Assembly: GCA_026537415.1 (NCBI GenBank)
Contig: JAFNMF010000030.1
Coordinates: 248,001-312,000 of the forward strand
DNA from: Acetobacteraceae bacterium B3987
Lineage (GTDB): Bacteria; Pseudomonadota; Alphaproteobacteria; Acetobacterales; Acetobacteraceae
Direction: 5' to 3'
Length of the DNA: 64,000 bases
A model generated the notes under the pieces. It saw only the letters and a program-made list of their open reading frames with translations. It was not told the origin of the DNA and searched no databases. Positions 1 through 64,000 of the stretch are shown here, piece by piece. How positions within the stretch are numbered: the stretch's first letter is position 1; each line of letters opens with the position of its first letter. Position numbers and translations under genes: made by a program.

Positions 1-1044
1 CATCCGTACAGAATGAGGGGCCTCTCCCTTGCTCGGCAGATGAAGGACACTGCCTTTCTTCAACTCCAGAATCTGGGACAGTGGGAAAGACGCCGTCTCA
101 AACACGGTTGAAACGGTCACACTCGTTTCCATGATTTCGGAAATGAGATGATTCTCCCAGATGGAGTCATTGCCAAAATTCTCACCCATGAACTGCTGGG
201 AGAGCTTCTCTCTTACAGGCTCCAGCGTGGCATAAGGGATGACGATATCCATATCCCCGCTCCTGTCGCCCATATCAATATGGAACCGGGCCGCAATGGC
301 CGCATTGGACGGGCGGGCGATGACCGCCAGACTGGAGCTGATCTCCAGCCGCTCGAACGAAAGGTCCACCTTGCCCACCGGCGCAAACGCCTCGGAGAGG
401 TCCGCCAACGTGATGACGATCAGCTTCTCTATAAGGGCCCGTTCCAGAGCCGTATGCGGACGATTCTCAATGATCTTGGGGCCGCCACCCCGCTCTCCGC
501 CCATCAGGATATCCACGATGGAATAGGACAGGGACGAATCCACGACCACCAGGCCGTAATTCTGCCACGGCTCTGCCCGGAAGACAGAAAACAGCGAGGA
601 AGACGGCACTTCCCCCATATAATCCCCAAAACGTAGGGACCGCATGTTCTCCATAGTGATATCGACATTATCATTGGTAAAACCACGCAATGTCGAAGAG
701 AGAAACCGCACGAGCCGGTCGAACACATTCTCCAGCATGGGCATACGCTCATAGGCCACAAAACCAGCCTTGATGATGCGCTCCATCCCACTTTCTTCCC
801 GCATAGCAGAGCCAGAAAATGCGTTACCGAGCATGGCATCAATAGCGGATTGGTCCAGCGCATGGCCGTCCTCTCCGCCATCATCCCCCTCATGCGCAGC
901 GACCCCGGAGGAGGATACTGCTTCCTCTTCCGGGGTATTATTCCATGCGGCATGATCTGCTTCACCCGGGCCGGGCTGCTCTACTCCCTGCCCTTCTGTC
1001 AGGCCAGACTGATCAGCCTGTGCCTGCTCCTCTTCATCGGCCAT
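1..1044 (-). CDS. fliM: Flagellar motor switch protein FliM (3' end beyond window)
   Basis: Component of the cytoplasmic C-ring of the flagellum, which binds phosphorylated CheY and couples it to rotational switching. The reading frame is open from the ATG at 1044 to the window edge, giving 348 codons without a stop. An acidic N-terminal tail is followed by the FliM core, in which the stretch reading LRGFTNDNVDIS is typical. The last visible part, with KGSVLHLPS, matches the start of the C-terminal FliN-like (SpoA) domain, so only a short piece is missing. A ribosome site (aaggtgg) lies about 11 bases before the ATG. It follows fliL by 16 bases, consistent with one operon. Confidence 0.93.
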   Translation of the reverse strand, partial: MADEEEQAQADQSGLTEGQGVEQPGPGEADHAAWNNTPEEEAVSSSGVAAHEGDDGGEDGHALDQSAIDAMLGNAFSGSAMREESGMERIIKAGFVAYERMPMLENVFDRLVRFLSSTLRGFTNDNVDITMENMRSLRFGDYMGEVPSSSLFSVFRAEPWQNYGLVVVDSSLSYSIVDILMGGERGGGPKIIENRPHTALERALIEKLIVITLADLSEAFAPVGKVDLSFERLEISSSLAVIARPSNAAIAARFHIDMGDRSGDMDIVIPYATLEPVREKLSQQFMGENFGNDSIWENHLISEIMETSVTVSTVFETASFPLSQILELKKGSVLHLPSKGEAPHSVRM

Positions 1045-1060
1045 TGAGTCCAGGTCCACC

Positions 1061-1588
1061 TTACTGGGTTAGAAGTTCCGTAATATAAATATTTGTGACA
1101 TTCAGCGGGGCAAAGGCCACACGCAGACGCCTCAGCAACGCTTCTCGCAGGCGGTAGAAACCACTACCATGCAGGTCCTGCGGGCGGCTTTCGTGCAGAT
1201 ATGTCTGGAAAATATCCTGTACTTCAGGGATACGCCCCTGCAGAGCCGCCAGAGTTTCGGCACCTTCCACCTCTACACTGGCTGTCATCTTGACATAAAC
1301 TGTCCGCCCTGCACCGTTATCCAGATTTGCCGTTGCAGAAGGAATAGACAGAAGAAGGCGGCGTGACGCTGCCTCCTTGCCCTCTGTCGCCGCAGCCTTG
1401 GCCGCAGGCTTCCCTCCCCCACCGAATGGGGGAAGATGAGCCTGCCAAGCCCCCACGCCCCCACCAATCAGAAGAAGGGGCACAGCGGCCAGAATGGCCA
1501 TTTTCTTCTTGGACAAGCCTTTCTTCTCGTCAGTAGAGACGCCTGTTTCATCGCCCCCAGCTGCCGAAGGGTCTGTCTCATCACTCAT
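1061..1588 (-). CDS. fliL: Flagellar basal body-associated protein FliL
   Basis: Inner-membrane protein that associates with the flagellar stator and motor. It has 175 residues: a short acidic cytoplasmic tail, one membrane segment at about residues 30-48 preceded by KKK, then a periplasmic FliL domain ending with the typical region predicting a short strand before the stop (residues reading NVTNIYITELL). I chose the ATG at 1588, which has cggag about 9 bases upstream. An in-frame TTG at 1609 would overlap the upstream stop codon and is less likely. It lies between the regulator and fliM with small gaps, so it is probably co-transcribed with both. Confidence 0.92.
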   Translation of the reverse strand: MSDETDPSAAGGDETGVSTDEKKGLSKKKMAILAAVPLLLIGGGVGAWQAHLPPFGGGGKPAAKAAATEGKEAASRRLLLSIPSATANLDNGAGRTVYVKMTASVEVEGAETLAALQGRIPEVQDIFQTYLHESRPQDLHGSGFYRLREALLRRLRVAFAPLNVTNIYITELLTQ

Positions 1589-1605
1589 GCCATTCCGCTC
1601 CGTTC

Positions 1606-2457
1606 TCAATCCTGATGGACCGGTTGTCTGGTCACTTTTTCTGCAAGGCGACGTCCTTCCATCTCACCCGCCATAGCTGTCACTCCCAGACCGGCAGAAA
1701 CAGGCATGCTGGCTTCCCGGATAGCTTGCTGAACAGGGCCAATCTCATCTTCCGCACGGGCACCAAGTGGCAGGAAGGCTTCTTCATTCAGCCGATACCC
1801 CATGCCCCAGCTCGTGATGAAAGGTTTCTGAATCCCTCTTGCACGCAGCTTCTGGCGGATACGGCATACCATCACATCAATGGTCTTGCTGATGGGCTTC
1901 TCCCGTCCAGCATACAGGGTTGACAAAATGGCGGCTTTATTCAGCAGGCTACCACGACGACGAACCATAAGGGACATGATGTCATATTCACCTTGCGTCA
2001 GCGGTAGAAGCTCATCATCCACCAGCACCTCACGGGTATCCTCTTTCACTGTCAGACGACCCACCGTAATGATCTGGCTAGTCACGCCGTGATCCATGAC
2101 ACGCCGGACAATGGCCTTCAGCCGTGCAAGCAGCTCTTCGGGGCCAACCGTGATGGGCACGCAATCATCCGCACCAGCAGCGAGGGCTTCAGCCACGTTA
2201 TGGGCTGTCAGATTCCGGGCAATAACCAGAATCGGCAAGCTGAAGCGATTATTCCGAATTGTACGGATCAGCAAAGGGTCCGGGCTGGTCTGCTGAATGA
2301 CCGCTACATCAGACTGATCATTACGCAGAGCACTCAGCACACCTTCCCGCCCGGAAATACGCAAAAAGATTCCGCCTTCGGAAACAGCCTCAGACAAAGT
2401 GGAGCAAGGCCGTCCGTCCATATTCTTCGGACTATCACCAACACAAATCAATCTCAT
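1606..2457 (-). CDS. CtrA/OmpR-type regulator with degenerate receiver domain
   Basis: DNA-binding regulator of 283 residues. Residues 1-120 have the layout of a response-regulator receiver, but the phosphoacceptor Asp position is Gln55 (sequence DVAVIQQ) and the conserved Lys of the usual KPF motif is replaced (DDCVPITVGPEEL). The following winged-helix domain resembles CtrA (LTQGEYDIMSLM; KTIDVMVCRIRQKL; WGMGYRL). About 65 extra residues follow that domain. The ATG at 2457 has aaaggaaa about 8 bases upstream; in-frame ATG codons upstream (for example 2478) are possible. It ends 17 bases before fliL, so it probably regulates, or is transcribed with, flagellar genes. Phosphorylation-independent action is inferred. 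Confidence 0.8.
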   Translation of the reverse strand: MRLICVGDSPKNMDGRPCSTLSEAVSEGGIFLRISGREGVLSALRNDQSDVAVIQQTSPDPLLIRTIRNNRFSLPILVIARNLTAHNVAEALAAGADDCVPITVGPEELLARLKAIVRRVMDHGVTSQIITVGRLTVKEDTREVLVDDELLPLTQGEYDIMSLMVRRRGSLLNKAAILSTLYAGREKPISKTIDVMVCRIRQKLRARGIQKPFITSWGMGYRLNEEAFLPLGARAEDEIGPVQQAIREASMPVSAGLGVTAMAGEMEGRRLAEKVTRQPVHQD

Positions 2458-2510
2458 GGCAGTTTTCCTTTTTGTCATCGTTCTACGTCTCCCAGTATCA
2501 AGGCATAATG

Positions 2511-2525
2511 CTAACACGACATTAA
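2511..2525 (-). promoter_or_regulatory. Possible CtrA-like half-site pair
   Basis: Read on the minus strand the sequence is TTAA, seven bases, then TTAG, one mismatch from the CtrA consensus TTAA-N7-TTAA. It lies about 54 bases upstream of the CtrA-like regulator gene. A nearby direct repeat of tttaaatg occurs at 2541-2548 and 2564-2571 in the same AT-rich promoter region shared with the divergent reductase gene. The assignment rests on motif similarity alone. Confidence 0.3.
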
Positions 2526-2715
2526 AATATCCTTCCACATTTTAAATGCAATAAGAATATTCCTTTAAATGAGGCAAAAATATACTGAAAACCTATCACA
2601 TTAAGGCTTTCTCATGGCCTTTTTTAAAAGTGCGGTTTCATCTTTCCCCTTGACGTCAGCCTCTCTCATTAATGAACTAGACATCTCCACAACCCAGTAC
2701 GGGAAGAAACCACAC

Positions 2716-3303
2716 ATGCCCCATATCCATCTCATCAATGGCGCAAAACCTTTTGCCCACTCCGCTGGCAAATTGAATCAAACCCTTCAGAACCTTGCTA
2801 CAACCTGTCTGAAAGACCATGGCCTGTCTGTCAGCCAAACGATCATTGAGGACGGCTATGATGTGAAAAATGAGATTCAGACCATCCTGAAAGCCGACAC
2901 CATTATCTATCAATTCCCCGGCTGGTGGATGGGCACCCCCTGGCCCCTGAAGAAGTATATAGATGAAGTCTTCACGCAGGCTCATGGCGTGTTTTACAGC
3001 AACGACGGCCGCAGCCGGCACGATCCCACAAAACATTACGGGTCCGGTGGCCTACTTCAAGGGAAACGCTTCATGGTCTCGACCACATGGAACGCCCCGC
3101 TTGAAGCTTTTGAGGACAGGGAACAGTTCTTCGGTGGCGGGGGCATTGATGCCGTACTCTTCCCCTTCTACCGGGCACATGCCTTTCTTGGCATGGAACG
3201 CCTGCCAACCTTTCTGGCAACAGACGTCATGAAGAATCCCGATGTAGAGGCCATAAAAGCCGCTTACCAGCAGCATCTCGAACGGGTTATCATCACTCCA
3301 TAA
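2716..3303 (+). CDS. NAD(P)H oxidoreductase, MdaB-like flavodoxin fold
   Basis: Predicted FMN- or FAD-dependent quinone reductase of 195 residues, of the MdaB/WrbA-like flavodoxin superfamily, which reduces quinones by two electrons and limits oxidative cycling. The MdaB features seen are an N-terminal strand with INGAKPF, the region IIYQFPGWWMGTPWPLKKYIDEVF, and the C-terminal FFGGGGIDAVLFPFYRAHAFLGM. I chose the ATG at 2716 with gggaag about 9 bases upstream; an upstream in-frame ATG at 2614 lacks such a site. The AraC regulator and alcohol dehydrogenase genes follow on the same strand, which suggests a joint response to quinone or aldehyde stress. Confidence 0.82.
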   Translation: MPHIHLINGAKPFAHSAGKLNQTLQNLATTCLKDHGLSVSQTIIEDGYDVKNEIQTILKADTIIYQFPGWWMGTPWPLKKYIDEVFTQAHGVFYSNDGRSRHDPTKHYGSGGLLQGKRFMVSTTWNAPLEAFEDREQFFGGGGIDAVLFPFYRAHAFLGMERLPTFLATDVMKNPDVEAIKAAYQQHLERVIITP

Positions 3304-3346
3304 CCTGTCAGGTCAGGAAGAAAACCGGAACCGGGAGGCAAACATC

Positions 3347-4303
3347 ATGCCCTGCAACCAGCTTTCCGCCCTTCAGGCAGCCGTCAGCCGCCATTGCCCG
3401 GAGAAAGTCACGCACACGGCTTTCGACTTCCTGACCCTCTACCGCACCGAAACTGTCACCGACCCTGTTCTGGTCGTTTACGAACCCCGCATCTATATCG
3501 TCGTGCAGGGGCAGAAAATCCTTCACCTGCACGACCAGCCCCTCCCCTATGGTGAAGGCCAGTATCTGATCTCCACACTGGACCTTCCCGTCTCTGGTCA
3601 GATCACCCATGCTTCGGCACAGACTCCCTATCTGGCCCTGTGCATCAGCTTTTCCTCCTCGGAAATGGAGCAGCTTCTCTGGGAGAGCCAGTCCGCCATC
3701 AGCCGTCAGGCCCGGAAACAGGCCCTCCGGAAAGAAACCGGCTCCCCCATCACTGCCATGGGCGTAAGCCAGATTACCGACGAACTTCTTGATGCCCTTC
3801 TGCGTCTGGTCGGGCTGCTCGACAGAGAAGGCGGTCAGACATTTCTGGCCCAGCTCTACAAAAAGGAACTTCTCTATCTCTTTCTTCATGGTCAGCAAGG
3901 CCATGTCCTTCAGGAAACAGCCCATGGGAAAAGTGATCTCTCCCATATCAACCGGGCCATCAGCCATATCCGACGCCATTTTCAGGAACGGTTCGAAATC
4001 AGCACACTGGTGAAGATCGCCGGAATGGGGCAATCCAGCTTCTATAAACGCTTCGGGGAGCTGACCGGCATGACACCCGTGCAGTACCGCACGAAGCTGC
4101 GTCTTCAGGAAGCCCGCCGCCTCATGGTGCATGAGGAGATGAAGGCTGCCAGTGCGGGCTTTCAGGTCGGCTATGACAGCCCTTCCCAGTTCAGCCGGGA
4201 TTACAGGAAGACTTTTGGACGCCCGCCACAGGCAGACCTCCGCTGCATCCGCAGCATGGGCGTGGAGACCTACAAGCAGCAGCATGAAGATGTCTGGTTC
4301 TGA
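3347..4303 (+). CDS. AraC-family transcriptional regulator (YqhC-like)
   Basis: Transcription factor of 318 residues. The N-terminal half resembles the AraC_N domain found in YqhC-type regulators (YEPRIYIVVQGQK, then GEGQYLISTLDLPVSGQI). The C-terminal third holds two helix-turn-helix motifs (ISTLVKIAGMGQSSFYKRF and SAGFQVGYDSPSQFSRDY). A strong ribosome site, gggagg, precedes the ATG by 8 bases. It sits between an MdaB-like reductase and a zinc alcohol dehydrogenase on the same strand. In E. coli the related YqhC activates aldehyde reductase genes, so control of one or both neighbours is a reasonable inference. Confidence 0.85.
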   Translation: MPCNQLSALQAAVSRHCPEKVTHTAFDFLTLYRTETVTDPVLVVYEPRIYIVVQGQKILHLHDQPLPYGEGQYLISTLDLPVSGQITHASAQTPYLALCISFSSSEMEQLLWESQSAISRQARKQALRKETGSPITAMGVSQITDELLDALLRLVGLLDREGGQTFLAQLYKKELLYLFLHGQQGHVLQETAHGKSDLSHINRAISHIRRHFQERFEISTLVKIAGMGQSSFYKRFGELTGMTPVQYRTKLRLQEARRLMVHEEMKAASAGFQVGYDSPSQFSRDYRKTFGRPPQADLRCIRSMGVETYKQQHEDVWF

Positions 4304-4387
4304 TCTGCATCATTGAACAGAACGTGAACAGGCCATAGGCTTGTATCTGGTTCATATCCCGCCACTGTTCCAGAAAAGGATGATCCC

Positions 4388-5437
4388 ATGCGTACCATTG
4401 GCTTTGCCTGCAACTCCGCCGAGGAAGACCTCGCCCCCTTCCATTTCGACCGCCGCAATCCACGCGCCAACGATGTGGTGATGGAGATTCTCTATTGCGG
4501 TGTCTGCCACTCCGACCTGCACTGGGCACGCAATGACTGGGGCCAGACATGCTATCCCACCATTCCGGGCCATGAGATCGTGGGCCGTGTCATTGAGGCA
4601 GGGCCGGACGTCACCCGCCACAAGGTCGGAGATATCGTCGCCGTAGGCTGCATGGTGGATAGCTGCCAGACATGCGACCAGTGCCGCAGGGGTGAAGAAC
4701 AGTACTGCCGTGACGGCATGAACGGCACTTATGGCGGTTTTGACGTTGTCGAAAAGACTCCCAACATGGGCGGCTATTCCAAGCATCTGGTCGTCCGGCA
4801 GGAATTTGCCCTGAAGATGCCGGAAGGGCTGGATATCTCCAAAGCGGCACCGCTGCTCTGTGCCGGTGTCACTACATGGTCACCGCTGCGCACATGGCAG
4901 GCTGGACCGGGCAAACGTGTTGCTGTCATCGGTCTTGGCGGGCTGGGCCAGATGGCTGTCAAGCTGGCTGTTGCCCTTGGGGCAGAAGTCACCGTCATTT
5001 CCCGCAGTGACAGGAAGAAGCAGGAAGCCCTCTCCCTCGGAGCCGACCGGCTTCTGGCGTCCAGCAATGAAAAGGCCATGCAGGACGCCGCAGACAGCTT
5101 CGACCTCATCATCGACACCGTACCGGTGGAACATGACATCACCCCCTATCTTCCCCTGCTGGATGTAGACGGGACGATTACCATGGTCGGCCAGATCGGC
5201 CCGATGCCACAAAGCACCAGCCTGCCGCTAATCTATGGCCGCCGCCGCATTGCCGGGTCCCTCATCGGGGGTATTCGTGAGACGCAGGAGCTTCTGGATT
5301 TCTGCGCCCGCAAGAACATCCTGCCTGACACGAAGACCATCGCCATGCAGGACATCAACAAGGCTTTCGAACAGCTGCAGCAGGGCGATTCACACTACCG
5401 CTTTGTCATCGACATGAGCACGCTGAAAGCCAACTGA
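4388..5437 (+). CDS. Zinc-dependent NAD(P) alcohol dehydrogenase / aldehyde reductase (YahK-like)
   Basis: Medium-chain dehydrogenase of 349 residues, close in layout to YahK/Ahr and cinnamyl-alcohol dehydrogenases, which mainly reduce aldehydes with NADPH. Catalytic zinc ligands are visible (Cys40 in CGVCHSD and His62-Glu63 in GHE), as are four structural-zinc cysteines (CQTCDQCRRGEEQYC). The Rossmann glycine motif is GLGGLG in the central domain. The ribosome site aaaagga lies 7 bases before the ATG. The gene follows the AraC regulator by 84 bases and is likely under its control. The physiological substrate cannot be read from sequence. Confidence 0.88.
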   Translation: MRTIGFACNSAEEDLAPFHFDRRNPRANDVVMEILYCGVCHSDLHWARNDWGQTCYPTIPGHEIVGRVIEAGPDVTRHKVGDIVAVGCMVDSCQTCDQCRRGEEQYCRDGMNGTYGGFDVVEKTPNMGGYSKHLVVRQEFALKMPEGLDISKAAPLLCAGVTTWSPLRTWQAGPGKRVAVIGLGGLGQMAVKLAVALGAEVTVISRSDRKKQEALSLGADRLLASSNEKAMQDAADSFDLIIDTVPVEHDITPYLPLLDVDGTITMVGQIGPMPQSTSLPLIYGRRRIAGSLIGGIRETQELLDFCARKNILPDTKTIAMQDINKAFEQLQQGDSHYRFVIDMSTLKAN

Positions 5438-5452
5438 GCCTTCAGGGCACCT

Positions 5453-5474
5453 GCCCCACCTCATACGGTGGGGC
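5453..5474. terminator. GC-rich hairpin between convergent genes
   Basis: Perfect 8-bp inverted repeat gccccacc / ggtggggc with a 6-base loop lies between the convergent alcohol dehydrogenase and UvrA-like genes. No T-tract follows on either strand, so terminator function is uncertain. Confidence 0.4.
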
Positions 5475-5482
5475 GAACCATG

Positions 5483-8041
5483 TCACGCTCCGGCCAGAAC
5501 CTCTTTCAGGTAAGGCCCGGTGCGGCTGGCCGGATTCCGGGCCACTTCTTCCGGCGGACCAGAGGCAATGATCTGCCCGCCTTTCTCCCCGCTGCCGGGG
5601 CCAATATCAATCACCCAGTCGCTCGCCGCTGCAACACGCATGTTGTGTTCAGTCACGACCACGCTATGCCCCTGCTCCACCAGTGTCTGAAGCTGCCCCA
5701 GAAGCCTGTCCGTATCAGAGGGATGCAGGCCGGTCGTTGGTTCATCCAGAATATAAAGCATGGGAGCTGGCCGCCGCTTCTGTAACTCCGTTGCCAGTTT
5801 GAGACGTTGTGCCTCACCGCCCGAGAGTTCCGGTGCAGGCTGACCAAGACGGAGATAACCCAGCCCGGACTGTTCCAGCGTTTCCAGCCCACGGGCCAGT
5901 GCGCCTTCACCAGCAAAGAAAGTGCAGGCTTCCTCCACCGTCATGGCCAGCACATCAGCGATGTTTTTCTCCCGCAGCGTGATGGCCAGCACCTCATCCT
6001 TATAGCGTGCCCCGTGACAGACCGGGCAGGGAGCCTCCACACCGGGCATGAAGAGCAGCCCGACCGAGACTGTTCCCAGCCCCTCGCAATGCGGGCAACG
6101 CCCTTTGGCGACATTGAAACTGAAGCAGCTTTCATCCAGTTTTGCCTTACGGGCTGCCTCCGTTGCAGCAAAGAGCCTGCGTATCTGATCGAAAATACCC
6201 GTATAGGTCGCCAGATTGGAGCGTGATGTCCGCCCGATGGGCTTCTGCGTGATGATGGACAGACGGCGCACATGCTCCAGCCCTGCCGCGATGCGCCCTT
6301 CCGGCTGGGCATCTACCGCCTCGCCAGCCAGCGGTGTGGTGTCTTCATCATCCTGCGGTTCGTCCGCTTCTTCGATCTTCTGCCCCAGAGCACGCCCCAC
6401 CAGACTTACCAGAGCCTGACTGATAAGGCTGGACTTGCCAGAGCCTGAAACACCCGTCACGCTCACCAGCACACCCAGCGGCAGCTTCAGGGACAGAGTC
6501 TGCATGTTCCGCCATGTAATGCCGTCCATCTGGAGCCACCGCTCCACCTGTCTGACAGAATTGCGTTCCAGAGGGGGCGGGGCAAACAGGTAAGGCCGTG
6601 TGCGGGAGGCTTCCACCTGCTTCAGCCCTTCTGGCGGACCGCTATAGAGCACCTGCCCACCATGACTGCCTGCGCCGGGGCCAATATCCACCAGCCAGTC
6701 CGCCCGCCGCATGACAACGGGATCATGCTCCACCACCAGCAGAGAATTCCCAGCCCTGGGCAGACGCCCCAGCACGTTCAGCAGGGCTTCAATATCCGCT
6801 GGATGGAGTCCGGCAGCAGGTTCATCCAGCACATAGGCCACACCGAACAGGGCAGAATGAACCTGCGTCCCCAGCCGGAGCCGCTGATATTCACCGGGAG
6901 AGAGGCTGTCCACGGTCCGGTCCGTCTGGAGATAACCCAGCCCCAGTTCTAGCAGAATCTCCAGCCGCCGGAGCAGGGCCGTACCGATTTCCTCAATCAC
7001 ACGCCCCTGCGCATCAACCCGCTGTTCCCCTACCAGCTGATCTTTCAGCACGGCATGGAGCTGTTCCAGCGGCAGATGGGACAGAGCGGCAATGTTCTGC
7101 CCTGCAAAACGCACGGCCAGAGCTTCAGGTTTCAGGCGGGCACCGTGACAGACCGGGCAGCGTGTTGCCTGCATGAAGGTCGCCGCACGGGCACGCATCT
7201 TCGCACTCTTGGAGCCGTGGAAACTCTGCATCACATGACGGCGTGCGCTGGCGAAGGTACCCTGATAGGTCGCCGGTTCTCCCCGCTTCATGGCCGCCTG
7301 ACTCTCAGCGTAATTCAGCCCCCGATAGATCGGCTCTGTCGGGGTTTCATCCGTATACAGAATCCAGTCCCGGGTTTCTTTGGGCAGGTCCTTCCAGGGT
7401 GTATCCAGATCAACCCCGCGCATCATGAGGATATCCCGCAGATTCTGCCCCTGCCACGCACCGGGCCACGCCGCCACGGCTTTTTCCCGCAGGGTCAGGG
7501 CCGGGTCGGGCACCATTTTTTCTTCCACGACATCATAGAGCCATCCGGTACCCTGACAGCGTGGACAGGCCCCCTGCGGCGTATTAGCGGAGAAATCGTC
7601 ACTCTCCAGCATGGACGCACCGGCTGGAGAGGTTCCTGCCCGGGAATAAAGCATACGCAGCAGATTGGAGAGGGTTGTCACACTCCCCACGGAAGAGCGA
7701 CTGCTCGTTCCCGCCTGCTGCTGAAGGGCAATGACGGGCGGCAGACCTTCAATATTACGGATTTTAGGTGGTGGAAGCTGGTGGAACAGCCGCCGTGCAT
7801 AGGGAGCAACCGTTTCCAGATACCGCCTCTGCGCCTCCGCATAGAGCGTCCCGAATGCCAGCGAGGACTTGCCCGACCCGGATACACCGGTAAACACCAC
7901 CAGACAGCCCCGTGGCACCTCCAGTGAAACATCCTTCAGATTATGCTCCTGTGCGCCTTCTATGCGGATCATGCCCTGCTGCTCCGTCTTATGGCTTTCC
8001 GAGAGACTGACATGATGATCTGATGATGACGTTCCGGCCAT
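5483..8041 (-). CDS. UvrA-like excinuclease ABC ATPase (UvrA2 type)
   Basis: ATPase of the UvrA family, 852 residues, shorter than housekeeping UvrA (about 940). It carries two ABC modules with Walker A motifs (GVSGSGKSS in each half) and signature motifs SLSPGEYQRL and LSGGEAQRL. It also has the CxxC zinc-finger pairs typical of UvrA (CPRCQGTG, CPVCHGARLK, CPHCEGLG, CPVCHGARY). The insertion between the first Walker A and the first signature is compact, as in UvrA2 proteins linked to DNA-damage or drug tolerance. The ATG at 8041 has gggagg 5 bases upstream. The gene stands alone, divergent from the KAP NTPase. The housekeeping uvrA is not in this window. Confidence 0.88.
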   Translation of the reverse strand: MAGTSSSDHHVSLSESHKTEQQGMIRIEGAQEHNLKDVSLEVPRGCLVVFTGVSGSGKSSLAFGTLYAEAQRRYLETVAPYARRLFHQLPPPKIRNIEGLPPVIALQQQAGTSSRSSVGSVTTLSNLLRMLYSRAGTSPAGASMLESDDFSANTPQGACPRCQGTGWLYDVVEEKMVPDPALTLREKAVAAWPGAWQGQNLRDILMMRGVDLDTPWKDLPKETRDWILYTDETPTEPIYRGLNYAESQAAMKRGEPATYQGTFASARRHVMQSFHGSKSAKMRARAATFMQATRCPVCHGARLKPEALAVRFAGQNIAALSHLPLEQLHAVLKDQLVGEQRVDAQGRVIEEIGTALLRRLEILLELGLGYLQTDRTVDSLSPGEYQRLRLGTQVHSALFGVAYVLDEPAAGLHPADIEALLNVLGRLPRAGNSLLVVEHDPVVMRRADWLVDIGPGAGSHGGQVLYSGPPEGLKQVEASRTRPYLFAPPPLERNSVRQVERWLQMDGITWRNMQTLSLKLPLGVLVSVTGVSGSGKSSLISQALVSLVGRALGQKIEEADEPQDDEDTTPLAGEAVDAQPEGRIAAGLEHVRRLSIITQKPIGRTSRSNLATYTGIFDQIRRLFAATEAARKAKLDESCFSFNVAKGRCPHCEGLGTVSVGLLFMPGVEAPCPVCHGARYKDEVLAITLREKNIADVLAMTVEEACTFFAGEGALARGLETLEQSGLGYLRLGQPAPELSGGEAQRLKLATELQKRRPAPMLYILDEPTTGLHPSDTDRLLGQLQTLVEQGHSVVVTEHNMRVAAASDWVIDIGPGSGEKGGQIIASGPPEEVARNPASRTGPYLKEVLAGA

Positions 8042-8200
8042 GACAGCCTCCCAACCCTTCGCTAACAGAGTGGAAAGGTTAGCATATCTTATACCAGCGT
8101 CATGCCTGCAAAATTCCATCCTTCCCCATAGGCAGACGACTTCCCAACCGGTATTCAAGAAAGGGAAATAACGTCCGCACAGTGAGAAAGTACCCCTGAA

Positions 8201-10081
8201 ATGGCTGAAAATTACAAATGGGCAGGCCCGAATGCAAAAGTAGCCAAGGTACTTGATAAATACTGCTATGGAACCAGCAAACCTCCCTTCGCCCTGATGC
8301 TGGATGGCGCATGGGGCTGCGGCAAGACATGGTTCATAAAACGCTTTTTTGAAGAAAAGAAAAAGAATCGTGCCTCAGACAATGAACTGAACATGATCTA
8401 TGTATCCCTCTACGGGATTCAGAATGCTGAAGAAATTACCAAAGCCATCTATACAGCCATACACCCCATACTGGGAGGCAAGGTCGGAGAACTCGGAAAA
8501 ACCATTTTCAAAGGGCTACTGAAAAGTACATTGAAGATTGACCTTCATCACCTGAAAGACGAAAATGCTGATCTATCAGTTGTTCTAGGACTTTCTGACA
8601 TCGAAGGAAAGAAAAACGAGATATTCAGAAATCGCATTCTGGTCTTTGATGATGTGGAACGTGCAAAAATGCCCGTATCTAACATACTGGCCCTCGTACA
8701 GCCTTTGGTAGAATCCCACGAAGACCGTGTCATTCTTGTTGCTAATGAAAAAGAAATTGCTACTGACGACCCAGCAGAAAAAGATCGCTATAAACGTATA
8801 AAAGAAAAGACGGTTTATCTAACGTTATGCGTCACTCCTGACAGGAAAAACTACTTTAAATACGAAGTAAAAAATGAAAAAAGTAATGAATTTAATAAAT
8901 TCCTACTGGATAACGAAAATGAAATATTATCTTTTATGCATGGATCGAACCTCACCAATATAAGAATTATATACTTTTGTATGCATTTCGGAAAGGAAAT
9001 ATTCCTATTCCTAAAAGATGATTTTAGCCATATAGAACATAACGAAAAATTTCTAAAGATTCTTTATATTCTTTTTGGAACAATTATTGAAAATTATATT
9101 TTCAATAGGGGACCAGAAGAATTCGAAGAAATTTTTATATCTGGACTAATAAATCATCATGGAAAAAATACAGAAGAAGAAAAACAATATAATAAAATAA
9201 AAAACTTACCCCATTTTAAAGAAATGATGTTGTATCGTAACTTAACTTTAGAATTTTACAAATTTATAAAAAATGGAACATTCAATAAAGAAAATATCCT
9301 TAAAGAAATAAGGATCATATTCTATCTTGAGCATCAAGTATTCTGGAAAGATATAATCTTTTACAAATATTTTAAAAATATCAGAGAATCAGGTTATAAT
9401 TTAATAGAAAAATTTATTTATAATTTTAATAATGAAGAATTATCCAATGATGGAGATGTTCTTCATGTATGTGGTTTATACATCATGCTTTATAAAATAG
9501 GGTTCGAAGCCATAAAATATAAAGACCCTATTAATGTATTGATGGAATACATCAAAAAATATTTTGAAAATCTCGCATTCCACAACGAACTTCTAGAGTA
9601 CTCATCCAGCCTCTATAGAGAAAACCATGCACACGGCTATATGTATATGGAACATGATACAGACGAATTCATTACAATTAAGAATTTTTTCCTAGAAGAG
9701 AAAGAAAGATTTCTAGAAAGAAATATATATTTATATATTGAAAACATAACAGAGAATGGAACTCTGATAACTTCAATAGAAAAAGACCCTTATAAATTGA
9801 ATTATCTAAATAACAACCCATATCTTCATAAAATTAACCTGGAATCTTTCATAAAAAACCTTGAAGAATATACTCCTGCCTCACAGTACGCCCTCCTTTC
9901 AAAACTCAGCTACCGATTCCAACAAGCTAAAAATGAATCCAGCCCATTATCACCCGAAAAAGAATGGTTCGAACGACTTATCCAATACTTTGAAAAGGAA
10001 ATCAGTAGTACTGACAACAATCCTCTCTACAAAGACGTACTACACAGCAATATCAAAGCCCTACAAGGACAGGCTCTCTAG
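8201..10081 (+). CDS. KAP-type P-loop NTPase, AT-rich accessory gene
   Basis: Protein of 626 residues with an N-terminal P-loop domain: Walker A GAWGCGKT at residues 36-43, a strand VSLYGI near 68-73, and a Walker B-like LVFDDVER around 147-154, as in KAP-family NTPases. A sensor-like LVANEKEI follows. Residues from about 210 onward are rich in Lys, Asn, Ile, Glu and Phe, and I recognise no domain in them; no clear membrane segment is seen. Base composition is far from that of its neighbours (15 G+C of 60 at 9061-9120). It lies alone between a UvrA-like gene and the 3' end of tRNA-Tyr, a usual entry point for islands. Defence or stress functions are known for some KAP proteins, but its role here is unknown. 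Confidence 0.75.
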   Translation: MAENYKWAGPNAKVAKVLDKYCYGTSKPPFALMLDGAWGCGKTWFIKRFFEEKKKNRASDNELNMIYVSLYGIQNAEEITKAIYTAIHPILGGKVGELGKTIFKGLLKSTLKIDLHHLKDENADLSVVLGLSDIEGKKNEIFRNRILVFDDVERAKMPVSNILALVQPLVESHEDRVILVANEKEIATDDPAEKDRYKRIKEKTVYLTLCVTPDRKNYFKYEVKNEKSNEFNKFLLDNENEILSFMHGSNLTNIRIIYFCMHFGKEIFLFLKDDFSHIEHNEKFLKILYILFGTIIENYIFNRGPEEFEEIFISGLINHHGKNTEEEKQYNKIKNLPHFKEMMLYRNLTLEFYKFIKNGTFNKENILKEIRIIFYLEHQVFWKDIIFYKYFKNIRESGYNLIEKFIYNFNNEELSNDGDVLHVCGLYIMLYKIGFEAIKYKDPINVLMEYIKKYFENLAFHNELLEYSSSLYRENHAHGYMYMEHDTDEFITIKNFFLEEKERFLERNIYLYIENITENGTLITSIEKDPYKLNYLNNNPYLHKINLESFIKNLEEYTPASQYALLSKLSYRFQQAKNESSPLSPEKEWFERLIQYFEKEISSTDNNPLYKDVLHSNIKALQGQAL

Positions 10082-10112
10082 CAAGAAAACAAATTTTCAG
10101 GAAAAAACCACC

Positions 10113-10198
10113 TGGTGGAGGGGGTTGGATTCGAACCAACGTAGGCGTACGCCAGCGGATTTACAGTCCGCCCCCTTTAGCCACTCGGGCACCCCTCC
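10113..10198 (-). tRNA. tRNA-Tyr (anticodon GTA)
   Basis: Read on the minus strand, the acceptor stem GGAGGGG/CCCCTCC, the anticodon loop ctGTAaa, a long (class II) variable arm and the T loop GGTTCGAATCC are all present. The 3' CCA is encoded at 10113-10115. The 3' end faces the AT-rich KAP gene. I found no second copy of its 3' end on the far side of that gene. Confidence 0.95.
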
Positions 10199-10273
10199 GA
10201 ACTCAGGATGTGCGTGTGATAATACGCATTTCTTACTATGTCAATGCGATCAAGAAAGATTATACAAAGGATT

Positions 10274-11077
10274 ATGGCTAGAAAATCATCCTCCCGCCGT
10301 GTGGCCCTGCCCGAGGCGCAGAATCTCTCCCGCAACCGTTCCCGTCGCAGCACGACCAAACACGGAGCCCCCGCCACTGGCAAAGGCTACTGGATATACG
10401 GTCAACATGCCGTAGAGGCTGCCCTCCTGAATCCGGCTCGGGTCATCTACAGCCTTCTGGCTACAAAAGAAGCTGCCGGCTCCCTTCCTGAAACAACGCA
10501 TCAGCCCCGCATTGTCAGCCGGGAAGAGCTGGATGCCCTCTGCGGCAAGGACGCCGTGCATCAGGGTGTCTGCCTGAATGTCGAACCGCTGGATAACCCC
10601 GCCCTCGCAGATGTCATCGACCGGCCCGGCCCCATTCTGGTGCTGGATCAGGTAACGGACCCCCGCAATATCGGGGCCATCCTGCGCTCAGCCGCTGCTT
10701 TCGGAGCCGCAGCCCTTCTGGTGCAGGACCGTCACACGCCCGATGAAACCGGTACCATGGCCAAGGCGGCTTCCGGCGGGCTGGATATCGTGCCCATCAT
10801 CCGGGAAACCAACATCTCCCGTGCGTTGCAGGGACTTCAGAAGGCCGGATTCTGGGTCGTGGGACTGGATGCAGGCGGGACAAGGCTGGACCGCAACCAG
10901 CTTGGCGAACGCCGTGTCGCTCTGGTTCTGGGAGCCGAAGGAGCCGGTCTACGCCGCCTGACACGGGAAACCTGCGATGAAATCGCCTCAATCTACATGT
11001 CCGGTCCAATGGAGAGCCTGAACGTCTCCAACGCCTCCGCCGTGGCCCTGTACGAGCTGACCCGCCCGCTGGACTGA
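10274..11077 (+). CDS. rlmB: TrmH/RlmB-family 2'-O-ribose RNA methyltransferase
   Basis: SPOUT methyltransferase of 267 residues. After a basic N-terminal tail comes the substrate-binding domain beginning YWIYGQHAVEAALLNP, then the trefoil-knot domain with motif 1 (DQVTDPRNIGAILRSAAAFGA), motif 2 (ALVLGAEGAGL) and motif 3 (MESLNVSNASAVALYE). By family it most likely methylates Gm2251 of 23S rRNA using S-adenosylmethionine, though other TrmH-type targets are possible. I prefer the ATG at 10274, preceded closely by aaagga, over the upstream in-frame ATG at 10238, which has no ribosome site. It lies just after tRNA-Tyr on the opposite strand. Confidence 0.88.
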   Translation: MARKSSSRRVALPEAQNLSRNRSRRSTTKHGAPATGKGYWIYGQHAVEAALLNPARVIYSLLATKEAAGSLPETTHQPRIVSREELDALCGKDAVHQGVCLNVEPLDNPALADVIDRPGPILVLDQVTDPRNIGAILRSAAAFGAAALLVQDRHTPDETGTMAKAASGGLDIVPIIRETNISRALQGLQKAGFWVVGLDAGGTRLDRNQLGERRVALVLGAEGAGLRRLTRETCDEIASIYMSGPMESLNVSNASAVALYELTRPLD

Positions 11078-11091
11078 CACTCGCATGAAAA

Positions 11092-11134
11092 TGGGGTGGG
11101 ACCGGAAGCACCAGTCACCACCCCGCCCTCAGGC
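11092..11134. terminator. Hairpin between convergent rlmB and old yellow enzyme genes
   Basis: Interrupted inverted repeat (ggggtg...cacccc with further pairs inside) lies between two convergent genes. On the minus strand it is followed by ATTTTC. It could end transcription in one or both directions. Confidence 0.4.
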
Positions 11135-11149
11135 GATATTATCACCCCA

Positions 11150-12235
11150 TCACTTGGCGAACGGATAATCCGTGTAACCCTTGGCTCCAATCGGGCCATA
11201 CCATGTTGCCATATCATCATCCTGAAGCGGCAGATCATCCTTCAGGCGGCGCACGAGGTCAGGATTGGCGATGTAGGCACGACCAAAACTGATGGCATCA
11301 GCCTTTCCTGCCTCTACGGCTTTCAGGGCCTCATCCCGTGTATATTCCTGATTCAGCACCAGCGGACGGGTGAAAACCTTGCGAATTTCCGGGGACAGTT
11401 TGGGCTGGTCGGTAGCACCACCAAAAGTGAACGTACTGGACGGGTTGGATTCACGCAGCTCCAGCCATGCCACACCCAGATCATTCAGCATCTTTGCCGC
11501 CGGGATAAAAACAGCCTCCGGATTGCTGTCCACCGTACCCTGCACTTCCCCATTGGGAGACAGACGGACACCAACATGCTCGGCACCCACTTCCTTGATG
11601 ACAGCTTCCGTCACTTCACGCAGCAGACGCAGACGGTTCTCGACAGACCCGCCATACGCATCCGTACGGTGGTTGGTACCATCCCGCAGGAACTCATCCA
11701 GCAGATAACCGTTGGCAGAGTGAATCTGAACACCGTCAAAGCCAGCTTTCATCGCATTGCGTGCTGCCTTGACGTAGCTTTCCACGATCCCCGGAATCTC
11801 ATCCAGACGCAGCGCACGGGCTTCCTCATAGGACGCCTTGCCGTCATATGTGTGAATATGCCCCGGTGCCGTAGAGGGAGACGGAGCCACCGGCTGCTCC
11901 CCGGTCGTGGAGGAATGAACCATCCGTCCCATATGCCAGAGCTGGCAGACGATTTTCCCACCCTTCTCATGCACGGCATCCGTTACGGTCTTCCAGCCTG
12001 CCATCTGAGCATCATTCCAGATGCCTGTAGCATAAGCCCAGCCTAGCCCCTGACGGGAAATACCAACAGCCTCAGAAATAATCAGCCCGGCGGTAGCCCG
12101 CTGGCCGTAATACTCCGCCATGATTGGTGTCGGGACAGCATCCTTGCCCGCCCGTGCCCGTGTGAGCGGTGCCATAACGACACGATTAGCCGCCTTAATG
12201 GCACCAAAAGAAATGGGATCAAAAAGTGTTGGCAT
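11150..12235 (-). CDS. Old yellow enzyme family ene-reductase (NemA-like)
   Basis: FMN-dependent NAD(P)H oxidoreductase of 361 residues that reduces activated C=C bonds and often electrophiles such as N-ethylmaleimide or nitro compounds. Family features run the whole length: the start FDPISFGAIKAANRVVMAPLTRAR, the middle GFDGVQIHSANGYLLDEFL followed by DAYGGSVENR, and the end ISFGRAYIANPDL. The ATG at 12235 has gaggag about 7 bases upstream. It is divergent from an ArsR-family regulator with an inverted repeat between them, so an electrophile-responsive repressor/reductase pair is likely. Confidence 0.9.
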   Translation of the reverse strand: MPTLFDPISFGAIKAANRVVMAPLTRARAGKDAVPTPIMAEYYGQRATAGLIISEAVGISRQGLGWAYATGIWNDAQMAGWKTVTDAVHEKGGKIVCQLWHMGRMVHSSTTGEQPVAPSPSTAPGHIHTYDGKASYEEARALRLDEIPGIVESYVKAARNAMKAGFDGVQIHSANGYLLDEFLRDGTNHRTDAYGGSVENRLRLLREVTEAVIKEVGAEHVGVRLSPNGEVQGTVDSNPEAVFIPAAKMLNDLGVAWLELRESNPSSTFTFGGATDQPKLSPEIRKVFTRPLVLNQEYTRDEALKAVEAGKADAISFGRAYIANPDLVRRLKDDLPLQDDDMATWYGPIGAKGYTDYPFAK

Positions 12236-12326
12236 GGTTTTCTCCTCAAAAACATGGCCAGATAACCTAGGACAAAAAACAGAGCAGGCGTCCCTGTCCT
12301 CTTCCTCAAGGGCTAACACTTCCTTT

Positions 12327-12363
12327 TTGTTCTATCAATATGGAACAATAAAATTTGTTCTAT
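12327..12363. promoter_or_regulatory. Candidate operator between old yellow enzyme and ArsR genes
   Basis: An inverted repeat TTGTTC-N10-GAACAA lies at 12327-12348, and the half-site TTGTTCTAT recurs directly at 12355-12363. They lie just upstream of a TTGACA box at 12383 that precedes the regulator gene, and they also lie within the promoter region of the divergent reductase. This placement fits autoregulation and repression by the ArsR protein. Confidence 0.5.
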
Positions 12364-12419
12364 AGGGATAAAACTATAAACCTTGACAAAATACACCCTG
12401 ACTCCCGATACACGTCCTC

Positions 12420-12746
12420 ATGGCTGCGCTGTATCACCATCCCGCCCCGGAAGACATCACCCTCCTGCCTCTATTACGAGCCATAGCGGACCCCGTGCGG
12501 CTGGGCATCATCTGTCATCTGCACAGTCTTAAAGAGGCTAACTGCACGACATTGCTACGAGGGCGACCAAAGTCCAGCATGTCACATCATTTTCAGGTGC
12601 TACGAGAGGCCGGAATCCTCCAAACACGGGTTGAGGGTGTACAACACCGCAACACACTCCGCCTCGACGTGCTGGAAAACCGCTTCCCCGGCCTGATGGT
12701 GTCTATCCTACGCGAATGTCCCACCAATCTACCAGAAGACAGCTGA
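12420..12746 (+). CDS. ArsR-family winged-helix repressor
   Basis: Small DNA-binding protein of 108 residues. The winged helix-turn-helix is clear: LLRAIADPVRLGIICHL, then the recognition region SSMSHHFQVLREAGILQTR and the wing VEGVQHRNTLR. The ELCVCDL metal-binding motif of arsenic and cadmium sensors is absent; only a single Cys lies near the recognition helix and another near the C-terminus. This fits a redox or electrophile sensor better than a metal sensor, though that is inference. It is divergent from the old yellow enzyme gene, the probable target. Confidence 0.82.
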   Translation: MAALYHHPAPEDITLLPLLRAIADPVRLGIICHLHSLKEANCTTLLRGRPKSSMSHHFQVLREAGILQTRVEGVQHRNTLRLDVLENRFPGLMVSILRECPTNLPEDS

Positions 12747-12795
12747 CCCACCGCCAGCTCGTCTTCACCAACCCACCTTCATAGGTCCCGTATCA

Positions 12796-13212
12796 TCACT
12801 GTCCGGCAGGGCCAGCCACTTTCAGCTCTGCCACAAGACGGGCCTGCTCCGGCTGCCAGAGCAGAATACGGGCATTTCCCTGTCCATCCCGCAACGTAAC
12901 GGCCAACGCACCATCTGGACGGGCCGTTACAGCCATGATCTGCTCATCCGCATGGCGGGGCAGCGTCAACAAGGCAGGCCCGGCCAATGATGATGGTCCC
13001 ATCATAGTCTGTGCTGTGGCCGGAGTCGAAGGCGTTGCCGCATGATTCATCATGCGATGAATAATGATTCCTACCAGCAGAACCGTCCCCAGAATAATCA
13101 TCACCCCCATGATGATGACAGCCGCTACCAGAGCCTTGGAGGTACGTGGTGGGTTCGACTCGCTGTTTTGCCCAGCCTCGACTAGATTGGGGCCTATGTC
13201 CGACTCATTCAT
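12796..13212 (-). CDS. DUF6476-like small membrane protein
   Basis: Protein of 138 residues with a hydrophilic N-terminus, one strong membrane segment (VAAVIIMGVMIILGTVLLVGII, about residues 29-50) and a periplasmic tail with LTLPRHADEQIMAVTARPDG and a beta-rich end. The layout matches DUF6476 proteins, which are often encoded beside rluD in alphaproteobacteria; function unknown. The ATG at 13212 has gggagag 9 bases upstream. Its 5' end overlaps that of the divergent rluD by 17 bases, so one of the two starts may be slightly misplaced. Confidence 0.65.
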   Translation of the reverse strand: MNESDIGPNLVEAGQNSESNPPRTSKALVAAVIIMGVMIILGTVLLVGIIIHRMMNHAATPSTPATAQTMMGPSSLAGPALLTLPRHADEQIMAVTARPDGALAVTLRDGQGNARILLWQPEQARLVAELKVAGPAGQ

Positions 13213-14206
13213 TTCCGATTCTCTCCCGGCGGATGCACCCGCACTCTTCTCTTTCACCATCACGCACGAGCAGGCGGGACAACGGGCTGACCGTATGCTG
13301 GCCGATGCCATCGGCACACTATCCCGCTCCCGTGTCAAAGCTCTGATCGAGACAGGGCACCTTACCTGCAACGGCACGGCCCGGCGAGACCCTGCTTTTA
13401 CCCTGCGTGAAGGGATGCAACTAGAATTACGCCTCCCTCCACCAGAACCCGCCCGCCCACAAGCAGAAAGTATCCCTTTAGATATCCTCTTTGAGGATAG
13501 GGACCTTATTGTGCTGGATAAACCGGCCGGACTTGTCGTCCATCCTGCCCCCGGCAATGAAACAGGCACTCTCGTCAACGCTCTTCTGGGGCATTGCGGG
13601 CCGGACTTTAAAGGCATTGGCGGAGAGAAACGCCCCGGCATTGTCCACCGGCTGGACAAGGACACATCCGGTGTGATGGTCGTGGCCAAAACCCCGCTCG
13701 CCCATGAGGCCCTCTCCGAAGCCTTCGCCAACCGCACTATGGAGCGAGCCTATCTTGCTCTGGCATGGGGCCTCCTCCCTCCCTCAGGCGAATTTGAAGG
13801 TGCCATCGGGCGGGACAAACGGGACCGCAAGCGTATGGCTGTTGTCTCCCAAGGCGGCAAACATGCTTTGACACGCTTCACGACGAAAGAGACCTTCCAT
13901 GCTGGTGTATCCCTTGTGGAATGTCGGCTAGCAACCGGGCGGACCCATCAGATCCGTGTCCATCTCTCTCACAACGGACATCCTCTGCTTGGTGACCCGG
14001 TTTATCTGCGTCGTGTACCAGCGGCTGCTCGCAAATTACCCGTAGATGTACGGCATCAGGCCCTCGACTTCCCCCGACAGGCCCTTCATGCCGCCACACT
14101 AGGATTCATTCATCCACGAACAAAGGAAGAATTGCACTTTTCAGCCCCCCTTCCTGACGATCTTCAGAGCCTGATAAAAGCTCTCTCAGAAGGGGAAAGC
14201 ACATAA
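13196..14206 (+). CDS. rluD: 23S rRNA pseudouridine synthase, RluD/RluA family
   Basis: Enzyme of 336 residues that isomerises uridines in RNA. An N-terminal S4-like RNA-binding domain (residues 22-75, with QRADRML and SRSRVKALIETGHL) precedes the catalytic domain. The catalytic Asp154 lies in GIVHRLDKDTSG, followed by RAYLAL and by GRTHQIRVHL. By domain content and length it is the RluD type, which modifies helix 69 of 23S rRNA. The ATG at 13196 has gggg close upstream. It is divergent from the DUF6476-like gene and is followed by rpoH after 218 bases. Confidence 0.88.
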   Translation: MSDSFISDSLPADAPALFSFTITHEQAGQRADRMLADAIGTLSRSRVKALIETGHLTCNGTARRDPAFTLREGMQLELRLPPPEPARPQAESIPLDILFEDRDLIVLDKPAGLVVHPAPGNETGTLVNALLGHCGPDFKGIGGEKRPGIVHRLDKDTSGVMVVAKTPLAHEALSEAFANRTMERAYLALAWGLLPPSGEFEGAIGRDKRDRKRMAVVSQGGKHALTRFTTKETFHAGVSLVECRLATGRTHQIRVHLSHNGHPLLGDPVYLRRVPAAARKLPVDVRHQALDFPRQALHAATLGFIHPRTKEELHFSAPLPDDLQSLIKALSEGEST

Positions 14207-14424
14207 CTTTTTATTAAGTTTGACTTCCTGAATGAATCAATTAGAAAATTATAGGACAAAGAGCGTCCCATAAAGGATGAACATATCTCTATTGCCGTAT
14301 TTGCGATGGAGATGCGAGAAGGCCAGCATTAAGATACGCAAACTGGTCTCATCGTTCCTGTGATGAATGGGCTAGTCCGGTTTGCCTGCCTCTTCATCAG
14401 CCGGGTGCAAGGAGTCGAAATCGT

Positions 14425-15345
14425 ATGAAGTCTCCCTCAACTCTTCCCGCCATCGGTCCAGAGACCAATCTTTCCCGTTATCTTCAGGAAATCCGGCGGT
14501 TCCCCCTCCTCACTTCCGAGCAAGAACTAGCCCTTGCCCGCCGCTGGCGTGACAAGCATGACAGTACAGCCGCTCACGAACTGGTCACATCGCATCTCCG
14601 TCTTGTTGCCAAGATCGCCATGAGCTACCGAGGCTATGGCCTGCCCGTCAGTGAGCTTATCAGCGAGGGCAATATCGGCATGATGCAGGCTGTCCGCCGC
14701 TTCGACCCGGAGCGGGGCTTCCGCTTGGCGACCTATGCCATGTGGTGGATCCGTGCGGCCATTCAGGAATATATCCTTCACAGCTGGTCTCTGGTGAAAA
14801 TGGGCACAACCGCTGCCCAAAAGAAGCTCTTCTTCAATCTCCGCCGCCTCAAGGGGCAGATGCAGGCTTATGAAGAAGGCGACCTTCAGCCGGAGCAGAT
14901 CAACCATATCGCCAAAACGCTTGGTGTGCCGGAGCAGGATGTCATCTCCATGAACCGCCGCCTTACGGCACCAGACCATAGCCTGAATGCTCCGCTGCGT
15001 GTGGATGGGGAACAGGAATGGCAAGACTGGCTGGTGGATCAGAATGACAATCAGGAAGATACGCTAGCCGAGAGCGAAGACATGGCGGGCCGCAAGGCAC
15101 TCCTGACCGAGGCCATGCAGACCCTTAATGAGCGTGAACGCCACATCCTGACGGAACGCCGCCTGAAAGAGGACCCTTCTACACTGGAAGAACTCTCCCA
15201 TCATTATGGCGTCTCCCGTGAACGCATCCGCCAGATTGAAGCCCGTGCCATGGAGAAACTACAAAAGGCTATGGCATCTGCTGTCAGGGAGCGGCGCAAG
15301 GAACAGGGTTTCTCTGATGAGCCGGAAGACAAAGCCAAGACCTGA
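14425..15345 (+). CDS. rpoH: RNA polymerase sigma-32 factor RpoH
   Basis: Heat-shock sigma factor of 306 residues. Region 2 is intact (YGLPVSELISEGNIGMMQAVRRFDP, then LATYAMWWIRAAIQEYI). The RpoH box QKKLFFNLRRLK at residues 132-143 distinguishes it from other group members. Region 4 ends with YGVSRERIRQIEARAMEKL. The start has aaggag 12 bases upstream. A 218-base leader separates it from rluD and may contain its promoter or a thermosensitive structure, but I could not identify one. Alphaproteobacteria may carry several rpoH paralogues. Confidence 0.95.
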   Translation: MKSPSTLPAIGPETNLSRYLQEIRRFPLLTSEQELALARRWRDKHDSTAAHELVTSHLRLVAKIAMSYRGYGLPVSELISEGNIGMMQAVRRFDPERGFRLATYAMWWIRAAIQEYILHSWSLVKMGTTAAQKKLFFNLRRLKGQMQAYEEGDLQPEQINHIAKTLGVPEQDVISMNRRLTAPDHSLNAPLRVDGEQEWQDWLVDQNDNQEDTLAESEDMAGRKALLTEAMQTLNERERHILTERRLKEDPSTLEELSHHYGVSRERIRQIEARAMEKLQKAMASAVRERRKEQGFSDEPEDKAKT

Positions 15346-15387
15346 GTCTTCCTCCCCCTCTAACTCCCGGATAATATTCCGATACAG

Positions 15388-15423
15388 AACGCAGTAAGGA
15401 GTTCACGCCTGCTGCGTTTTTTT
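15388..15423 (+). terminator. Probable rpoH terminator
   Basis: Inverted repeat aacgcag / ctgcgtt with a 17-base loop is followed by a run of T, 43 bases after the rpoH stop. Confidence 0.5.
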
Positions 15424-15447
15424 ATGCGGTAACAATCCAGCAGACAC

Positions 15448-15478
15448 AAAAAAGGCGATGTCCCGAAGGACACCGCCT
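15448..15478 (-). terminator. Intrinsic terminator of the gap-pgk operon
   Basis: On the minus strand, a stem ggcggtgtcc / ggacatcgcc with tetraloop ttcg is followed by TTTTTT, shortly after the pgk stop. Confidence 0.85.
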
Positions 15479-15505
15479 CTTTCATGAAAATCAGCGAAAC
15501 TGATC

Positions 15506-16699
15506 TTACTTGGCGCGCAGCACCTCAACACCCGGAAGGGTCTTACCCTCCAGCCATTCGAGGAAGGCACCGCCAGCCGTGGAGACATAGCTCATACGGT
15601 CGGCCACGCCAGCGTGACGCAGAGCAGAAACGGTGTCACCACCGCCAGCCACGGTCAGCAGCTTGCCTTCTTCGGTCAGCTTGGCAGCGGCACGAGCCAC
15701 TTCCACGGTTGCCTTGTCGAACGGAGCAATCTCAAAGGCACCCAGCGGACCATTCCAGACCAGCGTCTTCAGGTCGGCGAGATGCTTGGAGATCAGCTCA
15801 GCCGTCTTCGGGCCAGCATCGAGGATCATGGTGTCTTCCGGCACCTTGTCCACCGGCACGACCTCAGAAGCAGCACCAGCCTTGAACTCACGAGCCACGA
15901 CAGCATCCACCGGCAGAACCAGCTTGCAGCCTTTTTCCTTGGCGTGAGCGGCAATCTTGCGAGCCGTCTCGTGCATGTCAGCTTCCTGGAGGGACTTGCC
16001 GACCTTCACGCCTTCAGCAGCGAGGAAGGTGTTGGCCATGGCCCCACCAATGAACAGAACGTCCACCTTGTCCAGCACGTTGCCGATCAGGTCCAGCTTC
16101 GTGGAGATCTTGGAACCACCGATCACGGCACCAACAGGACGCTTCGGGTTTTCCAGCGCAGCGGAAAGAGCCTTCAACTCAGCTTCCATCAGGCGGCCAG
16201 CATAAGCGGGCAGCAGATGGGCCACGCCCTCTGTGGAGGCATGGGCACGGTGAGCAGCAGAGAAAGCATCATCCACATAAATATCCCCGTTGGCAGCCAG
16301 TGCCTTGGAGAATTCAGGATCGTTCTTCTCTTCCTCAGCGTGGAAGCGTGTGTTCTCCAGCAGAAGAACATCGCCATCCTTCAGCGCATCCACAGCCTCT
16401 TTGGCCTTGGGGCCTACGCAATCCGCAGCGAAAGCAACCGGGCGACCCAGCAGCTCACCCAGACGTTTGCCAACCGGTGCCAGCGACATCTCAGGAACGA
16501 CCTTACCCTTGGGGCGGTCGAAGTGGCTGAGAAGGATGACCTTAGCCCCCTTCTCAGTCAGCTCACGGATAGTCGGCAGCACACGCTCGATACGGGTCGT
16601 ATCGGTAATGGCACCCTCATGCATGGGAACATTCAGGTCAGCGCGGAGAAGTACGCGTTTGCCACGTACCTCCGCCTTATCAAGCGTGCGAAAAGCCAT
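15506..16699 (-). CDS. pgk: Phosphoglycerate kinase
   Basis: Catalyses phosphate transfer between 1,3-bisphosphoglycerate and ADP in the lower part of glycolysis. Full length at 397 residues. Family landmarks are [12 protein letters not shown] at the N-terminus, SHFDRPKG, the substrate region [13 protein letters not shown], and the C-terminal nucleotide site [13 protein letters not shown] with [13 protein letters not shown]. The ATG follows the gap stop codon by 2 bases, indicating one operon with translational coupling. An intrinsic terminator lies just downstream. Confidence 0.98.
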
Positions 16700-16701
16700 G
16701 A

Positions 16702-26123: not shown

Positions 26124-27320
26124 ATGCCTTCACTCTTTACGATTGCGTCTGCTGTAAGCGGCGCGTTTTCACTGGCCGGATACATACAGGGGGCCATAGG
26201 AACCGTCCTCTTGGAGCGTTTCCGCCGGACTGTTCACGTCCCCGGTGACCCGTCTCCGTCCCCTCAGCAGACAACATCAACCCTTCGTGAAGGGGATACC
26301 CTGCCGGGCGTGACCATCATGAAGCCCCTGCACGGGGACGAGCCACTTCTGGAAGAGGCACTAGAGACCTTCTTCCAGCAGGACTACCCGGCGGCCCGTC
26401 AGATCGTCTTTGGTCTTCAAGATAAAAATGATCCAGCCTTAAACGTCGTCCAACGCCTACAGAAGCGTTATCCGAAACAAGATGTGGCTGTCGTCATCGA
26501 CCAGACAGAACATGGCCCCAACCGTAAGGTGGGCAACCTCATCAACATGTTCCCCGCCTGCAAGCATGACATCCTGATTATTTCCGATTCCGACATCCAT
26601 GTCAGTACGGATTATGTAACCAGCATCGTGCAGGCTCTCCAACAGGATGACGTACAGCTGGCCACGACTCTCTATGCGGGGCTACCTGCCAGCCAGACGC
26701 TCGTCCGTAAGCTGGGAGCCTGTAGCATCAATACCAATTTCCTGCCCGGCGTCATGATGTCTCGCCTCATGGGACGGCAAGACTGCCTCGGAGCCACCAT
26801 GGCCCTACGGCGGAAGCATCTGGCAGAGATTGGAGGGCTGGAGGCCCTTGTTCAGCATGTGGCTGATGATGCCGTGCTAGGACAGTACATCCGCCGCAAT
26901 GGTGGGAAAATTGCTCTGGCCCGCACCATTTGTCAGACGACCGTAGCGGAAACCACTCTAAGCGAACTTTTCCACCACGAACTACGCTGGGGCCGAACAG
27001 TCCGAAGCGTGGAGCCGCTCGGTTATGGGCTTTCCGCTCTCCAACTACCGCTCTTCTGGGGGAGCCTCTGTGTCCTTTTTGCACCAGCCCGCTTTTTTTC
27101 CTGGGCTCTGCTAGGGGGTGGGCTTCTCGGTCGCCACATCATGACACGCCGCATCGGGCAGCTGACAAACTGCGCTATGCCCAGCCTTTTCCCCTATCTC
27201 ATCTTCCGGGATTGGCTCTCGGCCCTTGTCATGACTGGCAGTGCCCGTGGCACACATGTGACGTGGCGAGGCCGGTCGTTGCACATCTCCCGTGGCAAAA
27301 AACTTCCGAAGTCCCTATAA
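26124..27320 (+). CDS. hpnI: Hopanoid glycosyltransferase HpnI
   Basis: GT2 family glycosyltransferase of 398 residues that, in characterised systems, adds N-acetylglucosamine to bacteriohopanetetrol. An N-terminal membrane segment precedes the GT-A domain: MKPLHGDEPLLEEALETFF, metal-binding SDSD at about residues 154-157, and the acceptor motif HHELRWGRTVR with QxxRW-like character. Two or more hydrophobic segments follow at the C-terminus (LPLFWGSLCVLFAPARFFSWALL). It lies between hpnM and hpnJ. Confidence 0.92.
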   Translation: MPSLFTIASAVSGAFSLAGYIQGAIGTVLLERFRRTVHVPGDPSPSPQQTTSTLREGDTLPGVTIMKPLHGDEPLLEEALETFFQQDYPAARQIVFGLQDKNDPALNVVQRLQKRYPKQDVAVVIDQTEHGPNRKVGNLINMFPACKHDILIISDSDIHVSTDYVTSIVQALQQDDVQLATTLYAGLPASQTLVRKLGACSINTNFLPGVMMSRLMGRQDCLGATMALRRKHLAEIGGLEALVQHVADDAVLGQYIRRNGGKIALARTICQTTVAETTLSELFHHELRWGRTVRSVEPLGYGLSALQLPLFWGSLCVLFAPARFFSWALLGGGLLGRHIMTRRIGQLTNCAMPSLFPYLIFRDWLSALVMTGSARGTHVTWRGRSLHISRGKKLPKSL

Positions 27321-27407
27321 CAAGCTCAATTAATCTTGTGTGCCTTTTATTCCCGTCAACAATACCGGCGTTGTTGATAGGCCCGACATTATCAGGAGTG
27401 TCCGTTC

Positions 27408-28832
27408 ATGTTGAGAACACTGTTTCTGCAGCCCCCATCTTTTGATGGTTTTGATGGTGGTGCTGGCTCACGTTATCAGGCCAAGCGGGAAATCCGCTCC
27501 TTCTGGTATCCCACGTGGCTGGCCCAGCCTGCAGCAATGGTACCCGGTTCACGCCTGATTGACGCCCCCCCGGCTAAGATGGGCATGGGGCCGATCCTTG
27601 AGGATGTGAAGAATCGTGATCTAGTAATCATGCACACCTCCACCCCTTCCTTCCCGTCTGATGTCCGTGTGGCCAAGATGCTGAAGGAAACCAACCCGAA
27701 GCTGAAGATCGGGATGGTCGGTGCCAAGGTCGCCGTGCAGCCGGATGAAAGTCTGGCACAGGGCAGCCCGATCGACTTCGTGGCCCGCAACGAGTTTGAC
27801 TTCACCATCAAGGAAATTGCCGAAGGCAAACCCCTTGCCGAGGTGGATGGCATCACATGGCGCAATGAAAATGGTGAAATCATCACCAACAAAGACCGCG
27901 CCATGATTGAAGACATGGACAGCCTGCCCTTCGTCACGGAAGTGTACAAGCGCGACCTGAAGATTGAAGATTACTTCATCGGCTATCTGAAACATCCTTA
28001 CATCTCCATCTATACGGGCCGTGGCTGTAAGTCCCGCTGCACCTTCTGCCTGTGGCCGCAGACAGTGGGCGGGCACCGTTACCGCACACGCAGCCCCGAG
28101 CATGTGGCCGCTGAAATCAAGCTCGCCATGAAGTACTTCCCGCAGGTGAAAGAGTTCTTCTTCGACGATGATACCTTCACCGACGACCTCCCCCGTGCCG
28201 AGGCTATTGCTCGTGAGCTGGGCAAGCTGGGTGTGACATGGTCCTGTAACGCTAAAGCCAACGTGCCTTACGAAACGCTGAAGGTTCTGCGGGACAATGG
28301 TCTGCGTCTGCTGCTCGTCGGTTATGAGAGCGGCAACCAGCAGATTCTGCACAACATCAAGAAGGGTATGCGCATCGAGACAGCCCGTGAGTTCACAAAG
28401 AACTGTCACAAGCTGGGCATCAAGATTCACGGTACCTTCATTGTCGGCCTGCCGGGTGAAACAAAAGAAACCATCCGTGAAACCATCGAATACGCCAAGG
28501 AAATCAACCCGCACACCATGCAGGTTTCCCTTGCTGCTCCGTATCCGGGTACCTTCCTGCACAAGCAGGCCTCTGAAAATGGCTGGCTGAACGAAGAAGA
28601 AGCTGAACTGATTGACGAGAACGGCGTGCAGATTGCTCCGCTGCACTATCCGCACCTCTCTCATACGGAAATCTTCAAGAGCGTGGAGACCTTCTACAAG
28701 GAGTTCTACTTCCGTCCTTCCAAGATTTTTGCCATCGTCAAGGAAATGGTCACCGACCCGCAGATGCTCAAACGCCGCCTGCGTGAGGGTGTGGAGTTCT
28801 TCCAGTTCCTTCGTCAGCGTCATTCTTCCTGA
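27408..28832 (+). CDS. hpnJ: Hopanoid radical SAM/B12 protein HpnJ
   Basis: Radical SAM enzyme of 474 residues with an N-terminal cobalamin-binding-like domain. In characterised clusters HpnJ performs the ring contraction of the glucosamine head group to the cyclitol ether. Cluster cysteines are 207, 211 and 214 (CKSRCTFC). HpnJ-specific stretches are FLQPPSFDGFDGGAGSRYQ at the start and LRLLLVGYESGNQQIL in the barrel. The ATG has aggag 9 bases upstream. It follows hpnI by 87 bases and ends in an intrinsic terminator before hpnK. Confidence 0.95.
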   Translation: MLRTLFLQPPSFDGFDGGAGSRYQAKREIRSFWYPTWLAQPAAMVPGSRLIDAPPAKMGMGPILEDVKNRDLVIMHTSTPSFPSDVRVAKMLKETNPKLKIGMVGAKVAVQPDESLAQGSPIDFVARNEFDFTIKEIAEGKPLAEVDGITWRNENGEIITNKDRAMIEDMDSLPFVTEVYKRDLKIEDYFIGYLKHPYISIYTGRGCKSRCTFCLWPQTVGGHRYRTRSPEHVAAEIKLAMKYFPQVKEFFFDDDTFTDDLPRAEAIARELGKLGVTWSCNAKANVPYETLKVLRDNGLRLLLVGYESGNQQILHNIKKGMRIETAREFTKNCHKLGIKIHGTFIVGLPGETKETIRETIEYAKEINPHTMQVSLAAPYPGTFLHKQASENGWLNEEEAELIDENGVQIAPLHYPHLSHTEIFKSVETFYKEFYFRPSKIFAIVKEMVTDPQMLKRRLREGVEFFQFLRQRHSS

Positions 28833-28854
28833 TGACGCTCTGAAGCAGTCGAAC

Positions 28855-28888
28855 AAAAAAGGCGGCCCTCATCGGGTCGCCTTTTTTT
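28855..28888 (+). terminator. Intrinsic terminator after hpnJ
   Basis: Stem ggcggcc / ggtcgcc (one G-T pair) is followed by seven T residues, directly after hpnJ. Confidence 0.8.
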
Positions 28889-28985
28889 ATGCTCCGCTCC
28901 GACATTCCCATGCAGGCCCGATTCAGGCATCATGAGACACATCCACCGCACATGACGTGCCATCACAACCCATTCTCTTTCTCAC

Positions 28986-29834
28986 ATGAGCCAGACCATG
29001 ACTGTTGCCCCTGACCGCCGTGTCATTTTCTCTGCTGACGATTTCGGCATGAGTGTGGAAGTCAATGAAGCTATTGAGGAGGCCCACCGTAATGGCCTAC
29101 TCAGCACAGCCAGCCTCATGGTCGCTGCCCCCGCTTTTGAAGACGCCCTAAAACGGGCACAGAGAATGCCCAACCTCAAACTGGGGCTGCATCTGGTTGT
29201 CATTGAAGGCGACTCCCTGCTCCACCTCCCCGTCATCACAGACCAACAGGGATGGTTTGGCCGCAATCAACTTGGGCTAGGCTTCCAATATTTCTTCTCC
29301 CCCACCACACGGTCCGCCTTGAAGAAGGAAATTCACGCCCAGTTCCAGCAATTTGCTCGCACGGGGCTGGAGCTGAACCATGCCAATGCCCATAAACACA
29401 TGCATCTGCACCCGACCATCGGGCATATCATGCTCCATGTTGGCAAAACATACGGGCTGAAAGCGGTGCGCACCCCTATGGAACCCGCTGCACCACTGGG
29501 AGAAACACCCAGCCTTGGCGATAAGGCTTTGGAGCAATGGACCCGTGTCCTTCGCCGCCAGATTCATAATGCCGGCATGAAGACAAATGACGCCTGCTTC
29601 GGCCTGCGCTGGTCTGGCCATATGACACCAGAGCGCATCCATCGCCTCATCCCACAGCTGCCATCCGGTGTCAGTGAAATCTATTTTCACCCGGCAAAAG
29701 GCCAGAGCAGCCAGATGGCAGCCCTCATGCCCGGCTATCAGCCGGAACAGGAACTCGCCACACTTACCAACCCCATGACAAAAGACCTGCTGGTAGCCAA
29801 TGCTATCCAGACCACAACATGGGATGCTCTCTGA
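28986..29834 (+). CDS. hpnK: Hopanoid deacetylase HpnK (ChbG/YdjC fold)
   Basis: Deacetylase of 282 residues that, in characterised systems, removes the acetyl group from N-acetylglucosaminyl bacteriohopanetetrol. The metal-binding Asp pair lies in SADDFGMS (residues 16-23), and the His-rich motif AHKHMHLHP is intact, with GLHLVV between. I used the ATG at 28986, though no ribosome site is obvious; a second ATG at 28998 is possible. It comes after a terminator downstream of hpnJ, so it probably has its own promoter. It converges on the adenosine kinase gene. Confidence 0.92.
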   Translation: MSQTMTVAPDRRVIFSADDFGMSVEVNEAIEEAHRNGLLSTASLMVAAPAFEDALKRAQRMPNLKLGLHLVVIEGDSLLHLPVITDQQGWFGRNQLGLGFQYFFSPTTRSALKKEIHAQFQQFARTGLELNHANAHKHMHLHPTIGHIMLHVGKTYGLKAVRTPMEPAAPLGETPSLGDKALEQWTRVLRRQIHNAGMKTNDACFGLRWSGHMTPERIHRLIPQLPSGVSEIYFHPAKGQSSQMAALMPGYQPEQELATLTNPMTKDLLVANAIQTTTWDAL

Positions 29835-29856
29835 ACACACTCTCTGTCGTTCTCAT

Positions 29857-29895
29857 AAAAAAAGGCCAGCTCTCTCCGGGGAGCTGGCCTTTTTC
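29857..29895. terminator. Bidirectional terminator between hpnK and adenosine kinase
   Basis: Perfect 9-bp stem ggccagctc / gagctggcc with an 8-base loop, flanked by an A-run before and a T-run after, sits between convergent genes. Confidence 0.9.
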
Positions 29896-29910
29896 CGTCT
29901 GACCGCTTTA

Positions 29911-30897
29911 TCAGGCCTTCAGGGAGAATCCTGCATCGGGACGACCGCCAAGGCGGGTAATCACGTGGCCTGCGGCCTCGTTCCCCAATGTGGCGCACTC
30001 CACCAGAGAACGCTTCCGGCTGTAACCAGCCAGAAAACCAGCCGCAAAAGCATCACCTGCCCCTGTTGTATCAACAACCTTCACGGGCTTGGTCGGCACC
30101 TCATGGCGTGTCTCGCCTGCCTGAACAACAGCACCCTTCTCCCCCCGTGTCACCACACCCAAGGCCACATCACTGGAAAGGGCTTTCAGGGCTTCATCGA
30201 GATGTTCTGTCTCATACAAAGCCAGAATCTCACCTTCATTGGCGAACAAAATATCAACTGATTCCGCTACAAAAGAACGGAACGCTGCATGATGACGCTG
30301 GATGCAGAACGTATCAGACAATGTCAGGGCTACCTTACGTCCTGCCTCATGAGCCAGCCGGGCGGCCTGATAGAAAGCTTCCTGCGCCTGCGGACGGTCG
30401 AACAAATAGCCTTCCAGATACGTGATGGCTGATTCTGCCACGACATCCGCCACGACATCCTGCGGGGTGAACTCCACACAGGCACCCAAATAGGTGAACA
30501 TGGTACGCTGACCATCCGGTGTAATCAGCACAATACACCGGGCTGTCGGGATGTTTTCTGTCCCGGAAAGCGGTGATGAAGGGAAGGCAATGCCCTGCGC
30601 CTTCATGTCGGCAGTGAAATCGTCACCAGCTTTGTCCGCAGCGACCTTACCCAGATAGGCCGTCTTCGTACCCATCCGTGCCGCTACGACCGCACTATTG
30701 GCCGCCGAACCACCACCAGCTACCTGCTCGATACGGATACGCTCTTCAATCCGTGCCATCGTGGGGGCATCAATCAGGGTCATGCTACCAGGTGCAGCAC
30801 CGAGTTCAGCCAGCGTCTCAGCACTGACAGTCGCCAGCACATCCACAATGGCATTACCGATGCAGAGAAGGTCATATCTGGGCGTGATAGAAGACAT
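29911..30897 (-). CDS. Adenosine kinase, PfkB family
   Basis: Sugar kinase of the PfkB (ribokinase) family, 328 residues, of the adenosine kinase type that phosphorylates adenosine with ATP. Signature 1 is near GGGSAANSAVVAARMG and signature 2 is DTTGAGDAFAAGF (residues 276-288). CtGcgGKVAADKAG-type spacing and TLSDTFCIQRHH resemble bacterial adenosine kinases. It is convergent with hpnK. The exact substrate is inferred from family similarity. Confidence 0.88.
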   Translation of the reverse strand: MSSITPRYDLLCIGNAIVDVLATVSAETLAELGAAPGSMTLIDAPTMARIEERIRIEQVAGGGSAANSAVVAARMGTKTAYLGKVAADKAGDDFTADMKAQGIAFPSSPLSGTENIPTARCIVLITPDGQRTMFTYLGACVEFTPQDVVADVVAESAITYLEGYLFDRPQAQEAFYQAARLAHEAGRKVALTLSDTFCIQRHHAAFRSFVAESVDILFANEGEILALYETEHLDEALKALSSDVALGVVTRGEKGAVVQAGETRHEVPTKPVKVVDTTGAGDAFAAGFLAGYSRKRSLVECATLGNEAAGHVITRLGGRPDAGFSLKA

Positions 30898-31154
30898 AAA
30901 CAGCGACTTTCTTTCATTTTTCAGGCAATCTGTCTGCTACCATAACGCCCGTAGCCGGCATATCAATGCATCTTTGACGCTCGGCATTGACAGGCTAACG
31001 AAAAGCCTCCTTTACTGGGGCTATCACTCTGGCCGGTAATGCCTTCTGGCTCCATTTCGGTTACACATCGTCTGCTGGAACGGATTCCAGCACCATATTT
31101 CAACAGACCTGTGGCCCATACAGCCCCATCCCAACTGTCTGACCAAAGGAAATC

Positions 31155-31655
31155 ATGTCTCTACCTACGCCTCCTTCCCCCATGCCCGGTTCCGCTCCCC
31201 GCCAGCGGGCCTCCTCCAACCGCTTTCATGGTCAGGATAACGGCGGTTATACCGATAACGCCCGCACTCTGGTGGTGCATAGCGGCGTTACCATTCGTGG
31301 CAACATCGAGAACATCGAACGTCTCATCGTTGAGGGAACCCTCGAGGTGGAACATCTGACCGTCAAAGAGATTGTTATCTCTCCTGAAGGGTCTTTCCGT
31401 GGTGCTGCCGAGGCAGGAACTGCCGAAATCTCCGGTACGCTAGAAGGCGAACTGACTGTTCGCAACACACTCACCGTCCGTGCAAGCGGGCGTCTCATCG
31501 GCGATGCAGAATGTCGCCGCTTGCAGGTAGAAGAAGGCGGACAGATAACGGGCAAGCTGGGCATGATCACATCCCCGCTCCCCGGAACAAAAGAACACAC
31601 CCATACTCAGCCACATGACGCAGCTGATGCACCAATAGGGGTCCAGAACGGCTGA
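31155..31655 (+). CDS. Bactofilin family cytoskeletal protein
   Basis: Polymer-forming protein of 166 residues. The central part is a right-handed beta-helix with regularly spaced turns: LVVHSGVTIRGNIENIERLIVEGTLEVE, GTAEISGTLEGELTVRNTLTVRASGRLIGDAE, LQVEEGGQITGKLGM. Flanks are Pro- and Ser-rich, disordered. Bactofilins form filaments at the membrane and help localise envelope enzymes or shape the cell. A clear ribosome site, aaagga, lies 5 bases upstream. A bidirectional terminator lies before the convergent gcrA. Confidence 0.92.
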   Translation: MSLPTPPSPMPGSAPRQRASSNRFHGQDNGGYTDNARTLVVHSGVTIRGNIENIERLIVEGTLEVEHLTVKEIVISPEGSFRGAAEAGTAEISGTLEGELTVRNTLTVRASGRLIGDAECRRLQVEEGGQITGKLGMITSPLPGTKEHTHTQPHDAADAPIGVQNG

Positions 31656-31682
31656 ACACGCTGTCCACCATCATAGACATAG

Positions 31683-31721
31683 AAAAAGGCTGCCACCCCA
31701 CATCGGAATGGCAGCCTTTTT
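31683..31721. terminator. Bidirectional terminator between bactofilin gene and gcrA
   Basis: Perfect 8-bp stem ggctgcca / tggcagcc with A-run upstream and T-run downstream. Confidence 0.85.
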
Positions 31722-31748
31722 CGTAACAGATTGTCGCGCCCCTATCGC

Positions 31749-32435
31749 TCAGTGGCGACGGTCACGAATCTTCACATAAGCAATGGCTGCATGTTCGGCA
31801 CAATAAGGCTTACCCGGTAACGGCGTAGCCCCACAGAAATGAAACTCTGGCGTACCGGGGTCACCGAGAGGCCACTGGCAGGTTGGCCCCTGACGAGATG
31901 CACGCTCCAACGTACCCCGTACACGACGAGGTGGTGCCACTTTACGCTGCGAAACAGGTGGGGCAGCCGGACGAGGGGCCGGAGCTGGCTCGGCAGCTTT
32001 TACTGCTTCCGCAGCCGCCGCATCCTCTTTCGGAGTTGCCGCCTTAGCAGGCTTCTCTTCGCTGGCAGGCTTGTCGGCCTTTGCCTTGCTCTTAACTGGC
32101 TTTTCTGTTGCCTCGGCAGGAGCTTTTGCCGTTTTAGCCGAAGATGTCTTTTTCTTCTCTACAGGCGGAGCAGAAGGTGCAGGCGTCTCTGCCTCCGCTG
32201 CAACGGGGGCAGCCTCAGCCTTTTTAGAACGAGAGCGAGCGGGCTTGGCCGTCCCTTCCGCAGCCGTCTTGTTGCGGATAGGCGACGGACGAGGCGGCAG
32301 ACCAAGACGATGAGCCTTACCGACAACCGCATTTTTCGTAATAGAAAGCTGGCGGCCGATCTCAGCTGTTGAGAGGCCCTGCTCCCAAAGCTCTTTAAGC
32401 CGGGCAATCAGCTCGTCTGTCCATTCCATAGCCAT
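31749..32435 (-). CDS. gcrA: Cell cycle regulator GcrA
   Basis: Sigma-70-associated regulator of the alphaproteobacterial cell cycle, which acts at methylated GANTC promoters. The N-terminal helix-turn-helix is WTDELIARLKELWEQGLSTAEIGRQL with KNAVVGKAHRLGLPPRPSPI. A long Ala/Lys/Pro linker follows (about residues 55-160), then a cysteine-containing C-terminal domain (CQWPLGDPGTPEFHFCGA and PYCAEHAAIAY). It has 228 residues, longer than Caulobacter GcrA mainly because of the linker. I chose the ATG at 32435, with ggag 10 bases upstream; an in-frame GTG lies at 32450. Confidence 0.93.
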   Translation of the reverse strand: MAMEWTDELIARLKELWEQGLSTAEIGRQLSITKNAVVGKAHRLGLPPRPSPIRNKTAAEGTAKPARSRSKKAEAAPVAAEAETPAPSAPPVEKKKTSSAKTAKAPAEATEKPVKSKAKADKPASEEKPAKAATPKEDAAAAEAVKAAEPAPAPRPAAPPVSQRKVAPPRRVRGTLERASRQGPTCQWPLGDPGTPEFHFCGATPLPGKPYCAEHAAIAYVKIRDRRH

Positions 32436-32584
32436 CCACGTTTTCTCCACTTATTCCCACAGCATAGTATCGTGGCAATCCTGCATCATACATTTAGCAG
32501 AAACCGGGCCAACCCAAAACTGGCCCGCTGCCTTCATCCGCCGTACGGCTCATCCGCCCTCATGCAACCCGGACGGAAAAAAGG

Positions 32585-33775
32585 TTATGCTCTGTCCACT
32601 ACCTGCAACTGCCCCTTGCTGACAAACAGAACCTTCTCTCCCCTCAACAGGGCCTGCGCCTCATGGCCGAACAGCTCGGCACGCCACCCCTTAAGAACCG
32701 GCAGGTCCGTCTCTCCCTGTGCCAGACGTTCCAGCTCGTCAGAAGCAGCGATCAACCGTGCAGCCACACGCCCTTCCTCACTCCGTGCTGTAAGAAGAAC
32801 CTTGAGAAGAGCTAGCACACCAGATGGCGCACGGGGGCGTTCCGTCCTACGTTTATTCGGCAACTCAGGCCGTTCATTCTCCGGGCACTGCTCCCCCCGC
32901 TGCACAGCAGCCAAAAGGCTATGCCCCAACTCACTTCTGGAGAAGTCAGCCGTAACGCCACGTATCCGTGCCAGGGACCCGCTATCTTGCGGGCGCGCGA
33001 CAGAAATCTCCAGCAGGCTTTCATCCCGGATGATGCGCTGGCGTGGTAAATCAGCCTGCTGAGCGGCTTCCTCCCGCCATGCGGCAACCTCCCGCAGAAC
33101 AGCCAACATTTTGCGATTATTGGTCCGGGGCTTCAGCTTCATCCAGAGGCCTCTCGGATCAGGCCGGAACAGGCTGACCTCACCCAGAGCCGCAAGCTCA
33201 CCCTTCACCCACGGCAGACGCCCCTGCGCCTCCAGCTGATGAACCAGCTTTTCGTAGATGACCCGCAGATGGGTCACATCTGCGCTAGCATAAGCAATCT
33301 GCGCTTTGGAAAGCGGACGGGCTGCCCAGTCGCTAAAACGGTGCGACTTGTCGATGCTCTGGCCTGTCATGGAGGAAACAAGATTGTCATACCCGACCTG
33401 CTCGCCAAAGCCGGCCACCATAGCCGCCACCTGTGTATCGAACACATTGACAGGCAGTTCATCAAACAGATGAAGGAAAATTTCGAGGTCCTGCCGGGCA
33501 GCATGAAAGACCTTCACGCAGTTCGGATCGGCCAGAAGGGCAGCCAATGGGGAAAGATCAATCCCCGGCACGCAGGCATCAATTAGGGCCACATCCTCAA
33601 CACCACCAAGCTGAACAAGGCACAGGCGTGGCCAGTAGGTTTTTTCCCGCACGAACTCCGTATCAACTGCCACAAATGGCTCGTGACGCAGCTTCTCACA
33701 AAGAGACGCCACCCCGGCCGAGGTGGTAATCATGACGGGATCGGGGAAATCAGGCTTTTTTGACATGGAGGCCAT
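32585..33775 (-). CDS. rnd: Ribonuclease D
   Basis: 3' to 5' exoribonuclease of the DEDD family involved in tRNA and stable-RNA 3' maturation, 396 residues. Exo I is VAVDTEFVREKTYWP, Exo II includes VKVFHAARQDLEIF, and Exo III is IAYASADVTHLRVIYEKL. Two HRDC-type helical regions fill the C-terminal half. The ATG at 33775 has ggaggg 6 bases upstream; a second ATG at 33766 has no well-spaced site. It lies between gcrA and trxA. Confidence 0.94.
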   Translation of the reverse strand: MASMSKKPDFPDPVMITTSAGVASLCEKLRHEPFVAVDTEFVREKTYWPRLCLVQLGGVEDVALIDACVPGIDLSPLAALLADPNCVKVFHAARQDLEIFLHLFDELPVNVFDTQVAAMVAGFGEQVGYDNLVSSMTGQSIDKSHRFSDWAARPLSKAQIAYASADVTHLRVIYEKLVHQLEAQGRLPWVKGELAALGEVSLFRPDPRGLWMKLKPRTNNRKMLAVLREVAAWREEAAQQADLPRQRIIRDESLLEISVARPQDSGSLARIRGVTADFSRSELGHSLLAAVQRGEQCPENERPELPNKRRTERPRAPSGVLALLKVLLTARSEEGRVAARLIAASDELERLAQGETDLPVLKGWRAELFGHEAQALLRGEKVLFVSKGQLQVVDRA

Positions 33776-33823
33776 CTTACACCCTCCACTAGAAGCTGAC
33801 CATCGCCTCCACTGGCATATACC

Positions 33824-33866
33824 CACAAAAACAGCCCGACAGCAGAGAGATACTCCGCCATCGGGC
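33824..33866 (-). terminator. Probable trxA terminator
   Basis: On the minus strand, an inverted repeat GCCCGA / TCGGGC with a long loop is followed by TGTTTTTGT, 37 bases after the trxA stop. Confidence 0.4.
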
Positions 33867-33902
33867 CATCATCAAACCTCATCCCGGGATGAAAGAGCTA
33901 TA

Positions 33903-34232
33903 TTACCCGATATGGGAATCCAGCCATGCCTTGAGCTGGCTCTTCGGCAAGGCACCCATCTGCTGGGCCACCGGCTTACCAGCTTTAAAGAGAATCATAG
34001 TCGGAATGCTGCGTACACCGAAGGTTGTTGGGGTTTCGGGATTGGAATCAATATCCACCTTCGCCACGGTAACACGGCCCTTATAATCCCGGCCGATCTC
34101 ATCCAGTGCTGGAGCAATCATGCGGCACGGACCACACCATTCCGCCCAGAAATCCACCAGAACAAAACCCTCAGCCTTAAGGACATCTGCCTCGAAGCTC
34201 TGATCCGTTACTGCTACCGTATGCTCGCTCAT
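33903..34232 (-). CDS. trxA: Thioredoxin
   Basis: Small disulfide reductase of 109 residues with active-site WCGPC at residues 32-36, preceded by VLVDFWAEW. The conserved cis-proline region VRSIPTMILFKAGK is intact. The ATG at 34232 has gaaggag 7 bases upstream. It follows addA after 245 bases; the tsaE-addB-addA-trxA order is common in alphaproteobacteria. Confidence 0.97.
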   Translation of the reverse strand: MSEHTVAVTDQSFEADVLKAEGFVLVDFWAEWCGPCRMIAPALDEIGRDYKGRVTVAKVDIDSNPETPTTFGVRSIPTMILFKAGKPVAQQMGALPKSQLKAWLDSHIG

Positions 34233-34477
34233 GATATGCTCCTTCCCCTCACAACGCTGTAATTCACGTCTGGTATCTCTGATATGAATCAGACAGGTGA
34301 CCAGCAGTGCCGCCCCTGCCACAGAGGGGCCTTACACACTTTTCCGTAATCAAGGACCTCTCTAGTACTGTTACCTTTGCAGATGAAACATCCGCTTGAG
34401 AAACAGGTATTGCCGCACAGCGTAATATGTTTTCTCTATATTAGACAGAGGGTAACAGACTTCTAACAACATTCTCC

Positions 34478-37400
34478 TTAACTCAAGGGCATATTCTGTT
34501 CATCCAGCAGGGATTCCGGCAGTTCCGTCACAGCGGGGCCATCCACCCAGACAAGAAAACAGCGAACCGGGTGCCCCGGGTACAAACCTTGCATGACACG
34601 CCGATAGCTGGCCATCTGCCCCAGATAGGCCGTTGGTACACGCTCTGGTCGGGAGGGGGAACGGCCCGTCTTGTAATCACAAAGCCATACTGTCTGGCCA
34701 TCAAAGCGGAAACGATCCACCTGCCCCAGTACAACCCGCCCTGTTCCATCACCCGGACGGCCCAACGTGCCGGAAATCCCCTGCTCGGCTCGGCTTCCCG
34801 GCCCAAAAAGTGGCGCAAGGACATCCATCCCCACAACAGACACAACATGCTCTGCCAGACTAATGACATCCTCCTCCGCCAGCCCCGGCATAGCGTGCCG
34901 CAACCAAGCCTCGGCCTTCATCTGCTGCTCCGAGGCAGGAATATCTGGCAGGAACTGAAGCAACCTATGTACCAGCGTTCCTCGCTCCATAGCATCCTGC
35001 CGGCGGCGTGCTGGCTGGGGAATGACAAGTCCTGCCTGCATAATCTCCAACGGCGACCGGGCCGCTGGCAACGGACCATAGGCTGCATCCTCTGGTCGAC
35101 TCGGTGCTAGAGGACGGGCCAGCGCATCTTCATGAGGCGCAGGCTCCACCTGCCACTCTGGTGCCTGCCCCATCCAGACGGGCAATATGGGAGAGGCCAG
35201 TGCAGAGCCGGGCTGCTCCCTCCCCGAGAATGGAACCGTGACGGGTACATCCAGCACAAAACGGTCCCCTTCCCACTCACCGATAAATGGTGTGATGGTA
35301 ACGGAATCCCCTTCTTTCTTCAGGCGTTCCATCCCCGCAAGGCAATACTCATACCAGCTGGTACCCTTTTTATTTTTTCTAGCAGGCTCCCAGCCGCAGA
35401 TAAGCAGCGCATCACTGGCCCGGGTCAGAGCCACATAAAGCAGACGGTTTTTTTCTTCCTCCTGACGGACCTGCTGCTGGGCCTGTAATATTTTCGTCGG
35501 TTCCGTCCCCATATCCTTTAACGGCACCCACAGAGGGCCACAAAGCCCCTCCTCGGCATGGCTAGAGTCTGGCACCTCTGCATCCAGCTCTGTCCAGAGA
35601 AAAGAATCAGGACGTTCTGTCTGGCTAGTCGTGTCCGGCAAGATAACCAGACGGGCCTGCAACCCTTTGGACCCATGAACCGTCATAACCCGCACGGCAT
35701 CAATCTCGGCTTCGCCCTCTCTCTTACTTTCCACCGTGCTGGCTCGTAGCCAGTGCAAAAAGCCCTGAAGAGACGGCGGGTGCTGAGTTTCATACTTCAA
35801 GGCGGCTGTCAGCAACTCATCCACAGGCTCGGCAGCCTCAGCCCCGAGACGGGCAAGAAGACGGGCACGTCCCCCCTGAACACCCAGAGCCTGCATAAGA
35901 ATATCGTAGGGCGTATCATAATCCACACGCTTATAAAGGGCCTGTAACCGCTCCCATGCGGCCTGCCAGTCGGGTCGTTCCATATGCCGCCGGGCCAGAA
36001 GGCTCCAAAGCGGCATACCATCCCGCCCCAACTCCCGCCGGCGACCGTCCGATGTTGCCAAAGCCATGAGGGAATCATCGCTCAACCCACCAAGGGGAGA
36101 CGTCAACACACTGGCCAGACTAAGATCGTCCTGCGGTAACAGCAGGGCATCACATAATGTCATCAAGTCCTGCACAGCGGCCTGTTCCACCAGCTCACTT
36201 TTAATGAAGCTCGCTACCGGAACATCCTTCGCCTTCAAAGCCCGAATCAACGCCCGCAGAAAGTCGGAACGCTTACGCACCAGAATCATCACTTCACCCG
36301 CCTTCAGCGGTGCTGTGCCGGGCTGGAGCGGACGACCAATCTGCTCCCGGATATGTTTGGCCAACGCCTCAGCCAAACGCTGCGAAGCACTCCGTTTATC
36401 TTCATTCCTCTCTGGTGCCCGCCACGGGTCGGCGACCTCTTCGGTCGGACCGGCTTCCTTCTCCGACGGCACAAGAGGCCACAGCTCCACACGTCCGCCG
36501 CCGCCAGAGCGAGCCGACTGATGCGTAAGTGCCTTGTCATCCCCCTGCTCCCGCAGGCCATCCAGAGCGGTATTGTCATCACCAGCAAAAACGGCATCGA
36601 CAAATTCAAGAACAGGCGACAAAGAGCGGAAAGAAACGTTCAACTGTGGGTCTTCCCAGAGGAAACCGGCATTCTTCACACGGCGAGCAAATTCCTGTCG
36701 CCATTTATGAAACTGCTCTGGTTCCGCTCCCTGAAAGCTATAGATAGACTGTTTGAAGTCCCCCACCGCAAAAACGGTCCGGGGTCGAGGCGTTTCCTCC
36801 CGCCCCCCAGCACCGGAAAAGAAATCCGCTGTCAGGGCACCGGCAATCTCCCATTGTAGGCTGGAATTGTCCTGAACCTCATCCAGCAAAAGATGGTCGA
36901 TACCACCATCCAGCTTGTACAGAACCCATGCCGCTCCCGGTTCCCGCAGAACATCCCGTGTCCGGGCAATCAGGTCGTTATAGTCAACAACACCCCGGTT
37001 CCTTTTTTCATCAGCAAAGCGGCCCATCACTGGCAGGGCAAGAGCCAGAAAGGCCGTATTGACCTCCAGAAGCCGCTGAGCATTGATGCGCTCCCGCATC
37101 TCCTTCTGACGGTCCACTTCAGCAAGCAAACGCTGAAGCAGAGTGGGCACAGCCTCTCGTACCTTCTTTCCTAAATGATGACTTAAATCCCTAAGCCCAC
37201 CATCTGTTCTATAAAAAATGGGAGTGAAAACAGAGATATTCCGGTCAACGGGGTCTAATGTTAACCATGTCAGGAGGTTTTCAAACTGTCCCTTTTTGGA
37301 ATCTGCAAGCAGGGGCAAGGCTGCCTGAATATCCTTCCGCCATTCTGCTTCATTCTCCAGCTGGCAGGCTTCCAGCTGCAAATCGTCCGCGGCTCGGCTT

Positions 37401-38140
37401 CCTGCATTCAACAGACCCTGATAGGCCTGCTTCACTCGCTCTGGCCAAAATGTCCAGAGCTTCAGCAGAGGCGGCAGAAGGCCGGACTGTGCATTGAAAT
37501 TCTTCAGCAAGCCCATCAGCTTATCAAAACCCGTCAGACCCGCCAGAACCTGCACAGGGTCCTGATCCTGCGCCAAACTATCCTCCAACGCACGACGGAG
37601 AGCCAGTTGGCTATCCCCATCTTCCATCAGGACGAAATGCGGGTCCAGCTCTGCTTCCAGCGGGAAACGCCGCAGAAGAGACTGACAAAAGGCATGGATG
37701 GTCTCAATCTGCAATCCGCCCGGCGCATCCAGCACTTTCAGAAACAGCCCCCGGGCACGCTCCCGTGTAGCGGGTGTATTGGGAACATCCAACGCCGCTA
37801 AAGCGTTCCCCAATTTTTCATCCGAAAGGGAAACCCAACGCCCAAGATGGCTTTGCAAACGATGAGCCATTTCGGCAGCAGCAGCCTTCGTATAGGTCAG
37901 ACACAGGATGCGGGAAGGCTCTGATCCCTCCAACAATACAGGCTGGCCATCCTCACCAATCTGCTCCAAAGGCAGCATCAGGCGGAGGAGCCGGTCAATC
38001 AGCAGCTTCGTCTTCCCTGACCCTGCCGAGGCCGAAACAAACACGGAAGCCATAGGATTAGAGGCCCGCTTCTGGGCCTGATTAGCGGCATCAAGAGCCT
38101 TCTGATGATCGGCCTTACCTTGTACTGAAAACGTGGTCAT
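34478..38140 (-). CDS. addA: Double-strand break repair helicase-nuclease AddA
   Basis: Large subunit of the AddAB recombination enzyme (RecBCD counterpart), which unwinds and resects DNA ends. It has 1220 residues. UvrD-type helicase motifs are visible: Walker A SASAGSGKT (residues 36-44), LCLTYTKAAAAEM, LLLDEVQDNSSLQWE, VGDFKQSIYSFQGA, and MTVHGSKGLQARLVIL. The C-terminal RecB-like nuclease has GTLVHRLLQFLP and LCDYKTGR, with the catalytic Asp and Lys. The start overlaps the addB stop by 4 bases (ATGA), implying coupled translation. Confidence 0.97.
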   Translation of the reverse strand: MTTFSVQGKADHQKALDAANQAQKRASNPMASVFVSASAGSGKTKLLIDRLLRLMLPLEQIGEDGQPVLLEGSEPSRILCLTYTKAAAAEMAHRLQSHLGRWVSLSDEKLGNALAALDVPNTPATRERARGLFLKVLDAPGGLQIETIHAFCQSLLRRFPLEAELDPHFVLMEDGDSQLALRRALEDSLAQDQDPVQVLAGLTGFDKLMGLLKNFNAQSGLLPPLLKLWTFWPERVKQAYQGLLNAGSRAADDLQLEACQLENEAEWRKDIQAALPLLADSKKGQFENLLTWLTLDPVDRNISVFTPIFYRTDGGLRDLSHHLGKKVREAVPTLLQRLLAEVDRQKEMRERINAQRLLEVNTAFLALALPVMGRFADEKRNRGVVDYNDLIARTRDVLREPGAAWVLYKLDGGIDHLLLDEVQDNSSLQWEIAGALTADFFSGAGGREETPRPRTVFAVGDFKQSIYSFQGAEPEQFHKWRQEFARRVKNAGFLWEDPQLNVSFRSLSPVLEFVDAVFAGDDNTALDGLREQGDDKALTHQSARSGGGGRVELWPLVPSEKEAGPTEEVADPWRAPERNEDKRSASQRLAEALAKHIREQIGRPLQPGTAPLKAGEVMILVRKRSDFLRALIRALKAKDVPVASFIKSELVEQAAVQDLMTLCDALLLPQDDLSLASVLTSPLGGLSDDSLMALATSDGRRRELGRDGMPLWSLLARRHMERPDWQAAWERLQALYKRVDYDTPYDILMQALGVQGGRARLLARLGAEAAEPVDELLTAALKYETQHPPSLQGFLHWLRASTVESKREGEAEIDAVRVMTVHGSKGLQARLVILPDTTSQTERPDSFLWTELDAEVPDSSHAEEGLCGPLWVPLKDMGTEPTKILQAQQQVRQEEEKNRLLYVALTRASDALLICGWEPARKNKKGTSWYEYCLAGMERLKKEGDSVTITPFIGEWEGDRFVLDVPVTVPFSGREQPGSALASPILPVWMGQAPEWQVEPAPHEDALARPLAPSRPEDAAYGPLPAARSPLEIMQAGLVIPQPARRRQDAMERGTLVHRLLQFLPDIPASEQQMKAEAWLRHAMPGLAEEDVISLAEHVVSVVGMDVLAPLFGPGSRAEQGISGTLGRPGDGTGRVVLGQVDRFRFDGQTVWLCDYKTGRSPSRPERVPTAYLGQMASYRRVMQGLYPGHPVRCFLVWVDGPAVTELPESLLDEQNMPLS

Positions 38141-41100
38141 GCCTCATCACCTCCTGCCAACCGCCACTCTGCAACACGGGCAAGCTGGGTATAATCGCTA
38201 TAACGGGCCGTTCTCCCGGCCCACGGCTGAGACCGATAAGGCCGCGATGGATCGTCATAATCCGCCAGCAGCATACGCAACTGCTCAAGAGCCGGACGTA
38301 CCAAATCGCCCAGCGATACCTTTGCCCTAATGGAAGGAATGGCCGTTTCCTTACCAGCCTCCGCCCCTCCGCTGAGCTTCCAATAGGTCAGTGCTTTTGT
38401 TTCCACAGCGGGCAGCCCCTCGAAAGCCCCCTTCTCCAAAAAGGCGGCCTCCAGCACCAGCTGAGATGACCAGCCCTCAACGACATCCTTGTTCTCGGGG
38501 GTTGTCCCTGTCTTGTAATCGAAGATGCGCCCTGTAGGGTCTTCACCCGGCTCATCCCACAAATCAATCCGGTCCGCCCTACCGGTAATATGGAAATCAC
38601 CCCCCGGCAGGTCCCGTAGCGTGTATGCCAGAGAGGCCTCCGTGTGGGATGTACAGTTCAGCCGCCCTACATGACGCCACTGTTCCTGTGCCAGCACCCA
38701 ATCAGCAATGCGATGCAGACGAGGCCGCCACCAGCTGGCAAGAGCCGGATTCACCAAGGCTTCATCAAGAGCATCATCAAAATGACGATGCAGAATCTGT
38801 GCCGCACGGTCCGGCCATGTGCCGGGATGCTGTTTTATCATACGCTCCAGAGCCGTATGAACAATCTTACCGTAATCGGCATGTTCCGCCCCTTCTTCCA
38901 GCGGGGCCAGAGCCTTCAACCCCAGCACATAACGAGCATAGATGGCGTATGGGTCCAGCTTAAGCATATCAAGCTGGGTGATGCTCAACCGCCGGGGACG
39001 TAAGGCCAGAGGGGGACGTGGCTCTGGAGGAGATATAGGCTCAGCCTCACCGGCAGGCATATCCAACATAGTCTGCCACGCCAATGCCTGATGGCGGGGA
39101 AGCGTAATCTGCCGCCCTTCCAGAAACGCCGAAAGACGCATCAACCACCGGGCAGGAACAGATGGCGACCCCTCCCGCCGCCGTGCATTGGAGAGAATGA
39201 CATGCTCCGAAGCCAGAGCAGCAGCCACGAAATCATGCGCCTGTGCCCCGATACGCCGCTCTGGCGAAGGCAAGCCGACACGCTGGCGCATCGGGCGGCT
39301 CATCCACGGGCCGGATTCCGCTGCGGGAGGCCAGACACCTTCATTAAGCCCCCCCAGAATGACCGTATCAAAGGCCAGAAGGCGAGCTTCCAGCACGCCA
39401 TAAATGGAGATTCGAGGATGGGCGAGCTCCACACCACCCTGATAACCCCGCAGCCCTGTCAGCGTCTTGCCCGCCATGCTGGACGTCAACAGACCTTCCA
39501 GAACTTTCAAGGGCTGAGGGGGAAGGTCTCCCGTGTGGCTCATCAGCTCCACGAAATGCCGGGACAGGGCACCACCATCTTCTCCAAGCCAGAGGCGGGA
39601 ACCGGGGCGGGACTGATCGGCTTCATGCCCCTCATCCTCTACCGTAGCGAGCCGCTCGGCAGCTTCCAAAAGAGCCGCCAGAAGTTCCGGCACACGGGCA
39701 GTTTCTGGCACCCCCAGCAAAGGCCCGAACGCTTCCTCCACCTTATCCAGAAAGAGTTCAAGACGTTCCGGACTGTCTGGCGCATCAGCCTGATAGCCAT
39801 TATCCGTCCGCTGTGCCTCCTGCAACGCACCAAGGGCGCAGCGTAACCCTTCCAGCCCCGGCTGAGGCGCAGGGCCACGCAGAAGCCGCCTCTCCAAAAG
39901 ACGGGCACTGGCACGGGCACGACCGGGACTCATGCCCAGAGCCGCCAGCGGATGCTTGAGAACGGACAGGAGTGCAACCGGGCTGAACCGGGCCGCTACT
40001 GCCTGAGCAATCAACCGCAGAAACACAGCCGTTGGGGTACGGACCAGCGGTTCCCCGGCACTATCATCCGCATGGATGCCAAAACGCAGCAATTCAGCCC
40101 GAACACGGTCAGCCAGCCCACGATCTGGCGTCACCAACGCGCCGGACCGCCCCGGCTGGTTGGCCACGTCCCGCAAAATCAGCGCAATAGCTTGCGCCTC
40201 CTGCTGAGAATCCGCCGCTGGCAACAGGCTGATCCCAGAAGGCGTCACATCCCCCACGGGCTGTCCCCAACGCGCAATGCCCGCTTCTGGCAACATGACA
40301 TATTGGAAGAGATTTTCCCGTTTCGGGCGCAGTGATTCTCCCCACAGGGCAATATCCGACCGTTTTACCCCAACCCGAGACAGGAACTCATGAAACAAGG
40401 CCTGAGGATGTGTTGGAGGAAGCTGCTCCCACAGCTCTTCATCCATGTGGCAATCCAACCCCTGAAAGACCACCATACCTTGCGGCAAGGCTGCCACAGC
40501 CTCCAATGCTGCTGCCACGCCTGCGGAACCGTCTACAAAACCCACAGCCCAGAGCGGATAATCCGGCGGCATATCCGCCCAAAGGCGGGCCTGTGCTTCG
40601 ATAAGAGCAACCTGACGGGCCATGATGTTGCTACGTTCTTCTTCCCGAAGAATGGCAGGCCATGCCTCCGTAACAATACGGAGGAACTCCAGCGTTTTCT
40701 GCCAATGCCCCGCAAAATCATCAGCAACGGCTTTGGGAAGGGTCTCGTGTAGGTCCACACCGTTCCGCTCGGCATCATCCATCAACTCGGCCAAAGCCTG
40801 CGCCAATGGCCAGACACGATCAATCGTTCCGCCTTCCCGGCCTGATGCAGTTGTGAAAAAAGGTGCTGCCAGAATCAGCCGTGCCAAAATGGCCAGCCGA
40901 AAGACCGGTCCCACAGCGGGCGGTATGGTCTCATCCAGTGTCATGGGGAAAAGGCTCTGCTGTTCCACATCGCCCAAAGACACAATGGCCGGGAGCAGAG
41001 CCGGGCGGCCATCCAGAACCCTTAGAAAGGCCTCCATGAGGGCACGGGCTACACGGCGACCGGGCACAAGGATCGTACCGCTATCGCCACCACTCCGACC

Positions 41101-41211
41101 ATTCGGGTTAACCTCGCCCCCCACACGGTCCAACCAGTTCTGCACAATCGTATCCAGAAACGGGCAAGAGACCGGGACTGTCGCAATATTCAATGGCTGT
41201 GCCCGTGTCAT
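38137..41211 (-). CDS. addB: Double-strand break repair protein AddB
   Basis: Partner of AddA, 1024 residues, of the alphaproteobacterial AddB type. It has a helicase-like fold with degraded ATPase motifs, a conserved AFDTVILGGLNEGVWPP, and a C-terminal RecB-type nuclease domain with GKIVHTALERM and RIFDYKTGT. It is flanked by tsaE and addA with 4-base overlaps on both sides, a strict three-gene operon. Confidence 0.95.
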   Translation of the reverse strand: MTRAQPLNIATVPVSCPFLDTIVQNWLDRVGGEVNPNGRSGGDSGTILVPGRRVARALMEAFLRVLDGRPALLPAIVSLGDVEQQSLFPMTLDETIPPAVGPVFRLAILARLILAAPFFTTASGREGGTIDRVWPLAQALAELMDDAERNGVDLHETLPKAVADDFAGHWQKTLEFLRIVTEAWPAILREEERSNIMARQVALIEAQARLWADMPPDYPLWAVGFVDGSAGVAAALEAVAALPQGMVVFQGLDCHMDEELWEQLPPTHPQALFHEFLSRVGVKRSDIALWGESLRPKRENLFQYVMLPEAGIARWGQPVGDVTPSGISLLPAADSQQEAQAIALILRDVANQPGRSGALVTPDRGLADRVRAELLRFGIHADDSAGEPLVRTPTAVFLRLIAQAVAARFSPVALLSVLKHPLAALGMSPGRARASARLLERRLLRGPAPQPGLEGLRCALGALQEAQRTDNGYQADAPDSPERLELFLDKVEEAFGPLLGVPETARVPELLAALLEAAERLATVEDEGHEADQSRPGSRLWLGEDGGALSRHFVELMSHTGDLPPQPLKVLEGLLTSSMAGKTLTGLRGYQGGVELAHPRISIYGVLEARLLAFDTVILGGLNEGVWPPAAESGPWMSRPMRQRVGLPSPERRIGAQAHDFVAAALASEHVILSNARRREGSPSVPARWLMRLSAFLEGRQITLPRHQALAWQTMLDMPAGEAEPISPPEPRPPLALRPRRLSITQLDMLKLDPYAIYARYVLGLKALAPLEEGAEHADYGKIVHTALERMIKQHPGTWPDRAAQILHRHFDDALDEALVNPALASWWRPRLHRIADWVLAQEQWRHVGRLNCTSHTEASLAYTLRDLPGGDFHITGRADRIDLWDEPGEDPTGRIFDYKTGTTPENKDVVEGWSSQLVLEAAFLEKGAFEGLPAVETKALTYWKLSGGAEAGKETAIPSIRAKVSLGDLVRPALEQLRMLLADYDDPSRPYRSQPWAGRTARYSDYTQLARVAEWRLAGGDEA

Positions 41212-41681
41212 GGCGTCAGCCCCTCTACCAACGCAGCCGATAGAGCCTTCAACCGTTCCTCCGGCCAGCCATGCAGGGTTACGATACGTTCCTCTGCCCC
41301 CCTGCCATGCACGAACATGACATACAGGGCCCCCTCAGGCATCAGCTCCTCAGCACGTTCCGGCCATTCCACCAACATGATGCTCTCACAGGCATCATCC
41401 CAGGACAATTCGTACAGCTCATCCGGACCAGACAGACGCCAGAGGTCATAATGGAACACCGTTCCGGCCTTCATGTCATAGGGCTGGACCAGCGCAAAGG
41501 TCGGGCTGGGGACTTCTAAGGCCTCATCACCTGCCAGATGACGGATCAATGCCCGGGCAAATGTACTTTTCCCGGCACCCATCTCCCCCTGAAGGGCCAG
41601 ACAGTCCCCACTACCGAGCATTCCTGCGAGATGTCGTGCCAAAAGAACCGTCTGGTGCGGAGAAGAAAGATGCACGTCCAT
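41208..41681 (-). CDS. tsaE: tRNA threonylcarbamoyladenosine biosynthesis ATPase TsaE
   Basis: ATPase of 157 residues required for t6A synthesis on tRNAs reading ANN codons; it works with TsaB and TsaD. The Walker A motif is GEMGAGKST (residues 32-40), followed by PSPTFALVQPYD, HYDLWRL and MLVEWPERAEELMP. It is the first gene of the tsaE-addB-addA operon and overlaps addB by 4 bases. Confidence 0.94.
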   Translation of the reverse strand: MDVHLSSPHQTVLLARHLAGMLGSGDCLALQGEMGAGKSTFARALIRHLAGDEALEVPSPTFALVQPYDMKAGTVFHYDLWRLSGPDELYELSWDDACESIMLVEWPERAEELMPEGALYVMFVHGRGAEERIVTLHGWPEERLKALSAALVEGLTP

Positions 41682-41854
41682 CGGAAAAAACGCCCTGTAT
41701 CGCTACTTGTTATAATATCCGCCAACATTGCCGAAGCCTCGTCCGGACACAAGAGCAAGCCTTGACCATCTCCGTCCGTTTCTGTCGGAAAGGTAAAAGG
41801 AAAACCATTCCACCCAACTGATGGACAACAAACCTCTACTCGAGACGCAAAAAA

Positions 41855-42901
41855 ATGCCTATGAATATCAACATGACACACGAAGCCTCTACCCACACAA
41901 CAGATGTTGCCATTATTGGCGCAGGCCCAACGGCACTTTTTGCCGCTTTTGAATGTCGGATGCTGCGTCTGGACTGCATTCTGACGGATGTTCTCGACAG
42001 TGTGGGGGGGCAATGTGCCGCCCTGTACCCGGAAAAACCGATTTATGACATTCCGGCCCATCCCTCCATCACAGGCGGGGACCTGATCGCTGCGCTGGAA
42101 GAGCAGATCGCCCCCTTCCATGTGCCCCGCCTTCTGGGCAGCCGGGTCAGCCATCTAGAAGGTGAAGCCGGAGCCTTTACCCTGAAGAACGAGCGTGGCG
42201 ATACCATTCACGCCAAGGCCATCATCATTGCGGCTGGTGCTGGTGCCTTCGGGCCGAACCGTCCCCCCTTGGAAGGGCTGGACGCCTACGAACGTAGCGG
42301 CACCGTGCAGTATTATGTGAAGAAACGGGCCGACTTCACCGGCAAGCGCATCGTTGTGGCTGGCGGGGGTGATTCTGCACTGGACTGGGCACTCTCCCTC
42401 TCCGACATCGCCCGGAAAGTCTATCTCGTTCACCGGCGGGACCGCTTCCGTGGGGCACCGGAAACACTGGCCCAGATTGAGGCCAAAATCACTGCCGGAA
42501 CCATCGAAAAAGTCGTACCGTACCAGCTACATGGCCTACGTGGTGAAAACGGCCAGCTGACCCATGTGGACCTCATCGCCATGGATGAAACGATCCGCTC
42601 TCTGGAGGCTGACGTACTTCTCCCCTTCTATGGTCTTTCAACCGATCTTGGCCCGGTAGCGTCATGGGGCCTGGAAACACAGCGCAGCACCATTGCCGTA
42701 AACCCGGCCACCATGCAGACCAGTCTGGATGGCATCTTCGCCATTGGCGACGTGGCTCAGTATCCGGGCAAGATGAAGCTGATCCTTCAGGGTTTCTCCG
42801 AAGGGGCGGTGGCGGCCCATGCAGCACACCATGTTGCCCATCCCGACAAGGCTCTGCGTTTTGAACATTCCACAAGCCGGGGCCAGCCGGGCACGCCCTG
42901 A
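41855..42901 (+). CDS. Ferredoxin/flavodoxin--NADP reductase, thioredoxin-reductase-like (YumC type)
   Basis: FAD- and NADP-dependent oxidoreductase of 348 residues. The FAD motif is IGAGPTA (residues 21-27), with SVGGQCAALYPEKPIYDIP, and the NADP motif is VAGGGDSALDWAL. No CxxC redox pair is seen, which separates it from thioredoxin reductase and fits YumC-type ferredoxin reductase. FAIGDVAQYPGKMKLILQGFSEGA marks the C-terminal FAD site. Several early ATG codons exist (41855, 41861) with weak ribosome sites; I used the first. A strong terminator follows. Confidence 0.88.
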   Translation: MPMNINMTHEASTHTTDVAIIGAGPTALFAAFECRMLRLDCILTDVLDSVGGQCAALYPEKPIYDIPAHPSITGGDLIAALEEQIAPFHVPRLLGSRVSHLEGEAGAFTLKNERGDTIHAKAIIIAAGAGAFGPNRPPLEGLDAYERSGTVQYYVKKRADFTGKRIVVAGGGDSALDWALSLSDIARKVYLVHRRDRFRGAPETLAQIEAKITAGTIEKVVPYQLHGLRGENGQLTHVDLIAMDETIRSLEADVLLPFYGLSTDLGPVASWGLETQRSTIAVNPATMQTSLDGIFAIGDVAQYPGKMKLILQGFSEGAVAAHAAHHVAHPDKALRFEHSTSRGQPGTP

Positions 42902-42923
42902 TATGGCTCTCTCATAGCCCATT

Positions 42924-42964
42924 AAAAAAGCAGGTGCCCGGATCGGGTCACCTGCTTTTCTTTT
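42924..42964. terminator. Intrinsic terminator after the NADP reductase gene
   Basis: Stem GCAGGTG plus CCG pairing with CGG and CACCTGC, with an A-run before and TTTTCTTTT after, lies between convergent genes. Confidence 0.85.
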
Positions 42965-42986
42965 ATCTGCCGAATGGCACGTCTGT

Positions 42987-43280
42987 TCAGGCAACTTCCT
43001 TCAGGAAAACGACCTTTGAGGCCCCACCTTCAACAAGGGTTTCAATCGCCTTGTTGAACACACGACCATGTTCCGTCCCCATATGGGCCTTGAAGGCGGC
43101 CTCATCCCGATAGCTTTCCTCAACATGGAACAGGTCCGGTTCATCTTCCAGCGTATAAACGACGAAGCGCACACAGCCCGGCTCAGCACGCACATTCTCG
43201 GCAAGGGCTGTCAGCAGGCTGGCGACTTTCTCCCGATGGCCGGGCAGGGCTTTCATAGTGGCATACAGGCTCTTAGTCAT
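42987..43280 (-). CDS. Antibiotic biosynthesis monooxygenase-domain protein (ABM)
   Basis: Small ferredoxin-like barrel protein of 97 residues of the ABM family. Typical sequence is ALPGHREKVASLLTALAENVRAEPGCVRF, then FHVEESYRDEAAFKAHMGTEH. Such proteins are often quinone oxidases or reactive-aldehyde scavengers (YgiN-like). The ATG at 43280 has aggaagga about 8 bases upstream. It follows typA and a hairpin. Confidence 0.85.
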   Translation of the reverse strand: MTKSLYATMKALPGHREKVASLLTALAENVRAEPGCVRFVVYTLEDEPDLFHVEESYRDEAAFKAHMGTEHGRVFNKAIETLVEGGASKVVFLKEVA

Positions 43281-43356
43281 GACGTAGTTCCTTCCTCTCT
43301 CAATAGGCAGCATCATCATGCCATAAGGAGGCGACCTCAATATAGACCAGACAGCA

Positions 43357-43385
43357 GAAAGGCCGGAGCAATGCCCCGGCCTTTC
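43357..43385 (-). terminator. Hairpin downstream of typA
   Basis: Perfect 9-bp stem aaaggccgg / ccggccttt with a loop of 9 bases, 28 bases after the typA stop; T-tract is short. Confidence 0.5.
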
Positions 43386-43412
43386 CAAATATCCCGAAAC
43401 GGATGCTGAGCC

Positions 43413-45233
43413 TTAGCCCTTGGCACCACGGGCAGCACGCTTACGCTCGTGCGGGTCCAGATACCGCTTGCGGAGACGGATGGCAGATGGTGTGACTTCC
43501 ACCAGCTCATCATCCTCGATGTAGGCGATAGCCTGCTCGAGGCTCATCTTACGGGGCGGAACCAGCACAACAGCATCATCCTTACCGGAGGCACGCATGT
43601 TCGTGAGTTTCTTCTCACGGACAGCATTCACTTCCAGATCATTCTCACGGGAATGTTCACCAAGGATCATGCCGGTGTAGATTTTCTCACCTGCATCCAC
43701 AAAGAGCGTTCCACGATCCTGAAGGGAGAACAGCGCATACGGCGTGGTAGCACCATCCTCAGCAGAGATCAGGGAGCCGTTACGGCGGCCTTCAATCGCA
43801 CCAGCATGCGGCTGGTAGGAATGGAAGAGACGGTTCATCAGACCGGACCCACGAGTGTCGGTCAGGAACTCGCCGTGATAGCCAATCAGGCCACGGGACG
43901 GGATCATGAATGTCAGACGGACCTTGTCACCGCCGGACTGACGCATGTCCTGCATCACGCCCTTACGCAGGGACATTTTCTCCACGACCACACCGGAATA
44001 AGGCTCATCCACGTCGATGACGACTTCTTCGAACGGCTCTTCCTGCTCACCCGTTTCCGGATTCTCACGGAACAGCACACGGGGACGACCAATGGTCAGC
44101 TCGAAGCCTTCACGGCGCATGTTCTCGATCAAAACGCCCAGCTGAAGCTCACCACGACCAGCCACCTCGAAAGCCTCGCTTTCCGGGCTATCCGTCACTT
44201 TAATGGCCACGTTGCTCTCTGTCTCCTTGAAGAGACGATCACGAATCTGGCGAGACGTCACCTTCTTACCTTCACGACCGCCCAGCGGGCCATCATTGAT
44301 GCGGAAGGTCATGGAGAGAGTCGGCGGGTCAATCGGCGTGGACGGCAGCGGCTCATCAATAGAGGGGTCTGCCAGCGTATCCGGAATGGTCGCTTCGGAG
44401 AGACCAGCAATGGCAACAATATCGCCTGCTTCGGCTTCTTCGACCGGCACACGATCCAGACCACGGAAGGACAGAAGCTTGGTGATACGGCCTGTCTCGA
44501 CCACGCTGCCATCGGCACGCAGGGCACGGATCGGCATATTCACCTTGGCACGGCCCTGCTCGATACGACCTGTCAGGATACGGCCAAGGAAGTTATCGCT
44601 CTCCAGAATGGTGGAGACCATAGCGAACGGCTTGTCCTTGTCCAGACCCGGGCTGGGCACATGCTTCAGGACGAGGTCGAACAGCGGGTGCAGGTTTTCA
44701 CGAGGGCCTTCCAGCTCCGTATCCGCCCAGCCCTGACGGCCAGAAGCGTAGAGCATCGGGAAGTCCAGCTGTTCGTCATTGGCACCGAGGGCAGCGAAGA
44801 GGTCGAACACTTCGTCATGCACTTCGTCCGGGCGGGCATCGCCACGGTCAACCTTGTTGACCACGACCATCGGGCGCAGGCCACGGGCCAGAGCCTTACC
44901 CAGCACGAACTTTGTCTGCGGCAGGGCACCCTCAGCAGCATCCACGAGAATCACGGCACCATCCACCATGCTCAGAATGCGCTCCACCTCACCACCAAAG
45001 TCGGCGTGGCCCGGTGTGTCGATAATGTTGATGCGCGTGTTCTTCCACACAACGGAAGTACATTTGGCCAGAATGGTGATCCCGCGCTCACGCTCGAGAT
45101 CATTGCTATCCATCGCACGCTCAGTAACGGCCTGGTTCTCACGGAAAGTACCGGACTGCTGGAGCAGCTGATCTACGAGTGTCGTTTTCCCATGATCGAC
45201 ATGGGCAATAATGGCAATGTTACGGATGTCCAT
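43413..45233 (-). CDS. typA: GTP-binding ribosome-associated protein TypA/BipA
   Basis: Translational GTPase of 606 residues that binds the ribosome in stress and helps 50S assembly. The G1 motif is AHVDHGKTT, G3 is DTPGHADFGGEV, and G4 is VVNKVDRGDARP. Elongation-factor-like domains follow, and the C-terminal domain unique to BipA carries SLQDRGTLFVDAGEKIYTGMI. Full length. The gene is divergent from queF with about 150 bases between. A long antisense frame across it is a composition artefact. Confidence 0.97.
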   Translation of the reverse strand: MDIRNIAIIAHVDHGKTTLVDQLLQQSGTFRENQAVTERAMDSNDLERERGITILAKCTSVVWKNTRINIIDTPGHADFGGEVERILSMVDGAVILVDAAEGALPQTKFVLGKALARGLRPMVVVNKVDRGDARPDEVHDEVFDLFAALGANDEQLDFPMLYASGRQGWADTELEGPRENLHPLFDLVLKHVPSPGLDKDKPFAMVSTILESDNFLGRILTGRIEQGRAKVNMPIRALRADGSVVETGRITKLLSFRGLDRVPVEEAEAGDIVAIAGLSEATIPDTLADPSIDEPLPSTPIDPPTLSMTFRINDGPLGGREGKKVTSRQIRDRLFKETESNVAIKVTDSPESEAFEVAGRGELQLGVLIENMRREGFELTIGRPRVLFRENPETGEQEEPFEEVVIDVDEPYSGVVVEKMSLRKGVMQDMRQSGGDKVRLTFMIPSRGLIGYHGEFLTDTRGSGLMNRLFHSYQPHAGAIEGRRNGSLISAEDGATTPYALFSLQDRGTLFVDAGEKIYTGMILGEHSRENDLEVNAVREKKLTNMRASGKDDAVVLVPPRKMSLEQAIAYIEDDELVEVTPSAIRLRKRYLDPHERKRAARGAKG

Positions 45234-45385
45234 GGACGATCTTTCAGGAAGTGACAGATTGGGACAGAATGGTGCCCTTACTGCACCGAAACTGATTTTT
45301 TTGCAAATCCGAACCGTGTATTAAGCCGCATAGCAGCAGATTTCATGCTTTCATCTTTTTATTTCAACGGGAAAGACGCCGCTTC

Positions 45386-45874
45386 ATGACCGACCATACC
45401 CCAAAAGGCCCCACCGCCCCCGGCACGGAGGCTCTCAGCCAGCTTGGCCGACAGACCATCCAGCCGGAGTCGCCTGAAGTCGCCGAACTGGAGCGTGTCC
45501 CGGCTCCCCATAAAGGGCGGCGTTATGTCGTCCGCTTCACCGCCCCAGAGTTCACGTCTCTCTGCCCGGTGACAGGACAGCCGGACTTTGCTCACATCGT
45601 CATCGACTACATCCCACGGGACTGGATTGTGGAGAGCAAATCCCTCAAGCTCTATCTCACCAGCTTCCGTAATCACGGAGCCTTTCATGAAGATTGCTCC
45701 GTGACCATCGCCACACGCCTCGTGGAGCTGCTGGACCCGGAATGGCTGCGTATCGGGGCCTACTGGTATCCCCGTGGCGGAATGCCGATTGATGTCTTCT
45801 GGCAGACAGGCCCCGCCCCGGCTGATGTCTGGATTCCGGCACAAGATGTTCCCGGCTATCGGGGACGTGGCTAA
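45386..45874 (+). CDS. queF: NADPH-dependent 7-cyano-7-deazaguanine reductase QueF (type I)
   Basis: Reduces preQ0 to preQ1 in queuosine biosynthesis, forming a thioimide at the catalytic cysteine. It has 162 residues, the short unimodular form. The catalytic Cys60 is in [13 protein letters not shown]. The family motif ESKSLKLY is at residues 83-90, and the NADPH-associated stretch [11 protein letters not shown] follows. The upstream leader did not show a preQ1 riboswitch that I could recognise. Confidence 0.96.
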
Positions 45875-45884
45875 GACCCCATAC

Positions 45885-45908
45885 GGGGCACGGAACAGAC
45901 CGTGCCCC
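45885..45908. terminator. GC-rich hairpin between queF and porin gene
   Basis: Perfect 9-bp stem ggggcacgg / ccgtgcccc with a 6-base loop lies between convergent genes; no T-tract. Confidence 0.4.
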
Positions 45909-45916
45909 TGCCTGCA

Positions 45917-47272
45917 TCAGAAGCCGAGCGTCACATCCCCGCCGATCAGGATGCGATTCTGATGCCGGAAATCGGCAAAGGGACGGGTATTGTTAAGCGA
46001 ACGATCAAACCGGATCTCCGGCCTTATCTGAAGCAGCTTGACGTGATGGCCGATATTCGGCCGCCACACAGCATTAAAAGACAGGTCACCATAGGTCGTT
46101 GCCGGGGCCGCGTAAGTCCGGGCAGGCAGGCCCAGCAGTGACCGGCCATAACCCGCATCTTCCGGATACTGCACGACAAACTGGCCCGTGCTGTCCCGAT
46201 ACACTTCCGCACGGGCATTGAAGGTCAGGGTAGGCGTGGCTGCATAGGCCCCCCAGACGACACCGCTCCATGTATTGGCATCCAGCCCCTCATCATGCAC
46301 CTGTGTGGCCTCAGCCGTCAGGCTCCATTTAGGATTGATCTGCCATGTGGCGTTAAGGTCGTTCCAAAAACGCTGCGCCTCATGCGCCCGATGGCTCCCC
46401 AGCGCACGACGGGGGTCCTCCGGCCCGACACGCAGCAGGTAGGTCACGGACAGGGCACCACCGGCCAGCTGACTGGCATTGAAGCCCACATAACCCGCCG
46501 GCTCACCATTATTGTTTCCACGACCAAAGGACTTCTGATTCCCCGCATCCATCCCGAACAGGACAGCGTAATGCGAGTTCAGATGCCACTGCCCATAGAA
46601 ACCGACATGCTCGAACGGATTGGAATATTGCGCCGTGTAGGACATGGTATAAAAGGCACGCCCCGCCGGATTCAGCACTTCCACCCCCATGGGGGAAGAC
46701 AGGATACCGAGCTGCATGTCCAGCCCGTCCTTCGTCAGCCACGGCATATGCAGGGCGATATTGGCCTGAATGGGCGTAAGCTGATAGCGGTGATGATCCA
46801 GCCAGCGGTCTGAAATCCCCGTGATAATGTAGGCTCTAGCATCAGAACCATAGAGCATCTGGATATTGGCCCCCAGACCATATCCATCACCAATCGGGTC
46901 CACCGGTTTGGTGATCGTCAGGGCAACCTGATTGAGCATCCCCGTATCGCTGTGGGATTGCAGAAGCTGACCGAAGTTCATGCCGTTATCAGGATGGCCC
47001 GTATTGGCCATCGCCCCGCCTTCTATCTGAAGGCCGACATCAATGTCGGAGAACCAGCTTTTCCCGGTTTCTTTCGGAGCGGCAGGCTGTACCGCACTGG
47101 GGGCTGCGACCGGAGCCGGAGAGGGTGCCGCCGTGCCAGATGACGCAGAACCGGCCAGCGTGGCCTGAACGGAACCTCCCTGCTCGCTGGGGGCAGCCTG
47201 TGCCCCTTCCAGCCCGGAGCCAACCCCACCACATAAGCCCGCCATCATCACAAGATACCGCCAGTGCCGCAT
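45917..47272 (-). CDS. Outer-membrane beta-barrel porin (BBP2/OmpL-like)
   Basis: Protein of 451 residues with a signal peptide, an Ala/Pro/Ser-rich linker (about residues 25-65) and a long C-terminal part rich in alternating polar and hydrophobic strands. Features of the BBP2 family of putative porins are DVGLQIEGGAMANTG, DMQLGILSSPMGVEVLNPAG, SNPFEHVGFYG and a final aromatic residue (VTLGF). The ATG at 47272 has aggtgggg just upstream. Its neighbour upstream is an OprB-type porin. The solute is unknown. Confidence 0.78.
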   Translation of the reverse strand: MRHWRYLVMMAGLCGGVGSGLEGAQAAPSEQGGSVQATLAGSASSGTAAPSPAPVAAPSAVQPAAPKETGKSWFSDIDVGLQIEGGAMANTGHPDNGMNFGQLLQSHSDTGMLNQVALTITKPVDPIGDGYGLGANIQMLYGSDARAYIITGISDRWLDHHRYQLTPIQANIALHMPWLTKDGLDMQLGILSSPMGVEVLNPAGRAFYTMSYTAQYSNPFEHVGFYGQWHLNSHYAVLFGMDAGNQKSFGRGNNNGEPAGYVGFNASQLAGGALSVTYLLRVGPEDPRRALGSHRAHEAQRFWNDLNATWQINPKWSLTAEATQVHDEGLDANTWSGVVWGAYAATPTLTFNARAEVYRDSTGQFVVQYPEDAGYGRSLLGLPARTYAAPATTYGDLSFNAVWRPNIGHHVKLLQIRPEIRFDRSLNNTRPFADFRHQNRILIGGDVTLGF

Positions 47273-47401
47273 GAACCACCCCACCTATTGTTCCGGTTCC
47301 GTAAGTATATCCCTCTTCTGAAAAACTGGACAATATCAAAGACGCAACGGGCTATTAAAAAATCCCACACAGCCTCAGAATGACCGATAATCTTCAGACA
47401 T

Positions 47402-47430
47402 AAAAAAAGCCACATAAAAATGTGGCCCTT
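47402..47430 (-). terminator. Intrinsic terminator after oprB-like gene
   Basis: On the minus strand, stem gccacat / atgtggc with a 4-base loop is followed by TTTTTTT. Confidence 0.85.
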
Positions 47431-47453
47431 TTCCGTCGTCCCTCGGACACATC

Positions 47454-49013
47454 TCAGAACGAGATAGAAGATTCCAGATCAATCAGCATGGCATCCTTGT
47501 AGCGTTTTATCGCACCCGGACTCCAGAGATACTGAAGCCCCGGCCGTAGCAGCAGCCAGCGTGTGGGGCGATACCCATAATTCAACTCAATGGCTTCTTC
47601 CGAATGAGGGGCATACAGCCCCGCACCCCGGCCTTTCCGCTGGAGATGTTCAATCCAGTGCGTGACCTTCGGATTGGCCCAGAGAGCCTTCATACCCAGA
47701 CTGATCGTGTCATCAGGACGGCTGGCAAAAGTACCCTTCCGGGTAATACCGGCCGTCACGAAATAAGGGGCAATGGCCGTACGGGGGTCACCCCATGTAA
47801 AGGAAGCAAAGAAGGCCGTTCCACGATGCGGGTCAGCCCCATCACGCTGCAACATACGGTCAAACTGGAACCATCCACCAAACCGCCCCCGAACCTTAGC
47901 AACAGGGGCATCCTGCGCGGCAGAGGCCGGAATGTAATATGTCCCCATCTGGCCATAGACATTTTTGACCTCGGACGTATCCCAGTAACCACCAATCTTC
48001 ACATTTGTCTGTAACGGACCGCTGTAATCATCCTCACCCCCCTGATGCCAGCCGAGCTGAAAGGGCAGGAAGGTACCCGTGGCCCCGTGCAAGTTCATCT
48101 TCCAGCCGTTGCGCACACCAGTAACGGTCGGGTCCACGCTGTAAGCACCGAACTGCACTAGATAATGATCATTCCCTGCCGGAAAGAGCTTTATCCATGC
48201 GCCGGGATGAGCGGTCGGATAGAAGCCATATCCCGAGTTCATGGCAATGGACTGCGGCATACCGCAGATGCCGTTATTCTGGAACTGACAGTACAGATTG
48301 GCTCCCCAATAGGTAGAAGACTGCTCGAAGTCATTCTCCGTATTAATCTCACCAACCTCGGTCTGCACATAGTGATTCCAGTGCATTTCCCAGCTGAGGC
48401 GGCCAAGACGCATGGTCTCACCAGCACCATAGATTTCCATCGGGCTGTCGATGACCGGCAGCGTGTTCCCCAGTCCGGCACCCTGACGGGCCAATGTCAG
48501 AAAATGAAGCACACCGGCATTGAAGGAGGCACCCGTCAGCTTCTGTATGTCGAAATCCAGAGACAAGGCCTCTTCATCGGCATAGCGGGCGGCACGAGAT
48601 TTGCCGCCAAACGGATTCCCCGCCGTATCCTGAAAATAACGCCCGCCAACCGTCACGCCATGATCAGCCAGCCAGCTCCGCGCGCCCCACGGGTCACCGA
48701 AAAATCCATCCTGATTGACAAAATCATGCCAGCTATTGGGGAAAAGCCCCTTTTGCCGCTCTGGAGCCGCCTGCTCAGACGCACCACGAGAGAACGTATC
48801 CCCCGGAATCGGGATCGGCACAGAGCCAAAAGCACGCTGCTCATTCCGGGCAGGGGCACCGTAATTCCCCGCCTTCAACAGTTCCTGCCGCTGTGCAGGC
48901 GTAACCTCTCCTGAGGCAGAAGTGGAATCCTGTGCAAAAACGGTATGGCTCCCCAGCAAAAAAGCAATACCCATTGCCGCCGTACCAGCCGCCTTCTGCC
49001 ACATTCCACACAT
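47454..49013 (-). CDS. Carbohydrate-selective porin, OprB family
   Basis: Outer-membrane porin of 519 residues, of the OprB type used for sugar or polyol uptake and common in acetic acid bacteria. A signal peptide ends near residue 27 (TVFAQ). The barrel part has QDGFFGDPWGARSWLADHGVTVGGRY at its start, FEQSSTYWGANLYCQFQNNGICGMPQ in the middle, and the C-terminal FLETNYGYRPTRWLLLRPGLQYLW-like end with a final Phe. A strong terminator follows. It stands alone between the peptide transporter and another porin gene. Confidence 0.9.
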   Translation of the reverse strand: MCGMWQKAAGTAAMGIAFLLGSHTVFAQDSTSASGEVTPAQRQELLKAGNYGAPARNEQRAFGSVPIPIPGDTFSRGASEQAAPERQKGLFPNSWHDFVNQDGFFGDPWGARSWLADHGVTVGGRYFQDTAGNPFGGKSRAARYADEEALSLDFDIQKLTGASFNAGVLHFLTLARQGAGLGNTLPVIDSPMEIYGAGETMRLGRLSWEMHWNHYVQTEVGEINTENDFEQSSTYWGANLYCQFQNNGICGMPQSIAMNSGYGFYPTAHPGAWIKLFPAGNDHYLVQFGAYSVDPTVTGVRNGWKMNLHGATGTFLPFQLGWHQGGEDDYSGPLQTNVKIGGYWDTSEVKNVYGQMGTYYIPASAAQDAPVAKVRGRFGGWFQFDRMLQRDGADPHRGTAFFASFTWGDPRTAIAPYFVTAGITRKGTFASRPDDTISLGMKALWANPKVTHWIEHLQRKGRGAGLYAPHSEEAIELNYGYRPTRWLLLRPGLQYLWSPGAIKRYKDAMLIDLESSISF

Positions 49014-49212
49014 ACACTAGCCTTCATAGCCGTTGATCGGAGAGGGACCTGAAGGCCAGACGCATCATGGCAGCCTTCAGCACGACAATGCCAGAACAGG
49101 CTACAGACAGCACTGCCGTAAAGGATGACATCGTCCCTTTAATAAAATTTATCGCTAACATCCAGTGGTGAAATTTGTCTGTAGCATACCGCTCCGATCT
49201 ACAACTTCAACT

Positions 49213-50781
49213 TCATGTGACTTCTTTTACAACTTTTTCTTTCTGCTGATCACGATGCTGTTGCCCAAGGCGGCGTGTGAGCGGCAACAGAAGAACCATG
49301 ATGACACACAGCCCCACACAGCCCATAAATAGCTCTCTGAACAAAGCCACATAGCCTGCCAGACTACCACCGCCAGCCGCTGGAACACTGGCAAGGTCTG
49401 CCACCAAGCTGCCCAGATACATGCCAATACCCCAGAGCAGAAACAACGCCCCCATCAGCACCGCACTGACACGGGCCGGAGCGTAACGGGCCACGATTGC
49501 CAGACCCAACCCGATGGTCAGAAGTTCCCCGAGGGACATAGTGCCATAACCTGCCACCATCACCCACGGTGACACCAGCCCTGTGCTATGTCCGGCCGCT
49601 ATCCACCAAATAAAAAAAGCCAGCGCAACCAGACCATATCCAAGCAATATTTTCACCGCTGGAGAAGCATCGTGCCCCTTGCTCGCATGTCGCCGATACA
49701 GCCACGCCAGCACCGGACTGAACAGCATGACGGCTATCGGGTTCAGTGCCTGAAACTGCCCTGCGGACATGGTGAACAGCTGCCACGGGCCAATCTGATA
49801 CACACCGGACACATCCCGCATGGCAAAAAGCGTCAGAGAGGTCTGCATCTGCTGGTAAAAGACCTGATAGGCCATCGTCTGAGTGCAAAGAATGTAAGTC
49901 AGCAGGAGCCCCGGCCGCTCACTCTTTTTTGCCCGCACATAGAGCCAGACCCAGAGCAAAAGAAGCCCCACCCCGGCCAGAATAATGCAGAGCCTAACTA
50001 AAGCCGAGCTATACAGCACCCATGTACAAAAAGCCCAGACAGCTAGCAAAGCCAGCAAGATTCCCCCGCCCAAAATGCCCTTTTTGACAGGACCGGATAA
50101 ACGCTCCATCAACGGAACAGGCAAAGCCGCAGCCCCGTGCAGTTTTACAGCCTCAACCGCTCGTCCCGCCAGAAAACGGCGCATCCGCCCGCCACGCACG
50201 ACATAATAGCCCAGCCCGACTAACAGCCCTCCAGCACACGCCAGAAACGCTACCGCCGCTCCATAACGCTGCTGAAGCCACGGCATCAGCAACATGGAAA
50301 CGGTCGAACCGACATTGATGGCCATATAATAAAGCGTAAAGGCGGCATCCAATGCCGTACCATCCCCGGCATAGATGCGCCGCACCAACGTACCCGCATT
50401 GGGTTTGAACAGCCCGTTCGAAAGGGCAATCAGCGTCAAAGCCGGAAGGAAAACGGCCGGATGCCCGAGAGAAAGGGCCAGCAACCCGTAACCTGCTGTC
50501 AGCCCAACGGCTCCCATGAGCATGGTAGAACGTGAACCCAGACATTGGTCACCAAGCAGCCCCCCCAATACCGGGAGACTATACATGAGAAACCCCAACC
50601 CACCTTGCATGAGGTTGACGTCATGATCATGCATATGCAGCTGAACGACCATGAAGACGGTCAGAACGGCCTGCATTCCGTAATAACCGAAACGCTCCCA
50701 TAGCTCGATGGCCATGACGACAGCAAAAGCCCGCCGTCGCGCGGAAAGAAAATTCACCGCAGGGTGCTGTTGATCGGTCAT
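49213..50781 (-). CDS. POT family proton-coupled di/tripeptide transporter
   Basis: Major-facilitator transporter of 522 residues with about 14 hydrophobic segments. The POT signature ELWERFGYYGMQAVL (residues 26-40) holds the ExxERFxYYG motif that couples protons to peptides. FKPNAGTLVRRIY and YYMAINVGSTVSMLLMPWLQQRYG are also typical. It imports small peptides with protons. Stop is 200 bases from the OprB-like gene; an ATG at 50781 has ggaa upstream. Confidence 0.92.
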   Translation of the reverse strand: MTDQQHPAVNFLSARRRAFAVVMAIELWERFGYYGMQAVLTVFMVVQLHMHDHDVNLMQGGLGFLMYSLPVLGGLLGDQCLGSRSTMLMGAVGLTAGYGLLALSLGHPAVFLPALTLIALSNGLFKPNAGTLVRRIYAGDGTALDAAFTLYYMAINVGSTVSMLLMPWLQQRYGAAVAFLACAGGLLVGLGYYVVRGGRMRRFLAGRAVEAVKLHGAAALPVPLMERLSGPVKKGILGGGILLALLAVWAFCTWVLYSSALVRLCIILAGVGLLLLWVWLYVRAKKSERPGLLLTYILCTQTMAYQVFYQQMQTSLTLFAMRDVSGVYQIGPWQLFTMSAGQFQALNPIAVMLFSPVLAWLYRRHASKGHDASPAVKILLGYGLVALAFFIWWIAAGHSTGLVSPWVMVAGYGTMSLGELLTIGLGLAIVARYAPARVSAVLMGALFLLWGIGMYLGSLVADLASVPAAGGGSLAGYVALFRELFMGCVGLCVIMVLLLPLTRRLGQQHRDQQKEKVVKEVT

Positions 50782-50840
50782 GAAAGCACGCTACTCCATT
50801 ACGGGAAGGAAACTGTTATCATTCCTCAATAGCGCAAAAT

Positions 50841-50987
50841 TCAGCCACCGGCGAGGTGGAACCCATCAACCTGCAAAATACCCACCACACCCAGCACACA
50901 CACAGCCACGACAAACGCGATGGCCACCAACGCACCCAGAATGCTGGACTGCCTGACACGCTGCCAGAAAGACGCTCCCCAGACCAT
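50841..50987 (-). CDS. Possible small single-span membrane protein
   Basis: Candidate ORF of 48 residues in the 358-base gap between the peptide transporter and dnaJ-type gene. It starts MVWGASFWQRVRQSS and carries one strong membrane segment (ILGALVAIAFVVAVCVLGVVGIL). The ATG at 50987 has agaggg about 8 bases upstream. No homologue recognised; an overlapping frame is also open, so reality is uncertain. Confidence 0.45.
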   Translation of the reverse strand: MVWGASFWQRVRQSSILGALVAIAFVVAVCVLGVVGILQVDGFHLAGG

Positions 50988-51139
50988 GGCCCTACCCTCT
51001 CTCGCTTCGCCTTGCCCTGCATGGGCCATCATTCGCACGACAAAGGCAGGTCACTCACATCTCTCATAAAGATGGAATAACCCGCACTGCCTTTACATAA
51101 TTCCACATCCCGCTCTGGCGGGGCTACCTGTGCCTGATG

Positions 51140-52063
51140 TCAGCCTTCTGCTTCCGCTTTGCTATCAGCCTCACGGCGCAGAAGGTCTTCCAGCTCTGGT
51201 GAAACAGTCCCCAATGTGACACGCAAAGTCACCAACAGGTTACCCGCCGCATGGTTCTTATCCGCAGCAATACCACGGCCACCCAGACGCAGGACCGTAC
51301 CGCTATCAGAATGTGGCTTGACCTTCAGTGCCACCGTTCCCGCAGGGGTGCGAACATGAACCTTACCCCCCAGTACGGCTGTATGGAGGTCAACATCCTG
51401 CGTAACACGCAGATCACGGCCCTCACGTTTATAATAAGGGTCTTCAGCCACATGAATCTTCAGCAGCACATCTCCAGCAGGGCCGGGGCGGCCATCCATG
51501 CCCGGCTGACCCGGCTGGCCTTTGCCTTTCAGCCGTAAGGTTTTGCCATCCTCGATACCGGCCGGAATGGTGACAGCAACCTGACGCCCACCGCCAAGAC
51601 TGACCTCACGACGGGTCCCGAGGGCACATTCTTCCATGCTGATGCGCAACTCACCATGCAGGTCTTCACCCTTGCGTGGCCGAGAAGAGCGGAAACCACC
51701 GCCACCACCAAAGGCACCGAAAATATCCCCCAAGTCCTCAGGGGTGAACCCCCCACCGGAGAATCCCCCAAAACCACCAAAGCCGCCACCATGGCCACCA
51801 GCACCACCGCCGAAGCCACCACCAAAGGGGCCACGCACCTGACCATCTGCGTCGATCTCACCACGATCGAACTGGCCACGCTTCTCCTCGTCCCCAATGA
51901 TTTCGTACGCTTTGCCGATCTCTTTGAAACGCTCCTCCGCCTTGGTATCACCGGGGTTACGATCGGGGTGATACTGCTTGACCAGCCGACGGTAGGCACT
52001 GCGGATTTCCTTATCCGAAGCTGTATTGCTTACACCAAGAACCTTATATGGGTCAGTCGCCAT
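51140..52063 (-). CDS. DnaJ-domain co-chaperone, CbpA type
   Basis: J-domain protein of 307 residues that stimulates DnaK. The J domain has HPD at residues 32-34 in VKQYHPDRNPGD, followed by a Gly/Phe-rich linker and two C-terminal substrate-binding domains (GEDLHGELRISMEECALG; VTIPAGIEDGKTLRLKGKG). The four CxxCxGxG zinc repeats of full DnaJ are absent, so this is a class II protein like CbpA. Its ATG overlaps the stop of a 52-residue upstream gene by one base (TAATG). Confidence 0.93.
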   Translation of the reverse strand: MATDPYKVLGVSNTASDKEIRSAYRRLVKQYHPDRNPGDTKAEERFKEIGKAYEIIGDEEKRGQFDRGEIDADGQVRGPFGGGFGGGAGGHGGGFGGFGGFSGGGFTPEDLGDIFGAFGGGGGFRSSRPRKGEDLHGELRISMEECALGTRREVSLGGGRQVAVTIPAGIEDGKTLRLKGKGQPGQPGMDGRPGPAGDVLLKIHVAEDPYYKREGRDLRVTQDVDLHTAVLGGKVHVRTPAGTVALKVKPHSDSGTVLRLGGRGIAADKNHAAGNLLVTLRVTLGTVSPELEDLLRREADSKAEAEG

Positions 52064-52221
52064 TACTGTCCTGCATCCTCCAGATCCGTATCATCCAACA
52101 GGTCGATCAACACGGCCAGAACCCTGCTCTTGGAATAGCCCGCAGCCTCCGCCTCCCTGATGAGAGTCTGCACCCGAGGGCGCAAAAAATCGGCGGCTGA
52201 TTGTGCTGGCGTACCTGTCAT
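52063..52221 (-). CDS. Small hypothetical protein coupled to the CbpA-type gene
   Basis: Protein of 52 residues, probably helical, with a basic part (FLRPRVQTLIREAEAAGYSKSRVLAV) and an acidic end (LIDLLDDTDLEDAGQ). The start has aaagg 8 bases upstream and the stop overlaps the dnaJ-type start (TAATG). I do not recognise the family. The tight coupling suggests it is translated with, and possibly works with, the co-chaperone. Confidence 0.6.
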   Translation of the reverse strand: MTGTPAQSAADFLRPRVQTLIREAEAAGYSKSRVLAVLIDLLDDTDLEDAGQ

Positions 52222-52339
52222 GGAAAAACCTTTCTTTTCTAAAGAAGTGGTGTGCCTGTAAGGTAAGGTCAATAGAAAATGAAGTTTTGCCTCTGCATTT
52301 CCCGCAACTCTCCCAAACCTTATCGGAAGATAATTCTCC

Positions 52340-53296
52340 ATGCCGCCTACTGACAGTTCCTCCCCTGCCAGAACACCCCGCCGGCTTATCATTACAGGCA
52401 GTGACAGCCGTTATTTTCCTTTGCTTCAGGAACTCATTGCTTCCATTCGCCGCTTCCCAGTTCTGGAAGCAATAGAAATTGCCTGCATCGATGGCGGGCT
52501 GGAACAGTCACAGAGTCTCCAACTAGAACGGCAGGGCATCACTGTCCGCAATCCCCAAACATTTCCCCATGTCTCACGGCGGGCCCTACGTAAGCGACCC
52601 AATCTGACCATTGAACTTTCCAAAATGTGGCTGAACCAGCTTTTCCCAGCTTATGACACGCTGGTTTGGATTGATGCAGATGCTTGGATACAGGACAGTC
52701 AGGCCGTCACCATGCTCTTTCAGGCCGCTGAGCAGACACCGCACGCTCTGGCCATCACACCAGAAATCTTCCTGCACAAACCACTCTTTCGGCTGCGCTG
52801 GTTGCCTTTCAACCTCGTGCAGCTCCGTTCCATCCTGTACAAAAATTCCCGTCTGGCACGGTTGCCCCGCTCAATCTGCCGTAGCATTGGCGTGCGCCCG
52901 ACCCTCAATGCCGGTGTGTTCGCCCTCTCCCGCATGGCCCCTCATTGGCCCCGGCTCCAATATTGGCAGGGAGTTGCCCTACGTCATGGCAAGATATTCA
53001 GTTCCGGTCAGCTTGCTATAGCCCTGACGAGCTATCATGAGGGCCACACCACCGCCCTAATGCCAGCTGGATGCAACTATCTGGGGCCGTGGCAGCTAGA
53101 CCCACAAACAGGCCTGCTCTGCGAAGTCATCTTCCCCCATAAGCCTGTCGGCATTGTCCATCTCGCTGGCTATGACGCCATGCGGCTGGACCCGACTGTC
53201 ACATTGGATGTCCCTGACCGGATGGGAGGAACACATGCGCTGAATCTACGCTTCAGTACGATGCAGGCTTACCGAGCCACGCATGGTCTGACCTGA
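52340..53296 (+). CDS. Glycosyltransferase, GT8-like
   Basis: Protein of 318 residues with a GT-A-like N-terminal fold: RRLIITGSDSRYFPLLQELIASI, then VWIDADAWIQD with the metal-binding DAD at residues 112-114, and PTLNAGVFALSR later, as in GT8 retaining glycosyltransferases. A C-terminal HLAGYDAM carries a possible catalytic or metal-binding His. There is no signal peptide, so it should act in the cytoplasm on a surface polymer or lipid. The acceptor is unknown. It converges on the efflux outer-membrane gene. Confidence 0.7.
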   Translation: MPPTDSSSPARTPRRLIITGSDSRYFPLLQELIASIRRFPVLEAIEIACIDGGLEQSQSLQLERQGITVRNPQTFPHVSRRALRKRPNLTIELSKMWLNQLFPAYDTLVWIDADAWIQDSQAVTMLFQAAEQTPHALAITPEIFLHKPLFRLRWLPFNLVQLRSILYKNSRLARLPRSICRSIGVRPTLNAGVFALSRMAPHWPRLQYWQGVALRHGKIFSSGQLAIALTSYHEGHTTALMPAGCNYLGPWQLDPQTGLLCEVIFPHKPVGIVHLAGYDAMRLDPTVTLDVPDRMGGTHALNLRFSTMQAYRATHGLT

Positions 53297-53298
53297 CC

Positions 53299-54807
53299 TT
53301 ACCGGCTGAAGGCCCGCAGAATCATGTCTCTGCTTTCATGCTGTTCTACCTTCAGAGTCGTGTTGGAGAGTTCTCGACCCTGCCAGCCAGCACCAAAGGC
53401 GATATAGAGCGAAATCGCATCATCCATTCGCTTGCCCGTTGCCGATACAGCCGCAACACGGCGGGACAGATAGGTCTGCTGGGAGTTCAGAACATCCAGA
53501 TATCCCGTCAGCCCGGCAGCATACAGCTGGCGTGCGCGGGACAGGGCCAGACCAGCCTGTGCGGCGGCTTCTCTTTCTTCCCGGACCAGCTCATTATCCT
53601 GATGCCAGTCATCCAGACTGTCTTCCACTTCCCGGAACGCATTCAGAACGGTCTGACGATATTGCAGACGGCTGGCCTCAGCCTCGCTTCTGGCCTGAGC
53701 AATCTGGGCACTATACTTGCCACCATGCAGGACAGGCAGAGATGCCATCATCATAACGTTCCAACTCATTCCCCCCAACTGGAACGCCTGATATGCCGCT
53801 GACGCATTAGGGTTAAATGTCAGTGGAATGCTGAAATTGGGATAAAGATTGGAAATTGTAATCCCAATGCGGGATACGCTGGCCGCATAACGCCGCTCGG
53901 CAGAGCGGATGTCTGGCCGGTTGGTCAGCACGGTTGAGGGAAGCATGGCCGGGAAAGGCGGTAGGGTCGGAATGGGCTTCCGCTCTTCCAAATCAGGTTG
54001 TTCCTTACCGGGCATCTCACCCATCAGCACATTGATGGCATGAATCAACTGCTCCTGCCGTGCCCGCAAGGGAGGAAGACGGGCCAGCTCAGCATGTTCT
54101 TCCGTCCGGGATTGGGCAATGGCCAGCGTATTGCCGACACCATTGTTGAAAAGCCTCTCCACCAGACGGGTGCTGTCACGGGCTGTACGGATGGAATCTT
54201 CTGTCACGCTCATCCGTGTCTGAATGGTCCGCAACTCGACATAATCCGTCACAAGCTGGCTCAGCAAGGACAGAAGCAGCCCCCGTCGCTCCTCAATGCT
54301 GACTTCCACCAGCCTTTTACGCTCCTGCACCTGCCGGGAAATATGACCGAAAACATCGATCTCCCAACTCGCACGGGCACCATAAGTCAGCACGGACGCA
54401 TGAGGATGGTTCGCAGAATTCCCCGGGCGCAGGGGCCAGTTATCGACATTGATGGAGTAACGGTTATCCCCGCCCCCGGCATTGGCATCCAGCTGCGGAT
54501 ACCAGTTGGACTGCGCCTGCCGCCGAACGGACTGTTCAGCCAACACATGCTCGGTCGCTACCTGAAGGTCGTAATTCCCCTTGATCGTCTGTTCGACCAG
54601 CCTGTCAAGCACGGGGTCATGGAACTGCGCCCACCAATCACGAAGGTTCGCCTCTGTCTCGGCAATTTCCTCTTTCGTTGCCGGGTGAGGCTCACTCGCA
54701 AAATGGCCCGGAACTTTCATCCTGTCCGGCTTATATTCCGGCCCGACCATGCAGGACGTCAGAAAAAGACAGCTACTGACAGCAAGGGGAGCAAACCGCA
54801 TTTTCAT
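53299..54807 (-). CDS. RND-type outer-membrane efflux lipoprotein (OprM/NodT family)
   Basis: Outer-membrane channel of 502 residues. A lipobox (LFLTSCMVGPEYKPD) is typical of the NodT branch, and two OEP domains follow with TolC-like coiled coils, for example NLRDWWAQFHDPVLDRLVEQTIKGNYDLQVA near the N-terminus and RPDIRSAERRYAASVSRIGI later. It begins 1 base after the HlyD-type gene stop, in an operon with the AaeX/AaeA-like genes, so the three probably form an envelope-spanning pump. Confidence 0.92.
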   Translation of the reverse strand: MKMRFAPLAVSSCLFLTSCMVGPEYKPDRMKVPGHFASEPHPATKEEIAETEANLRDWWAQFHDPVLDRLVEQTIKGNYDLQVATEHVLAEQSVRRQAQSNWYPQLDANAGGGDNRYSINVDNWPLRPGNSANHPHASVLTYGARASWEIDVFGHISRQVQERKRLVEVSIEERRGLLLSLLSQLVTDYVELRTIQTRMSVTEDSIRTARDSTRLVERLFNNGVGNTLAIAQSRTEEHAELARLPPLRARQEQLIHAINVLMGEMPGKEQPDLEERKPIPTLPPFPAMLPSTVLTNRPDIRSAERRYAASVSRIGITISNLYPNFSIPLTFNPNASAAYQAFQLGGMSWNVMMMASLPVLHGGKYSAQIAQARSEAEASRLQYRQTVLNAFREVEDSLDDWHQDNELVREEREAAAQAGLALSRARQLYAAGLTGYLDVLNSQQTYLSRRVAAVSATGKRMDDAISLYIAFGAGWQGRELSNTTLKVEQHESRDMILRAFSR

Positions 54808-54808
54808 C

Positions 54809-55720
54809 TTACAGGTGATCCTGCAACCATGTCGTCAGCAGGCCTCTGCCTCCGGCTTTTTCTTTCCCTACGGCTACGGTAGCCGTCATACCTGCAGAAA
54901 GGATAACCTCCGGCGGCATTTCATCAATCTCGATACGCACAGGGATACGCTGCGCCAACCGCACCCATGTGAAGATCGGATTCACATCTGGCAGGCCAAG
55001 TTTGTCCGACATCCCGTTCGTATCATTGATGCCTCGGCCAATACTAACGACATGCCCCTTGAGGATATGGCGGTACCCCATCAGCTTGATGCGGGCTTTA
55101 TCGCCAACATGCACACCATGCATCTTGGTTTCTTCAAAATACCCATAAACCCAATAGCTGTTGGCATCGATCACTGCCATGCGGGACTGTCCGGCTGTCA
55201 CGTAATCGCCGACACGCAGATTAAGGTTGGTCACGTACCCATCCACAGCAGAATAAACCGTGGAACGCTGAAGATTAAGCAAGGCTGTATCCAGAGCAGA
55301 CTGCGCTTCCTCCAACCGGGCACGGCGTACTTCCATCTCGGAGTCGAAAACGTCCTGCTCCTCACGGGACACAACGCCACCCAGTCCCCGCCGCCGCTTC
55401 GCATTCAGGACACTCAGCTTATAATCTTCCGTAACGCCAGCCAGACGGGCTCTGGCCTCATCAATCTTGAGCTTGAAACGCAACGGATCAATCGTGAAAA
55501 GTGGGTCACCTTTATGGACAAACTGGTTATCCACGACAGGAACAGAAACAACCGTTCCAGAAACTTCAGGCGTTGCCGTGACGACATAGACACGCACACG
55601 GCCATCACGTGTCCAAGGATCGAGAACATAGAGATCCCACACAACGTATCCCAGCCCAATGGCCAGTGCGATGATGATCAATGTCAGTATTGGGCGTAAG
55701 AGACGCCGGATCCAGTTCAT
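54809..55720 (-). CDS. HlyD/AaeA-type periplasmic adaptor
   Basis: Membrane fusion protein of 303 residues with one N-terminal membrane helix, then a short coiled coil between two halves of a lipoyl-type motif (TATPEVSGTVVSVPVVDNQFVHKGDPLFTIDP and YSAVDGYVTNLNLRVGDYVTAG). The layout matches AaeA, the adaptor of the p-hydroxybenzoate efflux pump. The usual inner-membrane partner (AaeB, FUSC family) is not encoded nearby. It lies between the DUF1656 gene and the outer-membrane channel. Confidence 0.9.
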   Translation of the reverse strand: MNWIRRLLRPILTLIIIALAIGLGYVVWDLYVLDPWTRDGRVRVYVVTATPEVSGTVVSVPVVDNQFVHKGDPLFTIDPLRFKLKIDEARARLAGVTEDYKLSVLNAKRRRGLGGVVSREEQDVFDSEMEVRRARLEEAQSALDTALLNLQRSTVYSAVDGYVTNLNLRVGDYVTAGQSRMAVIDANSYWVYGYFEETKMHGVHVGDKARIKLMGYRHILKGHVVSIGRGINDTNGMSDKLGLPDVNPIFTWVRLAQRIPVRIEIDEMPPEVILSAGMTATVAVGKEKAGGRGLLTTWLQDHL

Positions 55721-55734
55721 ACCCCCGCTCCACC

Positions 55735-55932
55735 TCAGACGAAAATAACCAGCAGACAGAGAACACAGACATACAGGGCGATCTCAAACAAGGCGACATG
55801 CCAGAACCAGCTCAACGCCCCAAGACGCCAAAGCCCGTAACGTAAGGCCAATGTCACCAACACAGCGCAAACGGCATAAACAGCTATGGGAGATACAAAA
55901 ACACCACACAGGCTGACTTCTGAAAGCATCAT
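55735..55932 (-). CDS. DUF1656 (AaeX-like) small membrane protein
   Basis: Protein of 65 residues with two membrane segments, starting MMLSEVSLCGVFVSPIAVYA and ending near FEIALYVCVLCLLVIFV. This is the pattern of DUF1656/AaeX proteins encoded with AaeA/AaeB efflux systems. The ATG at 55932 has gggag 9 bases upstream; an in-frame ATG at 55941 sits directly against the ribosome site and is less likely. Longer open frames upstream are not supported. Confidence 0.85.
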   Translation of the reverse strand: MMLSEVSLCGVFVSPIAVYAVCAVLVTLALRYGLWRLGALSWFWHVALFEIALYVCVLCLLVIFV

Positions 55933-56275
55933 ACGCCGCATCTCCCGAAAGACCGGGACCGTGCGGGTGATGTATCCGATGCTATGCTCACGTTGCTCCC
56001 CATCGCACCTGCAAAAGGTCTGGTGTTCATCCAGACAAGCCGGCTCTTCGTTCCACCAAGAGTACCATACCGGACTTCCACCTGAGAGACAGCACGAAAT
56101 GCCATCAATCCACCTTCCTGCTTCCAGCCACAGGGAAGGAGCTATCTGCGCTACCCCATACCGTTCGTTACAGGACGCCATCCGGGCAGACGCTGCACCG
56201 AGAAAAACAGCCCATAACAGAAGCGGCCCCTGAAGGCCGCTTCTTTTCTCTCATACGCCAATGGAGCCGGCAAAA
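55933..56275. other. Intergenic region without recognised gene
   Basis: 343 bases upstream of the DUF1656 gene. The frames I translated on the minus strand gave no FUSC-like sequence. A 9-bp hairpin is at 56220-56243, followed on the plus strand by TTTTC. It may serve as a terminator for the membrane-protein gene to the right. Confidence 0.4.
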
Positions 56276-56719
56276 TCACTTTTTCCGGCGTGTAAAGGTA
56301 CCCTTGACAATACGCCACGCATGTCCACCAGCGTAACGACCCACTGGCCCGCTAGCGAGACCCAGCAAAGATGTCAGGGCGAAGTTCTGCTTCAGCTCAT
56401 GGAGCTTCTTGTCCCGTTCCATGCGGGCACGGTCCTCTGCAATACCTGTATGACCAGCACGCAGTGCCAAAAGCAGGAATATAACAGCGAACAAGAGGTC
56501 AATCCCCAACACGCAGACAGCAGACAGCAAAAGGCCCAGATGGCAGACCTGCCTAAAGAACGCCCAGAACACCCAATGAAGAGTGACAGCTGCAAAAGCG
56601 AGAAACACAAGTGCTACAACAAGAAAGCAAAGCCGGATTCCATGCCGCTTTGCGCACTCCTTGAAAATCTTTCCCTGAGCAGCAAGCACTGCCTGACCAA
56701 GTTCCAGTAGACCATTCAT
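56276..56719 (-). CDS. Holin-like two-span membrane protein
   Basis: Protein of 147 residues with two long membrane segments (IRLCFLVVALVFLAFAAVTLHWVFWAFF and LGLLLSAVCVLGIDLLFAVIFLLLALRAG) flanked by a basic N-terminal and a charged C-terminal part. The arrangement resembles phage holin III/Act_Holin-type superfamily proteins found in bacterial chromosomes without phage context. Function unknown. An agggcag ribosome-like site precedes the start. Confidence 0.6.
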   Translation of the reverse strand: MNGLLELGQAVLAAQGKIFKECAKRHGIRLCFLVVALVFLAFAAVTLHWVFWAFFRQVCHLGLLLSAVCVLGIDLLFAVIFLLLALRAGHTGIAEDRARMERDKKLHELKQNFALTSLLGLASGPVGRYAGGHAWRIVKGTFTRRKK

Positions 56720-57072
56720 GATACGACTGCTGCCCTTTCAAATTCACGAAAACACTAATGCTCCTGCTGAAAAGAAGACAGAACGCACCCTTTCGCAGGC
56801 CATTATCTCATGTATAGCACTACACAAGAAAAAGCCAAAGCACCCTACCGAATACGGGAAGTTTCCCCTAAACTGAAATCAAACTAATAAAAACTTCCTC
56901 ATTTTACCCTTAAAAAAAGGCATAAAAATGTCTTACCTCGTTTCTTATCGCCATCTGTAACGAAGTTTCAAGAAACACTATGCAATAACCCCCTGTATCC
57001 GCCACTTTCATAGATCGACCTTTTCCTGCTTCACACTGTCACCCCAACAGTCTGTACGGTGCCGCACACGTT
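56720..57072. other. AT-rich intergenic region
   Basis: 353 bases with no gene I can support. It contains the promoters of the holin-like gene (left) and of the solute-binding protein gene (right). No palindrome or terminator stood out. Confidence 0.5.
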
Positions 57073-58203
57073 ATGAGAACATCCCGTCCTAGCAACTATC
57101 GAAGCCTGTTTCCCCTCTATAAAAACTGCCGCCTATTCCGCTTCATTATTGCGGCAGCCCGCACCATCGGAACACGCCTTGGAAAGTACCATTTTTCTAT
57201 CTGCTACTTATCAACACAATGTCTGATTCTTACGATCATGACAGGTGTCGCCTTTTCTTTAACCTGCGCTGCCACAGCCAATGCACAGACAGACGCTGCC
57301 ACCTCGGAAAAAACATATTATTGGGCTATCCCAGAACGGGATCTCATTGGCCCCATCCTCTGCAACACCAGCCCTATAGCCCTCAAACTCTTAGGCCGTG
57401 AAGACCGAGGGCTAGAAGAAATAGAGCAGCAGGCTCTCGCTTACCCGCAGACCGTCCAGGCCATCATGCTGGATAGTACAGAGTCGGCCATCGCCTGCGC
57501 ACGCTCATGGCTACAACCCCTTCATGCACTGGACCGATGCGGACAACCGGCTGGTTTCTTCCGCAATGTCCTCTTTCGGGACACATCCCGCGTTACATCA
57601 CCACCACATTGGACAACCCTGTGGGATGTTGCCCGCTATCCCGGCCAGCGGACCTTCTTTCAGGGCCCCCGTATGACGCTGGAAATCGCTCTATTGGCCG
57701 ATGGAGTGCCCCCCAATAAAATCTACACCGAGCTTTCCACCAATAGCGGAATCGACCGTGCCTTCCATAAGCTCAACCAGCTAAGGCCCTATATTGTCTG
57801 GTGGCGTTCCTCCACCGAGGCCCAACATATCCTACAAAGGCAGACTGTCCTGATGGGGGTCATTCCCAGTGCCATCATTCTCTCGCCTCGGACGAAAGAT
57901 ACACTGACACGGCCTTATCAGCCGGACATGAGCCGTATCCTCTACAGTCCTGCCGTATGGGCGATTCCTGCAACACTCCCCCCCGACAAAGCCAACGAAA
58001 CCCGGGCTATCCTTCTAAACAACCCGCCCCATCTTCCTTATCTTCCCAACCCTTTACCGGCCGAATCACTTGAAATCAGCGACAGTTTCTGGGCAACACA
58101 TGCGCTGCTGCTGAGTAAGCGTTTTAACGCGTGGTTCTCTCACTTCGCCCCTCCATGCCATGACTCCTCCATGCAATTGATGACAGAACAGCCCCAACAA
58201 TGA
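57073..58203 (+). CDS. Orphan extracellular solute-binding protein (polyamine/iron type)
   Basis: Protein of 376 residues resembling family 1 extracellular solute-binding proteins such as PotD-like subunits. The match is in the middle: [35 protein letters not shown], then INKHIT-like helices, [27 protein letters not shown] hydrophobic signal-like segment ends near AATANAQ, but about 60 residues precede it; a start at the ATG at 57238 would give a more normal signal peptide. No transporter permease or ATPase gene is nearby. Its stop overlaps the next start by 4 bases. Confidence 0.6.
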
Positions 58204-58694
58204 CAGACTCTCTTCCTTTCTGGCAGACCACTTCCCTTCAAGACATGACACCCAGCCAGTGGGAATCACTCTGTGATGGCTGTGGCCGCTGCTGCCTGAA
58301 CAAACTACGTGATGAAGACACGGATGAAATTATCTGGACTGACGTGTCCTGCCGCCTGCTCGATACACAGACCTGCCGCTGCACCGATTATGAACGACGC
58401 CAGAAAAAAGTCCCGGACTGCATCTCCCTGACGCCTACTATTCTGGAAGAAGTTGACTGGCTGCCACCAAGCTGCGCTTATCGCCTCCTGCGGGATGGAT
58501 TCGACCTGCCAGACTGGCACCCCCTCCGTACCGGGACAGGCGATAGCGTAGTAGAAGCCGGAGCTTCGGCAAGTGGCCGCTGCATCAGTGAGCGACGGGC
58601 TGGAATGCTGGAAGACCACATTACCGACTGGCCCGGAAGCTGGCCTGAAAATGCACCCCCCTGCATCGCACATCACCAACATGGCAATCGCTGA
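58200..58694 (+). CDS. YcgN-type cysteine cluster protein (UPF0260)
   Basis: Protein of 164 residues of the UPF0260 (YcgN) family, with an N-terminal cysteine motif CDGCGRCC (Cys25, 28, 31, 32) and several further Cys residues ([28 protein letters not shown]). This pattern probably binds a metal or iron-sulfur cluster. The start overlaps the upstream solute-binding gene (ATGA). Function unknown. Confidence 0.88.
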
Positions 58695-58700
58695 CCCTTC

Positions 58701-59372
58701 ATGCTGAGCCCGCCTATTCTCTGGCGTGTATCTTCACGGGCACGACGAATTATCCTTCGTTTGGATATTCGCAAACGAGCCATCATCGTCACGCTGCCTG
58801 CCGGGGTAACGCGTCAGCAAGGTATGCGCTTCCTACAGAGCCAATCCCAATGGCTGGCACAAGCCATGTCAGAGCTGCCCCTCTCCGCCGTGGAGCAGGG
58901 GCAGATATGGTTGGAAGGGGAGTCCATATCCATTCTCCCGACCACTACACTGGATGGCCGCACACGCCTGACAGAAAGCGGGCTGCATATCGGCCACCCA
59001 CCCGAAGAGCATTCCCGCTATCTGCTTTCCTTCCTGAAACGTCGGGCTGAAGCCATTTTCCCATCCCTCTTTCAGCAAGAAAGCCTCAGAATGGGCGCAT
59101 CTCCGACAAAACTCAGCCTGAGGGATGTCAAAAGCCGCTGGGGAAGCTGCACGAGGCAAGGGCGCATCATGCTTAGCTGGCGGCTCATCATGGCTCCACC
59201 AGACATCTACACCTATGTCATGGTGCATGAGCTGGCCCATCTCAGCCATTTCAATCATGGGCCGGACTTCTGGGCCCTTGTGGACCGATACGCTCCGGGC
59301 GGGCAGTCGGGTCGCAAAAAAGCTGAAAAATGGCTTTCACAGAATGGTGCCCGCCTGCTGGCTATGATATAG
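58701..59372 (+). CDS. YgjP-type metallopeptidase (DUF45)
   Basis: Protein of 223 residues of the YgjP/M48-like family. The zinc site is HELAH at residues 176-180 with a third ligand region at His186 (HFNHGPDFW), and the preceding WGSC motif (residues 147-150) is typical. A short ORF-adjacent region separates it from the YcgN-type gene by 6 bases, so the three genes 57073-59372 probably form one transcript. Substrate unknown. Confidence 0.88.
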   Translation: MLSPPILWRVSSRARRIILRLDIRKRAIIVTLPAGVTRQQGMRFLQSQSQWLAQAMSELPLSAVEQGQIWLEGESISILPTTTLDGRTRLTESGLHIGHPPEEHSRYLLSFLKRRAEAIFPSLFQQESLRMGASPTKLSLRDVKSRWGSCTRQGRIMLSWRLIMAPPDIYTYVMVHELAHLSHFNHGPDFWALVDRYAPGGQSGRKKAEKWLSQNGARLLAMI

Positions 59373-59388
59373 GGAAACCGCTTCCTGT

Positions 59389-59475
59389 GCGCGCTTGGCG
59401 GAATGGTAGACGCACGAGACTTAAAATCTCGAGTTCGGTTAGAACGTGCGGGTTCAAGTCCCGCAGCGCGCACCA
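59389..59475 (+). tRNA. tRNA-Leu (anticodon TAA)
   Basis: Acceptor stem GCGCGCT/AGCGCGC, anticodon arm gagacTTAAaatctc containing TAA, long variable arm, T-arm GTTCAAGTCC and encoded CCA are all present. It lies just upstream of the Sel1 gene. Confidence 0.95.
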
Positions 59476-59621
59476 GGGGCTCCCTTTTCTGGCCCTATAC
59501 CGTTGCATTTCTGCTGGTCACCGCCCTATCCTCCTGTAAAAGCGTATCAGTCTGGTCCCAGTGCCCGGTTGGTCTCACATCCCTTTGCAGGCTCGCTCCG
59601 TCCAGCAGAGTAAGGAACGTC

Positions 59622-60377
59622 ATGGTATTCGCCCGAGTTCGTCGATTTTTCAGACCTTCCCCCCCTCGCCCACAGGAACCTGACCTGCCGCCCAATCTTG
59701 CAGAGATCTACCGTCAGGCCCGGAATGGCCATGTGCTGGAACAGGTGCTGTGGGGAAAAGTGTTGCTGGACAGCCAGTACGTTCCTCGGGACGTGGACAA
59801 GGCACGGGAGTGGTTCACCATAGCCGCCTCTGCCAATTATGGTCCGGCTTACAATATGCTTGGTCGCTGCTCACAATTTGGCTGGGGGTGCCCGCTGGAC
59901 CTCGCAGAGGCCGTCCGCCATTATCATAAGGCGGCTGAGCTGGATGATTTGTGGGGCACCTACAATCTCGGCATCTGCCATATGCGAGGTATGGGGGTAG
60001 AAGCCGATCGGCGGACAGCCTTCCTTCTCTTCCGCCGTGCCGCATTGCGGGGTCATGCAAAATCCATGAATCTACTGGCCCGTTTCATTGAAGAAGGATG
60101 GGAAACCCCAGCCAACCCGATTGCTGCACTGGAATGGTATCAGCGTTCTGCCGATGGTGGCGATTATCGAGGACAGCACAACTACGCCACGGCTCTACTG
60201 GGCATGGGGCAGCCGGATGAGGCCCTCCGTTACTGGCGCATGGCCGTGAAGGACGCCACACCGGATATTCTCCAAGCTATGCAACGAGAACTGGAACACC
60301 CCGATGCTCCGCAGGACCCGGAGCTTATGGAAACACTCCGGAACCGACTGCAAGCCGTCCTGCCGGAAGCCACTTAA
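59622..60377 (+). CDS. Sel1-repeat (SLR) protein
   Basis: Protein of 251 residues with about four Sel1-like (TPR-like) repeats: AREWFTIAASANYGPAYNMLGR, AVRHYHKAAELDDLWGTYNLGI, AFLLFRRAALRGHAKSMNLLARF and ALEWYQRSADGGDYRGQHNYATAL. These mediate protein contacts. The ATG at 59622 has aagga about 6 bases upstream; the open frame extends back into the tRNA, which is not coding. Partner unknown; it stands alone before ilvE. Confidence 0.85.
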   Translation: MVFARVRRFFRPSPPRPQEPDLPPNLAEIYRQARNGHVLEQVLWGKVLLDSQYVPRDVDKAREWFTIAASANYGPAYNMLGRCSQFGWGCPLDLAEAVRHYHKAAELDDLWGTYNLGICHMRGMGVEADRRTAFLLFRRAALRGHAKSMNLLARFIEEGWETPANPIAALEWYQRSADGGDYRGQHNYATALLGMGQPDEALRYWRMAVKDATPDILQAMQRELEHPDAPQDPELMETLRNRLQAVLPEAT

Positions 60378-60406
60378 CGGCTTCCGGTCCGGCTCTCATC
60401 TCACTT

Positions 60407-61492
60407 TTAGAGGGATACGGAATGGACCCAGCCAAATGGGTCCGGTTCTTCCCCACGCTGGAGGCCGCACAGGGCAGTACGCAGCTTCATGGTGACCGGA
60501 CCAGCCGTTTTGCCATCACCGAAGGCCACAGAGCCGGATTCCCGGCGGAACTCGCCAATCGGTGAAATAACGGCCGCTGTTCCGCAGGCAAAAGCCTCCG
60601 TAATCTCACCAGCTGCCGCAGCCTTGAACACATCTTCAATGGCCACAGGCTCCTCAACCATCGTCAGGCCCATTTTACGGCCCAGCTTGAGGATGCTGTC
60701 CCTCGTAATTCCCCGCAGGATTGTCCCGCCCAGTGGCGGAGTCACCACGCTGCCATCCTTGCGCACGAACATGACGTTCATCCCGCCCATTTCATCAATA
60801 AAACGGCGTTCCTTCGCATCAAGGAAGAGGACCTGACTACAGCCATTATCAGCGGCTTCCTGCTGGGGCAGCAGACTGGCTGCATAATTGCCGCCACATT
60901 TAGCCTCACCCGTTCCACCAGATGCTGCACGGGTATATATCTCGGACACCCAAACCGGGATACTACCATTCCCGCTGAAATAGCCGCCGACAGGGCTGGC
61001 TAGCACAATGAACAAATACTCATTGGCCCGCTTCACACCCAGAAAGACTTCATTGGAAATCATGAACGGACGCAGATAGAGGCTCTGCTCCGGGTTGGAC
61101 GGCACCCAGTCCTGATCCACTTTCAACAGTGCCTTGATAGCACCGAGGAAAAGGTCCTCCGGCAATTCCGCCATGGAAAGGCGGCGGGCGGACGCTGCAA
61201 AACGGGCTGCGTTAGCCTCTGGTCGGAACAGAGTGACAGCCCCACCCTTGCCACGATAGGCCTTCAACCCCTCAAAAATCTCCTGACCGTAATGCAGCAC
61301 GGTAGATGCCGGATCGATCTGCAAAGGCTGACGAGGAATAATCTTGGCATCGTGCCAGCCTTTTTCATCCGTATAACGGATGACAGCCATATGATCCGTA
61401 AAGACACGCCCGAATTTCGGGTCCACCATCAAAGCCTGCCGCTGCTCTGCGGATGTTGGCGTGGTTGTCCGTTCTATCCTGAACTCTGCCAT
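60407..61492 (-). CDS. ilvE: Branched-chain amino-acid aminotransferase
   Basis: PLP-dependent class IV aminotransferase of 361 residues that transfers the amino group to or from valine, leucine and isoleucine. The catalytic Lys lies in AKCGGNYAASLLPQQEA; VLHYGQEIFEGLKAYRG near the N-terminus and RFIDEMGGMNVMFV, then GTILRGITRDSILKL are family landmarks. The ATG at 61492 is followed immediately by MAEFRIERTTTPTS; a longer frame to 61522 is possible. It is convergent with the Sel1 gene and divergent from nothing close. Confidence 0.95.
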   Translation of the reverse strand: MAEFRIERTTTPTSAEQRQALMVDPKFGRVFTDHMAVIRYTDEKGWHDAKIIPRQPLQIDPASTVLHYGQEIFEGLKAYRGKGGAVTLFRPEANAARFAASARRLSMAELPEDLFLGAIKALLKVDQDWVPSNPEQSLYLRPFMISNEVFLGVKRANEYLFIVLASPVGGYFSGNGSIPVWVSEIYTRAASGGTGEAKCGGNYAASLLPQQEAADNGCSQVLFLDAKERRFIDEMGGMNVMFVRKDGSVVTPPLGGTILRGITRDSILKLGRKMGLTMVEEPVAIEDVFKAAAAGEITEAFACGTAAVISPIGEFRRESGSVAFGDGKTAGPVTMKLRTALCGLQRGEEPDPFGWVHSVSL

Positions 61493-61650
61493 GATACTTT
61501 CTGCCTTCCCGATCAGTTCCAAGGAGTTACATTTCGGAAATTATGGGGTTTGCCGTCAAGGGGGCAAGATGTGAAATACTATGTCTCTCAATAACATATT
61601 TTTGAAACTTTATTTCACGTACGCCTGACAGACCCAAAATTGAGGGCAAG

Positions 61651-61683
61651 AAAAAACCCCCACCTGTAAAGGCGAGGGTTTTT
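61651..61683 (-). terminator. Intrinsic terminator after rpsI
   Basis: On the minus strand, stem aaccctcgcct / aggtgggggtt (one G-T or mismatch) is followed by TTTT, downstream of rpsI. Confidence 0.85.
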
Positions 61684-61719
61684 CCCGGCATAAGCCAGTT
61701 TTCCGTAAGGTTGAAAAAA

Positions 61720-62223
61720 TCAACGCTTGGAGAACTGGAAGGAACGGCGGGCCTTAGCCTTACCGTACTTCTTACGCTCGACAACACGGCTATCACGTGT
61801 CAGGAAGCCGGCCATCTTCAGCACACCACGCAGCTCCGGCTCGTAGTGAGTCAGGGCACGGGAGATACCGTGACGGACTGCACCAGCCTGACCGGAAAGA
61901 CCACCACCCGTCACCGTGCAGTACACGTCAAACTGGTTGTAACGATCTGTCAGCAGGAAGGGCTGTGTAATCAGCATACGCAGCACAGGGCGTGCGAAAT
62001 AGTTGGTGACCGGACGACCGTTAACGGTGATTTCACCCTTACCCGGCTTGATCCACACACGAGCCACAGCGTCCTTACGACGGCCCGTTGCATAGGAACG
62101 GCCCTGCGCATCACGCTTGGCTTCATAAACAGGAGCTGCATTGGCAACAGCAGGAGCCGCATTGGCCAGGTCCTGCAAAGTGCCGGTAAGCTCGGCGGCG
62201 GGGCGCTCTTGAGTTTCTGACAT
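61720..62223 (-). CDS. rpsI: 30S ribosomal protein S9
   Basis: Small-subunit protein of 167 residues. The core starts at [28 protein letters not shown] and ends with the conserved basic tail [19 protein letters not shown], which reaches the P-site tRNA. An N-terminal extension of about 40 residues is Ala-rich, as in many alphaproteobacteria. It follows rplM by 11 bases in a conserved operon. Confidence 0.98.
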
Positions 62224-62234
62224 AATGGCAGGCC

Positions 62235-62705
62235 TTACTGACGTTTCAGGGTATTCTTGCGGTTCAGAGAAGCAACATCCAGCTTGACAGGCTTCTGACC
62301 CTCATGCGGGTGCTCTGTGCCAGCATAGACATACAGGTGCTTCATCTGGGCACGCTGGAGCGGACCACGGGTGATCATGCGCTCGACAGCCTTCTCAACG
62401 ACCTGACCAGGGTTCTTGCCCTCGAGACGCTGGGTGATGCTGCGCTCCTTGATCCCACCCGGATGGCCGGTGTGGTAATGGAAGAGCTTCTGACCAACCT
62501 TGTTGCCTGTCAGGGCGATCTTCTCAGCGTTGATGACAACAACCGCATCACCACAGTCAACATGCGGTGTGTACTGCGGCTTGTGCTTGCCGCGCAGACG
62601 GTTTGCAATGATGGTGGCGAGACGGCCCAGAACCAGCCCTTCGGCATCGATCAGGATCCAGTTTCTCGTCACCTCCGCGGGTTTCAGCGAAAGTGTGGTC
62701 TTCAT
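62235..62705 (-). CDS. rplM: 50S ribosomal protein L13
   Basis: Large-subunit protein of 156 residues, with [38 protein letters not shown] near the N-terminus and [13 protein letters not shown] near the end. It is the first gene of the rplM-rpsI operon. The leader contains a strong hairpin close to the start, which could be the target of autogenous control by L13, as known in E. coli. Confidence 0.98.
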
Positions 62706-63055
62706 GACGTATCATTTCCAGTTTGTGATGCCACAACAGTGCGGCATCAGGAAAAGGACTGTCCCCGACGGTACCCACCCTTATGACAGGATGAACACCC
62801 TGAACGCCGGAAACAGATTCAGGATGTGGCCTTATTGCGGGAGCAGAGGAAAAGGTCAAGCCCTTTATTTTTATCTACACCTTCATAGATGGCGGAAAAC
62901 AGCCATTTTCTTAATGTGGTATTTTAGTACCGTAAAATAATCTCCCCCTTTGCTCCTCTTCTGTGCCAGACGACCCTCTCCCCTATTTGCTCATGCCCTT
63001 ACCAGAGGGTATTGTGCTGGTTCATAGAAGACTACCCAAGTGAGGTATGTTCAGC
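62706..63055. other. Divergent intergenic region of rplM and right-edge gene
   Basis: About 350 bases. It holds the rplM leader hairpin (62726-62749) and presumably the ribosomal operon promoter. No further gene is supported. Confidence 0.5.
62726..62749 (-). promoter_or_regulatory. Hairpin in the rplM leader
   Basis: On the minus strand, TGATGCCGCA pairs with TGTGGCATCA (one G-T pair) around a 4-base loop, ending 21 bases before the rplM ATG and next to its ribosome site (ctggaaa). Placement fits an L13-binding leader element; binding is inferred. Confidence 0.5.
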
Positions 63056-64000
63056 ATGCAACGGTTACGGCTTCCCCTCTGTCTGGCCCTACTCATCCTG
63101 ATTCTAGGTGGGCTAGGTATCTACCGCGAGGCAGGAATCCGTCTTTCCCACGCTTTGGACCGTTTTAGAGCGGCGTTACCTGCTGAAGCGGAATTTCATT
63201 ATACGAAAGTGCGACCTGCCTTCCTGCTTGGCGGGGTAACGCTGTACGATGTCTCTTTCCATTATAAAGACACGAACTTCCATGCCAGACGGGTCCGTTT
63301 TGGCTATCCCAAGCTGCTTTCCAGCGGGACGCTGAGGCTAGCCAGTCTACTGCTGGATTCCCCAAGCTATACTGACCATACCCATCAGATTACAGCTTCA
63401 GAAGCTTCATTCCATCACCTCCATATCCCATCATCTGCAGAAACACTTCATGAAGGGCATGGCGAAGCAGACAGTATGCGCTCTCTAGCAGCCATCATGT
63501 CTTTTGAACCAGAAGACATTACGGCCCTGCGCTTTGAGCATATGCAGCTCACACACCTGCATGTCACGCAAACAAATCCCCCTTCAGCGACACCGGATAC
63601 AAAAGACACCACGCCATCACGACCTTTCGCAATACGGTCTCTTTCGGCTGAAAATCTGATTGTGGAAGGTTACGGGCAGGGGCTGCGTGTCCATACACTT
63701 ATGGATGGTCTTTCCCTGTCCGTTGATGTGCCGGGTGGTACGGAAAGCGTCGTTCCTCCGGTTTTACGGCAGATTCTCCTTCCCGATAATGCAAGCACTC
63801 CTTTCCAGATTGACGCTCCTATGGAGATGCATCTGGCACTCCAGCATCTGGAAGCCCGGGAAGGCTACATCCAATGGCTGAAACGGCCCTTCCAACATTC
63901 CGGCAATCCAGCAGAAGCCTTCTGGCAGGACCCCGCCGCTGCCTTGTGGGAAAAACCAGGCAAGCTGGAAATTGATGGCCTGTCCTTTCTATTCAACCAA
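63056..64000 (+). CDS. Membrane-anchored protein of unknown function (3' end beyond window)
   Basis: Open frame of 315 codons running off the right edge. It starts with a short basic tail and one hydrophobic segment (LPLCLALLILILGGLGIY), followed by a large, presumably periplasmic part. The beginning (AEFHYTKVRPAFLLGGVTLYDVSFHYKD) resembles AsmA-like or DUF945-type proteins, but I cannot assign a family with confidence. I prefer the ATG at 63056, about 10 bases after gtgaggt; an ATG at 63047 is almost on top of that site. Divergent from rplM. Confidence 0.6.
   Translation, partial: MQRLRLPLCLALLILILGGLGIYREAGIRLSHALDRFRAALPAEAEFHYTKVRPAFLLGGVTLYDVSFHYKDTNFHARRVRFGYPKLLSSGTLRLASLLLDSPSYTDHTHQITASEASFHHLHIPSSAETLHEGHGEADSMRSLAAIMSFEPEDITALRFEHMQLTHLHVTQTNPPSATPDTKDTTPSRPFAIRSLSAENLIVEGYGQGLRVHTLMDGLSLSVDVPGGTESVVPPVLRQILLPDNASTPFQIDAPMEMHLALQHLEAREGYIQWLKRPFQHSGNPAEAFWQDPAAALWEKPGKLEIDGLSFLFNQ

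Follow-up and report, generated by a model that had tools for sequence, protein, structure and literature searches.

The locus considered here raises the question of how a lone, AT-rich gene for a KAP-type P-loop NTPase came to lie at the 3' end of a tRNA gene among GC-rich neighbors, and what it does there. The window, by which we mean the whole stretch of 64,000 nucleotides analyzed from Acetobacteraceae bacterium B3987, carries this gene at positions 8201–10081 of the forward strand, where an open reading frame (ORF) with an ATG start codon encodes 626 residues. The preliminary description of this DNA had reported a product of that length with the motifs GAWGCGKT and LVFDDVER, a very low GC content, and a tRNA-Tyr 3' end close by, and each of these features is present. 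The window has 53 non-overlapping ORFs of at least 110 aa, and the KAP gene, with a GC content of 0.33, has the lowest value among them; the remaining 52 range from 0.51 to 0.61. Measured in 1-kb windows, GC is 0.27–0.29 inside the gene versus 0.48–0.63 in those clear of it. In 150-bp steps the value is 0.48 at the start of the gene, 0.21–0.25 across much of its second half, and 0.43 at its end, placing the AT-rich stretch mostly in the C-terminal half.

The KAP gene is flanked by core genes on both sides. On the right, tRNA-Tyr (gta; 10113–10198, reverse strand), the sole Rfam match at gathering threshold within 4000–14500, is convergent with the KAP gene, a gap of 31 bp separating the tRNA 3' end from the KAP stop codon. 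In nine relatives, 86 of the 86 tRNA bases are the same. Beyond it lies a gene that we take to be an rlmB-type rRNA methyltransferase gene (10238–11077, forward strand; named from its sequence rather than by a profile), which is found in all 11 genomes of the genus. The left flank is presumably uvrA2 (5483–8158, reverse strand), named after the preliminary description rather than by a profile; its product is 87.6–94.5% identical in the nine relatives, which carry KAP or other cargo alongside. The listed start codon of uvrA2 is TTG at 8158, and ATG at 8041 is a possible alternative. For the uvrA2 products of G170, G211, and G118, the alignment begins no earlier than residue 39–40, which fits ATG 8041, whereas for that of G032 it begins at residue 1, which speaks against settling on this codon. 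Between uvrA2 and rlmB, the KAP gene is the sole ORF of at least 110 aa, and no integrase is present, in line with what had been described. A search for sigma-70-like promoter sites gave none upstream of the KAP gene, and the regional count of such sites was 6 versus 7.6 by chance. The gene is single-copy in the host genome (2,043,011 bases in 30 contigs).

Profile searches against KAP families, which the preliminary description had proposed, place the protein clearly. Pfam KAP_NTPase (PF07693) matches residues 13–251 with 58.6 bits (cut-off 20; E = 8.1e-16), and three PADLOC models, all named PDC-S49, match with E values of 5.3e-88, 1.9e-82, and 9.1e-62, the best model covering residues 10–619 of 626. 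At E up to 1, PADLOC matched the protein with PDC-S49 models only, and NCBIfam gave no match; the PADLOC library also includes Qat models. In PHROGs, phrog_4740, a family of viral proteins with unknown function, matches residues 12–603 (E = 5e-44). The accessible text of a PADLOC-based paper uses PDC for "phage defence candidate" (PMC11514479), and the name PDC-S49 itself did not occur in the open-licence literature that was searched, nor did a published test of this profile family turn up there.

The family was further characterized with an alignment (A3) of the window protein and homologues from 32 of 71 loci; 45 of the 71 were surveyed, and 13 of these were dropped, namely truncated, broken, or near-identical ones (e.g. 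L045, L050, and L063) together with three longer, more distant ones (L081, L083, and L086). The 33 PDC-S49-type members span 599–705 aa as aligned. Their conserved N-terminal NTPase domain, residues 10–225 in the window protein (8228–8875), is supported by the Pfam match, by 73% amino acid identity between G000 and G317, and by the alpha/beta part of the AlphaFold2 model. It contains Walker A (GAWGCGKT, residues 36–43; 8306–8329), in which Gly36, Gly39, Gly41, Lys42, and Thr43 are invariant in 33 of 33 members, and Walker B (LVFDDVER, residues 147–154; 8639–8662), in which Asp150, Asp151, and Glu153 are equally invariant. The linker between the two, residues 92–141 (8474–8623), is modeled with pLDDT below 50 yet is partly conserved, with KGLLKSTLKIDL. 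It shows no transmembrane helix, its top 19-residue Kyte–Doolittle mean being 0.62, and no linker among the 33 proteins exceeds 0.97. For the whole window protein the top 19-residue mean is 1.49, and two transmembrane helices were not predicted; 7 of the 33 homologues have one window of at least 1.6 outside the linker. A separate feature of the linker columns is a DxDxDGxxD-like (calcium-loop-like) motif, which occurs between Walker A and Walker B in 17 of the 33 proteins and nowhere else in them. It sits in columns matching window residues 106–136 (L054–L079 and other homologues), is found neither in the window protein nor in the Bombella/Acetobacter/Komagataeibacter set, and is present in Novacetimonas L058.

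The remainder of the protein, residues 226–626 (8876–10078), forms a variable, all-helical C-terminal region, the proposed sensor, with alleles at most 33% identical and GC of 0.21–0.43 per 150 bp. In the AlphaFold2 model, residues 212–626 are nearly all helix, with a mean pLDDT of 85. Pfam recognized no catalytic effector domain besides the NTPase, and a nuclease, deaminase, TIR, or transmembrane domain was not recognized. With regard to STAND/NLR-like sensor NTPases, in which an NTPase of the NACHT/NB-ARC type is followed by sensor repeats, Foldseek returned NLRP7 (E = 5.8e-4) and NLRC4 (E = 1.9e-3) with query TM-scores of 0.21 and 0.25, respectively, and NACHT or NB-ARC models were not among the Pfam matches of the protein at E up to 1. 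The best structural matches were ORC/Cdc6 and other DNA-bound AAA+ proteins, a broad likeness of fold that is silent on function, and in the PDB profile comparison nothing but a pair of ORC4 sequences reached E < 0.01, the matches spanning 43 profile positions.

These structural and profile matches would suit an AAA+ ATPase with a stress or housekeeping role, such as a chaperone- or DNA-associated protein of the ORC/Cdc6 type, that lies at a recombination-prone site only incidentally. The distribution of the gene argues against this explanation. Of 397 genomes of the family, 14 (from 7 of 102 genera) yielded relatives of the window protein in a protein search at E 1e-5; profile searches at E 1e-30 found them in 4 of 385 genomes of the class and 8 of 398 of the phylum, with 0 of 14 control genomes matching in either. 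Within the genus, which we infer to be Bombella, a group known from honey bees according to the accessible text of PMC12282179, KAP_NTPase is present in 5 of 11 genomes, one copy each and always at the uvrA2–tRNA-Tyr site, and one of the five copies is broken. The preliminary description had named conservation across the whole genus as an outcome that would count against its reading, and this outcome was not observed. Alleles that were replaced, a copy that has decayed, and the blank NCBIfam search also weigh against a housekeeping role, which we consider very improbable.

To compare the locus in related strains, as had been suggested, the neighborhood of the slot between uvrA2 and tRNA-Tyr/rlmB was examined in all 11 genomes of the genus. 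Both flanks are readable in 10 of them; in G350, the contig stops inside the tRNA and no close uvrA2 was found. The KAP gene proved variable in presence, and other cargo occupies the same slot. Intact KAP cargo is found in G000, G317, G243, and G273, and G296 holds a broken, decaying copy in pieces with stops (L032:2117–4007). G170 (L028:1305–8649) and G211 (L030:2106–9451) carry a type I restriction-modification system and an unassigned ORF (about 7.7 kb), G118 an HNH nuclease (type IV-like), G334 an HD-domain protein with a nucleotidyltransferase (L033:6313–8498), and G032 3.7 kb without a recognized gene (L031:1957–5656). PADLOC and Pfam, run on ten cargo ORFs, agree with each other. PADLOC identified MTase_I (1.8e-181), Specificity_I (6.9e-75), and REase_I (8.3e-178) in G170 and mREase_IV (4e-22; residues 184–276 of 279) in G118; in G334, the nucleotidyltransferase matched PDC-M70A (1e-61) and the HD protein matched dGTPase (2.5e-7). 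The G334 pair is AT-rich and is a candidate two-gene defense system in its own right. The ORF of 358–370 aa beside hsdM in G170 and G211 was blank in PADLOC and Pfam. Two G032 ORFs scanned with PADLOC and Pfam had no match, nor did four G032 ORFs in PHROGs, and this segment may represent unknown cargo.

Overall, the slot holds four kinds of defense cargo and one unrecognized kind, about 1.1–7.7 kb in size, and a known or candidate defense gene lies at 9 of the 10 readable sites (one of them broken), the exception being G032. Because the core flanks stay constant and the defense cargo differs among the 10 readable genomes, the slot is, as read from its gene content, a defense hotspot of Bombella. 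The restriction-modification cargo also illustrates exchange within a gene. The Hsd proteins of G211, assigned by comparison with those of G170, are 97% (HsdM), 65% (HsdS), and 95% (HsdR) identical to them, and HsdS shows 34% identity in the first 155 residues and 91% in the remainder. On the alignment, the HsdS pair looks as if one recognition half had been exchanged, a well-known pattern. We found no earlier description of this small Bombella hotspot in the literature searched, and the main text of a paper on CRISPR-Cas defense in Bombella, as far as it is accessible, mentions no restriction, hotspot, tRNA, or PADLOC (PMC12282179).

If the KAP gene is a defense gene, does it act alone? Among 493 neighbor ORFs at 45 loci, no partner gene recurred at a fixed position next to homologues from different genera, with the clustering covering ORFs of at least 100 aa, so that smaller or very diverged partners would escape it. 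The clusters comprised synteny within Bombella, synteny within Acinetobacter (four loci of which share, for instance, the gene immediately upstream), one family whose distance varies among the three loci of Acinetobacter and the one of Pseudomonas that have it, and smaller scattered groups. Outside the Bombella set, no neighbor family occurred in more than four loci, the recurring ones reflecting mainly Acinetobacter synteny or varying in position. In other genera, defense genes lie scattered around the homologues, and housekeeping or metabolic genes account for many of the neighbors. In a scan of 114 of the 145 listed neighbors (those of L047–L079, with the last 31 left out), 71 PADLOC families were matched, whereas the 52 window ORFs that served as a control matched 15, among them 10 GajB models; the counts are of families rather than members and come from unlike sets, and they carry no claim of enrichment. 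Phage integrases were matched three times among the 114. The possibility of a single-gene defense system, raised in the preliminary description, is thus strengthened, though still a prediction, by the PDC-S49 match, the defense cargo in sister genomes, and the lack of a recurring partner. We consider it likely that the KAP gene encodes a stand-alone anti-phage NTPase of the candidate family PDC-S49, housed in a Bombella defense hotspot.

The edges of the cargo bear on how it was exchanged. Relative to the KAP-less G032, the left edge of the variable cargo lies at 8200/8201: window positions 7901–8200 align at 84.7%, and homology then ends exactly at the KAP start codon. Homology to G170, G211, G118, and G334 ends earlier, at 7973–8010. 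On the right, a short AT-rich tail adjoining the tRNA 3' end is kept in 9 of 10 loci, including G000; in G032, this tail is missing and the 3.7-kb cargo meets the tRNA 3' end directly. A leftward repeat of the tRNA 3' half was sought in the window and nine relatives, and the longest exact match was at most 10 bases, not above shuffled controls (means 9.3–9.8, maxima 12–13). No integrase lies beside the KAP gene or, by Pfam, among the ten cargo ORFs. A tRNA-targeted integrative element was accordingly rejected, as neither an integrase nor a tRNA 3'-end repeat was found at the loci examined. Given these edges and the absence of a tRNA repeat, homologous recombination in the conserved flanks is the simplest route, and cargo was probably swapped in this way. 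Of the earlier proposal that the gene is horizontally acquired cargo, the acquisition itself is supported by the patchy presence and by alleles that have diverged far more than their flanks, whereas integration at the tRNA is not, the absence of a repeat of the tRNA end having been noted there already. At other tRNA-Tyr genes, translations indicate recombinase-like and phage-like ORFs adjoining the 3' end in the genus of G079 (L149:1225–8139) and transposase-like ORFs adjoining it at L148.

An old integration site could also have left the KAP gene behind as an accessory gene of a phage or satellite remnant, for instance one for superinfection exclusion, in which case its role would be to shield the element and not the host. 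The match to phrog_4740, the presence of KAP genes in Campylobacter CJIE4 prophage records, the three integrase matches among the homologue neighbors, and the phage-like ORFs at the tRNA-Tyr 3' end of the other genus are in keeping with such an origin. However, the site has neither integrase nor tRNA repeat, restriction-modification and other defense cargo fill the same slot, and only 5 of 50,697 phage records match the window protein, covering 25–44% of it. We therefore regard a phage remnant as improbable and retain the reading of a host defense gene exchanged through its flanks.

To examine the exchange of KAP alleles, we compared divergence in the gene with that in its flanks. Between G317 and G243, dS is 0.09 in uvrA2 and 0.11 in rlmB versus 1.64 (residues 1–225) and 1.88 (residues 250–530) in KAP. 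As flank dS is about 0.1 and KAP dS is 1.6–1.9, the allele of G317 or that of G243 has been replaced at least once. G273 and G243 share one common KAP allele (dS 0.01). Between G000 and G317, the flanks are themselves diverged (dS 1.35 in uvrA2 and 1.30 in rlmB), and KAP shows a dS of 1.03 in residues 1–225 and saturation in residues 250–530, with dN of 0.83. Their proteins are 73% identical in the N-terminal, 24% in the middle, and 28% in the end part. Six other pairs with 70–73% N-terminal identity, drawn from five related Acetobacter/Komagataeibacter sequences and hence offering few independent comparisons, retain 55–57% in the middle, and four pairs at 74–77% retain 49–62%. Elsewhere in the family, pairs at 61–63% have 33–37% in the middle, and the C-terminal part is generally less conserved. 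By arithmetic on the printed tree branch lengths, the G000–G317 distance is about 0.46 in the N-terminal and 3.07 in the C-terminal part, a ratio of about 6.6-fold; the same ratio is 1.9-fold for G000–G273, and two Acetobacter pairs give about 1.6-fold.

The five Bombella KAP copies present four C-terminal types that are pairwise at most 33% identical; three types occur in intact copies, and the fourth belongs to the broken G296 copy, whose decay inflates its divergence. N-terminal identity is 56–73% among the three intact alleles and 42–76% for the G296 pieces. Fast vertical divergence of the C-terminal region under relaxed selection, with exchange of neither alleles nor modules, might account for this pattern, given that the C-terminal part is less conserved in other family members too. 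Topology tests also do not reject a shared tree, since for either half the 95% set retains all three topologies. The N-terminal tree joins G273 with G317 weakly (65) rather than G000 with G317. On the other hand, the excess of KAP dS over flank dS in G317 and G243, the unusual G000–G317 ratio, and the full-length reading frames retained in three of the four alleles argue strongly against plain vertical divergence, which we find scarcely credible. Within the preferred reading of allele exchange, a clean swap of a C-terminal module between KAP alleles is possible; it is suggested by the divergence ratios only, and the trees do not display it.

How might such a protein act? Defense is quite likely its function, although the gene remains a candidate, and its target would be a phage or other mobile element. 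The N-terminal P-loop domain (residues 1–225) would bind NTP and form a ring or other oligomer, as has been reported of QatA and RdrA; we lean toward this prediction, which is made by analogy with those proteins. The helical C-terminal region (residues 226–626) may recognize a phage component, and it is proposed as the sensor because it is the most strain-variable part, a sequence-based prediction that we hold with about even confidence. Recognition together with NTP turnover would then trigger an effector step by which the phage is blocked or the cell stopped. Because the recognized domains do not include a nuclease, deaminase, TIR, or transmembrane domain, the NTPase might serve as its own effector and act on a host target or on DNA, perhaps via the Walker A–Walker B linker; this step is a guess and an unlikely one. 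A broader and tentative idea, of which we are rather doubtful, is that PDC-S49 KAPs could be one-protein immune receptors, each a soluble ring NTPase with an exchangeable helical C-terminal sensor that is swapped between strains on a conserved NTPase, like the HsdS recognition halves of G170 and G211. Part of the family might in addition be tuned by the calcium-loop-like insert between Walker A and B, which is missing in the Bombella/Acetobacter/Komagataeibacter branch.

PDC-S49 was already known as a candidate family, and what is new here is the Bombella hotspot and the exchange of alleles at it. An orphan gene thereby becomes a testable case, with natural alleles (three intact and one broken) that combine related NTPase halves with very different C-terminal halves at one genomic address. 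Comparing the intact alleles could tie phage range to the C-terminal half, and the interval from uvrA2 to tRNA-Tyr/rlmB offers an address for seeking new Bombella defense genes, including the G032 cargo. KAP NTPases recur in defense, as in Tmn and QatA, and the accessible texts on both describe their mechanisms as open (PMC11846954, PMC13279940).

Among known systems, the window protein most resembles the PDC-S49 candidates, with which it shares a nearly full-length match to all three models, a single-gene arrangement, and a patchy distribution; it lacks the DxDxDGxxD-like loop carried by 17 of the 33 aligned members. Tmn is likewise a single gene. In the accessible text of PMC11846954, Tmn is a KAP-family NTPase active against phages, with its mechanism called unexplored, and is described with two transmembrane domains, whereas none is predicted in the window protein. 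QatA, the KAP protein of qatABCD, is reported in the available portion of PMC13279940 to bind DNA and to be, as seems likely from mass photometry, a hepta- or octamer; it affects phage range yet is dispensable against some phages. It belongs to a four-gene operon with QatB, QatC, and QatD (PMC13279940), whereas the window KAP gene is alone in its slot. RdrA of RADAR is presented in the accessible part of PMC9994260 as a heptameric AAA+ ring in a defense complex; its C-terminal layer is helical, and an insert lies close to beta-2/beta-3. The rdrA gene adjoins that of the RdrB deaminase, whereas the window slot has no second ORF of at least 110 aa. Finally, the Bombella slot resembles the core defense hotspots of P. 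aeruginosa, where, according to the accessible text of PMC10250203, fixed core genes surround strain-specific defense systems; compared with those, it is much smaller, has other flanks and another host, and holds one recognized system per strain.
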